43,107 nucleotides of DNA from Bacteroidia bacterium (lineage in GTDB: Bacteria; Bacteroidota; Bacteroidia; Flavobacteriales; Flavobacteriaceae). The stretch is from assembly GCA_030429835.1 (NCBI GenBank), contig JAUIGC010000009.1, positions 1-43,107 on the forward strand. The letters run 5' to 3'. Below the pieces are notes generated by a model. It saw only the letters and a list, made by a program, of their open reading frames with translations, was not told where the DNA came from and did no database searches. Positions 1-43,107 of the stretch are shown piece after piece (position 1 is the stretch's first letter; every line of letters starts with the position of its first letter). A program made the translations under genes and the position numbers.

Positions 1-1060
1 CCGTGTCATACGTTAAATCATACATCCAAACCATTGGACCTTGGTAGTTGAACATATTGCCCAAATAATTGATTCCTCCACTTACGTTCGAAGTAAATCC
101 CTTTTCCTTTTCCAGCTTTTGGGCCAATAGACTGTTATCTCCCTGAACCAGTATCTGGTCCAAAAGTCCCAAGGCAAAGTACTCCTTTGAGTTCCTCTCC
201 GGCATATGATAGGCCAAGGCTATAGCAGGTTTGTTTGCCAAAGGATCATCTTTTACAAATGATTTTTCCTCAGTTTGTTTGGGTTCTGAAATATCCGGTT
301 TTTCGGGTAGTTCAGAAGATGGGATATCCCCAAAATACTTTTGTATCCAGGCTTTTGTTTCCTCAATGTCAAAATCACCCACTACCGAAAGTGCAGCGTT
401 GTTGGGAGCATAATAGGTTTTAAAGAAACTGCTCACATCCTCTAAATTAGCCGCATCCAAATCTTCTAAGTCTCCATAGAAATTATGTGCATTGTACCAA
501 TTTGTATTGGCATATTGTGGCATATCCAACCAAGGGAAACCCCCATAAGGCTGGTTAAGAACGTTCACTTTTACTTCATTCTTAACTACACCTTGTTGGT
601 TGGTTAAATTATCCTGTGTAATGTCCAGGCCCCGCATACGATCGGCCTCGGCCCAGAGCATAGTCTCCAATTTATGGGAGGGGACAATCTCAAAATAATT
701 CGTAAAATCAAATCGGGTAGAACCATTCAGGACACCGCCGTTCTCCTGTACAAGCTTAATGAATTCCATTTTCCCCATATTTTGTGAACCTTGGAACATC
801 ATGTGCTCAAATAAATGGGCGAAACCGGTACGGTCCTTAGGTTCTATCCTGAACCCGATATTGTAGTAAACGGCAACAATTGCAGTGGGCGAAGTTTTGT
901 CTTGCGACAAAATAACCTTGAGTCCATTGTCCAAGGTATAATATTCTACAGGTACCTTAAACTGGGCTACCTCTTCACTTTCTTTTTCCGTATTGTCCCC
1001 ACAGCCTATTGCGGTAAGAAGAACAACCGAAAGAAAAAGCATGCTAGTTTTTAATTTCAT
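1..1060 (-). CDS. M16 family zinc metallopeptidase lipoprotein (3' end beyond window)
   Basis: About 353 codons are visible; the C-terminus lies beyond base 1. The N-terminus has a lipoprotein signal with a lipobox ending at Cys20 (TAIGC), so export and lipid anchoring are expected. The inverted zinc motif HLFEH (HxxEH) is at residues 82-86, in the early position typical of insulinase/pitrilysin (M16) proteases, and an ENxxRF-like region follows (NGSTRFDFTNYFE). A downstream KNEVKVN stretch probably supplies the third zinc ligand. Family members cleave peptides in the periplasm, and many Bacteroidota have two adjacent M16 halves, so a partner may lie just outside the window. The start is the ATG at 1058-1060, which is directly followed by the signal peptide. 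It lies 77 bases downstream of an MBL lipoprotein gene on the same strand. Family assignment is firm; the substrate is unknown. Confidence 0.9.
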   Translation of the reverse strand, partial: MKLKTSMLFLSVVLLTAIGCGDNTEKESEEVAQFKVPVEYYTLDNGLKVILSQDKTSPTAIVAVYYNIGFRIEPKDRTGFAHLFEHMMFQGSQNMGKMEFIKLVQENGGVLNGSTRFDFTNYFEIVPSHKLETMLWAEADRMRGLDITQDNLTNQQGVVKNEVKVNVLNQPYGGFPWLDMPQYANTNWYNAHNFYGDLEDLDAANLEDVSSFFKTYYAPNNAALSVVGDFDIEETKAWIQKYFGDIPSSELPEKPDISEPKQTEEKSFVKDDPLANKPAIALAYHMPERNSKEYFALGLLDQILVQGDNSLLAQKLEKEKGFTSNVSGGINYLGNMFNYQGPMVWMYDLTYDT

Positions 1061-1137
1061 GAAGTTTTGATTTTTTGGTTCTTGAAGGTTTTACACTTTG
1101 TAAGACTTATTTTTATTGGCATTGTTACATTTTTGAC

Positions 1138-1956
1138 TCAATAATCTGCATTGGGGTACCAATCTAGCAAAACAACTTCAATTTCTGGATTTCCTTCATT
1201 GACCAATTCCTTAAATTTTTCCACATCGCTTACATCTGGTCTACCTCTGTAATGATAGGGATAAACTTGCGCAGGTTTAAAATCAAGTACTGCAGAAGCA
1301 GCGCTTTCTTCGGTCATGGTATACGGCAGGTTCATACAAACAAAGGCCTTGTCTATATTCTGAAGATTTCTCATTTCTGGAATGTCCTCAGTGTCACCGG
1401 AGAAATAAATTCTTTGGTCCCCCAATTTGAGCACGTATCCATTTCCTCTTCCCTTTACATGGAAATCTTTAGTTTCTTCCCTTAAATTATACATTGGGAT
1501 AGCCTCAATTTTGATTCCTTTAATTTCCGTGTTTTCCCCATTGTTTAAAATTTTCAGTTGGGGGTTGAATTCCTGGGGTATTTGATCGGCAACTGCCTTA
1601 GGAACCACAATGGGAATATTGTTAGTGTTTAATTCTTGTAAAGTTTCCACATTTAAGTGATCTCCGTGAATGTCAGTAATTAGAATTAAATCAGGGTCAT
1701 CTTGACCTTCGAAGGCGTTTGCCCCGCCAGTAGGATCCACATATACGGTGATGTCTCCCCACTGCAATACAGCTGTTGCATGTTCTATGGGAATTACCTC
1801 CACGGTATTGGAAGACATTTGGTCATCCATAGTGTCGTTTTCTGCAGCTTCCATTTCAATGTTTTCATTTTCAGTACTCTTTTTATCTCCATTTTTACAT
1901 GAGAATAAAATTGTAGTGGTGGCAAATAGCATTATTAGTAAATTTTTCTTTTTCAT
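1138..1956 (-). CDS. MBL-fold metallo-hydrolase lipoprotein (UlaG/UPF0173-like)
   Basis: 272 aa. The lipoprotein signal ends at Cys20 (LFSC), followed by an acidic Asn/Glu-rich linker (residues 25-50) and a metallo-beta-lactamase fold. Metal-site elements seen are DIHGDH at 95-100, an FSGDTED segment and a YPYHYRG segment near the C-terminus. This order matches the beta-lactamase superfamily-3 (UlaG-like) group. The first ligand of the usual HxHxDH motif is Asp here, giving DxHxDH. The protein probably sits on the periplasmic side of a membrane as a hydrolase of unknown substrate. It lies 21 bases downstream of a GNAT gene and upstream of the M16 protease, all on one strand, so co-transcription is plausible. 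Fold assignment is good; the reaction is not known. Confidence 0.82.
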   Translation of the reverse strand: MKKKNLLIMLFATTTILFSCKNGDKKSTENENIEMEAAENDTMDDQMSSNTVEVIPIEHATAVLQWGDITVYVDPTGGANAFEGQDDPDLILITDIHGDHLNVETLQELNTNNIPIVVPKAVADQIPQEFNPQLKILNNGENTEIKGIKIEAIPMYNLREETKDFHVKGRGNGYVLKLGDQRIYFSGDTEDIPEMRNLQNIDKAFVCMNLPYTMTEESAASAVLDFKPAQVYPYHYRGRPDVSDVEKFKELVNEGNPEIEVVLLDWYPNADY

Positions 1957-1977
1957 AATGATAGATTAGATTTTAAA

Positions 1978-2436
1978 TTAAAGTATTAATTCCATTTTTA
2001 TATCGGACCGTGCATATGGCGAATTATTTTCCAGAATTACCTCCCTAAATCCGTATTTTTTGTAAATGTGAAGAGCGGTATCCAACTTAGTACTTGAGTA
2101 CAGTTCTATTTTTTTCCAATGGTTCCTTTTTCCAAAATCAATGGCGTGGGCAAGCATTTGTTGACCAATTTTTAAGCCTTGGAAATTTTCATCGACGGCC
2201 ATCTTCCCAAGTTCGAAGTTTCCATTTCCTTGATTGAGCAGTGCATAACAACTTACGGGCTTTTGTTTCCACAACCCTATGAGGATATAACCACCCTTAT
2301 TTATAATGAACTTTTCACATTCATCGAGTAATTCACGATCTTTCTCCTCAATATAAAAAAAACGTTGGAGCCATGCTAAATTTAAATCCCTGAAAATTTC
2401 CCTGTATTTAGCTTCAAAAGCCATTATTTTCAGCAT
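1978..2436 (-). CDS. GNAT family N-acetyltransferase
   Basis: 152 aa, normal for a single-domain GNAT. The acetyl-CoA binding motif A is visible as LGKMAVDENFQGLKIGQQML (about residues 76-95), with Q-x-x-x-x-G in the pyrophosphate loop. It is followed by the helix AHAIDFGK, the strand KIELYSS and the terminal YKKYGF element typical of GNATs. It probably acetylates a small molecule or a protein N-terminus, and the sequence gives no substrate. The ATG at 2434-2436 gives MLKIMAFEAKY; an internal ATG four codons later is an alternative start. It is the first gene of a possible minus-strand group with the two downstream lipoprotein hydrolases. Confidence 0.85.
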   Translation of the reverse strand: MLKIMAFEAKYREIFRDLNLAWLQRFFYIEEKDRELLDECEKFIINKGGYILIGLWKQKPVSCYALLNQGNGNFELGKMAVDENFQGLKIGQQMLAHAIDFGKRNHWKKIELYSSTKLDTALHIYKKYGFREVILENNSPYARSDIKMELIL

Positions 2437-2604
2437 GATGATAAGGATTGGCGGTTCCTAAAATTATTAAAACAAGTTAGGCTTTAAAAAATGATTTAAA
2501 ATATTTTAACATTAAAAAATCTAAAATCAACTTCTATGCGTATATAGAATGATACAAACAAACACTTTAGTTGAAAATCAACGAGATTAATTAAATATTA
2601 CATT

Positions 2605-3492
2605 ATGACTGAAACAAAAAATAACAATGGTTTGAAGGTCTTAGCGGCATTACTAGGTGTAGTGCTTTTAGGTACTATTATTTACACTGTTAGTCTTTAT
2701 CAGGATAAGAAAAAGACAGAAACCGTTCTTACCAAAGAGAAAGAATTGGTTGTTGAGGATTTAAATAGCTTAAAATCGGAATACGACAAGGCTATTTTGG
2801 AAAGCAATGCTACCAATGAAGAATTGGTTTCGGCTAGGGACAATATTGCAAAATACATCGACTCAGTTAAAACGATGAAGGCTGACATTTCTGCATTGTC
2901 AAGATATAGAAGACAAGTTGGCGTTCTAAAAGCTGAAAGAGAGCAGTTGTTAAAACAAGTTGATTCTTTGACCCGTTCCAATACAATGATTGCTATGCAA
3001 CGTGACAGTACCTATGTGGAGTTGGAAAAACAAACTGTTTTTAACGATTCTTTGGTTGTACAGAACACTCAATTGGCAGATGCAGTTGCAAAAGGTTCCG
3101 CTTTAAATCTTTCTAAATTTAACGTTGATGCCGTTAAAGAAAGAAATAGTGGAAAATTGGTATCTACCCAAAGAGCAAGGGCTACGGATAAATTCAAAAT
3201 CTGTTTCACGGTTGCGGATAATGTAATTGCACAAGCTGGTGATAGAGAGTTTTATTTGGAAGTATTGGATCCTCAAGGAAATGTGATGGGTGAGAGTTTC
3301 TCTAAAACTAACGAAGAAGGAGCCTCTATAACTTACAGTAAGGCTACCGAATTCTACTATGAAAACAAGGCCTTGGATGTTTGTGATTACATAAATAAGC
3401 CAGCAAGTGATTTTCAAGATGGAAATTACATGGTAAATGTTTATGACGACCAACTTAAATTGTTGGGAACTTCAAAGTTCACCTTGAAATAA
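2605..3492 (+). CDS. Membrane-anchored coiled-coil protein of unknown function
   Basis: 295 aa. One N-terminal transmembrane helix (about residues 10-30) comes first. A long charged coiled-coil region follows (about 30-165), rich in Lys, Glu, Leu and Ser with heptad-like spacing. A globular C-terminal domain of about 120 residues begins near the VSTQRARATDKFKICF segment and looks beta-rich. The topology suggests a single-pass inner-membrane protein with a periplasmic coiled coil and a folded head. I recognise the general type from Flavobacteriia, where similar proteins tend to carry uninformative labels, but I cannot assign a function. The gene stands alone between opposite-strand genes and ends 20 bases before a strong shared terminator. 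Confidence 0.75.
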   Translation: MTETKNNNGLKVLAALLGVVLLGTIIYTVSLYQDKKKTETVLTKEKELVVEDLNSLKSEYDKAILESNATNEELVSARDNIAKYIDSVKTMKADISALSRYRRQVGVLKAEREQLLKQVDSLTRSNTMIAMQRDSTYVELEKQTVFNDSLVVQNTQLADAVAKGSALNLSKFNVDAVKERNSGKLVSTQRARATDKFKICFTVADNVIAQAGDREFYLEVLDPQGNVMGESFSKTNEEGASITYSKATEFYYENKALDVCDYINKPASDFQDGNYMVNVYDDQLKLLGTSKFTLK

Positions 3493-3512
3493 TAACACTA
3501 TCCATTAAATAT

Positions 3513-3545
3513 AAAAGGGCGGTCTTTATTGGACCGCCCTTTTTA
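3513..3545. terminator. Bidirectional intrinsic terminator between the coiled-coil gene and fumC
   Basis: Arms AAAAGGGCGGTC (3513-3524) and GACCGCCCTTTT (3532-3543) form a 12-bp stem with a 7-base loop and a T-rich tail. The reverse strand also reads into a T-rich run, so it can serve both convergent genes. Confidence 0.9.
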
Positions 3546-3562
3546 TTTTTAGGTGCTAAGGC

Positions 3563-4960
3563 CTATTTTAGGCTTCCTACCATATCTTCAGGTTTTACCC
3601 ATTCATCATATTCCTCTGCTGTTACATAACCCAAGTTAATCGCCTCCTCTTTTAGGGTTGTTCCATTCTTATGGGCCGTATTGGCAATTTCGGCAGCTTT
3701 ATAATACCCGATTTTGGTATTCAAAGCCGTTACCAACATCAAGGAATTGTTCAATAGTTGTTTTATAACCTCACGGTTAGGTTCTATACCTGCGGCACAG
3801 TGCTCTTCAAAACTTTTACAAGCATCACCAAGCAATTGAGCTGATTGTAAAATATTGGCCGCCATTAAAGGCTTAAATACGTTAAGTTCATAATGCCCCT
3901 GTGTACCCCCTACAGAAATGGCTACATCATTACCCATTACTTGGGCACAGACCATGGTCAAGGCCTCACATTGGGTTGGATTTACCTTTCCGGGCATAAT
4001 GGAACTACCGGGTTCGTTGGCAGGAATAATGATTTCTCCAATTCCTGAACGTGGTCCCGAGGCCATCATTCGAATATCATTGGCGATTTTGTTCAAGGAA
4101 ACAGCCAATTGTTTTAATGCCCCATGACTTTCTACTATGGCATCATGTGCGGCCAGGGCCTCGAACTTGTTGTGCGCAGTCTTAAAGGGTAATCCTGTAA
4201 AATCAGCAATATATTTTGCCACCAGAACATCATATCCTTCAGGAGTGTTTAAGCCTGTTCCTACGGCAGTTCCACCTAAAGCCAACTCGCTAAGATGGTC
4301 CAGCGTATTGTTTAAAGCCTTTAGTCCATGGTCCAACTGGGAGACGTATCCGGAGAATTCCTGACCCAAGGTTAGGGGAGTGGCATCCATTAAATGGGTA
4401 CGGCCTATTTTTACAACATCCTTAAACTCCTTCGCTTTTTGATCCAGGGTATCCCTTAATTGTTTAACGCCAGGAAGGGTAGTTTCTACGATTTTTTTAT
4501 ATGCGGCGATATGCATTCCCGTTGGGAACGTATCGTTTGAAGATTGGGACTTGTTAACATCGTCGTTCGGTTGAATGGTCTTTTCTCCTTCACCAATGAC
4601 CTTGCCGGCAATTTCATGTGCCCTATTGGCAATGACTTCATTGACATTCATATTGCTTTGGGTTCCCGAGCCCGTTTGCCAGATGACCAAAGGAAATTGG
4701 TCATCATGTTTACCGGATAAAATCTCATCACAGACCTGTGCAATCAAATCCCTCTTGGATTCGGATAGTACACCAAGTTCACAGTTCGCATAGGCCGCCG
4801 ACTTTTTTAAATAAGCAAAACCATAAACAATATCGAGCGGCATGGAAGCCGAAGGACCAATTTTAAAATTATTTCTAGAGCGTTCCGTTTGTGCGCCCCA
4901 ATACTTTTCTTTGGGCACTTTTACCTCACCCATAGTATCTTTCTCTATTCTATAACTCAT
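3563..4960 (-). CDS. fumC: Class II fumarate hydratase
   Basis: 465 aa, the usual length for the iron-independent fumarase. It catalyses reversible hydration of fumarate to L-malate in the TCA cycle, in the cytosol, as a homotetramer. Signatures are [16 protein letters not shown] near residue 100, the [11 protein letters not shown] segment with the catalytic-dyad His near 188, and the superfamily signature [11 protein letters not shown] at about 318-328, containing the mobile-loop serine. The [11 protein letters not shown] segment is also intact. The start ATG at 4958-4960 gives [13 protein letters not shown], as in homologues. A TAAATTTG box lies 22 bases upstream. The gene is monocistronic, with a shared terminator downstream. 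Confidence 0.97.
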
Positions 4961-4981
4961 GATGTTAAATTTTTAGATTAA

Positions 4982-4989
4982 CAAATTTA
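4982..4989 (-). promoter_or_regulatory. Candidate -7 box for fumC
   Basis: TAAATTTG on the minus strand matches the Bacteroidota -7 consensus TAnnTTTG and lies 22 bases before the fumC ATG. I do not see a clear -33 TTG at the expected distance. Confidence 0.4.
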
Positions 4990-5045
4990 GGGGTTTGCCT
5001 TATTTTTTAAACTTCTAAGGGGCTTAAATATTTTTTTAATTTTGA

Positions 5046-5078
5046 TTTGCAAAATGTATGTTTTTCGGACTATCTTTG
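5046..5078 (+). promoter_or_regulatory. Candidate promoter for the 57-aa membrane protein
   Basis: TTTG (5046-5049) and TATCTTTG (5071-5078) are separated by 21 bases, a good fit to the Bacteroidota -33/-7 pattern. The ATG follows 19 bases after the -7 box. Confidence 0.6.
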
Positions 5079-5097
5079 AAGCGTAAAAATTAAAATT

Positions 5098-5271
5098 ATG
5101 TTCGAGTTTGACCAATATTTAGGATTTTTAGCTTTTTTAACCATACTTACCATTGGTTTTTGGTTAATGATTTTCTTGTTGACTTTTGTAGTTCCGTATT
5201 GGTTATTTGGTAACATTAGAGAACTCTTAAAGGAAAGACGCGAAAAGAAAAGGGCTGCTAGGCAGGCTTAA
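5098..5271 (+). CDS. Small single-helix membrane protein with basic tail (57 aa)
   Basis: This 57-codon frame is easy to miss because of its size. Residues 1-7 are acidic (MFEFDQY), residues 8-38 form one long hydrophobic helix with several Trp and Phe, and residues 41-57 form a strongly basic helix (RELLKERREKKRAARQA). That charge pattern predicts the C-terminus inside the cytoplasm. It has a well-placed candidate promoter and a strong terminator directly after the stop, so it looks like a separately transcribed gene. No function can be assigned. Membrane microproteins of this build often modulate larger membrane complexes, but that is only an analogy. Confidence 0.75.
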   Translation: MFEFDQYLGFLAFLTILTIGFWLMIFLLTFVVPYWLFGNIRELLKERREKKRAARQA

Positions 5272-5283
5272 AATATATAGACC

Positions 5284-5320
5284 AAAAAAAGGGGGAAGCA
5301 TTTGCTTCCCCTTTTTTTAT
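5284..5320. terminator. Bidirectional intrinsic terminator
   Basis: GGGGAAGC (5292-5299) pairs with GCTTCCCC (5304-5311), with an A7 run before and a T7 run after the stem. It lies between the 57-aa gene (+) and the outer-membrane barrel gene (-) and has a T-run in both directions. Confidence 0.88.
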
Positions 5321-5336
5321 TTGTGGTGGTATGTTT

Positions 5337-7844
5337 TTAGAAACCTTCTTCCTCACCCTCGTCATCATTTCTCTGAGGTCTTCCTCTTTTCTTTTGTTCG
5401 TTGATACGGTACATGAAAGATGCTGTAATCTGGCGTACCCGCCACTGGAATTCATTGTCTGAAGTGAAGAATGGCGTATCTGTGTAGGATTGCCTTTTAA
5501 AGGTATTGAACAAATCCCTTACATTGAGGGAAACGGTTCCATTTCCTTTTAGTATATCCTTGCTGAAAGCTAAATTTAGACCATAAAGGGATTTAGTCTC
5601 AGTCTGCGCATTGGCACTAGGTCCTCTATAAAAGAAATTGGTCTGCCAATCTATTTTGGCTGGTAGAGTGATTTTCGAATTGAACCTAGCGAACCAACTC
5701 GTATTGGTAGTTCCCCATTCCTGACCGTTAAAACTACCTTCTGTTTTAAACTGAAAAATATTAATGCTGCCCGTAAATCTCATTTTTCTGTTAGGATTGT
5801 ACATGACACTTCCTTCCGCACCAGTACGAATGTTTGTCGCCAAGTTGAAAGGTATGGATCGAATAATCTCTATATTATCATCTGTAAAAAGTCCCGTACT
5901 CTCCTGTATTCTTTCGAAAGAATTTGTTTCATGCTGATAATAGATGGATGAAGTAAGTGTAAGCTTATCCCATCGCTTTAAATAACCTACATCAAAAGTA
6001 TTGGAATAGGCCGGGTCCAAGTCTGGGTTTCCTTGAAAAACATTAGTCCTACTGGTTTGGGAAGGATTTGGATTTATAAACCAACTTCTTGGCCTATTGA
6101 TACGCCTATTATAGCCTAAAGTAATGTTTTCCCGTTCTGCAATTTCAAAAGTCAAATTAGCCGTTGGGAATAATCCAAGATAGTTTTTTTTAAAATTTAA
6201 GTCCACTTCTCCGGCAAATTCCTGTAGGAAGTCACTTTCCGTAATTAGAATTCCCGTTAACCTAGTGTTTTCTAACCGAAGACCTGCCAAAAAAGAAAGT
6301 TTTTCACCCAGTTTATTACCATATTGGGTATAAAAAGCATTAACATCTTGATAATATGTAAATTCGTTGGATAAGTTATTGTTTAGTCTAAATTCATTTA
6401 TTGTTGGGTCAAAATCATTAACTACATACGGGGTTCTCTCTTCTTCAAATGTACCTCTATAACCAATTTCGAATTGCGAATCTTCTCCGATAGGTAGTAC
6501 GTAATCGATTTGTAAAAGAATGTCATTTTGATCCTCAATTGCATCTATGGTTCTCGGATAGACTTCAGGTGTTGTATCTTCAAAATTTGAAAAAACGTAT
6601 TCGTCTCCTTTGGAATATTGAAATGCCGCGGTTAATTCTTCCCCGTCGTTATTGAATTTATTTAGATAATTTAATGAAAACTGCCAATTCGTATCATCTT
6701 CATTCTCTATTTCTTGTCTAAATGTTTCATCGAAAAAAGTCGATTTAAATCGATCAGAATAAATGTTGGTAATATCTGTTCCGTCTGAAACTCTTCTAAA
6801 ATAGGTGGCTGTTACCGAAGAAGTTTCAGAAAAGAAGTATTCTGAACCTATATTAATGTTGTAACCTTCATTTTGTCTATCAATTTTGCGGTCTTCAATA
6901 ATTCTTGAAAATTCTGGGTCTACTATGGAATCGTTTCCATTTTGGTCAGTCGAGATTCTAGGAAAATAGCTATTGTCAAAAAAACCATTGCCTGGTCCGG
7001 TTCTTTTTCTATAGCCAATGGTAGTAAAGAAATTAAATTTATCCGTTCTCAAATTGGCATTGACCGTTGCACCAGCATTGGTCGGATGACCGGCATACAG
7101 ATTTATAGACCCATTAAACCCTAAAGTTTTTTCGCGCTTTAAAATAATATTTAAAATACCAGCGGTACCTTCGGCATCATATCTGGCAGACGGGCTAGTA
7201 ATTACTTCCACTTTTTCAATGGCATCTGCTGGTAATTGTTGTAGGGCCTCCGTGGAGCCAAACCCTGCCAGGGCAGAGGGCCTTCCATTTATAAGTATCC
7301 TAACATTTTCATTACCTCTAAGGCTAATGGCCCCATCGACATCCACATTTACCGATGGTACATTGTTTAGGGCATCGCTTACCGTGGCTCCACTTATGGT
7401 GAGATCTTTGCCAATATTGTATATTTTTTTATCCAATCTAACTTCAACGGTGGTTCGTTCCCCAACAACGTCAACCTCATTAAGTTGGGCAACATCCAGC
7501 GCAAGTTTAATGGTTCCTAGGTCAGTAGATTGTGTAAAATCTTGGTTGGGAATCTGTTTCGTTTTATAGGAGATATATTCTATCCGCGCATTATATTTTC
7601 CGGGGCTTGTTTCTACAGAGAATTTACCATCAATATCTGTTATTCCACCAGTTACTTTATCTGGATTATCGATGCTTTGAAGAACTAAAGTGGCATATTC
7701 CAAGGGTTGATTGGTCTCTTGGTCCAATACGATACCCGAAATTATTACAGGGGCTGAACCGTTCCCTGGTCCTCCTTCTGGTCTTTGACTTAAAATGGGT
7801 TGTAAAGTAAATAAAAGTAGGAGTAAAGGGAAAAGTTTTCTCAT
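5337..7844 (-). CDS. TonB-dependent-receptor-like outer membrane beta-barrel protein
   Basis: 835 aa. A signal peptide (about residues 1-19, ending ILSQ) comes first. A carboxypeptidase-regulatory-like beta-sandwich follows (about 30-115: ISGIVLDQETNQPLEYATLV, then DIDGKF), then a plug domain (about 135-235, with SLRGNENVRILINGRPSA and the SARYDAEGTAGILNI segment). The rest is a long beta-barrel of the OMP_b-brl_3 type. A charged tail of about 20 residues (basic, then DDEGEEEGF) follows the last predicted strand. Such proteins import or handle large ligands at the outer membrane in TonB-dependent fashion. The ligand is not evident, and no SusD-type gene is adjacent. It lies 4 bases after a small secreted Gly/Tyr-rich protein gene, so the two are very likely co-transcribed. 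Family is secure; the substrate is unknown. Confidence 0.92.
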   Translation of the reverse strand: MRKLFPLLLLLFTLQPILSQRPEGGPGNGSAPVIISGIVLDQETNQPLEYATLVLQSIDNPDKVTGGITDIDGKFSVETSPGKYNARIEYISYKTKQIPNQDFTQSTDLGTIKLALDVAQLNEVDVVGERTTVEVRLDKKIYNIGKDLTISGATVSDALNNVPSVNVDVDGAISLRGNENVRILINGRPSALAGFGSTEALQQLPADAIEKVEVITSPSARYDAEGTAGILNIILKREKTLGFNGSINLYAGHPTNAGATVNANLRTDKFNFFTTIGYRKRTGPGNGFFDNSYFPRISTDQNGNDSIVDPEFSRIIEDRKIDRQNEGYNINIGSEYFFSETSSVTATYFRRVSDGTDITNIYSDRFKSTFFDETFRQEIENEDDTNWQFSLNYLNKFNNDGEELTAAFQYSKGDEYVFSNFEDTTPEVYPRTIDAIEDQNDILLQIDYVLPIGEDSQFEIGYRGTFEEERTPYVVNDFDPTINEFRLNNNLSNEFTYYQDVNAFYTQYGNKLGEKLSFLAGLRLENTRLTGILITESDFLQEFAGEVDLNFKKNYLGLFPTANLTFEIAERENITLGYNRRINRPRSWFINPNPSQTSRTNVFQGNPDLDPAYSNTFDVGYLKRWDKLTLTSSIYYQHETNSFERIQESTGLFTDDNIEIIRSIPFNLATNIRTGAEGSVMYNPNRKMRFTGSINIFQFKTEGSFNGQEWGTTNTSWFARFNSKITLPAKIDWQTNFFYRGPSANAQTETKSLYGLNLAFSKDILKGNGTVSLNVRDLFNTFKRQSYTDTPFFTSDNEFQWRVRQITASFMYRINEQKKRGRPQRNDDEGEEEGF

Positions 7845-7848
7845 AGGT

Positions 7849-8358
7849 TTAGTTTTTGTTTTTCTTTTGTTTCTTTTTTTGTTTTTTGTTCTTCTTTATA
7901 GTCTTGGCGACCCCATTTTTTTGGAGTTCCACAAAAGCTTCATATTTCTCCAAGGGAAGGCTAGCCTTTAGTTCTTCATCCTGCCTAAGTGTGATGTTCT
8001 CATAAACCTCACGCATTTTTTCTGGTGGAAGTTTTAAAATCCGGGCCTCGATTCTTTCCTGAACGTATTTCTTCAGTATTGAACTTAAAATGGCGGTTTC
8101 AAATTCGTTGAGTTGCAATGCCTCGGTAATGGAAGGCATCTCACCGTCAACCAACTCTTCGGCCGTCTTAGGCTCCTCTTCCTTTGGCGTTTCCTGGGCC
8201 TGCGGTATAGCACTTCTTTGCCTTCCATACCCATAACCCCTTCCGTATCCGTAACCGCCATATCCATAGCCGTATTGGCTAAAGGCTTCGGCCCCCGCAA
8301 AAAGAAAAAGGGTCATTAGAAATACACTAAAACGATTCAATTTTATAGTACTTTGCAT
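7849..8358 (-). CDS. Secreted Gly/Tyr-rich protein with helical core and poly-Lys tail
   Basis: 169 aa. A signal peptide (about residues 1-27, ending AEAFSQ) is followed by a low-complexity YGYGYGGYGYGRGYGYG segment and an acidic linker. A helical core of about 75 residues comes next (TEALQLNEFETAILSSILKK to LPLEKYEAFVELQ). The last 16 residues are almost all Lys, Asn and Gln. The core, with a repeated L-x-x-[FK]-E/Y pattern and regularly spaced Arg/Glu, loosely recalls Spy/LTxxQ periplasmic helical proteins, but this is a weak resemblance. Its stop lies 4 bases before the start of the outer-membrane barrel gene, which suggests a functional pair. Function unknown. Confidence 0.75.
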   Translation of the reverse strand: MQSTIKLNRFSVFLMTLFLFAGAEAFSQYGYGYGGYGYGRGYGYGRQRSAIPQAQETPKEEEPKTAEELVDGEMPSITEALQLNEFETAILSSILKKYVQERIEARILKLPPEKMREVYENITLRQDEELKASLPLEKYEAFVELQKNGVAKTIKKNKKQKKKQKKNKN

Positions 8359-8442
8359 AACGTTAGATTGTAATATTGAACTTAGGTTTAAATGACTTTG
8401 GTTAATTATTTGTTAATGGTTGCCACGGTTTTTATGATAACC

Positions 8443-8787
8443 TTAGGATAATAATTTTTCAATAATTTTAGGAGGTCTTCCAATAACAGCCTTTTTGTCT
8501 TTTATAACTATCGGTCTTTCAATCAGTTTTGGATACAAAAGCATTGCATGAATAACTTCATCTTCAGAAAGTTCCTGGGTTTTATATTTCTCCTTCCAAA
8601 TGGACTCGTTTTTTCTTACCAGTTTTTCCGCTGGAATATTTAAATACTTAAGTATTTGACGAAGTTCCTCTTCCGTTGGAACGTCTTCTAGATATTTCCG
8701 TACTTCAAACTCCTTGCCAGAATCCTCCAATATTTGAAGGCCCTCCCTCGATTTTCTGCATCTTGGATTATGATAAATAGTAATCAT
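8443..8787 (-). CDS. arsC: ArsC-family reductase (arsenate reductase-like)
   Basis: 114 aa, standard for the thioredoxin-fold ArsC/Spx family. The N-terminal strand leads into NPRCRKSR with the active-site cysteine at residue 10. Arg residues near KLVRK and LIERPIVI and the GRPP segment correspond to the oxyanion-binding arginines of the glutaredoxin-linked arsenate reductases. The biochemical prediction is reduction of arsenate to arsenite with glutathione- or glutaredoxin-type thiols. No arsR, arsB or acr3 gene lies nearby, and it sits 21 bases downstream of prfB on the same strand, so it may be a housekeeping ArsC-like thiol oxidoreductase rather than part of an arsenic operon. Family is firm; the physiological substrate is uncertain. 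Confidence 0.85.
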   Translation of the reverse strand: MITIYHNPRCRKSREGLQILEDSGKEFEVRKYLEDVPTEEELRQILKYLNIPAEKLVRKNESIWKEKYKTQELSEDEVIHAMLLYPKLIERPIVIKDKKAVIGRPPKIIEKLLS

Positions 8788-8808
8788 TTTTGGTTTATTT
8801 GCTGTGGT

Positions 8809-9910
8809 TTATTCTTCTTCTTTCTGCCCCATCATCATTAAATAAGCTTTTAAGAAAGCATCGATTTCACCGTCCATAACGGCATCCACGTTACCCGTTT
8901 CCTCCGCCGTTCGTACATCCTTTACTAATTTATAGGGATGCATCACATAGTTTCTAATCTGTGAACCCCATTCTATCTTCATTTTGGAGGACTCTATTTC
9001 CTGTCGGGCTTCCATTTTTTTGCGCAACTCTATTTCGTAAAGTTGTGATTTCAACATCTTCATGGCAGTCGCCCTGTTGTCATGCTGACTTCTGGAATCT
9101 GAACAAGAGATTTGAATACCGGTAGGATGATGGACTAGCTGTACTTTGGTCTCGACCTTGTTTACATTTTGTCCTCCCGCACCACTCGACCTTGCCGTAG
9201 TAATGGTAATATCGGCCGGGTTGACCTCTATTTCAATACTATCGTCTACCAAAGGATATACATAAACGGAGACAAAGGAAGTATGCCTTTTGGCGTTGCT
9301 ATCAAACGGAGAGATTCTTACCAATCTATGGACGCCATTTTCACCCTTCAACCACCCGAATGCATATTCTCCATCAATTTCTAAGGTTACCGTTTTTATT
9401 CCCGCAACATCTCCTTCCTGAAAATTGAGTTCTTTTACCTTGTACTTGTTTTTCTCCGCCCACATCATGTACATTCTCATGAGCATAGAGGCCCAGTCAC
9501 AACTTTCGGTGCCTCCTGCTCCTGCAGTAATCTGTAAAACTGCCGGGAGTTCATCGCCCTCCTCGGATAGCATATTCTTGAACTCCATTTTTTCCAGGGC
9601 GCTAACCGTCTTTTCATACTGGCTTTCAACTTCTTCTTCGGATACTTCTCCCTCTTGAAGGAATTCGATAAGAACTTCCAGGTCGTTCACCATTGTTTTG
9701 GCTTCGTTAAAATCATCCACCCACTGTTTCTTGGATTGAATGTATTTCATCTGGGCTTGAGCCTCCTGAGGGTTATCCCAAAAGTCCGGAGCTAAGGTTT
9801 TCTCCTGTTCGTTTTCTATTTCAATAAGTTTGGCATCAATGTCAAAGATACCTCCTTAACGCACCAAGGCGATCAATAAGACCTTTATAGTGGTCTGTAG
9901 TTACTATCAT
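8809..9910 (-). CDS. prfB: Peptide chain release factor 2, made by programmed +1 frameshift
   Basis: RF2 recognises UAA and UGA stop codons and triggers peptide release. The full protein needs two frames. A 22-codon zero-frame segment starts at the ATG 9910-9908 ([10 protein letters not shown]...) and ends at an in-frame TGA (9844-9842). The +1 frame continues with [15 protein letters not shown] and the whole remaining protein, for a total of about 366 aa, normal for RF2. A main-frame-only reading would begin at an internal Met (9750) and lose the first 53 residues. The stop-recognition tripeptide region [15 protein letters not shown] and the catalytic GGQ ([14 protein letters not shown]) are intact. 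The slippery site is annotated separately. prfB is followed by the ArsC-like gene, probably in one transcript. Confidence 0.97.
9841..9859 (-). promoter_or_regulatory. prfB programmed frameshift site
   Basis: The minus strand reads TTAAGGAGGTATCTTTGAC: a Shine-Dalgarno-like AGGAGG three bases before the slippery CTT-TGA-C. This is the classic RF2 autoregulatory arrangement, in which low RF2 lets the ribosome slip +1 at the in-frame UGA. Confidence 0.95.
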
Positions 9911-9972
9911 AGGTGATAATTTTTGGTAAAAGTAATATTCTTTTTTTCCAAATTGGAGTTAGTCTATCTGGA

Positions 9973-10839
9973 TTATTGTTGTATTTGCTGTTGTTGGCTC
10001 TTTACTACAACGGAGTGGCTTGTTTTATGGGTTCCTTGAGAATAGACAACACCTTTTAATGGGGAACAATCATTAAAATCCTTACCGTGGCTCACTTTTA
10101 TATGATTGCTGTTTGTCAGAACATTGTTGGTAGGGTCAAAGCCCAGCCAACCGTAGTGCGGTAGATAGGCCTCCGTCCAGGCATGCATTTGGGAGTCTCC
10201 CAAGTAGCCACTCTCATGGTTAAGATAGCCTGAAACATATCTTGAGGGTATACCATTTTTTCTACATACCGCGCAAAATAGATGTGCAAAGTCCTGACAA
10301 ACGCCAGACTTTTGCAACAATACTTTATCAAGGGTCGTAGTAATGTCAGTAACTCCCGGACTATATTTTAAAAAGACATGGACCCAATTGTTTAAAAGTT
10401 TAAGATTTTCAAATAGCGAAGCATTGGTATTAAACTGAAATAGCGGAGTTTCCAATTTTGGTAAAAGGGTCAAACGGGTAGATTTCAAAAACCTTTCGAA
10501 GTTTATTTTAAACTCTAGAGTATTGATTTCCTCAAGGGACTTTTTGTTTTCGGATTCCGATACATTCTTAATCTCCTTATTTTCCGATTTTAAAACCTTA
10601 AATATGGCTTCAAATGATATTTGTTTAAACCTTTTTTTCGGATGAACCTTTATAGTGTTAAAGCCAAATCCATTTATGGAAAATTGATTGATGGCATGTA
10701 TGGAATTTGAAAAGTCGGTATCCAACAATTCTTGGGTAGTGTTCTCCAACGGAAGTATTAAAAATTGCCAATAGGCATCATGCACCCAATTCTCATAAAC
10801 ATTATCCGACCTGTAGGTTACCGTATATTCTTTCAACAT
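9973..10839 (-). CDS. Transglutaminase-like cysteine peptidase-fold protein
   Basis: 288 aa. An N-terminal beta-rich domain (about residues 1-85, the bacterial transglutaminase N-terminal type) precedes the transglutaminase core. The catalytic Cys lies in SGVCQDFAHLFCAVCR, the His in MHAWTEAYLPHYGW and the Asp in GFDPTNN. This Cys-His-Asp set is complete, so it should be an active amidase, peptidase or transpeptidase. It is the last gene of a three-gene set (ATP-grasp, alpha-E, transglutaminase) that occurs across many bacteria and is thought to make or modify a peptide-like product, still not well defined. It is separated from the alpha-E gene by 31 bases and ends with a Gln-rich tail (SQQQQIQQ). 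Confidence 0.92.
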   Translation of the reverse strand: MLKEYTVTYRSDNVYENWVHDAYWQFLILPLENTTQELLDTDFSNSIHAINQFSINGFGFNTIKVHPKKRFKQISFEAIFKVLKSENKEIKNVSESENKKSLEEINTLEFKINFERFLKSTRLTLLPKLETPLFQFNTNASLFENLKLLNNWVHVFLKYSPGVTDITTTLDKVLLQKSGVCQDFAHLFCAVCRKNGIPSRYVSGYLNHESGYLGDSQMHAWTEAYLPHYGWLGFDPTNNVLTNSNHIKVSHGKDFNDCSPLKGVVYSQGTHKTSHSVVVKSQQQQIQQ

Positions 10840-10870
10840 CTCAGGAGCAAAAATATACTATTTGGCAACA

Positions 10871-11818
10871 TTAATAGTTAAAAAACTCCTCGTCTACTTT
10901 ATTACTGATTTCATCTAGGCTCTTGAGTATTTTCCCGATAAAGGATTTAATGTCCTTTTCAATTTCTTCAATATACTTGTACTCATATTCGGCACGGACC
11001 CTACCTATAAGAAATGCTGTGGATTCCTTATTATATCTTCTCTCCGGATTTAAGATTTTTACATGTTTGTAAAATTGGTTCAAGGAATTCATGACCGATC
11101 TTGGACAATTGGGGTTGAGAATCAAAAATTCCAAGGTTGAAATACTGGTAGGCGTCTTCTTGTAGTACCTTCTCATCATGTCATACGACTCGGCGCATTT
11201 TAGAAGTGTGGTCCATTCAAAACTTTTTGTAAATGCATCTTCATAGCTTCCCTGGGCCAAAAGGGCATCATTATATTTGGAATTGATGATTCGGGTAATT
11301 TGGGTGGCTCTTTCTATATTTACCCCCATCATAATTATGGCGTAAACGGAATCATGAAGTAGCGTACCACGTATCTTTCCCCTTAGTATCGCGCTCATTT
11401 CAGTAACATTAGTGGTGAAATCGTGTAGCCCACTTTTTACGAAGATTTCCCTTGGGTAGTTGAGTACAAAATGATAAAATTTATTGATGGACTCATAGAG
11501 TTCCGTGGAGATAAGGTCACGCGCACTATTCGCATTTTCCCTGGCGTATTTTACATTGTTTAGTATGGATGAAGAAAAATTAGGGTCCAATCCAATCTTA
11601 TATAAAACATCTTCTTCGATCAGTACCTTGTTTGCATCTTTTTCCGGTTCGCCAACCATAAACAGCATGGACCTTAAGACAAATTGCCTATCCTGTGAAA
11701 TTTGATTTGGCGCATCCAAAGATGAAAAATAGTTGACGTTCATATAACGCGCAATGTGTTCTGAACGTTCAATATAACGCCCCATCCAAAAAAGATTATT
11801 GGCTACTCTTGCTAGCAT
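10871..11818 (-). CDS. Alpha-E domain-containing protein
   Basis: 315 aa, all-helical, beginning MLARVANNLFWMGRYIERSEHIARYM, the hallmark N-terminus of the alpha-E (formerly DUF403) family. The conserved GVNIERATQITR helix is present in the middle. Members accompany circularly permuted ATP-grasp enzymes and transglutaminase-like proteins, exactly as here. Its stop lies 31 bases before the transglutaminase gene, and its start lies 4 bases after the stop of the ATP-grasp gene, so the three form one operon. The molecular role of the alpha-E domain is not established. Confidence 0.93.
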   Translation of the reverse strand: MLARVANNLFWMGRYIERSEHIARYMNVNYFSSLDAPNQISQDRQFVLRSMLFMVGEPEKDANKVLIEEDVLYKIGLDPNFSSSILNNVKYARENANSARDLISTELYESINKFYHFVLNYPREIFVKSGLHDFTTNVTEMSAILRGKIRGTLLHDSVYAIIMMGVNIERATQITRIINSKYNDALLAQGSYEDAFTKSFEWTTLLKCAESYDMMRRYYKKTPTSISTLEFLILNPNCPRSVMNSLNQFYKHVKILNPERRYNKESTAFLIGRVRAEYEYKYIEEIEKDIKSFIGKILKSLDEISNKVDEEFFNY

Positions 11819-11822
11819 GTAT

Positions 11823-13289
11823 TTATTGTTTTTTTAAGACCCAAGTATCTTTAGAGCCACCTCCTTGGGAGGAATTTACTATTAAATTTCCTTTTTTGAG
11901 GGCTACCCTAGTAAGCCCGCCTTTAAGAACAAATTCCTTGTCCTTTCCTAAGATGGTGAACGTACGCAAATCTACATGGCGCTGCTCAAAGGATTCACTA
12001 TCGTCTATATAGGTGGGGTGCACGGAAAGGGACATTATGGGTTGGGCTACATATTTCCTGGGATTTTCCTTGACCTGTTTTCTTACCTCTTCAATTTCTT
12101 TCTCTGATAGTCTATTACCTATTGAAATTCCGTATCCACCGGCTTCGTCCACAGGTTTTATCACCAATTCTGGAATGTTTGCCAGAACATACTCCAATTC
12201 GTCCGGTCTACTGCAATGATAGGTATGTACATTGTTTAAAATGGGTTCTTCGTCCAAATAATATTTTATGATTTCCGGCATATAGGTATATACGGCTTTG
12301 TCATCGGCTACTCCCGTTCCCGGAGCATTCGCCAAGGTGACATTCCCCTTTTTATAGGCTGAAAATAGACCGGGAACGCCCAATGCAGAATCGGGTCTAA
12401 ATTCCAGAGGGTCTAAAAAGGCATCATCGATTCTGCGGTAAATAACATCTACCTTTTGCGGTCCTTTAATCGTTTTCATATATACAAAGTCGTTCTCAAC
12501 GAACAAATCCCTGCCTTCCACCAATTCAACACCCATAGTTTTGGCCAAATAGGAATGTTCATAAAAAGCGGAATTGTACATGCCCGGGGTAATTACCACA
12601 CAATTGGGAATATCTACTCCTTTTGGTTTTACCGATTCCAGTTGTTCCAAAAGATTTTCGGCATAGTCGGTAACGGTATGGGTTTGGTAGTGGTTAAAGA
12701 CACCGAATAGGGCACGTTTTAATGCTGTCCTATTGCAAATAACATAACTTACCCCGGATGGACACCTTATGTTATCTTCCAAAACATAATATTTTCCGTC
12801 TTTGTGCTTTATGATATCGGTCCCAGAAATATGGTTGTATATCCCGCCCGGAGGATTAACCCCGTTCATCTGATCCAAGTAATTTGCAGATGAAGTGATT
12901 AGTTCTAGCGGAACGATTTTATCCTTAAGTATTTTTTTGTCATGATAAATATCCCAAAGGAATAAGTTAAGGGCCTTGGCCCTTTGAATAGAGCCTTGTT
13001 CTATAATTTCCCATTCCTCTGTGTCTATAATTCTTGGAAAAAGGTCAAAAGGAAAAATCTTTTCTTGAACATTGTCTTCCCCATAGACCTGAAAAGTGAT
13101 TCCTTGGTTAAAAAAGGACGCCTTTGCCTTCGAGTTTAAATTGATGTAATCTTGAATGGAATGCCCTCCATATATATCAAAAAGCTTTTGATATATATCC
13201 TTTATATTTCCTTCTCCATCATAAATTTCATCATATAAATCAGGGTTTCGCTGGTAAGATGAAAAAATTTGATTCTCAATGTTAGACAT
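11823..13289 (-). CDS. Circularly permuted ATP-grasp type 2 family protein
   Basis: 488 aa, typical for the fused DUF404/DUF407 (CP_ATPgrasp) family. Diagnostic segments are RAKALNLFLWDIYHDKKIL in the first third, YVLEDNIRCPSGVSYV with the acidic and Arg residues of the permuted grasp site, VELVEGRDLFVEN, IYRRIDDAFLDPLEF, LANAPGTGVADDKAVYTYMP, and the ATP-binding loop VIKPVDEAGGYGISIG. The family is predicted to form amide bonds at the expense of ATP, perhaps building a peptide that the transglutaminase-like partner trims or transfers. It is the first gene of the operon and starts at the ATG 13289-13287. The 199 bases upstream show no clear promoter box. Confidence 0.93.
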   Translation of the reverse strand: MSNIENQIFSSYQRNPDLYDEIYDGEGNIKDIYQKLFDIYGGHSIQDYINLNSKAKASFFNQGITFQVYGEDNVQEKIFPFDLFPRIIDTEEWEIIEQGSIQRAKALNLFLWDIYHDKKILKDKIVPLELITSSANYLDQMNGVNPPGGIYNHISGTDIIKHKDGKYYVLEDNIRCPSGVSYVICNRTALKRALFGVFNHYQTHTVTDYAENLLEQLESVKPKGVDIPNCVVITPGMYNSAFYEHSYLAKTMGVELVEGRDLFVENDFVYMKTIKGPQKVDVIYRRIDDAFLDPLEFRPDSALGVPGLFSAYKKGNVTLANAPGTGVADDKAVYTYMPEIIKYYLDEEPILNNVHTYHCSRPDELEYVLANIPELVIKPVDEAGGYGISIGNRLSEKEIEEVRKQVKENPRKYVAQPIMSLSVHPTYIDDSESFEQRHVDLRTFTILGKDKEFVLKGGLTRVALKKGNLIVNSSQGGGSKDTWVLKKQ

Positions 13290-13488
13290 GCGGATTTGTT
13301 TTTCTAAAAGGTAGAGATTTTTAAAGAGAATTTCACTATTATTTCAATATTAATGGGCGGGTTTAATTAGGTTTTCCTTAAAAAAGAAGCGATTTTTTTA
13401 GTTAAAATGTGTTTCTCGATTTAATGGGTAAACACATTATTAATTAATCGTAAATTACATATTTTTAACTCCAAACTAATTCTAGAAA

Positions 13489-15888
13489 ATGAAAAATACA
13501 TCCCTGTTTTGGCTATTACTGGCCACATTTTGTCTAACCCAAGTTTATGGGCAGTTTTCCGAGAAGAAAAAGGACTACAAAAAGTTTGAAGGACTATTCG
13601 ATTTTTATTACGATTCCAAAACGGATAAAATCTATTTGGAGGTCCCTCAGTTGGAAAAGGAGTTTCTGTATGTCTCCTCATTGAGCAGTGGCATAGGTAG
13701 CAACGATATTGGTTTGGATAGGGGACAGCTTGGAAATGAGCAGGTTGTTTTTTTCAGAAAAGCCGGTAACAAGTTGATGTTGGTGCAACCTAATTTAAAG
13801 TTTAGGGCCCTTACCGAAAATGAACTGGAGAAAAAATCAGTGGAACAGGCTTTTGCAAAGTCTATTTTATATGGATTTCCGATAGAGGAAGAGAAGAACG
13901 GAACCTATTTCATAGATATTACCGGATTTCTGATGCAGGACACACATGGGGTTGTAGAAAGGCTGCAAAGAATGGATCAGGGAAATTACAGCTTGGACAA
14001 GGATAAAAGTGCCATGGCCATGGATCGGACCAAAGCTTTTCCCAAGAACATTGAATTTGATGTAACCTTAACGTTCAAGGGTTCGCCTAAAGGCGCTTAT
14101 ATAAGGAGTGTTACCCCAAATCCAGGATTGGTCACCGTGGCGCAACATCATTCCTTTGTGGAACTTCCAGATGACGGATTTGAAAAACGTGAATTTGATC
14201 CACGTTCCGGGGCATATCCATTTTCCTATTATGATTTGGCAACCCCAGTGGAAGAGTCTTTGGTAAAAAGATTTATACCACGCCATCGATTGGAAAAGAA
14301 AAACCCCGAAGCTGAAGTTAGTGAAGCCGTAGAACCTATAATTTATTATTTGGATAATGGTACGCCAGAACCTATTAGAAGTGCTCTATTGGATGGTGGT
14401 AGATGGTGGAACCAGGCCTTTGAGGCCAGTGGTTATAAAAATGCCTTTCAGGTTAAAATGCTACCTGACGATGCCGACCCTTTGGATGTACGTTATAATG
14501 TAATACAATGGGTACATAGATCTACAAGGGGATGGAGCTATGGTTCTAGCGTGGCCGACCCAAGAACGGGAGAAATTATTAAAGGTCATGTGAGTTTGGG
14601 AAGTTTACGGATCCGCCAGGATTTCTTGATTGCTCAGGCGCTCATGAACAAACCTTTCGCTGATAGGGACGACAATTATCAGCCCATGTTGGATTTGGCC
14701 CTGGCCAGAATCCGTCAGTTGTCCGCCCATGAAATTGGCCATACCTTGGGATTTTCCCACAACTTTGCGGCCAGTACCAATGATAGGGCTTCCGTAATGG
14801 ACTATCCGCATCCACAATTTTCGGTTAAAAATGGTGAAATCGATTTTTCCGATGCCTATGACACCGGAATAGGGGAGTGGGACAAGGTAATCGTGGCCTA
14901 TGCGTATAGTGATTTTCCCGATGGCACCAATGAAAGGGATGCTTTGAATGAAATATTGGAGAAGGCGACCTCGGAAGGTTTGCGCTATATATCCGATCAG
15001 GACGCAAGACCGCAAGGTGGGGCCCATCACTATGGACATTTATGGGACAATGGTAATGCTATAAGCGAGGAACTGTTGGATATGCTAAAGGTAAGGGAGA
15101 CAGCCATAAAAAACTTCTCCATAGATAACATTCGCACTAACGAAGCAAACTCCATTTTGGAGGATGTATTTGTTCCACTCTACTTTTTCCATAGGTACCA
15201 AACTGAAGCTGCCACCAAGATTATCGGTGGTTTGGACTATAATTATACGGTTAAAGGAGACGGACAACTGACCGTTGCCCCGATTGATAAGAAAACCCAA
15301 GAAAACACTTTAAAGGTGATATTAAGAACATTGGATGCAGAGGAGATAACTATCCCCAAGGACAAGTTAACATTGTTCCCACCTAGGGCCATAGGTTTTG
15401 GGCGAACAAGGGAATCCTTTAATGGTAAGACCGGCGTTTCTTTTGATGCGCTCTCCGCTCCAGAAACGGCAGCCGATATGACCCTAGGCTTATTGTTACA
15501 TCCGGAAAGGGCTTCAAGGTTGATCCAACAAAAGGCATTGGATCCAAATAATTTAGGATTGGAAGAGGTCTTGGAGGATGTGGTAGCAAACACCTTTGGG
15601 AAGAACCATAAGGATGCCTATATAAACGAAGCACAACAGAACATTAATTTTAGGGTGCTTTTCCACCTGATGAATTTAGCAGCGAGCGATGAAGTGCATC
15701 CACAGGTGAATGCATTGGCCAATATGCAGCTTAAAAAATTGAATGGAATGGGAATGGGCAATGAAGCGATAAAGGCGGAAATAAATCGTAGAATCGATGA
15801 ATTTTATGAGCATCCTGAAACTTTTAAAGTAGTTCCTTCTCCAAAACTACCTGACGGTTCACCTATTGGAATGGACTGTTTTCATTAA
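13489..15888 (+). CDS. Secreted zinc-dependent metalloprotease (DUF5117/DUF5118 type)
   Basis: 799 aa with a cleavable signal peptide (about residues 1-22, ending VYGQ). The extended zinc motif HEIGHTLGFSH lies at residues 414-424, with three His ligands and a catalytic Glu, followed by NFAAS and the Met-turn-like SVMDYPHPQF. The N-terminal half (about 30-280) is the beta-rich DUF5118/5117 region seen in this family, and the C-terminal third is helical. It probably acts in the periplasm or outside the cell; the substrate is unknown. The stop codon overlaps the start of the threonine aldolase gene by one base (TAATG), so the two genes are translationally coupled, which is odd for an exported protease and a cytosolic PLP enzyme. 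Confidence 0.9.
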   Translation: MKNTSLFWLLLATFCLTQVYGQFSEKKKDYKKFEGLFDFYYDSKTDKIYLEVPQLEKEFLYVSSLSSGIGSNDIGLDRGQLGNEQVVFFRKAGNKLMLVQPNLKFRALTENELEKKSVEQAFAKSILYGFPIEEEKNGTYFIDITGFLMQDTHGVVERLQRMDQGNYSLDKDKSAMAMDRTKAFPKNIEFDVTLTFKGSPKGAYIRSVTPNPGLVTVAQHHSFVELPDDGFEKREFDPRSGAYPFSYYDLATPVEESLVKRFIPRHRLEKKNPEAEVSEAVEPIIYYLDNGTPEPIRSALLDGGRWWNQAFEASGYKNAFQVKMLPDDADPLDVRYNVIQWVHRSTRGWSYGSSVADPRTGEIIKGHVSLGSLRIRQDFLIAQALMNKPFADRDDNYQPMLDLALARIRQLSAHEIGHTLGFSHNFAASTNDRASVMDYPHPQFSVKNGEIDFSDAYDTGIGEWDKVIVAYAYSDFPDGTNERDALNEILEKATSEGLRYISDQDARPQGGAHHYGHLWDNGNAISEELLDMLKVRETAIKNFSIDNIRTNEANSILEDVFVPLYFFHRYQTEAATKIIGGLDYNYTVKGDGQLTVAPIDKKTQENTLKVILRTLDAEEITIPKDKLTLFPPRAIGFGRTRESFNGKTGVSFDALSAPETAADMTLGLLLHPERASRLIQQKALDPNNLGLEEVLEDVVANTFGKNHKDAYINEAQQNINFRVLFHLMNLAASDEVHPQVNALANMQLKKLNGMGMGNEAIKAEINRRIDEFYEHPETFKVVPSPKLPDGSPIGMDCFH

Positions 15889-16928
15889 TGAGTTCAAAGA
15901 CAAGTATGAAAATAAACCTGATAAGCGATACGGTCACCAAGCCGACTGCAGGAATGCTCAATGCGATGATGACGGCAGAGGTGGGCGATGACGTTTTTAA
16001 AAACGACCCATCCGTAAATGCTTTGGAAGAAAAAGTGGCTAAGATGTTCGGTAAGGAAGCGGCGCTTTTTTTTCCAAGCGGCACCATGACCAACCAAACG
16101 GCAATCAAACTACATACACAGCCAGGTGAACAGTTAATATGCGATAAATACGCCCATATCTTTAATTACGAAGGCGGAGGGGTAAGCTTTAACAGCGGCG
16201 TTTCCTGTCGCCTATTGGATGGTCATAGAGGTATGGTTACGGCAAAGCAAGTGGAAGAGGCGATAAACCCTCCCGACTTTTATCATAGCCCCCTAACCTC
16301 ACTGGTATGCATTGAAAATACCACCAACAAAGGTGGTGGAGCCTGTTGGGATATTGGGGAACTGAAAAAAATAAAGGCAGTTTGCGAAAAACACGGTCTT
16401 CATTATCATTTGGACGGAGCCCGGTTATGGAACGCATTAGTGGCCAAAAAAGAGGACCCGAAACAATACGGGGCTCTTTTTGAAACCATTAGCGTTTGTT
16501 TGAGCAAGGGCCTGGGATGTCCCGTGGGATCTGTGCTTTTGGGAAGCAAGGAAAATATTAATGATGCACTTCGGATTCGGAAAATTTTTGGAGGGGGTAT
16601 GCGTCAATCCGGATTTTTGGCGGCTGCGGGTATTTATGCATTGGACCATCATATTGATCGATTGGCGGAAGACCACCGAAAAGCCGCTGAAATTGGAAAA
16701 GAACTGGCCTCTTTAAATTTTATAAAAAAAGTGGAGCCCATAGAGACCAATATTGTCATTTTTGAAATCGATGAGAACCATATGTCCAGTAGGGATTTTA
16801 ATTCCAGACTCGCTGAAAAGGACATTCATATTATCAGCATGGGTCAAGGTAAACTTCGAATGGTGACCCATATGGATTATACGGACGCTATGCATAATTA
16901 CTTTTTGGAAACCTTAAAACGACTCTAA
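15888..16928 (+). CDS. Low-specificity threonine aldolase (PLP-dependent)
   Basis: 346 aa from the overlapping ATG. A second ATG at 15906 (MKINLISDTVTKPT) matches the usual family N-terminus and could be the true start, giving 340 aa. The enzyme cleaves L-threonine or L-allo-threonine to glycine and acetaldehyde in the cytosol. Family features are DTVTKPTAGML, FFPSGTMTNQTAI (cofactor-binding turn), HYHLDGARLWNA (Asp and Arg contacting PLP) and SVCLSKGLGCPVGSV, with the Schiff-base Lys near residue 206. The next gene is on the opposite strand 17 bases after the stop. Confidence in the family is high; preference for threo or allo substrate cannot be read from sequence. Confidence 0.93.
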   Translation: MSSKTSMKINLISDTVTKPTAGMLNAMMTAEVGDDVFKNDPSVNALEEKVAKMFGKEAALFFPSGTMTNQTAIKLHTQPGEQLICDKYAHIFNYEGGGVSFNSGVSCRLLDGHRGMVTAKQVEEAINPPDFYHSPLTSLVCIENTTNKGGGACWDIGELKKIKAVCEKHGLHYHLDGARLWNALVAKKEDPKQYGALFETISVCLSKGLGCPVGSVLLGSKENINDALRIRKIFGGGMRQSGFLAAAGIYALDHHIDRLAEDHRKAAEIGKELASLNFIKKVEPIETNIVIFEIDENHMSSRDFNSRLAEKDIHIISMGQGKLRMVTHMDYTDAMHNYFLETLKRL

Positions 16929-16945
16929 AATCAATAATAGAAGTG

Positions 16946-17248
16946 TTATTTGGCCAAGATTTCCTTCAGGTTTTTGATTCCGTTTTCCATACCGGGTTCG
17001 GAATTGTATAGTCCGCTGCTTCCCACTATAACACCTTGATCATTTTTTAGGTTGAAAAGGAATTTACCATCGAAATTGGTCTTGCGTTCAAAACGTTTGG
17101 TAAGTATACTTTCGGTTTTAAGGTCTTTAAGGGTCGCTTCCAAGGATGAATTGTCGGTAAAAGGAATACTTTCCAAAAGTACTCTTCCGGATGGGGACTT
17201 CACAACAAATTGAAAATCGCTATCGCCCTTCTTTTTAACCTCTATCAT
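16946..17248 (-). CDS. YegP/UPF0339 (DUF1508) family protein
   Basis: 100 aa from the ATG at 17248-17246 (MIEVKKKGDSDFQF). A longer frame exists upstream, but it would overlap the ybaB-like gene and adds residues unlike the family, so the short start is preferred. Two repeats of about 45 residues are visible: FQFVVKSPSGRVLLESIPFT and FLFNLKNDQGVIVGSSGLYN. Each is followed by a short helix, the tandem DUF1508 arrangement of YegP-type proteins. The small, soluble fold has no established function. It lies 61 bases downstream of the YbaB-type gene, probably in the same transcript. Confidence 0.85.
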   Translation of the reverse strand: MIEVKKKGDSDFQFVVKSPSGRVLLESIPFTDNSSLEATLKDLKTESILTKRFERKTNFDGKFLFNLKNDQGVIVGSSGLYNSEPGMENGIKNLKEILAK

Positions 17249-17309
17249 AAAATTTCTTTCTTTTAAAGATAAGAAATTTGCCCTAATGCAATTTATAAAG
17301 GCTTGATGA

Positions 17310-17636
17310 TTATTTAAATAGGGAATCCATACCGGGAATATTAGGCATTCCTTCTTTGGCAACTGCCGCCAACTCGGTTTCATTGACGCTAGTGGCCCTT
17401 TTGATGGCCTTGTTTAGGGTCAAAATAAGATAATCTTCCAATTGTTCCTTGTCCTGAAGCAATTCCTCTGCAATCTCTATTTTTTTGATTTCCCTATTGG
17501 CGGTAATGATTACGGAAACCGAACCATCTGAAGATTTTTCGTCTATGAGTACCGTATCCATTCTTTTCTTGGTCTCTTCCACCTTTCGCTGGGTTTCCTT
17601 TAATTTGCCCATCATTCCCATCATATCTCCGAACAT
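17310..17636 (-). CDS. YbaB/EbfC family nucleoid-associated protein
   Basis: 108 aa from the ATG at 17636-17634 ([18 protein letters not shown]). A TTG two codons upstream is possible but less likely. The Met/Gly-rich N-terminus, the long charged helix ([17 protein letters not shown]), the central beta hairpin ([20 protein letters not shown]) and the closing helix ([13 protein letters not shown]) match the YbaB fold, a dimeric DNA-binding protein of the nucleoid. In many bacteria it neighbours dnaX and recR, but here it is followed by the YegP-like gene and faces oligopeptidase B divergently. No internal anomalies. Confidence 0.93.
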
Positions 17637-17742
17637 AGTCAATAATTGATTTTAGTATACCCCGTAAAAATAGTAAAACATTTAAACACTTTCGGTAATT
17701 AATTCTGGGGACACATACCAAGGCGCTCCTGATAATAAGTTC

Positions 17743-17750
17743 TATTTTTG
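17743..17750 (+). promoter_or_regulatory. Candidate -7 box for oligopeptidase B
   Basis: TATTTTTG fits TAnnTTTG and lies 31 bases before the ATG at 17782, in the divergent gap with the YbaB gene. No matching -33 element is obvious. Confidence 0.45.
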
Positions 17751-17781
17751 CAGCTACCTTTCAAAATGAAAAGTGCATCAC

Positions 17782-19842
17782 ATGATAAAAAAGAAAGCGC
17801 CCGTAGCGAAAAAAGTTCTTAAAGAACTAATTGTCCATAATGATACTAGAATCGACAATTATTATTGGCTCAATGATAGGGATAATCCTGAGGTTATTGC
17901 ATACTTGAATAGTGAGAACGACTATTACAATGAGATGACGGCACATACCAAAACTTTTCAGGAAGAATTGTTTAAAGAGATGAAGTCAAGGATAAAGGAG
18001 GATGACTCTTCCGTTCCCTATAAGCACAATGGATATTGGTATAAAACCAAATATGAAACCGGAAAGGAATATCCGGTTTATACCCGTTTTAAGGAAAACA
18101 TGGAATCTCCGGAAGAAATCATGTTCGATGGCAATGAAATGGCAGAAGGGCATGACTATTTCAACATTGGGGGAATTGCGGTAAGCCCGGACAATACCTT
18201 GGCCATTTTTGGTGTGGATACCGTTTCCAGAAGAGAATATACACTTCAGGTAAAGAATTTGGAAACTGGTGAAATATATGCCGATACAATTTTGAATACC
18301 ACGGGCGGCGGAGTTTGGACCAACGATAATAGAACGTTCTATTATACCAAAAAGGACCCAGTAACCTTACGCTCGGACAAAATTTATAAACACATACTAG
18401 GAACTCCTGTATATGATGACGAAATGGTTTTCCATGAAAAGGATGATACGTTTAGCACCTTTGTCTACAAGACCAAATCCAAGAAATATATTGTAATAGG
18501 CTCACATAGTACCTTGACCTCTGAATTTCAAATCTTATCCTTGGAAAGACCGGATGAGGGATTTAAAATGTTTTCCCCAAGGGAAAGAGGAGTGGAATAT
18601 TCCATTTACCATTTTGGGGATTCCTTTTACGTTTTGACGAATAAGGATGGGGCCACCAATTTTAAATTGATGAGGGTCAATGAAGAAAACACATACTCCG
18701 GGCATTGGGAAGAGTTCATTGAGCATAGGAATAATGTACTTTTGGAAGATATAGATATTTTTAAGGAATACTATGTGCTGTCTGAACGGGAAAATGGCCT
18801 CAACCAAATCAGGATAATTAGATGGGACGGTTCTGATGCCTATTATCTTCCATTTAAGAGTGAAACCTATACGGCTCATGTGGGGAATAATCGCGATTTT
18901 GACACCCATATTTTAAGATATAGCTATAATTCAATGACCACTCCAAGCTCGGTAATCGATTTTAATATGGTTACACGAGAGGAAACCATAATGAAGGAGC
19001 AGGAAGTGCTTGGAGGAAATTTTAATAAAGAAAATTACATAGAAAAGCGGCTTTGGGCTACGGCAAGGGATGGGGTAAAGATTCCCATTTCTCTCGTCCA
19101 TCATAAGAGCACCAAGCTTAACAATGATACGCCGCTATTGCAGTACGCCTATGGCTCGTATGGTTATACTATTGACCCTTATTTTTCAACGGTGAGATTA
19201 AGTTTGTTGGACAGGGGATTCGTTTATGCCATTGCCCATATTCGTGGTGGTGAATATTTAGGCAGACAATGGTATGAGGATGGAAAGCTTCTCAAAAAAA
19301 TGAATACGTTTACTGATTTTATCGACTGCTCCAAATATTTGATTGAGCAAAATATTAGTAGTTCAAAACATCTCTATGCCATGGGCGGATCGGCAGGAGG
19401 GCTCTTAATGGGTGTGATAATAAACCTAGAACCTCTTCTTTATAATGGTGTAATTGCCTCTGTTCCTTTTGTGGATGTCGTGACCACTATGCTCGATGAC
19501 TCCATCCCCCTCACAACAGGAGAATATGACGAATGGGGAAACCCCAATGAGTTGGAGTATTATAATTACATGAAGTCCTATTCTCCCTACGATAATGTAA
19601 AAACACAGGATTATCCTAATTTGTTGGTAACCACCGGCCTGCATGACTCCCAAGTACAATATTTTGAGCCGGCCAAATGGGTGTCCAAGCTAAGGGAACT
19701 GAAAAAAAATGACACCTTTTTATTTTTTGATATTAATATGGAAGCTGGGCATGGCGGTGCTTCCGGTAGGTTTGAGGCCTTGAGGGAGGCCGCCAAGGAA
19801 TATGCTTTTTTGTTAGATTTGGAAGGAAAAATAGTACTGTAG
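17782..19842 (+). CDS. ptrB: Oligopeptidase B (S9A serine peptidase)
   Basis: 686 aa from the ATG at 17782; an in-frame GTG at 17773 would add three residues. The enzyme hydrolyses short peptides after basic residues (Lys, Arg) in the cytosol. An N-terminal seven-bladed propeller (about residues 70-400) precedes the alpha/beta hydrolase domain. The nucleophile is in GGSAGG near residue 537. The catalytic His is in EAGHGGASGR near the C-terminus, and the Asp is probably in TTGLHDSQV. FVYAIAHIRGGEYLGRQWYEDG is the family signature just before the nucleophile elbow. No signal peptide is seen. A short out-of-frame ATG (17766) precedes the gene and is not considered real. A candidate -7 box lies upstream. 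Confidence 0.92.
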   Translation: MIKKKAPVAKKVLKELIVHNDTRIDNYYWLNDRDNPEVIAYLNSENDYYNEMTAHTKTFQEELFKEMKSRIKEDDSSVPYKHNGYWYKTKYETGKEYPVYTRFKENMESPEEIMFDGNEMAEGHDYFNIGGIAVSPDNTLAIFGVDTVSRREYTLQVKNLETGEIYADTILNTTGGGVWTNDNRTFYYTKKDPVTLRSDKIYKHILGTPVYDDEMVFHEKDDTFSTFVYKTKSKKYIVIGSHSTLTSEFQILSLERPDEGFKMFSPRERGVEYSIYHFGDSFYVLTNKDGATNFKLMRVNEENTYSGHWEEFIEHRNNVLLEDIDIFKEYYVLSERENGLNQIRIIRWDGSDAYYLPFKSETYTAHVGNNRDFDTHILRYSYNSMTTPSSVIDFNMVTREETIMKEQEVLGGNFNKENYIEKRLWATARDGVKIPISLVHHKSTKLNNDTPLLQYAYGSYGYTIDPYFSTVRLSLLDRGFVYAIAHIRGGEYLGRQWYEDGKLLKKMNTFTDFIDCSKYLIEQNISSSKHLYAMGGSAGGLLMGVIINLEPLLYNGVIASVPFVDVVTTMLDDSIPLTTGEYDEWGNPNELEYYNYMKSYSPYDNVKTQDYPNLLVTTGLHDSQVQYFEPAKWVSKLRELKKNDTFLFFDINMEAGHGGASGRFEALREAAKEYAFLLDLEGKIVL

Positions 19843-19853
19843 AAAAAAAATAG

Positions 19854-19861
19854 TAGTTTTG
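19854..19861 (+). promoter_or_regulatory. Candidate -7 box for the cysteine-synthase-like gene
   Basis: TAGTTTTG fits TAnnTTTG. It begins 12 bases after the oligopeptidase stop and lies 56 bases before the next ATG. The -33 partner is weak. Confidence 0.35.
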
Positions 19862-19917
19862 TAGCAAATTTTAACAAATCTTGGATTTGCTAAAAATAAA
19901 TAAAACATATCCCCCTT

Positions 19918-20958
19918 ATGGAAAATAAGATAAAGGCTAATAACAATATCTTAGAATTAATTGGGAAAACACCGCTGGTAAAACTTAATCGAATTACCGA
20001 AAACTTAACAGGAGACTTTTATGCCAAAGTCGAGGCGTTTAATCCAGGACACTCATCCAAAGACCGTATTGCAATTCACATCATAGAGGAGGCCGAAAGA
20101 AAAGGTCTCTTAAAGGAAGGAAGCACCATTATTGAGACTACTTCCGGTAATACCGGATTTAGCATTGCCATGGTTAGTATCATTAAGGGGTACAAGTGTA
20201 TTTTGGCAGTTAGTTCAAAATCTTCGGCGGATAAGATAGATATGCTTCGCTCCATGGGTGCAGAGGTATATGTTTGCCCTGCCCACGTTAGTGCAGATGA
20301 CCCAAGGTCCTATTATCAAGTGGCCAAGCGCTTACATGACGAAACAAAGAATTCCATCTATATTAATCAATACTTTAATGAATTGAATATGGATGCCCAT
20401 TACAAATCAACTGGCCCCGAAATATGGGAGCAGACTGGCGGGCAAATAACTCACTTGGTGGCCTGTAGCGGAACTGGAGGTACAATTTCTGGGACTGCAC
20501 GTTATCTAAAGGAGCAAAATCCGAATATTAAGATCATTGGAGTGGATGCTTTCGGTTCCGTTCTAAAAAAATATCATGAAACGGGTACATTGGATACCAA
20601 TGAAATTTATCCTTACAGAATTGAAGGATTGGGAAAAAATTTAATTCCTACGGCAACCGATTTTGATGTTATTGACGAATTTATAAAGGTTTCCGATGCA
20701 GAAAGCGCTCATACGGCTAGGGAAATTTCCAGAACGGAAGGAATGTTCGTAGGCTATACCAGCGGTGCTGCCATGCAAGCGGTGAAACAATTGGACGAAC
20801 TAAAGACATTTGACGAAAATAGCAAGGTTGTAGTAATCTTCCCTGATCATGGTTCACGATATATGAGTAAGATTTACAGTAATCAATGGATGGAAGATCA
20901 AGGATTTTTTGAAGCAAATCCGATTGAGGAAAAGCAAGAAATCCAATATATAAAATAG
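19918..20958 (+). CDS. PLP-dependent cysteine-synthase-family enzyme, candidate cysteate synthase
   Basis: 346 aa, fold-type II PLP enzyme of the CysK/CysM/CBS group. The PLP-binding Lys is in [11 protein letters not shown] (about residue 45), the substrate loop is TTSGNTGFS (about 78-86), and the phosphate-binding glycine loop is [13 protein letters not shown] (about 183-195). The C-terminal segment [14 protein letters not shown] is also family-typical. By family it makes cysteine from an activated serine and sulfide. It is followed 117 bases downstream by an alpha-oxoamine synthase. In sulfonolipid-making Bacteroidota such a pair makes cysteate and then condenses it with a fatty-acyl donor to start capnine synthesis. 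I therefore rate cysteate synthase as at least as likely as ordinary cysteine synthase, but no single residue I can see proves this. A terminator follows. Confidence 0.85.
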
Positions 20959-20980
20959 AGGATATTTAAACGACTTATTA

Positions 20981-21006
20981 AAAACGGGCCAATTGCCCGT
21001 TTTTTT
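20981..21006 (+). terminator. Intrinsic terminator after the cysteine-synthase-like gene
   Basis: ACGGGC (20984-20989) and GCCCGT (20995-21000) are flanked by A4 and T7 runs with a 5-base loop. It separates this gene from the following acyltransferase, so the two are not a simple single operon. Confidence 0.85.
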
Positions 21007-21045
21007 ATGTCCTCAAATTATTTATGAATGCTGTACAAAAATTTT

Positions 21046-21053
21046 TACTTTTG
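21046..21053 (+). promoter_or_regulatory. Candidate -7 box for the alpha-oxoamine synthase
   Basis: TACTTTTG fits TAnnTTTG and lies 22 bases before the ATG at 21076, just after the upstream terminator. This supports an independent promoter. Confidence 0.5.
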
Positions 21054-21075
21054 CAGGCAGAACCAAAACTAGGCA

Positions 21076-22335
21076 ATGAGAGACTTATTTGAAAGAATCA
21101 TAGAAAACAAGGGTCCTTTAGGAAAATGGGCGTCACAGGCGGAAGGATATTTTGTATTCCCAAAATTGGAAGGTCCTATTTCCAATAGGATGAAGTTTCA
21201 GGGAAAGGATGTAATTACTTGGAGTATAAACGATTACTTGGGTCTAGCCAATTTGCCTGAAATTAAAAAAGTTGATGGTGAGGCTGCTGCAGAGCATGGT
21301 GCTGCCTATCCTATGGGAGCCAGGATGATGAGTGGTCATACCGATTACCACGAACAATTGGAAAGGGAGTTGGCCGAATTTGCTCAAAAAGAGTCGTCTT
21401 ACCTATTAAATTTTGGATATCAAGGTTTTATGTCGGTTATCGATGCCTTGGTCACCAAAGACGATATTATAGTATATGATGTGGATTGCCATGCCTGTAT
21501 AATTGATGGTGTAAGGTTGCACATGGGTAAAAGGTTCACTTTTACGCACAATAATGTAGAAAGCCTTGAGAAAAACTTGGAACGTGCCACAAAACTTGCG
21601 GAGCAAACTGGAGGTGGTATTCTGGTTATATCCGAAGGTGTTTTTGGAATGCGAGGAGAGCAAGGTATTCTAAAGGAGATTGTTGGCTTAAAGAAAAAAT
21701 ATAACTTCAGGTTTTTAGTGGACGATGCACATGGTTTTGGAACCCTTGGAAAGACCGGTGCCGGTGCTGGCGAGGAGCAGGGTGTTCAAGATGATATAGA
21801 TGTGTACTTGGCTACCTTTGCAAAATCAATGGCCGGGATAGGGGCTTTTGTTGCGGCGGATAAGGAAATTATTGACTATTTGAAATATAATTTAAGATCC
21901 CAAATGTTCGCAAAATCCCTCCCGATGGTCTATGTTAAGGGAGCTTTGAAACGTTTGGATATGTTGCGTACCATGCCAGAGCTTAAGGCAAAACTTTGGG
22001 ATAATGTAAATGCGCTACAGAACGGCCTTAAGGAAAGAGGTTTTGATATTGGTACTACCACAAGCTGTGTTACTCCGGTATATCTTAATGGTAGTATTCC
22101 TGAGGCAATGGCCTTGGTTAAGGATTTAAGGGAGAATTATGGAATTTTCTGTTCTATTGTAGTATATCCGGTTATTCCAAAGGGTTTAATACTACTAAGA
22201 TTGATTCCAACGGCAACGCACACTATGGAGGATATCACTGAAACCTTGGATGCTTTTTCGGCCATTAGGGATCGATTGAAAAATGGCACCTACAAGAGAC
22301 TTTCAGCAGCCGTAGCAGCCGCAATGGGTGAATGA
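21076..22335 (+). CDS. Alpha-oxoamine synthase, candidate cysteate (or serine) acyltransferase
   Basis: 419 aa, PLP-dependent fold-type I enzyme of the family of 2-amino-3-ketobutyrate CoA ligase, 8-amino-7-oxononanoate synthase and serine palmitoyltransferase. Visible motifs are SINDYLGLA (glycine/acyl binding), MGARMMSGHTDYHEQLE, the cofactor-stacking His region DCHACIIDGVRLH, LVDDAHGFGTLG (Asp and His contacting PLP), and TFAKSMAGIGAFVA with the Schiff-base Lys. The C-terminal VYPVIPKGLILLRLIPTATH completes the fold. The enzyme condenses an amino acid with an acyl-thioester and releases CO2. The extended N-terminus and the neighbouring cysteate-synthase-like gene point to the first step of sulfonolipid (capnine) or sphingolipid synthesis rather than biotin or threonine metabolism. 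No biotin genes are nearby. Substrate choice is inference. Confidence 0.88.
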   Translation: MRDLFERIIENKGPLGKWASQAEGYFVFPKLEGPISNRMKFQGKDVITWSINDYLGLANLPEIKKVDGEAAAEHGAAYPMGARMMSGHTDYHEQLERELAEFAQKESSYLLNFGYQGFMSVIDALVTKDDIIVYDVDCHACIIDGVRLHMGKRFTFTHNNVESLEKNLERATKLAEQTGGGILVISEGVFGMRGEQGILKEIVGLKKKYNFRFLVDDAHGFGTLGKTGAGAGEEQGVQDDIDVYLATFAKSMAGIGAFVAADKEIIDYLKYNLRSQMFAKSLPMVYVKGALKRLDMLRTMPELKAKLWDNVNALQNGLKERGFDIGTTTSCVTPVYLNGSIPEAMALVKDLRENYGIFCSIVVYPVIPKGLILLRLIPTATHTMEDITETLDAFSAIRDRLKNGTYKRLSAAVAAAMGE

Positions 22336-22358
22336 TGATACCTAAAATAAACTAATGG

Positions 22359-22398
22359 AAAAGGCCCATACTTTTTTTAAAGTTTGGGCCTTTTTTAT
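22359..22398. terminator. Bidirectional terminator between the oxoamine synthase and the GNAT-fold gene
   Basis: AAAAGGCCCA (22359-22368) pairs with TGGGCCTTTT (22385-22394), with a further ACTT/AAGT inner stem. T-runs lie on both strands. It serves the convergent genes and overlaps the stop codon end of the minus-strand gene. Confidence 0.85.
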
Positions 22399-23513
22399 AG
22401 GTTTTTTCTAAAGGTTCTCCGCCTTTTAAAAATGACAGGGTCAAAATGTTTCCACATTTGTTTTATGGCGATATTTTCCTCCAATTCTGGAGTTCTATAG
22501 CACATGGTTATTCCTTTTGCCTTAAATGTTTTGTAATATTCGTTAAATATAATCGCTGTAACTCCTTTGTTTTGGTACTCGGGATGAATTCCAATTAAAT
22601 AAAAGATGGCATCCTTACTGTTTTTTCGTGCATGTAATAGATGAAACAAACCAAAAGGCAGTAGTTTTCCCTTTGCCTTTTGTAAGGCCCTGGAATAGGA
22701 GGGCATAACAATGGAAAAGGCAATAATTTTATCATTTTTATCCTTGATGAACTTTATATACTCCGGATTTATAAAACTGATATATTTCTTCTTGAAATAG
22801 GCTTTTTGTATTTCAGTAATTGGAACAAAAGAAGAAAGTTTGGAATAGGTTTCGTTGAAAAGATCGAACATCTCATCCACGAACGGCATGACTTCCTTAC
22901 TATGTTTAAAGTTCATTTCCGTTAAACCATACCGTCGTTTTACCAAGTCATTGAGTTTTGTAAAAAGGGCGGGATCGGCATTGCTTACCGGAAATTTGTT
23001 TTCCATATACTCCTTTTCCTTTACAAACCCTAGGTTTTTATAATGACTTTCGTAGTATGGATAGTTGTACCAAGTTACCATGGATCCAATATGGTCAAAA
23101 CCTTCTACAAGTACCCCCACTTTATCCAGATTGGAAAAACCTACGGGTCCTTCCATATATTCCAGATTGTTCTGCAAACCAATTTCGGCAACTTTATCCA
23201 GCAATAGTTTTGACACATTTTGGTCATCGATAAAATCGAACCAACCAAAACGCATTTTTTTAAGGTGTTGTCTGTCTATCTCCAATCGGTTGATTATCGC
23301 GGCAATTCTACCTACAATTTTGTTACCATCATAGGCTAGAAAAAACTGGGCCTCAGCATCTTTAAAAACTGGATTTTCATCCTTGTCAAAAGTGGCCAGC
23401 TCATCATTGATGATGGGCGGAACCCAATACTTGGAATCTTTATAAAGGGAGAAAGGAAAGGTTACGAACTTTTTTAAACCTTCCTTGTCGGAAACCTCTT
23501 TTAGTGTAATCAT
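22395..23513 (-). CDS. GNAT-fold acyltransferase-like protein of unknown substrate
   Basis: 372 aa. The N-terminal half has a variant acyltransferase core (FFLAYDGNKIVGRIAAIIN) followed by MEGPVGFSN. The C-terminal half contains a second GNAT-like unit (IAFSIVMPSYSRALQKAKG, then FYLIGIHPEYQNKGVTAIIF, with the Q-N-K-G-V pyrophosphate loop), so this is probably a tandem GNAT. I recognise the general family from Flavobacteriia, where names vary and are unreliable. It is convergent with the candidate cysteate acyltransferase. An N-acylating role in sulfonolipid synthesis would complete the pathway, but this is inference from position and fold only. The start ATG (23513-23511) gives MITLKEVSDKEGL. 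Confidence 0.7.
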   Translation of the reverse strand: MITLKEVSDKEGLKKFVTFPFSLYKDSKYWVPPIINDELATFDKDENPVFKDAEAQFFLAYDGNKIVGRIAAIINRLEIDRQHLKKMRFGWFDFIDDQNVSKLLLDKVAEIGLQNNLEYMEGPVGFSNLDKVGVLVEGFDHIGSMVTWYNYPYYESHYKNLGFVKEKEYMENKFPVSNADPALFTKLNDLVKRRYGLTEMNFKHSKEVMPFVDEMFDLFNETYSKLSSFVPITEIQKAYFKKKYISFINPEYIKFIKDKNDKIIAFSIVMPSYSRALQKAKGKLLPFGLFHLLHARKNSKDAIFYLIGIHPEYQNKGVTAIIFNEYYKTFKAKGITMCYRTPELEENIAIKQMWKHFDPVIFKRRRTFRKNL

Positions 23514-23602
23514 TGATGGTTCTTAGAGTCATCAATATTAGGAATATTAATCAATACCTAAAAATTAGTACAGGTTAAAATAAATGTGTCTTTTTAGGTT
23601 AA

Positions 23603-24688
23603 TTAGAAGTCGATTTCGTTATCGTCTTGGTTTTTTTTCTTTTGAGCCTTTTTGAGTTTCCTCAATTGTTTTTTTGAAGGGCCTAAATCAATATCTTCAG
23701 CTCCATTTCCTTTGGACTTTTTATTTTTCCGTTTTTCCTTTTTCATGGAGTTTTTCTTGATAGGTCCCCCGGAACCTATAGGGTTCTGGTCGTCTATTGG
23801 AATTAGCTTGTCCTTATGAAAATCGAACCGATAAGATCCCCCGGCACTTACAAATACTCGGGAAGGCGTATTTTTGAAGCTTGCGCCAAGTCCAAGGTCA
23901 ACTTGGATGCTTTCGTTGATAAGGTAAGCTACGCCACCCCTCAATAATAAATCGGCATATCTATCGCTCTGTATTCCCTGATGTTCCATAAACGCACTCC
24001 ACTTTGGGTTTCTAAAGGCATGGGAAAAGGATATTAAATAACTGAACTCCGGGTCGTCAGTACCAATTCTATCGTAGGCCGTATTGGTGATCATGACCAT
24101 TCTAGGGGTCAATCTGCTTTGAGTAGCTATCATAGCCCTTGGTGAAACCGTTGGCTCGTAAGGATAATATGGATTGTCCCCCAATACAAAATTGGCGCCG
24201 GCATACAAAGATACCGCGGGGAGCAGGTTTTTAAATTGAAATTTATGATTGGCCCTCCAGCTATAAAGATTCGGTTTATTTCGCTCTGGATTCTTAAAAG
24301 GATCATATATTAAAAATTTAAGACCCAATCTATTTCTGGAAAAATCCCTTCTCTTTGCTTTTAGGTCGAAATTTTGATATATAATGTCCTGATCTTGAAA
24401 CGTACCTTCATAATTCAATTCCAGTTGTTCGAACAGAAGACCGTAGCGCAAGGAAAAGTTGGTTCCCCAAAGATCTGATTGGGTATTGAGCAAACTATGG
24501 TCGCTCTGCTCATAAAATAGGCCCATTTCCACCTGAACTACATTTTTTCCCACGGCATAGGCACTTACGGAAAGTCCAGGTCTATTGGAATTGATAACAT
24601 CCGTGTATTGAGCGGATACATACAGTGGTAATACAAGAAGGACCACTAGTTCAAATAGAGTTCTTTTGGAAATAAAGGGCTTGCCCAT
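23603..24688 (-). CDS. Outer membrane beta-barrel (phenol meta-pathway type, PF13557-like) with polybasic tail
   Basis: 361 aa. A signal peptide (about residues 1-26, ending VSAQ) is followed by a barrel of about 265 residues. Strands alternate with short turns, and SNRPGLSVSAYAVGKNVVQVEMG near the start is typical of the transporter family loosely named after phenol meta-pathway proteins. The barrel appears to end at VFVSAGGSYRFDF. The final 67 or so residues form a hydrophilic tail with long Lys runs and then an acidic end (DDNEIDF). Such a tail is unusual for a barrel and should lie in the periplasm or outside the cell. Function unknown. No partner gene overlaps it; it is divergent from the DUF4834 gene. 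Confidence 0.75.
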   Translation of the reverse strand: MGKPFISKRTLFELVVLLVLPLYVSAQYTDVINSNRPGLSVSAYAVGKNVVQVEMGLFYEQSDHSLLNTQSDLWGTNFSLRYGLLFEQLELNYEGTFQDQDIIYQNFDLKAKRRDFSRNRLGLKFLIYDPFKNPERNKPNLYSWRANHKFQFKNLLPAVSLYAGANFVLGDNPYYPYEPTVSPRAMIATQSRLTPRMVMITNTAYDRIGTDDPEFSYLISFSHAFRNPKWSAFMEHQGIQSDRYADLLLRGGVAYLINESIQVDLGLGASFKNTPSRVFVSAGGSYRFDFHKDKLIPIDDQNPIGSGGPIKKNSMKKEKRKNKKSKGNGAEDIDLGPSKKQLRKLKKAQKKKNQDDNEIDF

Positions 24689-24736
24689 GGAAACGACTTT
24701 ATAATTATTTTAATACTTGAAATCTAGTAATACAAC

Positions 24737-24763
24737 GTGATAATTGTATTTTTGATATATCAC
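24737..24763 (+). promoter_or_regulatory. -7 box inside an inverted repeat upstream of the DUF4834 gene
   Basis: TATTTTTG (24747-24754) fits TAnnTTTG, 20 bases before the ATG. It is bracketed by GTGATA (24737-24742) and TATCAC (24758-24763), a perfect 6-base inverted repeat that could bind a repressor. Weak evidence. Confidence 0.35.
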
Positions 24764-24774
24764 AATTCAAATAA

Positions 24775-25038
24775 ATGGCATTTTTAAAGGCAATATTGGT
24801 AATTCTTTTGGTGTATTATTTGCTAAAGATTTTAGCAAAAATGTTCGCGCCTAGAATTTTGAATTACGCAGCCAAGAAAACGGAGTCTCACTTTAGGAAG
24901 ACCTTTGAGGGTTTTAATCAGGGATCTGATCAGCAAGAAGAGCAAGTAGGCGATGTTATAATCAATAAGAAGTCTACAGCTAAGAAGGACAAATCTGAAA
25001 AAGTTGGGGAATATATAGACTTTGAAGAAATAGACTAG
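24775..25038 (+). CDS. DUF4834 family small membrane protein
   Basis: 87 aa. One N-terminal transmembrane helix (about residues 3-26, LKAILVILLVYYLLKILAKM) precedes a short Asn/Tyr/Ala segment, then a hydrophilic tail with a basic and Ser-rich stretch and an acidic end (YIDFEEID). The pattern is that of DUF4834 proteins, common in Flavobacteriia, often found before YfhO-type membrane proteins and of unknown role. The stop is followed 28 bases later by the YfhO gene, which has its own possible -7 box. Confidence 0.85.
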   Translation: MAFLKAILVILLVYYLLKILAKMFAPRILNYAAKKTESHFRKTFEGFNQGSDQQEEQVGDVIINKKSTAKKDKSEKVGEYIDFEEID

Positions 25039-25039
25039 T

Positions 25040-25047
25040 TATCTTTG
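25040..25047 (+). promoter_or_regulatory. Candidate -7 box for the yfhO-like gene
   Basis: TATCTTTG fits TAnnTTTG, directly after the DUF4834 stop and 19 bases before the next ATG. A TTTG 15 bases upstream (25021-25024) is slightly too close to be a classic -33. Confidence 0.4.
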
Positions 25048-25066
25048 TCTAACCAACCACCGGAAT

Positions 25067-27502
25067 ATGAAGAAAGGTCTAAAATTCTTTTTCACCCATT
25101 TTTTTGTAACCGTTTTTTTTATAATAGTAGCACTAGCGTACTTCCACCCCGTACTTCAAGGGAAGGTTATTTTTCAGAATGATATTGCCCAGTACACCGG
25201 GATGGCCAGGGAACAAAATGATTTCCGTAAAAAAACGGAAACTGAACCCTATTGGACCAATAGTGCATTTGGTGGCATGCCCACCTACCAACTTGGAGCG
25301 AATTATCCCAATAATTACATAAAACAATTAGATAGAATTATTAGATTCTTGCCGCGTCCTGCGGATTATCTGTTTCTGTATTTTATTGGTTTCTATATTT
25401 TACTTTGTTGTCTAAAGGTAGATTTTAAATTGGCCGTCGTTGGGGCACTGGCCTTTGGCTTTTCAACCTACTTGATTATTATCATTGGAGCGGGGCATAA
25501 TGCCAAGGCACACGCATTAGGTTATTTGCCCATTCTTTTAGCGGGTATCGTTCTGGTTTTTAGAAGAAAGTATCTCTGGGGATTTTTGGTAACTGCTTTG
25601 GCGATGGCCCTGGAGATTGTAGCCAACCACTATCAAATGACCTATTACTTTATGTTATTGGTGTTGATTCTGGGAGTAGCTTATTTGGTAGATGCCCTTA
25701 AAAGGAAAGAACTAAAACATTTTTTTATTTCCATAGGTATATTGATAGCCGCCGTTGGGTTGGGTATTGCATCCAATGCCACGAGCCTCATGGCCACAAA
25801 GGAATATGCTGATTGGAGCACCCGTGGAAAAAGTGATTTGACCATAAATCCAGATGGTTCACCCAAGGACAATACTGGAGGTCTTAGCAAGGAGTACATT
25901 ACACAGTGGAGCTATGGCATTGCCGAGTCCTTAAACCTTTTTGTTCCAAGACTTTTTGGTGGGGCTAGCCAAGAGGATTTAGGAGAGGATTCAAAATCAT
26001 TTAAATACCTAATTGATAAGGGATTGCCAAGGTCCAGTGCCTTGGATTTTGTAAGTGGACTTCCTTTATATTGGGGGCAGCAGCCAGGAACTTCGGGCCC
26101 TGCCTATGTTGGCGCTATTATATTTTTCCTATTTATACTTGGTCTTTTTTTGGTGAAGGGCAAACACAAATGGTGGTTACTCTTTGGGGTGTTGCTATCA
26201 CTCATTTTGTCTTGGGGAAAGAATTTCAGTGGCCCCACTAATTTTATGATCGATTATTTTCCGTTGTACGATAAATTCAGGGCGGTATCTTCTATACAGA
26301 TAGTTTTGGAGCTCTGTGCTCCTATTCTGGCCATATTGGCCTTAAAAAAGGTTTTTTCTGATAAAGTAAGCCAAGAGGATAAATTGAAATCCTTAAAGTA
26401 TGCTGGAGGTGTAGTGCTCGGCTTGGGAATTGCTCTGTTTTTGGTAAAAGGAATGTTCGATTTTGTTGGTCCTTCGGATAACAGGTTGCGCATGACCGGA
26501 CTTGAGGAGTTACCGGAGATGTTAAAACTCGATCGTAAGGCGGTTTACACCAGTGACCTTCTTCGGTCATTAATCTATGTTTTGATCACTTTAGGGTTAC
26601 TCTGGTTTTACCTTAAGGGAAAACTCAAGCAAAATTTGGTTGTTTTGGGCATTGGCCTACTTGTGGTTTTTGATTTGGTAGGTGTTAACCTAAGATACGT
26701 CAATGAGAATAACTTCGTTTCCAAAAGAACCATGTTGGAGCCTTTTCAGGCTACGGCTGCGGACAAGGAAATTTTGGAAGATGACGGTGTTTTTAGGGTC
26801 TTTGACCAAACTGATGGTTTTGACTCGGCCAAGACGGCATACTTTCATAATAGCATCACAGGATACCATGCTGCGAAACCAGCAGGCATGCAAGATCTTT
26901 TTGAGTTCCATATTTATAAGGGCAATCTTTCCGTATTCAATATGCTCAATATAAAATATGTCATTAGGCAAGATCAAGAAGGAAACATCTTTCCCATCAA
27001 AAATCCAAATGCTAATGGTAATGCTTGGTTTGTTTCACAATTAAAAAGTGTGAACTCGGCAGATGAGGAAATAATGGCATTGGATAGCCTGAATACCAAG
27101 ACCACAGCAGTTTTTAATTCGGAAAAAGTCAAAAATATCAACAGGTTGGATTATCAGGTAGACTCTACGGCAAGTATCGTTCTAACGGACTATGAGCCCA
27201 ACCACCTTACATATAGGTCCAATAATCCTAATGAAGGGATTGCTGTATTCAGCGAAATGTACTATCCCAATGGTTGGAACGCCTATATCGATGGCAATCT
27301 CACCAACCATTTTAAAGTGGACTATGTTCTGAGAGCCTTGAAAGTTCCAGAAGGGGAACATTCCATAGAATTTAAATTTGAGCCTCAAGTAGTTGCAAAG
27401 GGCAGCAAGATTACCTTGGCAAGTACTATCCTCCTAGGTTTTGTGTTAGTTGGAGGTATAGGATACTCTTTTTGGAAACGAAGAAAGGAGGAAGCATCCT
27501 AA
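25067..27502 (+). CDS. YfhO family multi-pass membrane protein (likely glycosyltransferase C-type)
   Basis: 811 aa. It begins with a membrane helix, then a large loop with FQNDIAQYTGMAREQNDFRK, which contains the acidic residues typical of the first extracytoplasmic loop of GT-C-fold enzymes. About ten more hydrophobic helices follow up to about residue 550 (for example around 115-135, 155-215, 345-375 and 425-465). A soluble C-terminal region of about 230 residues precedes the last helix (GSKITLASTILLGFVLVGGI). YfhO-family proteins act in lipid-linked or teichoic-acid sugar transfer in Gram-positives; the Bacteroidota role is unclear. The stop overlaps the next start by one base, so it is coupled to the glycosyltransferase and flippase genes. 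Confidence 0.9.
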   Translation: MKKGLKFFFTHFFVTVFFIIVALAYFHPVLQGKVIFQNDIAQYTGMAREQNDFRKKTETEPYWTNSAFGGMPTYQLGANYPNNYIKQLDRIIRFLPRPADYLFLYFIGFYILLCCLKVDFKLAVVGALAFGFSTYLIIIIGAGHNAKAHALGYLPILLAGIVLVFRRKYLWGFLVTALAMALEIVANHYQMTYYFMLLVLILGVAYLVDALKRKELKHFFISIGILIAAVGLGIASNATSLMATKEYADWSTRGKSDLTINPDGSPKDNTGGLSKEYITQWSYGIAESLNLFVPRLFGGASQEDLGEDSKSFKYLIDKGLPRSSALDFVSGLPLYWGQQPGTSGPAYVGAIIFFLFILGLFLVKGKHKWWLLFGVLLSLILSWGKNFSGPTNFMIDYFPLYDKFRAVSSIQIVLELCAPILAILALKKVFSDKVSQEDKLKSLKYAGGVVLGLGIALFLVKGMFDFVGPSDNRLRMTGLEELPEMLKLDRKAVYTSDLLRSLIYVLITLGLLWFYLKGKLKQNLVVLGIGLLVVFDLVGVNLRYVNENNFVSKRTMLEPFQATAADKEILEDDGVFRVFDQTDGFDSAKTAYFHNSITGYHAAKPAGMQDLFEFHIYKGNLSVFNMLNIKYVIRQDQEGNIFPIKNPNANGNAWFVSQLKSVNSADEEIMALDSLNTKTTAVFNSEKVKNINRLDYQVDSTASIVLTDYEPNHLTYRSNNPNEGIAVFSEMYYPNGWNAYIDGNLTNHFKVDYVLRALKVPEGEHSIEFKFEPQVVAKGSKITLASTILLGFVLVGGIGYSFWKRRKEEAS

Positions 27503-28773
27503 TGAAAAAAGTTCTGGTCATCACGTATTACTGGCCGCCTGCTGGTGGTCCCGGAGTACAACGGTGGCTAAAATTTGTAAAGTATCTGCCTGACTTTGAT
27601 GTAAACCCTATTGTTTATGTTCCCGAGAATCCACATTATCCTTTAACCGATGATTCATTGATGGATGAGGTTCCCAAGGATATTAAATGTTATAAAAAAC
27701 CTATTTTTGAACCTTACGGACTTGCCAGTTTTTTATCAGGGAAAAAGACAAAAAGAATAAGTGCCGGAGTTATCACTCCAAAAAATCAGTCACTGTTAGA
27801 GCGACTCATGCTTTGGGTTAGGGGAAACCTCTTTATTCCTGATGCCCGTAAGTTTTGGGTAAAACCATCGGTCCGTTTTTTAGGCAATATTTTGAGGGAT
27901 GAAGGTATTGATACCGTCATTACTACCGGACCCCCACATAGTTTGCATTTAATCGGACTCAAGTTAAAGCAAGTGCATAATGTTCAGTGGGTAGCGGATT
28001 TCAGAGATCCATGGACCTCCATAGGATATCATAAAAAACTTAAGTTGTCCTCTGTTTCACAAAGACAACATAAGCAACTAGAACGGAAGGTTTTGAACAC
28101 GGCCGATAAGATTGTAGTTACGAGTAAGACCACTAAACACGAGTTTGAACAAATTACTTCCAAGCCGATCAAAGTCATAACCAATGGATATGATTTACCT
28201 GAAAGTACATCAGCTTCATTGGATAAAAAGTTCACCATTTCCCATATAGGCTCCATGCTGACGGATAGAAACCCGATTAATTTGTGGAAGGTACTACGTG
28301 AATTGGTGCGTGATAATCCTGATTTTAAATCGTCTTTGGAATTAAATTTTGTTGGGGTTGTTGGAGAAAATATTCTTAATTCGATAAAAGAATATGGACT
28401 TGAAAAACATGTAAATGTCATAGGGTATCTACCTCATGATCAAGCCGTGGAATATCAGTTAAAATCCCAAATATTACTTTTGGTAGAAATTGATTCCCAG
28501 GAAACTGTTGGAATCATTCCTGGAAAGTTTTTTGAATATCTGTGGGCCAAGAGGCCTATTTTGGGAATTGGCCCATCTGGATGGGAAGTTGCTGATATGA
28601 TCACGGAAACGAAATCGGGCAAAGTCTTTGATTACACGGCACATTCCGAACTTAAAAATGTAATTTTAAATTGGTTTGAATCCTATAAGGGCCAATCCTT
28701 GACCATATCGTCCCAACATATTGAAAAATATAGTAGACAGGAGCTTACTAGGCAATTAGCAGAATATATTTAA
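27502..28773 (+). CDS. GT4-type glycosyltransferase
   Basis: 423 aa from the ATG at 27502-27504, which overlaps the yfhO stop (TAATG). A GGAGG-like run lies 11 bases upstream, one of the few Shine-Dalgarno-like sites here. A longer in-frame start inside yfhO is rejected. The N-terminal Rossmann half opens with VLVITYYWPPAGGPGVQRW, the typical GT4 donor/acceptor loop, and VADFRDPW closes it. The C-terminal half contains FTISHIGSMLTDRNP, GYLPHDQAVEYQ and a FFEYLWAKRPILGIG nucleotide-sugar region. It is predicted to transfer a sugar to a lipid-linked or polysaccharide acceptor at the cytoplasmic face of the inner membrane. It is coupled to a downstream flippase, which suggests glycan assembly. 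Confidence 0.9.
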   Translation: MKKVLVITYYWPPAGGPGVQRWLKFVKYLPDFDVNPIVYVPENPHYPLTDDSLMDEVPKDIKCYKKPIFEPYGLASFLSGKKTKRISAGVITPKNQSLLERLMLWVRGNLFIPDARKFWVKPSVRFLGNILRDEGIDTVITTGPPHSLHLIGLKLKQVHNVQWVADFRDPWTSIGYHKKLKLSSVSQRQHKQLERKVLNTADKIVVTSKTTKHEFEQITSKPIKVITNGYDLPESTSASLDKKFTISHIGSMLTDRNPINLWKVLRELVRDNPDFKSSLELNFVGVVGENILNSIKEYGLEKHVNVIGYLPHDQAVEYQLKSQILLLVEIDSQETVGIIPGKFFEYLWAKRPILGIGPSGWEVADMITETKSGKVFDYTAHSELKNVILNWFESYKGQSLTISSQHIEKYSRQELTRQLAEYI

Positions 28774-30230
28774 TGGGAATCGTACTTAAACAATCCTTGA
28801 ATAATACCATAGTCACCTACTTGGGTTTTGCTATAGGTGCCATTAACACCTTGTTTCTTTATACCAATTTCATGCAAGCGGATAATTATGGACTTGTTCA
28901 AGTTATTCTTTCCGTATCCGCGGTCCTAATGCCTATTTTGGCATTTGGTGTTCCTAATAGTCTTGTGAAGTTCTATAGTAGTTTTAGTGCGAAAGGAGAG
29001 CAGGATAGGTTCTTGACCATGATGCTTTTTTTGCCGCTTATTTTTATAGTTCCGTTGGCCTTGCTGAGCTATTTCGCCAATGAGACTATTGGAAATCTTT
29101 TATCCAAGGAAAACCAAGTTGTTAGGAATTACGTTTGGCATATTTTTATTATAGGTATGGCCATGGCATACTTCGAAGTATTTTACGCTTGGGCAAGGGT
29201 TGGGATGAAATCCGTATTTGGTAATTTTCTAAAAGAAATCTTCTGTAGGATAGGGCAGACTTTGTTATTGATATTGCTATGGTTTAAGGTCATTGACATT
29301 CCGTTTTTTATAAATGCCCTAGTGGGTTTTTATCTGATAAGGACCGCTCTAATGAAAATATATGCCTATAAACTTCGATTCCCCAAATTGTTATTCAAAC
29401 TACCGGTCAATTGGGTTGATATTCTGAAATATAGTGCTTTGATTATTCTGGGAGGGTCAACGGCCATTGTTCTTATGGAGGTCGATAAAGTGATGCTGAA
29501 CAATTATTTACCTATTGAGAACGTAGCATACTACGCCGTTGCCGGATTCATGGCTACGGTAATTGCCGTTCCCGCCCGAGCCATGCATCAAATAACTTAT
29601 CCAATGACCGCAGAGTATATCAATAAGAAAGATAAGGGCTCATTGGAGGTGTTGTATAAAAAGAGTTCCTTAACCCTGTTTATCGTATCTGCAATTTTAT
29701 TAGTTCTCATTATGCTGAATCTGAATGACTTGTATAAATTGTTGCCCAACTCTTATGAGGATGGGTTTACCATAGTTTTGTGGGTAGGATTGGCCAAAGT
29801 ATATGATTCCCTTTTGGGGAATAATAACTCCATATTATACAACTCCAATTATTATCAATCGATTTTATTCTTTGGTGTTTTATTGGCTTTAATGGCCATT
29901 GGTTTTAACCTATGGCTAATACCTGCTTATGGATTAAATGGTGCGGCCATAGCCAGTTTTTCGGCCTTTTTTATATATAACACCCTAAAGTTGTATTATG
30001 TAAAGTCGAAATTTGGCATTCAGCCTTTTACAAATGAGACTTTCAAGGTCTTGGTCTTGGTCATCATTCTTAGTGCATTGTTCTATCTTGTTGAATTTCC
30101 CTTTCACCCTTTAGTCAATATAGGCTTAAAGAGTTTTTTGATTGGGGTAATTTATATATTGACCATATATAAACTAAGGATATCCGAAGATGTACAATGG
30201 GTGCTTGGAAAATTTTTCGGAAAAAGATAA
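28773..30230 (+). CDS. Polysaccharide flippase (Wzx/MATE-type membrane protein)
   Basis: 485 aa with about 12-14 hydrophobic helices and short loops, typical of the oligosaccharide flippase (MVF/PST) families. The first helix region is NTIVTYLGFAIGAINTLFLY, and the central VDKVMLNNYLP segment matches the usual conserved loop (family pattern DxxMLxxYL). The start overlaps the preceding glycosyltransferase stop by one base (TAATG). It probably flips a lipid-linked oligosaccharide across the inner membrane. It ends 10 bases before the convergent permease gene, and I see no terminator in that gap. Confidence 0.92.
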   Translation: MGIVLKQSLNNTIVTYLGFAIGAINTLFLYTNFMQADNYGLVQVILSVSAVLMPILAFGVPNSLVKFYSSFSAKGEQDRFLTMMLFLPLIFIVPLALLSYFANETIGNLLSKENQVVRNYVWHIFIIGMAMAYFEVFYAWARVGMKSVFGNFLKEIFCRIGQTLLLILLWFKVIDIPFFINALVGFYLIRTALMKIYAYKLRFPKLLFKLPVNWVDILKYSALIILGGSTAIVLMEVDKVMLNNYLPIENVAYYAVAGFMATVIAVPARAMHQITYPMTAEYINKKDKGSLEVLYKKSSLTLFIVSAILLVLIMLNLNDLYKLLPNSYEDGFTIVLWVGLAKVYDSLLGNNNSILYNSNYYQSILFFGVLLALMAIGFNLWLIPAYGLNGAAIASFSAFFIYNTLKLYYVKSKFGIQPFTNETFKVLVLVIILSALFYLVEFPFHPLVNIGLKSFLIGVIYILTIYKLRISEDVQWVLGKFFGKR

Positions 30231-30240
30231 CAACTGTTGA

Positions 30241-31272
30241 CTATAGCTTTTTGACATCATCTGATTTGCGAAGCCCGTATTGCCGTTTATAAATTTTTAT
30301 AACGACCAAGAAAAGATTGATGATCAAAGGTCCGAAAATCAATCCTACAAAACCAAAAAGAGGTATCCCTACAATTACTCCAATTAATGTAATGAGGGGG
30401 TGAGTACTGTCCAATTTCTGTAGTAGAAACAACCTAATGAGATTGTCCGTAGAACCTACTACGACCAGCCCATATATAAGAATGCCCCACGCCTGAAATT
30501 CATTTCCACTGGCCATACTTAGGACAAATACGGGAAATATACCTAAGAAAGTCCCTATGAATGGAACCATAGATCCTATGGTAACAATGACAAACCAAAA
30601 AAATGGGTTTTCAATACCGAAAATAAAAAAGCCGATTAATGCGATAATACCTTGGGCTATGGCCACCAAGGGTATGGCTATGGCATTTGAGCTGACTACA
30701 TGATCTATCTCCTCGCCCAAAATCATCAGTGTTTTTTTGCTTAATGGGATATATTCCATAAGGGAATCCTGCATATTATTGGAGTTCTTGAGCATGAAAT
30801 ATAGAATGATAAGTAGAACACCTAAAGAAATAAAAATATTTACCGTACCACTGGCAAAACCAGAAAGATTATTGGTTATCCACGAAGAAGCTTGTTCAGG
30901 ATCAATGGCAGAGGAAATATCGTAACCTATATGTTTTTCCAAAAGAAAAACCTGTTCCTTAAAAGCACTTGTAACCTGTTCAGACTTATCGGCTAAATTA
31001 CCTATTTCCGAACCGAGCATTAAAACAGCTCCTGAAAGGGGAATACAAATGCCAATAAACGCTGCAAAGATTAGTAGCATGGCCGCCCAGGTTTCCCGCC
31101 ATCCTTTTTTAAGAAGTTTAAACATCCACTTTCGTAATACGACGTACAACGTTAAAGCTCCAAGAACTCCAGAAATATAAGGAAGCATATAAACAACAAC
31201 GAGCCCACCTAAAAATAAAATCAGTGAAATCAGAACAAGTTGTCTTATTAACTTAGGATTTATTCTTTTCAA
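30241..31272 (-). CDS. AI-2E family transporter (PerM/TqsA type)
   Basis: 343 aa, with about seven to eight membrane helices and the large soluble segment between helices 3 and 4 (about residues 90-140). The end of the family signature is seen in PFIGTFLGIFPVFVL and STHPLITLIGVIVGIPLFGFVGLIFGPL. Members export signalling molecules or ions; the substrate is not predictable from sequence. The first possible start is a TTG at 31272-31270, because a TAA codon precedes it directly in frame and the next ATG would remove part of the first helix. Convergent with the flippase and divergent from the pseudouridine synthase. Confidence 0.88.
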   Translation of the reverse strand: MKRINPKLIRQLVLISLILFLGGLVVVYMLPYISGVLGALTLYVVLRKWMFKLLKKGWRETWAAMLLIFAAFIGICIPLSGAVLMLGSEIGNLADKSEQVTSAFKEQVFLLEKHIGYDISSAIDPEQASSWITNNLSGFASGTVNIFISLGVLLIILYFMLKNSNNMQDSLMEYIPLSKKTLMILGEEIDHVVSSNAIAIPLVAIAQGIIALIGFFIFGIENPFFWFVIVTIGSMVPFIGTFLGIFPVFVLSMASGNEFQAWGILIYGLVVVGSTDNLIRLFLLQKLDSTHPLITLIGVIVGIPLFGFVGLIFGPLIINLFLVVIKIYKRQYGLRKSDDVKKL

Positions 31273-31347
31273 TTATGTTTGTAATAGGGGTTAGTAATGC
31301 TTGTAAACTACCTTAAATCACTGTAATTTGTTAATTCACATGAATAA

Positions 31348-31368
31348 ATAAGTAATCGTATTACTTAT
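31348..31368. promoter_or_regulatory. Perfect 9-bp inverted repeat in a divergent intergenic region
   Basis: ATAAGTAAT (31348-31356) and ATTACTTAT (31360-31368) are separated by CGT. The site lies 24 bases before the TTG start of the pseudouridine synthase and 75 bases from the permease start. It is not followed by a T-run, so a dimeric-regulator operator is more likely than a terminator. Confidence 0.5.
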
Positions 31369-31392
31369 CAAATAAATATCATAAAAATAAGG

Positions 31393-32262
31393 TTGACCAT
31401 TATAGAAACGCACATAGTTCCGAAGAAAGTTTCTGTTTCAAGACTACAGGAATATGGTGTTGGTATATTCTTTAACCTTCCAACCAAGTCCGCTTTGAAA
31501 AAGGCAATTGGTAAAAATTTAATTATGGTTAATGGTAAAATTGCAACAACCGCAACCTTTATTCAAGGAGGTGAGACCATTAATCTAAAAGAATTTCCAA
31601 AAAAGGAAAGCAAGAAAAAATTACAGCTTCCTTTGGAAATCATTTTTGAAGATGATCATTTGGCCGTAGTAGCTAAACCACCGGGAATTTTGGTCAGTGG
31701 AAATGGTTTTAGGACCATAGCCAATGCCTTGCTCCAAAACTTAAAAAGGAGCATAGAGCCCGATGCCATAATTCCCAAACCTGTTCATAGATTGGATTAT
31801 CCTACAACGGGACTGTTGTTGATTGGAAAAACGGCCAGCAGTATGGTTAATTTGGGAAATCAATTTAAAAAAAGACAAATAGCTAAAACATACTATGCCG
31901 TTACTATTGGAGCCATGGAAGCAATGGGTACCTTAAACTCGCCTATCGATGGCAAGGATTCAGTTTCCCATTATGAGGTTATACGTACAGTAATATCCAA
32001 TCGATTTACGTTTCTTAATTTGGTAAAATTAACTCCAATGACAGGCAGAAGACATCAACTTAGAAAACATTTACAAAGTATAGGTAATCCTATTTTAGGG
32101 GATGCTCTTTATACTCCTTCACTTTTCCAATTGAAGGGTAAAGGTTTGTACCTCCATGCAGCCGTTATGGAATTTGACCACCCAAGGACTCAAGAACGAA
32201 TGCAAATTAAATATGCACTGCCCAAGAAGTTTTCAAAAATTTTTGGGGAAGAACCTTTGTAA
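31393..32262 (+). CDS. RluA family pseudouridine synthase
   Basis: 289 aa starting at TTG (31393); the frame is open upstream to 31348 but contains no ATG. The N-terminal segment (about residues 1-70) resembles an S4-type RNA-binding domain (VSRLQEYGVGIFFNLPTKSA, then KNLIMVNGKIATTA). The catalytic domain contains IIFEDDHLAVVAKPPGILVSG and the signature HRLDYPTTGLLLIGK with the nucleophilic Asp. The TGRRHQLRKHLQSIGNPILGD motif near residue 220 is also intact. It converts uridine to pseudouridine in rRNA or tRNA; the target site is unknown. Single gene, with a palindromic site upstream. Confidence 0.93.
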   Translation: MTIIETHIVPKKVSVSRLQEYGVGIFFNLPTKSALKKAIGKNLIMVNGKIATTATFIQGGETINLKEFPKKESKKKLQLPLEIIFEDDHLAVVAKPPGILVSGNGFRTIANALLQNLKRSIEPDAIIPKPVHRLDYPTTGLLLIGKTASSMVNLGNQFKKRQIAKTYYAVTIGAMEAMGTLNSPIDGKDSVSHYEVIRTVISNRFTFLNLVKLTPMTGRRHQLRKHLQSIGNPILGDALYTPSLFQLKGKGLYLHAAVMEFDHPRTQERMQIKYALPKKFSKIFGEEPL

Positions 32263-32273
32263 TTTTACGGAAC

Positions 32274-32310
32274 AAAAAAGCCCCGCAGTGAACGTATTCA
32301 CTACAGGGCT
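32274..32310 (-). terminator. Intrinsic terminator for the basic secreted protein gene
   Basis: On the minus strand AGCCCTGTAGTGAA pairs fully (with GU wobbles) to TTCACTGCGGGGCT around a TACG tetraloop, followed by six T. The plus strand has no T-run after the stem, so it acts for the minus-strand gene ending at 32347. Confidence 0.85.
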
Positions 32311-32346
32311 AAACAACTAACCAACCTAAAAACTAACTTTTATTTT

Positions 32347-33546
32347 TTAATTACTTCTTCTAGATGCAGATCGGGAGCTACTGCTTCTTGTGCTGCTTCT
32401 AGAAGGAGCCTTACTTACTGATCTTGAACTGCTACTTCTGCTTACCGTACTACGCTGTGTTGATGGAGCCTTAGTAACGGACCTCTTTACAGTCCTTTGA
32501 GTAACCGCATTTCCACCACGTTCGGCTGAACGTGCATTATTTGGTTTTTTGTATGTGGTCGTACTTCTTGTTACGGTAGTACTTCTTGGCGTTTTGGTTA
32601 CTTCACGTTTGCTAACAACAGTTCTTTTGTCATTACCTCTAACGACATTACCGTTACTTCTTCTAACTGTGGTTGGGCTACTCCGGTTTACCGAGTTAGA
32701 CCTTCTAATATTGTTATTGTCTGTTTTTCTTCCATTTTGGGTAGTAGCTACCCGTCTATCGGATTTAAAATCCTCGCTTCTTCTGGCCGTATTATTATTG
32801 GAACGCAGGCCATCGTTATCTCTATAGCTTTTACTTTTATTGCCTCTATAGGAATTATCCCTTACAGCGACCCTATTATCGTTTCTATAAATATTGGCTC
32901 TTTCCCTTCTTACCTTATTGTATCTATGCTCCCTGCCAATTTTAACATAAGCTCTTCGTGTATTATACCTATACGGTCTATAATATGTATATCTGATTGG
33001 CGTATAATACCTTCTGTAAGGTCTATTGAACACTAATGAGAATCCTATAGCTGGTCTAATAAACCATCTGTGAAACGGACGGTATACATAATGTCTGTTA
33101 TAAATATTTATGAAACCGGTATGGTAGTCATAGAAACCTCTGTTATCATAGAACACGTACATACCACCTACACTGCGAACCCTATTATTTCTATATCTGA
33201 TATCCACATCGCCTATTTGGGTAACACGACCGTAATAGTCATAAAATATAGGAACGTTCTCTACTTGTATAACCGCACCGTAATCATCATACTGCGCATA
33301 TGGACTATAATCATAACCTGAGTTGAAAGTTATCCCGTTTCTTCTACCCGTAACATAGTCTTCTATATAGAAGTCAAATTCTCCATCAGGATATACTGAA
33401 AACGTAATGCCATTTTCAACAAAAATAAATGAGTTGTTGTACCTATAAGCATTGCGTGTTGCAACCTTATCTTCTACCGTACTGTTGGCCATGGCACCCG
33501 TTGTGCCCAAAATCATCGCCGTAAAAAGGAGTACTAAATTTTTCAT
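32347..33546 (-). CDS. Secreted Tyr/Arg-rich protein with Ser/Arg/Thr-rich tail
   Basis: 399 aa with a signal peptide (about residues 1-21, ending AMANS). Residues 25-140 form a beta-rich, aromatic domain with repeated Y-D-x-Y-G / Y-x-N-R turns (for example YYGRVTQIGDVDIRYRNNRV). Residues 140-215 are extremely rich in Tyr and Arg. The last 180 or so residues are low complexity, full of R-S, R-x-N and T-V-x-R-S units and very basic. The protein should be exported and could bind acidic polymers such as polysaccharide or DNA, though this is inference from charge. I recognise no named domain. A strong terminator follows, and the 5' leader can fold over the start codon. Confidence 0.72.
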   Translation of the reverse strand: MKNLVLLFTAMILGTTGAMANSTVEDKVATRNAYRYNNSFIFVENGITFSVYPDGEFDFYIEDYVTGRRNGITFNSGYDYSPYAQYDDYGAVIQVENVPIFYDYYGRVTQIGDVDIRYRNNRVRSVGGMYVFYDNRGFYDYHTGFINIYNRHYVYRPFHRWFIRPAIGFSLVFNRPYRRYYTPIRYTYYRPYRYNTRRAYVKIGREHRYNKVRRERANIYRNDNRVAVRDNSYRGNKSKSYRDNDGLRSNNNTARRSEDFKSDRRVATTQNGRKTDNNNIRRSNSVNRSSPTTVRRSNGNVVRGNDKRTVVSKREVTKTPRSTTVTRSTTTYKKPNNARSAERGGNAVTQRTVKRSVTKAPSTQRSTVSRSSSSRSVSKAPSRSSTRSSSSRSASRRSN

Positions 33547-33547
33547 G

Positions 33548-33595
33548 ATATAAGGTTTTAAATTCCAAGTGCAACTATTTACACTCGCCTTATAT
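33548..33595 (-). promoter_or_regulatory. 5' leader hairpin ending one base before the start codon
   Basis: On the minus strand ATATAAGG (33595-33588) and CCTTATAT (33555-33548) can pair, with a smaller GAGTG/CACTT stem inside. The 3' arm ends one base before the ATG, so folding could mask the ribosome entry site. Confidence 0.4.
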
Positions 33596-33692
33596 AAAAC
33601 AAACAGCGTGCCAAAAATGAAATACTTTATTTAAGTAACTAATATTCAATTATTTAAATAATAATATTTTCTTGGGAAAATGGAATTTTGGA

Positions 33693-36473
33693 TTAAATCA
33701 ATTTTTCCTTTAGGTATTTTGCAGTGAAGGATTTGGTGTTTTTAATCACTTCCTCGGGTGTTCCCTCGGCTAGTAATTGTCCGCCGTTTTCTCCACCTCC
33801 AGGCCCCAAATCGATGATATAGTCCGCACATTTGATGAGCTCAATGTTATGCTCAATAACCACTATGGAGTGTCCTTTTTTAATTAAGGCATTAAACGAT
33901 TTCAATAATTTTTGGATGTCATGAAAATGAAGTCCGGTTGTGGGTTCGTCAAATATAAAAAGGGCCTTATCCTTAGTAGCTCCCTTTACCAAGAAGGACG
34001 CCAGTTTTATGCGTTGAGCCTCACCTCCGGATAGGGTAGAGGAGGACTGCCCAAGGGTTACATAGCCCAAACCAACATCCTGTAAGGGTTTTAATTTACC
34101 TACAATTTTTTTCTGCTCCCCAGCTTCAAAGAAATCTATGGCATCATCGATGGTCATGTTCAAGATATCATCTATGTTCTTATTGTTGAAAGTAACCTCC
34201 AATACATCTTTTTTGAATCGCTTTCCACCACAGGTATCACATTCCAGATGCACATCGGCCATAAACTGCATTTCCACAGTAATTTCTCCTTCTCCTTTGC
34301 ATTTCTCGCATCTGCCTCCGTCCACATTAAATGAAAAGTGTTTGGCTTGATAGTTCCTTATTTTGCTCAGCTTTTGGCTTGCGAAAAGGTTCCGTATTTC
34401 ATCATAGGCCTTTATATAGGTAACGGGGTTGGAACGGGATGAGCGACCTATAGGGTTTTGATCCACAAATTCCACATGCTTTATATGCTTGTATTTTCCG
34501 TTCACCGAACTAAACTGCCCAGCTTTTTCTCCATAACCGCCGGTTTCCTTAAGAATTATGGGATACAACAACTTTTTGACCAAGGTACTTTTACCACTTC
34601 CCGATACGCCCGTTACTACCGTCAACATATCCAAGGGAAAGGTAATATTGATATTTCTTAGGTTGTTTGCCCTACAACCTATTATTTCAATATGATTTTT
34701 AGAAGTACGCCTCTCTTTGGGTACCTCGATATTCATGGTTCCGTTAAGGTAGCTGGCAGTCAGCGAGGAGGATTTCAGGATTTCCTCCAATGTGCCCTGG
34801 GCAACAATGTTTCCCCCATGGGTGCCAGCCTCAGGACCAATATCTATCACTTCATCTGCAGCTTTCATAATATCCTCATCATGTTCCACTACAATTACGG
34901 TATTGCCTAAATCCCTTAAGGATAGCAATACCTCGATTAAATTTTCTGTATCCTTGGGATGAAGCCCGATACTAGGTTCGTCCAAAATGTACATAGAACC
35001 TACAAGGCTACTTCCTAGGGAAGTGGCCAAATTAATTCGTTGGCTCTCCCCCCCAGATAGCGTATTGGACTTTCTATTAAGGGTAAGATAGTTGAGTCCC
35101 ACTTTGTCCAAGAAACCCAAACGGGTATTAATTTCCTTCAATAATCTATCCGCTATTTTAGCGTCATGATCGGACAGTTCCAAAGCTTCAAAAAATGGAA
35201 TAAGGCGTTCAATGGGGAGACCTACCAGATCTGAAATGGATTTACCTCCAATTTTTACATAATCCGTTTCCGTTCGCAGTCGTTTACCATGGCAGACATT
35301 GCACTTTGTCTTTCCCCTATAACGGCTGAGCATTACCCTGTTCTGGATTTTATAACTTTTCTCCTCAAGGGTCTCGAAAAACTTGTGTAGCCCAATAAAA
35401 TGTTCGTTACCGTCCCAAACCAATTTTTTCTGTGCATCAGTTAGTTCATACCAAGGTTTGTGAATAGGAAAATCAAATTTATAGGCCGCATTGACCAGTT
35501 GGTCTCGATACCAGCCCATACTTTCACCACGCCAAGGAAAAACGGCATTCTCATAAATTGAAAGCGCTGTATTGGGAATTACCAAATCTTCATCAATCCC
35601 TATGACATCTCCATATCCTTCACATTTAGGACATGCCCCGTAGGGATTGTTAAAACTAAATAAGTGAACGTTAGGCTCTAGGAACTGCATGCCATCCAAC
35701 TCAAATTTATTGCTGAAAAGGCGTTGTTCGGAATTTGACAACTCTTCAATAATGCACTCCCCCTTGCCTTCAAAAAAGGCCGTATCTACTGCATTGGCCA
35801 ACCTATTGTAAAAATCTTCATCATTCTTGGTTATGATTCTGTCGATGACAAGGTCAAATTCCTTTCCAATATCCTCAGGGGCCTGGTCTATTCTGAGAAC
35901 CTTCCCCTGATATTTAATTCTGGCATACCCTTGTTTAGAAAATAATTGAAGCGATTTTAGCGAATCCCTATCCTCCCTTATGGTTATGGGAGCGAGGAGC
36001 AGCAGTTTTGTATCTGGATCGAAGGTCTTAACGTATTCAATAACATCCGATACGGTATTTTTTTTAACCTCATTACCTGAAATTGGTGAAAATGTTTTTC
36101 CAATACGGGCATACAGAAGTTTTATATAATCATATATTTCAGTAGTGGTACCTACGGTGGACCTTGGGTTGGTAGAGTTTACCTTTTGCTCAATGGCAAT
36201 GGCGGGTGCAATACCTTTTATATAGTCGACTTTGGGTTTGTCCAATTTTCCCAAGAACTGCCTGGCATATGAGGATAGACTCTCAACGTATCTCCTTTGT
36301 CCCTCGGCAAAAAGGGTATCAAAGGCCAAACTGGATTTTCCAGATCCAGACAATCCCGTTATGACCACAAGCTTGTTTCTGGGGATTACGACATCTATAT
36401 TTTTAAGGTTGTGCAGCTTGGCACCTTTTATGATAATGTTTTTTTTTGGATTTATCTGGGATAATACGGTCAT
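33693..36473 (-). CDS. uvrA: Excinuclease ABC subunit A
   Basis: 926 aa, close to the usual length of UvrA. It finds DNA lesions with UvrB during nucleotide excision repair and has two ABC ATPase modules. Walker A sites are [12 protein letters not shown] (near residue 40) and [11 protein letters not shown] (near 625). ABC signatures [12 protein letters not shown] and [12 protein letters not shown] and Walker B segments [10 protein letters not shown] and [10 protein letters not shown] are intact. Zinc-binding CxxC pairs occur at [24 protein letters not shown] and CDTCGGKR, the full set. The start ATG (36473-36471) gives [14 protein letters not shown] candidate -7 box lies 18 bases upstream. 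No uvrB or uvrC nearby. Confidence 0.97.
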
Positions 36474-36491
36474 ACGATATCTTTAAATTTG

Positions 36492-36499
36492 CAAAGATA
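36492..36499 (-). promoter_or_regulatory. Candidate -7 box for uvrA
   Basis: TATCTTTG on the minus strand, 18 bases before the uvrA ATG. A TTTG lies 15 bases further upstream, a little closer than the consensus spacing. Confidence 0.45.
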
Positions 36500-36568
36500 C
36501 AATATGGCATTTAGCAAAAAGTTTAAATGTCATTTTTCTAAAAGAGGCCGGGATTATTTCACATTTTT

Positions 36569-36597
36569 TTTGGAGTATTTATTTTTTTATATATTTG
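36569..36597 (+). promoter_or_regulatory. Candidate promoter for the first sigma-factor cassette
   Basis: TTTG (36569-36572) and TATATTTG (36590-36597) are separated by 17 bases. It lies 120 bases before the sigma ATG, leaving a leader of roughly 110 bases. Confidence 0.5.
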
Positions 36598-36717
36598 AAT
36601 CTCGTAAAAACAAGAAGCCTATAGCCAAAAATTACTTTTGAAGTTAGAAAGAAATTAAAAAAATCCTAAGCCCACAAAGCGTTAGGACCCCAATTTTAAC
36701 CCACAAAAGTAAGGCTT

Positions 36718-37299
36718 ATGATTCAGGCACTTGAAGATTCCCAACTAGTAAAAGATTATATGAACGGTAATGAAAGGGCCATTGAGGTTCTTATTCACCG
36801 TCACAATGCGCGCTTAACCGGCTTCATTTATTCCAAAGTAGGAGACCGTGAACTGACAGAGGATATTTTTCAGGATACCTTTATGAAGGTTATCCGTACA
36901 CTCAAGAGAGGTGCGTACAATGAGGAAGGTAAATTTTTACCTTGGGTCATGCGCATCGCTCATAATCTCATCATAGATCATTTTAGAAAGAGCAATAGAA
37001 TGCCTATGTACGACGCCACGGAAACATTCAATGTTTTTTCCCTAATGGGTGATGAAAAACTGAATGCCGAAAGTCAATTGATCAAGGAGCAAATTGATTC
37101 GGACTTGGCGAGGATGATCAAGGAATTACCGGAGGACCAGCAAGAGGTTTTGCAAATGCGTCTATATAAGGAAATGAGTTTTAAGGAAATTTCCGAAAAT
37201 ACGGGGGTAAGTATCAATACTGCACTAGGCAGAATGCGATATGCCCTAATAAACCTTAGGAAGTTGGTTGAGGCCAATAGTATAGTTTTAACGAATTAA
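36718..37299 (+). CDS. ECF-type RNA polymerase sigma factor, copy A
   Basis: 193 aa. Region 2 is seen as VLIHRHNARLTGFIYSK and TEDIFQDTFMKVIRTL, with the -10-recognition helix FLPWVMRIAHNLIIDHFR (about residues 73-90). A linker (91-120) precedes region 4, LPEDQQEVLQMRLYKEMSFK and GVSINTALGRMRYALINLR, the helix-turn-helix for the -35 (here -33) element. It directs RNA polymerase to a subset of promoters. Unlike most ECF genes it has no anti-sigma membrane gene next to it; instead a 47-aa microprotein gene follows after 72 bases. It is 141 of 193 residues identical to copy B by ungapped hand alignment, with region 4 nearly identical, so the two may share promoter targets. Confidence 0.94.
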   Translation: MIQALEDSQLVKDYMNGNERAIEVLIHRHNARLTGFIYSKVGDRELTEDIFQDTFMKVIRTLKRGAYNEEGKFLPWVMRIAHNLIIDHFRKSNRMPMYDATETFNVFSLMGDEKLNAESQLIKEQIDSDLARMIKELPEDQQEVLQMRLYKEMSFKEISENTGVSINTALGRMRYALINLRKLVEANSIVLTN

Positions 37300-37342
37300 T
37301 TGGTAACAGGTCGAGTGGATCTACTATATTTAATTCGTTGAC

Positions 37343-37358
37343 GTTTCTTAAGTGAAAC
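37343..37358 (+). promoter_or_regulatory. GTT-N10-AAC element before microprotein A
   Basis: GTTTCTTAAGTGAAAC is a partial palindrome 13 bases before the microprotein ATG. The element in copy B matches 11 of 16 bases at nearly the same distance. It may be an operator or a small RNA structure. Confidence 0.4.
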
Positions 37359-37371
37359 AAAAACGAAGAAT

Positions 37372-37515
37372 ATGGAAAAAATTTACCAGACCAAAACAAA
37401 AACCAACAAAACAGTATCTGCGAAACCTGAAACAATTCAGTTTTTGTTGAATTATTCAAAGTCCCTTAAAGTTACAGAAGCCAAGGGCATAAAATTTGAA
37501 AGTAATTTGAACTAA
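37372..37515 (+). CDS. 47-aa microprotein A, partner of sigma copy A
   Basis: 47 codons, ATG to TAA. It starts MEKIYQ, has a Lys/Thr-rich N-terminal third with no hydrophobic helix, then a core PETIQFLLNYSKSL (residues 19-32) that looks like one amphipathic helix, and ends FESNLN. Reality of the gene is supported by the second copy: the product of copy B has the same length, aligns without gaps, and shares 19 residues, concentrated in the first five positions, the core helix (P-x-T-I-x-F-L-L-x-[YF]-S-K-x-L) and the F-E-x-x-L-N end. The intervening positions vary. A strong terminator follows 24 bases after the stop. The product is cytosolic by composition. Anti-sigma or co-factor activity is a reasonable guess only. 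Confidence 0.78.
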   Translation: MEKIYQTKTKTNKTVSAKPETIQFLLNYSKSLKVTEAKGIKFESNLN

Positions 37516-37539
37516 CAAAGTTATTGAACATAAAAACAG

Positions 37540-37573
37540 AACCCTGGGGATTATTCCCAGGGTTTTGTTTTTT
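37540..37573 (+). terminator. Intrinsic terminator closing cassette A
   Basis: AACCCTGGG (37540-37548) pairs with CCCAGGGTT (37556-37564) around a 7-base loop, then TTGTTTTTT. A 9-bp perfect stem with a T-run. Confidence 0.92.
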
Positions 37574-37842
37574 ATCGAATAAAGCAATCATAGTTGGCGG
37601 TTGCGACATCTTCACAAGGGTCAAACCTTTTTCATAGGGCCCAAAGTCAACTAATAAAACACCTAATTATTGTATAAAAAATAGGTTTTACAGGTTTCAC
37701 ATCAGAAAAGGGCATTTTTACAACATACTTTTTATCAAGGGGGGTGATTTATCTAGTTTTATCTCAGAATTGAACGACTAATTACAATTAATTAATAACC
37801 AAATCAGGATCCCCACCCTGTCACCTAATGAAAGTAACTAAT
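37574..37842 (+). other. Intergenic leader of cassette B
   Basis: No open frame stands out here. A near-match to the -7 box (TAGTTTTA, 37754-37761) lies 82 bases before the sigma ATG. The 3' part holds AGGATCCCCA (37806-37815) and AAAGTAA (37831-37837), which match the leader of cassette A in content and spacing. The first 150 or so bases show nothing that I recognise. Confidence 0.5.
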
Positions 37843-38424
37843 ATGGAATTACAGATTGAAGATTCAGAACTAGTAAGAGATTATATCAGTGGCGACGAAA
37901 AAGCCTTGGAAATTCTTATCCATAGACATAATCAGCGTATTACGAGCTTTATTTATTCCAAAGTATTGGACCGGGACGTAACGGAAGACATCTTTCAGGA
38001 TACCTTTATTAAGGTAATCAAAACCCTCAAAAAGGGGAACTATAGTGAGGAAGGTAAGTTTTTGCCTTGGGTTATGCGCATCGCCCATAATCTTATAATC
38101 GATCACTTTAGAAAGAACAAGAGAATGCCAATGTTCGAGGGGAACGAAGATTTTAATATTTTTTCTGTAATTGGGGATGACAAATTAAATGCCGAAAAGC
38201 AGTTGATAAAGGACCAGATTGATACGGATTTGAGGGAATTGATAGAGGAACTTCCCGATGATCAAAAAGAAGTTTTGATCATGCGTATCTACAAGGATAT
38301 GAGCTTTAAGGAAATTTCAGAAAACACGGGAGTGAGTATAAATACAGCTCTTGGAAGAATGCGATATGCATTGATCAACCTAAGGAAAATCATTGAAAAA
38401 CATAATATCGTACTTACCCATTAA
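37843..38424 (+). CDS. ECF-type RNA polymerase sigma factor, copy B
   Basis: 193 aa from the ATG at 37843; an upstream in-frame ATG (37828) would add five residues. The inner start is preferred because it aligns with copy A at the first residue and because both starts are preceded by AAAGTAA plus five bases. Region 2 (TEDIFQDTFIKVIKTL, FLPWVMRIAHNLIIDHFR) and region 4 (LPDDQKEVLIMRIYKDMSFK, GVSINTALGRMRYALINLR) are intact. Residues 71-90 and 161-180 are completely identical to copy A. Main differences are in the first 20 residues and in the linker (91-110). A 47-aa microprotein gene follows after 70 bases. Confidence 0.94.
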   Translation: MELQIEDSELVRDYISGDEKALEILIHRHNQRITSFIYSKVLDRDVTEDIFQDTFIKVIKTLKKGNYSEEGKFLPWVMRIAHNLIIDHFRKNKRMPMFEGNEDFNIFSVIGDDKLNAEKQLIKDQIDTDLRELIEELPDDQKEVLIMRIYKDMSFKEISENTGVSINTALGRMRYALINLRKIIEKHNIVLTH

Positions 38425-38466
38425 TCAGTCTAGAAAAACAATAAACAATATTTCTTTTGTAGTTGC

Positions 38467-38482
38467 GTTAATTTAATGTAAC
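38467..38482 (+). promoter_or_regulatory. GTT-N10-AAC element before microprotein B
   Basis: GTTAATTTAATGTAAC lies 12 bases before the microprotein ATG and matches the copy A element at 11 of 16 positions, including both outer triplets and the inner TG. Confidence 0.4.
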
Positions 38483-38494
38483 AACAATGGAAAT

Positions 38495-38638
38495 ATGGAA
38501 AAAATTTACTCTAATTATCAGGAAAGAACCGAGTTTAAAAAGGTTTGCCCAAAAACAATCAACTTTTTATTAAGCTTTTCCAAGGCGCTGTATGACGTAA
38601 AGTACAAGGACCTGGAGTTTGAAACATATTTAAACTAA
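38495..38638 (+). CDS. 47-aa microprotein B, partner of sigma copy B
   Basis: 47 codons, ATG to TAA. The first five residues (MEKIY) and the first 15 coding bases are identical to microprotein A. The core PKTINFLLSFSKAL (residues 19-32) and end FETYLN repeat the shared pattern. A Cys at position 18 is specific to this copy. Another ATG at 38487 opens a different frame of 28 codons and is rejected because only the 38495 frame is conserved between copies. The gene ends 4 bases before a terminator. Composition predicts a small soluble protein. Confidence 0.78.
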   Translation: MEKIYSNYQERTEFKKVCPKTINFLLSFSKALYDVKYKDLEFETYLN

Positions 38639-38640
38639 AA

Positions 38641-38669
38641 AAAGACCCGTTTAACGGGTCTTTTTTTTA
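38641..38669. terminator. Terminator shared by cassette B and the endonuclease III gene
   Basis: AGACCCG (38643-38649) pairs with CGGGTCT (38655-38661) around TTTAA, followed by a T-run; the reverse strand reads into a short T-rich stretch. The stem overlaps the last codons of the minus-strand nth gene. Confidence 0.9.
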
Positions 38670-39313
38670 TCATAATATTCATTAATGACCGCTTTCCTTC
38701 CAATGGTCTTGGTGATGATATCTTTTTCAAGATCCCAACCTCTGGCCGGTGAATAGTCCCTGCCATACCATATGATTTGAAGATGAAGGTCGTTCCACAA
38801 AGTTTTGGGAAACAATCTTTTGGCATCTTTTTCGGTCTGCACAACATTTTTTCCGTTAGAAAAGCCCCATCTGTACATGAGTCTGTGGATATGGGTATCC
38901 ACAGGAAAGGCTGGAATGCCAAAAGCCTGGGAAACCACAACGCTAGCAGTTTTGTGGCCAACGGAAGGTAATTCCTCCAGTAAGTGAATATCTTGTGGGA
39001 CCTCCCCATCGTATTTTTCTATTAGAATTTTTGAAAGTCCGTAGATTCCTTTGGATTTCATCGGGGACAGCCCTACGGGTTTAATGATTTCCCTTATTTC
39101 CTCAACACTCATTTTTACCATATCAAAAGGATTATCCGCTTTTTCAAAGAGAATAGGAGTTATTTGATTGACCCTAACATCGGTACTTTGAGCGGACATA
39201 AGCACCGCAATTAAAAGCGTATATGGGTCTTTATGCTCCAAGGGAACGGGAATGGTAGGATAGAGTTCCTGTAATTTGGAAATTGCGAAAGATACCTTTT
39301 CTGCCTTCGTCAT
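38651..39313 (-). CDS. nth: Endonuclease III (DNA glycosylase/AP lyase) lacking the Fe-S cysteines
   Basis: 220 aa. Base-excision repair of oxidised pyrimidines. The helix-hairpin-helix ELPSVGHKTASVV carries the catalytic Lys (in GHKTA), and FPVDTHIHRLMYRWG carries the catalytic Asp, both intact. The usual C-terminal C-x6-C-x2-C-x5-C cluster loop is absent: the region after IWYGRDYSPARGW has no cysteine. The protein should thus fold without a 4Fe-4S cluster, as in some other lineages. The last residues (KKKTR) are encoded by the stem of the shared terminator. Convergent with cassette B and divergent from the peroxiredoxin gene. Confidence 0.93.
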   Translation of the reverse strand: MTKAEKVSFAISKLQELYPTIPVPLEHKDPYTLLIAVLMSAQSTDVRVNQITPILFEKADNPFDMVKMSVEEIREIIKPVGLSPMKSKGIYGLSKILIEKYDGEVPQDIHLLEELPSVGHKTASVVVSQAFGIPAFPVDTHIHRLMYRWGFSNGKNVVQTEKDAKRLFPKTLWNDLHLQIIWYGRDYSPARGWDLEKDIITKTIGRKAVINEYYDKKKTR

Positions 39314-39366
39314 TTTTTGTTTAATTTTACAAAAATATTATTGAACAAAATATAAGATTATTGACT

Positions 39367-39819
39367 ATGAAAACACTTAAGGAAGGGGATAAGGTTCCCG
39401 AATTTTCAGCCAAAGATCAAGATGGCAATACTAAAAATTTATCGGATTATAGCGGAAAGAAATTGATTGTTTTTTTCTATCCAAAGGCAAACACGCCCGG
39501 TTGTACGGCTGAAGCATGTAACTTACGGGATAACTATAAAGCCCTACAGGATGAAGGTTACGAGCTTTTAGGGGTGAGCGCGGACTCCCAAAAAAAACAA
39601 TTGAACTTTAAGGATAAATATGATTTCCCTTTTCCTTTGCTAGCGGATGAGGATCATACCGTACTTAATATTTTTGGTGTTTGGGGGCCAAAGAAGTTTA
39701 TGGGTAGGGAATATGATGGAATCCACAGGAAAACATTTGTTATCAATGGGGAAGGCATGGTAACCAAAGTAATCGATAAGGTAAAGACCAAAGATCACGC
39801 TGCCCAATTGTTGGACTAA
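39367..39819 (+). CDS. bcp: Thioredoxin-dependent thiol peroxidase (BCP-type peroxiredoxin)
   Basis: 150 aa from the ATG at 39367; a TTG two codons upstream is a less likely start. The peroxidatic site FFYPKANTPGCTAEACNLRD carries the peroxidatic Cys (PGCT) and a second Cys five residues later, the typical atypical-2-Cys BCP spacing. The later segment LADEDHTVLNIFGVWG and the closing FVINGEGMVTKVI match the thioredoxin-fold family. It reduces hydrogen peroxide and alkyl hydroperoxides with thioredoxin in the cytosol. The gene is single, in a divergent arrangement with nth, and both relate to oxidative damage. A terminator follows directly. Confidence 0.95.
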   Translation: MKTLKEGDKVPEFSAKDQDGNTKNLSDYSGKKLIVFFYPKANTPGCTAEACNLRDNYKALQDEGYELLGVSADSQKKQLNFKDKYDFPFPLLADEDHTVLNIFGVWGPKKFMGREYDGIHRKTFVINGEGMVTKVIDKVKTKDHAAQLLD

Positions 39820-39850
39820 AAAAAGCCCCCTTTTAGGGGGTTATTTTTTT
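39820..39850. terminator. Bidirectional terminator after the peroxiredoxin gene
   Basis: CCCCCT (39826-39831) pairs with AGGGGG (39835-39840) with A-run before and T-run after; a short loop. It overlaps the stop of the convergent minus-strand gene. Confidence 0.82.
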
Positions 39851-41319
39851 TCTATTTCCTTCTCTATTTCTTCCGGTTTAGAAATTTCTTTTTTGGTGAA
39901 CAGGCCTTTTTCCTTGATTATTTCCGCAATACCTTCCGGTAGCATTTCCTCCCAACCCTCTTCGCCGTTCATGATTTTCCGCAATACATCCCTGGAGAAA
40001 ATATCCATAATGTCCGGTTCATAGTCAATGATATCCATGACCTTACCATTATATTTAAAGAATTTGTAGAGCTCCTTCATTCTTGGATGCACCTTCACGT
40101 TATTGCTGGTCATTACTTGACCGGTATCCGGATTTTTCATGGGATATAGGTACACTTGCAAATCCTTGAAGAATAACTTTCCAAAAGCCTCCAGGATACC
40201 ACCACTTAAATGACGATAGTATTTCTCGTCAAAAATGTCCACTAGGTTGTTCACGCCCATGGTAAGACCAATCCTATTCTTGGTGTAATTGTTAAAATAC
40301 TCCACCAATTTATAGTACTCCTGAAACTTGGAAATCATCACGCAATGCCCAAGAGAACATAGCAATTCTGCCCTGTCCATGAAGTCCTCTTCATCGATTT
40401 CCCCGGAAGCCTTTAAGTTAGATAGGGTAATTTCAAAAATAACGATGCTATTTTCTTGATCTACCTGGGGATCACGCACGAAGATGTCATAGGATTTATG
40501 GAACATATCCATATTGACCTTGGTAACCGGTCTAAAACTACCTCGCAACGCCAATATATTTTTTTTGTAAAGTACGGCAGCAGGCAAAAGATTATTTCCG
40601 TCCGGGCCGAACATTACGGCATCGGTCATATCGTTCCTTATTAGCTGAAGACTCATTAACCTATTGTCCACGTCCTTAAAATTGGGGCCAGAAAAGTTGA
40701 TCATATCTATTTCCAACGTATCCTTATCTATATGGTCATATAGATATTTCAACATTTTCTTGGGCTTATGATATTTGTAAAAGGCACCATAAATAAGATT
40801 GACGCCCAAAATGCCAAGGGTCTCTTGTTGAAGTCTGGCCTCGTTTTGTTTAAAACGAACATGCAACACTATCTCGTCATACTCCTTTTGCTTGGGATCT
40901 AACTGATAGCGTATACCTACCCAACCATGTCCTTTATATCGTTTTGAAAAATCTATCGTAGCGACCGTATTGGCATAAGAAAAGAAAACTCTATCAGGAT
41001 GTCTTTCCCTGCTGATTCTCTCTTCCATCAATTGCATCTCGTACTTGATCATTGTTTTCAACCTCGCTTGCGTCACATACCTTCCGTCTTCCTCCACGCC
41101 ATAAATGGCATCGCTGAAATCCTTATCATAGGCACTCATGGCCTTTGCGATGGTCCCGGAGGCACCACCCGATCTAAAGAAATGTCTTGCGGTTTCCTGT
41201 CCGGCGCCAATCTCGGCAAAAGTTCCGTAGATATCCGGATTCAAGTTGATTCTTAAAGTTTTGGCTTTAATCGACGGTATATTTTCGAAAACACTTTCTC
41301 TCTTTAAAACTGAGGCCAT
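39841..41319 (-). CDS. Conserved 492-aa protein of unknown function
   Basis: 492 aa from the ATG at 41319-41317 (MASVLKRESVFENI); a longer frame adds 19 residues with unusual composition and is rejected. No signal peptide or membrane helix is seen, so it is cytosolic. Distinct segments are INLNPDIYGTFAEIGAGQE near the start, ETARHFFRSGGASGTIAKAM (about 38-57), YANTVATIDFSKRYKGHGWVG and LLCSLGHCVMISKFQEYYKL. The GAGQE and GGASGT turns suggest nucleotide or phosphate binding, which is inference. The C-terminal 20 or so residues are Lys/Glu-rich. I recognise this as a protein type widespread in Bacteroidota, with no dependable functional name. It stands alone between convergent and divergent neighbours. 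Confidence 0.7.
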   Translation of the reverse strand: MASVLKRESVFENIPSIKAKTLRINLNPDIYGTFAEIGAGQETARHFFRSGGASGTIAKAMSAYDKDFSDAIYGVEEDGRYVTQARLKTMIKYEMQLMEERISRERHPDRVFFSYANTVATIDFSKRYKGHGWVGIRYQLDPKQKEYDEIVLHVRFKQNEARLQQETLGILGVNLIYGAFYKYHKPKKMLKYLYDHIDKDTLEIDMINFSGPNFKDVDNRLMSLQLIRNDMTDAVMFGPDGNNLLPAAVLYKKNILALRGSFRPVTKVNMDMFHKSYDIFVRDPQVDQENSIVIFEITLSNLKASGEIDEEDFMDRAELLCSLGHCVMISKFQEYYKLVEYFNNYTKNRIGLTMGVNNLVDIFDEKYYRHLSGGILEAFGKLFFKDLQVYLYPMKNPDTGQVMTSNNVKVHPRMKELYKFFKYNGKVMDIIDYEPDIMDIFSRDVLRKIMNGEEGWEEMLPEGIAEIIKEKGLFTKKEISKPEEIEKEIEKK

Positions 41320-41476
41320 TCTTGTAGTTTGTTTTAACAAAGTTATAAAGAAAGGGTAACCTAATGGCCAATACAAATGAAAAAATGTCCCTTTTTTGAA
41401 AGATAATTTGCTTCCAAAAAAATGACATTGCCAAAAGCTTAACCAAAATTGAACCGCTATTTTCTTAAATAAGAAT

Positions 41477-41484
41477 TAAATTTG
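41477..41484 (+). promoter_or_regulatory. -7-like box just before the MBL hydrolase start
   Basis: TAAATTTG lies only 6 bases before the ATG at 41491. If used, the transcript would be leaderless or nearly so. A TTG 25 bases upstream is slightly far for a -33 box. Confidence 0.3.
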
Positions 41485-41490
41485 ATATCT

Positions 41491-42267
41491 ATGGAAGAAA
41501 GTCTAAAGGTTACTTTTCTTGGAACGGGAACATCGCAGGGAATACCCGTCATAGGAAGTACGCATCCGGTATGTTTAAGTGACGATGTAAGGGACAAAAG
41601 ATTAAGGGTTTCCGTATTGCTACAGTGGGGAGAATATCATTTTGTAATTGATTGTGGTCCGGATTTTAGACAACAGATGTTGACCCATGAAGTAACACGG
41701 TTGGATGGTATTCTTTTCACCCATGAACATTCTGACCATACGGCAGGGTTGGATGATATTCGTCCATTTTTTTTCAGACAAGGAGATATTCCCATATATG
41801 CGCCCAAAAGGGTGGTAAAATCATTGAAGAGACGGTTCGATTATATTTTTCAAGAAAGGGACAGATATCCCGGTGCCCCGTCCGTAGCCATTAATTATGT
41901 GGAAAAGGGGAAGGATTTTGAAGTTGGTGATCGTACGGTAACCCCAATCCAAGTAATGCACAATCGGCTTAAGGTTTTTGGATATAGAATCGGTGGATTT
42001 ACGTATTTGACCGATGTGAAATCTGTTGAGGAAGAAGAATTTAAAAAGATTTTAGGGACTAAAGTATTGGTTGTAAATGCTTTGCGTATAGAGGCCCACC
42101 ATTCCCATTTTAACTTGGAGGAGGCGCTTTCCTTTGTTGAGAAGGTAAAACCTCAAAAGGCCTATTTTACACACATAAGCCATTTGTTGGGTTTTCATGG
42201 GGAAGTTGAAAAGAGTCTTCCTAAAAATGTACATTTGGCCTACGATAATCTTGTTATAGAATTATAG
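41491..42267 (+). CDS. MBL-fold metallo-hydrolase, PhnP-like
   Basis: 258 aa from the ATG at 41491; a TTG at 41482 is part of the -7-like box and is rejected. FLGTGTSQGIPVIG opens the domain, the metal motif is THEHSDHTAGLDD (HxHxDH), then FVIDCGPDFRQQ and the late His residues in VMHNRLKVFGYRI and FTHISHLLGFHG. This order fits the PhnP/RNase Z-like phosphodiesterase group. No phn genes lie nearby, so action on a cyclic phosphate is a family-level guess. Three bases separate it from the next gene, so co-transcription is likely. Confidence 0.9.
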   Translation: MEESLKVTFLGTGTSQGIPVIGSTHPVCLSDDVRDKRLRVSVLLQWGEYHFVIDCGPDFRQQMLTHEVTRLDGILFTHEHSDHTAGLDDIRPFFFRQGDIPIYAPKRVVKSLKRRFDYIFQERDRYPGAPSVAINYVEKGKDFEVGDRTVTPIQVMHNRLKVFGYRIGGFTYLTDVKSVEEEEFKKILGTKVLVVNALRIEAHHSHFNLEEALSFVEKVKPQKAYFTHISHLLGFHGEVEKSLPKNVHLAYDNLVIEL

Positions 42268-42270
42268 CAT

Positions 42271-42765
42271 ATGAAAAAGAACATTTATCTATATCTTTTT
42301 ATTTTTTCCGCATTGATTTGTTTGTATCTGGGCGTTAGCGGAAGCAAAATGTCCAAGGCCAGTTCCCAAAGAATACAAAGTTTGGAAACCAAGGTAGACG
42401 CTTTAAAGGATTCCCTGCAGCAAGCGGAATTACGTGTTCTGGAGATGCAATATTTTTCATTGGAGAATAATGACGATGCCATGGCGTACTATGACCATTT
42501 GGATTTGGAAAACCCTACGAGATATATTTCGGATAAATTATTGGAAACCAATGAATCCAAGGGGGATAATCCATTGGTTCCCTATGAGGGAATGCAAAAT
42601 GATTTTAAGATCAACAAAATCAAGGTCCTGAACCACAAATGGATTTTGGCCGATTTCTCTGATGGTAAATATTGGGGCGAAATTTTGATTCGTTATGAGC
42701 TAAAGGATGATCTGGGCATTGATTTCACCTTGATAGATCATTTGTTATATACCCGCAGCAACTAA
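42271..42765 (+). CDS. Membrane-anchored coiled-coil protein of unknown function
   Basis: 164 aa. A single N-terminal membrane helix (about residues 5-22) precedes a coiled-coil segment (about 30-65, SLETKVDALKDSLQQAELRV) and a small, beta-rich C-terminal domain (about 105-164, with HKWILADFSDGKYWGEILIR). It is predicted to face the periplasm. Similar in layout, though not obviously in sequence, to the 295-aa gene at 2605. It starts 3 bases after the PhnP-like gene. Its stop overlaps the convergent hydrolase stop by four bases. Confidence 0.75.
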   Translation: MKKNIYLYLFIFSALICLYLGVSGSKMSKASSQRIQSLETKVDALKDSLQQAELRVLEMQYFSLENNDDAMAYYDHLDLENPTRYISDKLLETNESKGDNPLVPYEGMQNDFKINKIKVLNHKWILADFSDGKYWGEILIRYELKDDLGIDFTLIDHLLYTRSN

Positions 42766-43107
42766 GGGTTTTCTTCAAGCCACTTTTTAAACGAATAGAA
42801 ATTTTGGGGAGCCACACCATGTCCCACGGGGTATTCTTCAAAAACGTTGTTGATTCCCAAGTTATCAAGGATTTCAGGTGCTTTTTGCGCCCATTCTATG
42901 GGAATTACTTGATCCACCTGACCATGCGAGGTATAAATACGCAAGGACTCGAAATTATTTGTGGCATAGCCTTCCTTCAAGATATTTTCATTGATGTATC
43001 CGCTTAGCGCAATCACCCTTTTAATTTTTTCGGGGTAGGAGAGCGCAACCGAATAGCTAAGAATGGTTCCTTGGCTAAAACCCAGTAATGTAATATCAGT
43101 ATCATCC
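42762..43107 (-). CDS. Alpha/beta hydrolase, phospholipase/carboxylesterase type (5' end beyond window)
   Basis: About 115 codons are visible; the N-terminus lies beyond the window. The nucleophile elbow GFSQG appears near 43070, then the catalytic Asp (SHGQVDQVIPIEWA) and His (YPVGHGVAPQNF), the layout of the esterase/YpfH family of small cytosolic hydrolases. It may cleave carboxylester bonds of lipids or small esters. A GTG at 43014-43016 can look like a start, but the conserved nucleophile lies upstream, so the true gene begins outside the window. Convergent with the coiled-coil gene, sharing four bases at the stops. Confidence 0.88.
   Translation of the reverse strand, partial: DDTDITLLGFSQGTILSYSVALSYPEKIKRVIALSGYINENILKEGYATNNFESLRIYTSHGQVDQVIPIEWAQKAPEILDNLGINNVFEEYPVGHGVAPQNFYSFKKWLEENP

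Follow-up and report, generated by a model that had tools for sequence, protein, structure and literature searches.

A 47-residue companion of a Flavobacteriaceae ECF sigma factor and its probable descent from class I anti-sigma factors

The window analysed here, a stretch of 43,107 nucleotides belonging most likely to the genus Maribacter, contains two cassettes in which the gene of an ECF sigma factor is followed by a gene of 47 codons. Each cassette probably encodes a sigma factor together with its own miniature anti-sigma factor, which would bind the sigma2 domain only and inhibit the sigma factor from there. More tentatively, a membrane anti-sigma factor may have been whittled stepwise, under selection, to a free 47-aa protein gripping sigma region 2 only, the single-helix governor (possibly an assembly factor) of a sigma factor that is nearly universal in the Flavobacteriaceae. 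A previous sequence-only reading had proposed the tiny protein as the partner of the sigma factor in an undescribed module. The data support that the small gene is real, accompanies the sigma gene and is under strong selection, but the microprotein would not be an unrelated novelty: a chain of homologies suggests that it is what remains of a class I anti-sigma factor.

Two sigma-microprotein cassettes

Both sigma genes lie on the forward strand, the upstream copy (sigma1) at 36718..37299 and the downstream copy (sigma2) at 37843..38424. As first read from the sequence, they have 193 codons each, and their products are identical at 141/193 positions in an ungapped alignment. The sigma70 regions 2 and 4 are recognized by Pfam in sigma1 (PF04542, 1.2e-14; PF08281, 8.4e-11) and in sigma2 (2.8e-14 and 2.4e-11 respectively). 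This organization of about 190 aa, with Pfam Sigma70_r2 and Sigma70_r4 and TIGR02937 all above cut-off, is that of an ECF (group IV) sigma factor, and the profile of the family aligns along RpoE and AlgU. An alternative in-frame ATG of sigma2 at 37828 would give a protein of 198 aa. The sigma factor was found in 290/298 Flavobacteriaceae genomes and is a core gene of this family; in the accessible text of the F. psychrophilum transcriptome paper, the sigma factor of these cassettes was not identified.

The microprotein genes micro1 (37372..37515) and micro2 (38495..38638), on the same strand, are conserved ORFs of 47 codons separated from their sigma genes by 72 and 70 nt respectively, exactly the spacing noted earlier. 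The two products are identical at 19/47 positions without gaps, with an alignment score of 11 SD over 1000 shuffles, and both carry the matching ends already reported (MEKIY...FE..LN). From the N-terminus, their layout is a short conserved tag (MEKIY), then a variable linker, a helix-4 segment, PETIxFLLxYSKSL (within about residues 17-36 of micro1), and, at the C-terminus, a conserved tail (FExxLN); the last column is Asn in 93% of 337 aligned sequences. The microprotein has no hydrophobic segment.

Each cassette is followed on the forward strand by a hairpin with a T run, identified by direct reading. The first (37541..37563) is the likely terminator of cassette 1, and the automated scan has the same stem on the reverse strand only; the second (38641..38663), located 3' of micro2 and before a convergent gene, is absent from the scan list. 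The shared leader motifs described previously hold in part. The motif TTTCACAT, found by direct reading and comparison within the genus, is conserved before both copies (36557..36564 and 37695..37702, forward strand), and AAAGTAA is mostly conserved shortly before the ATG. The octamer TATATTTG (36590..36597, forward strand) fits TAnnTTTG, given in the accessible part of PMC9723704 as the consensus of the Bacteroidota housekeeping -7 box, but within the genus this box is kept before copy 1 only.

The association between the two genes extends well beyond the window. In 32 loci of the same genus the small ORF follows 64/64 sigma genes, and in other Flavobacteriaceae loci 213/218, figures that count loci and not independent genomes, a few contigs being present twice (e.g. 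L114/L022 and L115/L020). Downstream frames missing or broken beside orthologous sigma genes, named beforehand as evidence against the module, were thus rare, the ORF being present after 277/282 sigma genes of the family. The ORF had been found beside 249/271 sigma genes in a first set, and in 30/30 hand-picked genera with a single copy. When 34 chosen genomes were searched entirely, the microprotein was located solely beside the sigma gene in the 21 that carry it, and the 13 in which no sigma gene had been found earlier yielded no credible microprotein. It was not found in 5/20 low-scoring family members, several of them with small genomes. Across the class outside Flavobacteriales, 45/99 sigma genes lack a detectable relative of the microprotein, which indicates that the sigma factor can live without it.

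The median dN/dS is 0.039 for micro1 and 0.079 for micro2, far below the value near 1 that had been proposed as a warning sign, and the pooled pN/pS of the two microproteins are 0.096 and 0.119. Such low dN/dS ratios indicate that the small ORF is coding. Variable sites at codon positions 1/2/3 number 30/22/45 and 19/12/38. Scans of the microproteins against Pfam and NCBIfam gave nothing above chance, and no prior description of a sigma-linked microprotein was found in the literature at the level of titles and the beginning of abstracts.

A proposed reduction from membrane anti-sigma factors to a single helix

In wider relatives, the slot downstream of the sigma gene is occupied by soluble proteins of 59-90 aa; other classes of the phylum have mostly membrane proteins of about 150-280 aa in this place. 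By a hydropathy cut-off, a membrane segment is present in 10/15 loci of these other classes, L213, L217 and L221 falling just below the cut-off and L212 clearly below; many of the longer relatives possess in this way the membrane anchor of a class I anti-sigma factor. Nine of 12 long relatives match the NCBIfam model NF052375 'anti-sigma factor' with E-values from 0.0064 to 2.2e-11, below its cut-off. Of eight soluble relatives, three hit a model of a putative anti-sigmaE factor (best 0.0033) and one hits NF052375 (4.4e-4), again below the curated cut-offs. Pfam gave no family at cut-off for the microproteins or the scanned longer relatives.

Profile comparisons link these groups step by step. 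The profile of 129 nonredundant microproteins of 41-53 aa matches that of eight soluble relatives of 72-88 aa (Prob 94.7, P 5.6e-8), as does a set combining both microproteins of the window with twelve relatives of 59-70 aa (Prob 97.3, P 1.6e-11). The profile of the soluble relatives in turn matches that of eleven long relatives, most of them membrane proteins (Prob 97.3, P 2.5e-11), and column shuffles reproduced any of these three links in 0/100 cases. When the microproteins and the long set were compared directly, their profiles were not clearly similar (Prob 0.2-1.6, P 0.032-0.3), so that the homology depends on the intermediates. Neither the soluble nor the long set, used as a profile against PDB sequences, returned anything relevant.

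Structure prediction was applied to L315, a soluble intermediate of 81 aa. Its model (pLDDT 88.5) has four helices (7-14, 20-32, 34-52 and 59-74), the four-helix anti-sigma fold being predicted here in this one member of the longer relatives. Foldseek returned seven PDB matches, beginning with RsiW, RskA, RseA, ChrR and MucA; six of the seven are class I anti-sigma domains, each match being weak and individually non-significant (E 1.5-7.8). Residues 12-36 of the microprotein align to residues 52-76 of L315, corresponding to its last helix. For the microprotein itself, AF2 predicts a single helix at residues 19-46, with good confidence around residues 21-30 only (mean pLDDT 73.8, pTM 0.37). The 47-aa protein shares with class I anti-sigma factors its position beside an ECF sigma gene and the helix-4 segment, to which the alignment is confined, but it has neither the bundle of helices 1-3 nor a membrane or sensor part. 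Its 47 aa contrast with a mean domain length of 101 aa in the published class I catalogue, from which domains of <50 aa were discarded; more such proteins may therefore hide beside other ECF sigma factors.

Other known systems resemble the cassettes less closely. CnrY is membrane-bound. It is also a short anti-sigma unit and its last helix binds the sigma2 domain like helix 4 of class I, but it uses two helices, one for sigma4 and one for sigma2, whereas a single helix and no hydrophobic segment are predicted in the microprotein. EcfO-Reo and its kin in Bacteroidales likewise pair an ECF sigma factor with an anti-sigma factor in the same phylum. This system was rejected as a model: Reo spans from the cytoplasm to the cell surface, according to the accessible text of PMC13114119, and nothing comparable exists here. 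SigP of P. gingivalis (PGN_0274), which acts in the PorX-SigP pathway of type IX secretion, can be likened by its length and single-copy status only. In the parts of these papers that are accessible, it is a 193-aa ECF sigma factor (PMC4800418), it is not among the sigma factors listed with a downstream anti-sigma candidate (PMC7712824), and F. johnsoniae has a single SigP homologue (PMC10951265).

Covariation and a possible mode of action

Class I anti-sigma factors contact sigma regions 2.1/2.2 through their helix 4 (PMC7406223), and covariation between the two proteins points modestly to this same interface. With 376 pairs, each of the four settings places sigma19-micro29, 26-25, 60-28 and 30-17 within its six strongest couplings. 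At one register, 3/5 of the top five couplings fall within one residue of published contacts in three settings, and 2/5 in the fourth (permutation p 0.003-0.017). The permutation p of this contact test is 0.003-0.020 for the top 5 and 10 couplings and 0.076-0.103 for the top 20; a smaller set of 337 pairs gave p from 0.007 to 0.56 across 24 settings. Only the comparison with published contacts is stable, and this holds for the larger set at the top 5 and 10. Couplings were not significantly enriched in sigma 2.1-2.2 in general (p 0.20-0.31; diagonal test p 0.38), and a scan that allowed any diagonal band reached p of about 0.03 under some settings but found none under others. By parsimony, a single shift at the level of a clade explains most of the 30-17 coupling (5 co-changes, p 0.011, rank 1498 of 6721), which is outranked by other pairs including sigma4 and linker ones; 19-29 has 4 co-changes and rank 16, with p 6e-7 before correction for 6721 tests. 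When microproteins were swapped between copies at 69 duplicated loci, 26-25 and 19-29 remained on top, so that the couplings reflect the whole family and not a copy-specific pairing.

On the basis of these observations, a stepwise origin can be proposed. The starting point was probably a class I anti-sigma factor anchored in the membrane, whose gene lay immediately 3' of that of the sigma factor. The membrane part would have been lost in Bacteroidia, with at least one exception, L323, and helices 1-3 also toward Flavobacteriaceae, leaving a cytoplasmic protein of 47 aa. Its helix would lie antiparallel on sigma regions 2.1/2.2, in competition with the clamp helices of the beta-prime subunit of RNA polymerase, and would thereby hold the sigma factor in check. 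If co-transcribed, the microprotein would act as a threshold or a damper on the sigma factor and not as the relay of a membrane signal. The existence of the gene and the selection on it, its linkage and co-duplication with the sigma gene, the chain of homologies and the predicted fold of a soluble relative come from the data; we infer in which direction the reduction went, as well as co-transcription, binding, inhibition, the roles of the two tails and the relief of inhibition.

Duplication, rival explanations and significance

The duplication of the module as a unit, suggested earlier, is borne out by the comparison of 45 upstream and 45 downstream sigma factors, which diverged by copy together with their microproteins; for 69/72 microproteins, the closest counterpart in another genome belongs to the copy at the same position. 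Most simply, the sigma and microprotein genes were duplicated together, once, before many genera arose. The earlier reading also had both cassettes retained because they run separate regulons. Retention in many genera after an old duplication does indicate that the copies are not redundant, but this explanation appears rather unlikely since the promoter-contacting regions are precisely the most similar between the sigma copies of one genome (96% identity in region 4.2 and 87% in regions 2.3-2.4, vs 58-83% in the rest). Promoter recognition should therefore overlap, and a difference in expression or control is more likely. What has diverged is the N-terminus, the linker and region 4.1, as well as the microprotein; the two copies would thus probably act on overlapping sets of promoters while being controlled differently.

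Concerning the microprotein, the grip of a single helix may not suffice for inhibition of a sigma factor. Alternatively, the protein could bind the sigma2 domain and help, by stabilising the sigma factor or aiding its assembly with core polymerase after the loss of the parts covering sigma4. The missing helix 1-3 region, provider of the sigma4 contact, the persistence in nearly all family loci without a sensor part and the co-occurrence with the sigma factor in the searched genomes would all fit such a helper; yet the retained segment covers, in known complexes, the face of sigma2 that binds the beta-prime clamp and should hinder assembly, which makes this role unlikely while leaving it some credit. 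A protein co-transcribed with the sigma factor and acting elsewhere, for instance on a regulon target or on RNA polymerase, with no sigma contact today, would account for the conserved C-terminal tail and MEKIY tag, for which we know of no counterpart among known anti-sigma contacts. The linkage to the sigma gene, the co-duplication, the homology to anti-sigma-like proteins and the covariation with sigma2 render it quite improbable. It is very improbable that the stretch is mainly an RNA element made of the spacer and the 3' part of the transcript, with an incidental ORF: within the genus, the spacer of about 70 nt is approximately as conserved as the microprotein gene at the nucleotide level (0.751/0.760 vs 0.738/0.818), but the dN/dS values, the third-position bias and the amino-acid conservation across distant families speak for a protein. 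A decaying, functionless remnant is hardly conceivable, since a truncated relative missing from some low-scoring family members is, in both copies, under strong purifying selection and follows almost every sigma gene of the family.

A sigma2-only anti-sigma factor remains the preferred reading. In each of the three classes of ECF anti-sigma factors that PMC7406223 compares, sigma2 as well as sigma4 is bound, and the same work proposed that control of a sigma factor needs contacts to both domains. If true, the present model would break this two-contact rule and reveal a minimal sigma-binding unit, the intermediates (membrane proteins, soluble four-helix proteins, forms of about 60 aa and of 47 aa) constituting a natural truncation series for the contacts that are needed. 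A small ORF without Pfam or NCBIfam match, beside a near-universal sigma gene of the Flavobacteriaceae, would become a concrete and testable regulator, and Maribacter-type lineages would run two sigma-microprotein pairs side by side.

Organization of the locus and coding of the small genes

In the window, two tandem plus-strand cassettes are flanked by two minus-strand genes named by eye, one uvrA-like (33693-36473) and one endonuclease III-like (38651-39313). Each combines the ORF of an ECF-type sigma factor, sigma1 (36718-37299) or sigma2 (37843-38424), with that of a 47-aa microprotein, micro1 (37372-37515) or micro2 (38495-38638). The sigmas are identical at 141 of 193 positions, and their best-scoring NCBIfam equivalog, NF009166, was matched at 155 and 154 bits, under its 206-bit cut-off. 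The microproteins share 19 of 47 residues, 11 SD over shuffles. Because a hairpin with a T run, read from the sequence, follows each microprotein gene (37541-37563 and 38641-38663), each cassette looks like a separate two-gene unit. The leader motifs that the sequence-only reading regarded as shared are so only in part: across the genus, TTTCACAT (36557-36564 and 37695-37702) is kept 5' of each sigma copy, whereas conservation of a TAnnTTTG box is confined to copy 1, a hint that the cassettes differ in their promoters.

The small ORF is coding. Nucleotide identity alone does not distinguish the microprotein gene from the spacer, and the codon pattern therefore carries the argument. Across 32 loci of the genus, the median pairwise NG86 dN/dS, calculated on pairs that are not independent, was 0.039 for micro1 (62 of 465 pairs usable) and 0.079 for micro2 (102 of 496), compared with 0.025 and 0.018 for the sigmas. 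These values are far below 1, in keeping with the microprotein gene originally posited. Pooled pN/pS was 0.096 and 0.119, and variable sites were most abundant at third codon positions (30/22/45 by position in micro1, 19/12/38 in micro2). Across 30 diverse microproteins, M1, S29 and N47 are invariant and Y5, T21, F24, L26 and K30 nearly so. The C-terminal FExxLN tail ends in Asn in 93% of 337 aligned microproteins; no tail of this type is known from anti-sigma domains.

Linkage of the small gene to the sigma gene

The sigma is present in 290 of 298 genomes and 183 of 187 genera of the family (E <= 1e-40). Class-wide, 143 of 158 genomes have it (E <= 1e-45), and phylum-wide 118 of 247. Two copies occur in the genome under study and in 34 of 35 same-genus relatives, the remaining one, 83% complete, having none. 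Genomes from other families of the order carry one copy or none, and at least two copies were counted by hand in about 56 genomes of the family table.

In a first collection, from which four duplicate loci were excluded, a microprotein was found downstream (E < 1e-3) of 249 of the 271 sigma genes scoring at least 240 bits, and none of the 22 exceptions belongs to the family. As this collection was skewed to close relatives, 30 hand-picked single-copy genera and 20 low-scoring family genomes were added. The microprotein was present in all 30 of the former; among the latter it was clear in 13, weak in two (L238, L245) and not found in five (L243, L248, L250, L252, L253). Counted per sigma gene, a companion was found for 64/64 in loci of the genus, 213/218 in the rest of the family, 58/65 in other Flavobacteriales, 54/99 in other Bacteroidia and 14/15 in other classes; sigma matches <180 bits were left out except in this last group, a few contigs were counted twice (e.g. 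L111/L200), and relatives missed by the profiles (e.g., probably, L303) were scored as none. Within the family, the small frame follows the sigma in 277 of 282 cases, in line with the sequence-only proposal. In a six-frame search of 34 chosen whole genomes, microproteins were detected solely next to a sigma gene, and their number equalled that of the sigmas in 20 of 21 sigma-bearing genomes; genome G129 has three sigma matches and a single microprotein, its extra sigmas lacking a companion. Twelve of the 13 genomes without detected sigma gave no microprotein in this search, and the other a partial match with an internal stop (E 0.005).

The sigma is retained without recognisable companion in all seven matched genomes of family f18 (L195-L197, L207, L224-L226) and all five of f19 (L198, L202, L208, L209, L230). 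At L194, a 542-aa ORF, transposase-like by eye only, begins 136 nt past the sigma stop and occupies the slot of a ~64-aa gene in other f17 relatives.

Probable relationship to class I anti-sigma factors

The slot after the sigma holds proteins of 57-70 aa in nearer relatives, their C-terminal half shared with the microprotein, and further out proteins of 72-90 aa with an additional N-terminal LLxxLYGE...L..D..L..E part. In other classes and at the Bacteroidia locus L323, the slot protein reaches ~150-280 aa, with a hydrophobic segment in most, and at L216 >500 aa. By eye, the anti-sigma or helix-4 unit occurs about six times in this outgroup protein and twice in that of L214 (2617-3426); such repeat proteins could be multivalent sigma binders.

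Profile comparison linked eight 72-88 aa relatives to 129 nonredundant microproteins of 41-53 aa (Prob 94.7, P 5.6e-8), to the two window microproteins combined with twelve 59-70 aa relatives (P 1.6e-11), and to eleven long relatives (P 2.5e-11); none of 100 column shuffles came near any of these links. When microproteins were compared directly with long relatives, no evident similarity emerged (P 0.032-0.3). The NCBIfam anti-sigma model matches nine of 12 long relatives, all under its cut-off. These profiles support a relationship between the microprotein and anti-sigma-like proteins, the 129-microprotein comparison backing this homology step. Four helices are predicted for the 81-aa relative L315 (pLDDT 88.5). 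Foldseek matched this model to seven PDB entries, six of them class I anti-sigma domains complexed with ECF sigmas (RsiW, RskA, RseA, ChrR and two of MucA); every E-value exceeds 1, and the case therefore rests on the consistency of the list. Microprotein residues 12-36 align to L315 52-76, its last helix, and in the microprotein model a single helix starts at residue 19 (mean pLDDT 73.8, about 93 at 21-30).

According to PMC7406223, helix 4 of class I anti-sigma factors packs on sigma regions 2.1/2.2, blocking the beta-prime clamp, helix 1 touches sigma4, and domains <50 aa were dropped from the catalogue, a floor that would conceal a 47-aa protein. The microprotein would act like the sigma2 half of such a factor, but helices 1-3 are gone and it falls outside the family definition. 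Among the papers listed in our literature searches, none gave an earlier account of it. The sigma studied here may correspond to SigP of type IX secretion: it equals P. gingivalis SigP in length, and PMC10951265 gives F. johnsoniae a single homologue.

If the microprotein acts as a free helix 4 on sigma 2.1/2.2, covariation is expected at this interface. Among 376 sigma-microprotein pairs, the sigma-microprotein couplings 19-29, 26-25, 60-28 and 30-17 ranked within the top six at all four settings, and the last three lie at most one residue from published common contacts, at one register. Permutation p, corrected for register choice, was 0.003-0.017 for the five strongest couplings, 0.010-0.020 for the ten strongest and 0.076-0.103 for the twenty strongest across the four settings; with 337 pairs it ranged from 0.007 to 0.56. 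Pair 19-29 co-changed four times on the tree (p 6e-7, uncorrected for 6721 tests), and the co-change of 30-17 is mainly one clade shift. This covariation is supportive, not proof, of the free-helix reading. We infer inhibition of the sigma by the microprotein, and likewise the functions of both microprotein tails and the signal.

History of the duplication

A tree was built from 242 sigmas, 45 upstream, 45 downstream and 152 single, six of the latter close to contig ends that could hide a second copy. A clade of 48 contains all 45 downstream sigmas plus one single and the upstream copies L060 and L080, and a clade of 95 takes in every one of the 90 duplicated sigmas along with five singles; deep supports are moderate (0.77 and 0.63 for these clades). 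The remaining upstream sigmas are split between a 35-member clade (support 0.997) and an 8-member group. This topology is most simply explained by a single ancient duplication followed by a few losses and perhaps, in two genomes, by local replacement. The nested L060 and L080 could reflect gene conversion or fresh local duplication, and soften only the number of duplications.

In 36 duplicated loci, the genus being entered once, 69 of 72 microproteins had as their nearest counterpart in another genome the copy from the same position. With upstream and downstream sigmas mostly separate in the tree, sigma and microprotein diverged in step, as expected of the module proposed by the sequence-only reading. 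Identity between copies was lowest for the microproteins (0.47) and the sigma N-terminus (0.58), rising to 0.70 in the linker and region 4.1, 0.81 in region 2.1, 0.83 in 2.2, 0.87 in 2.3-2.4 and 0.96 in 4.2. The promoter-contact regions being the best kept, this comparison argues against the separate regulons initially suggested for the two copies.
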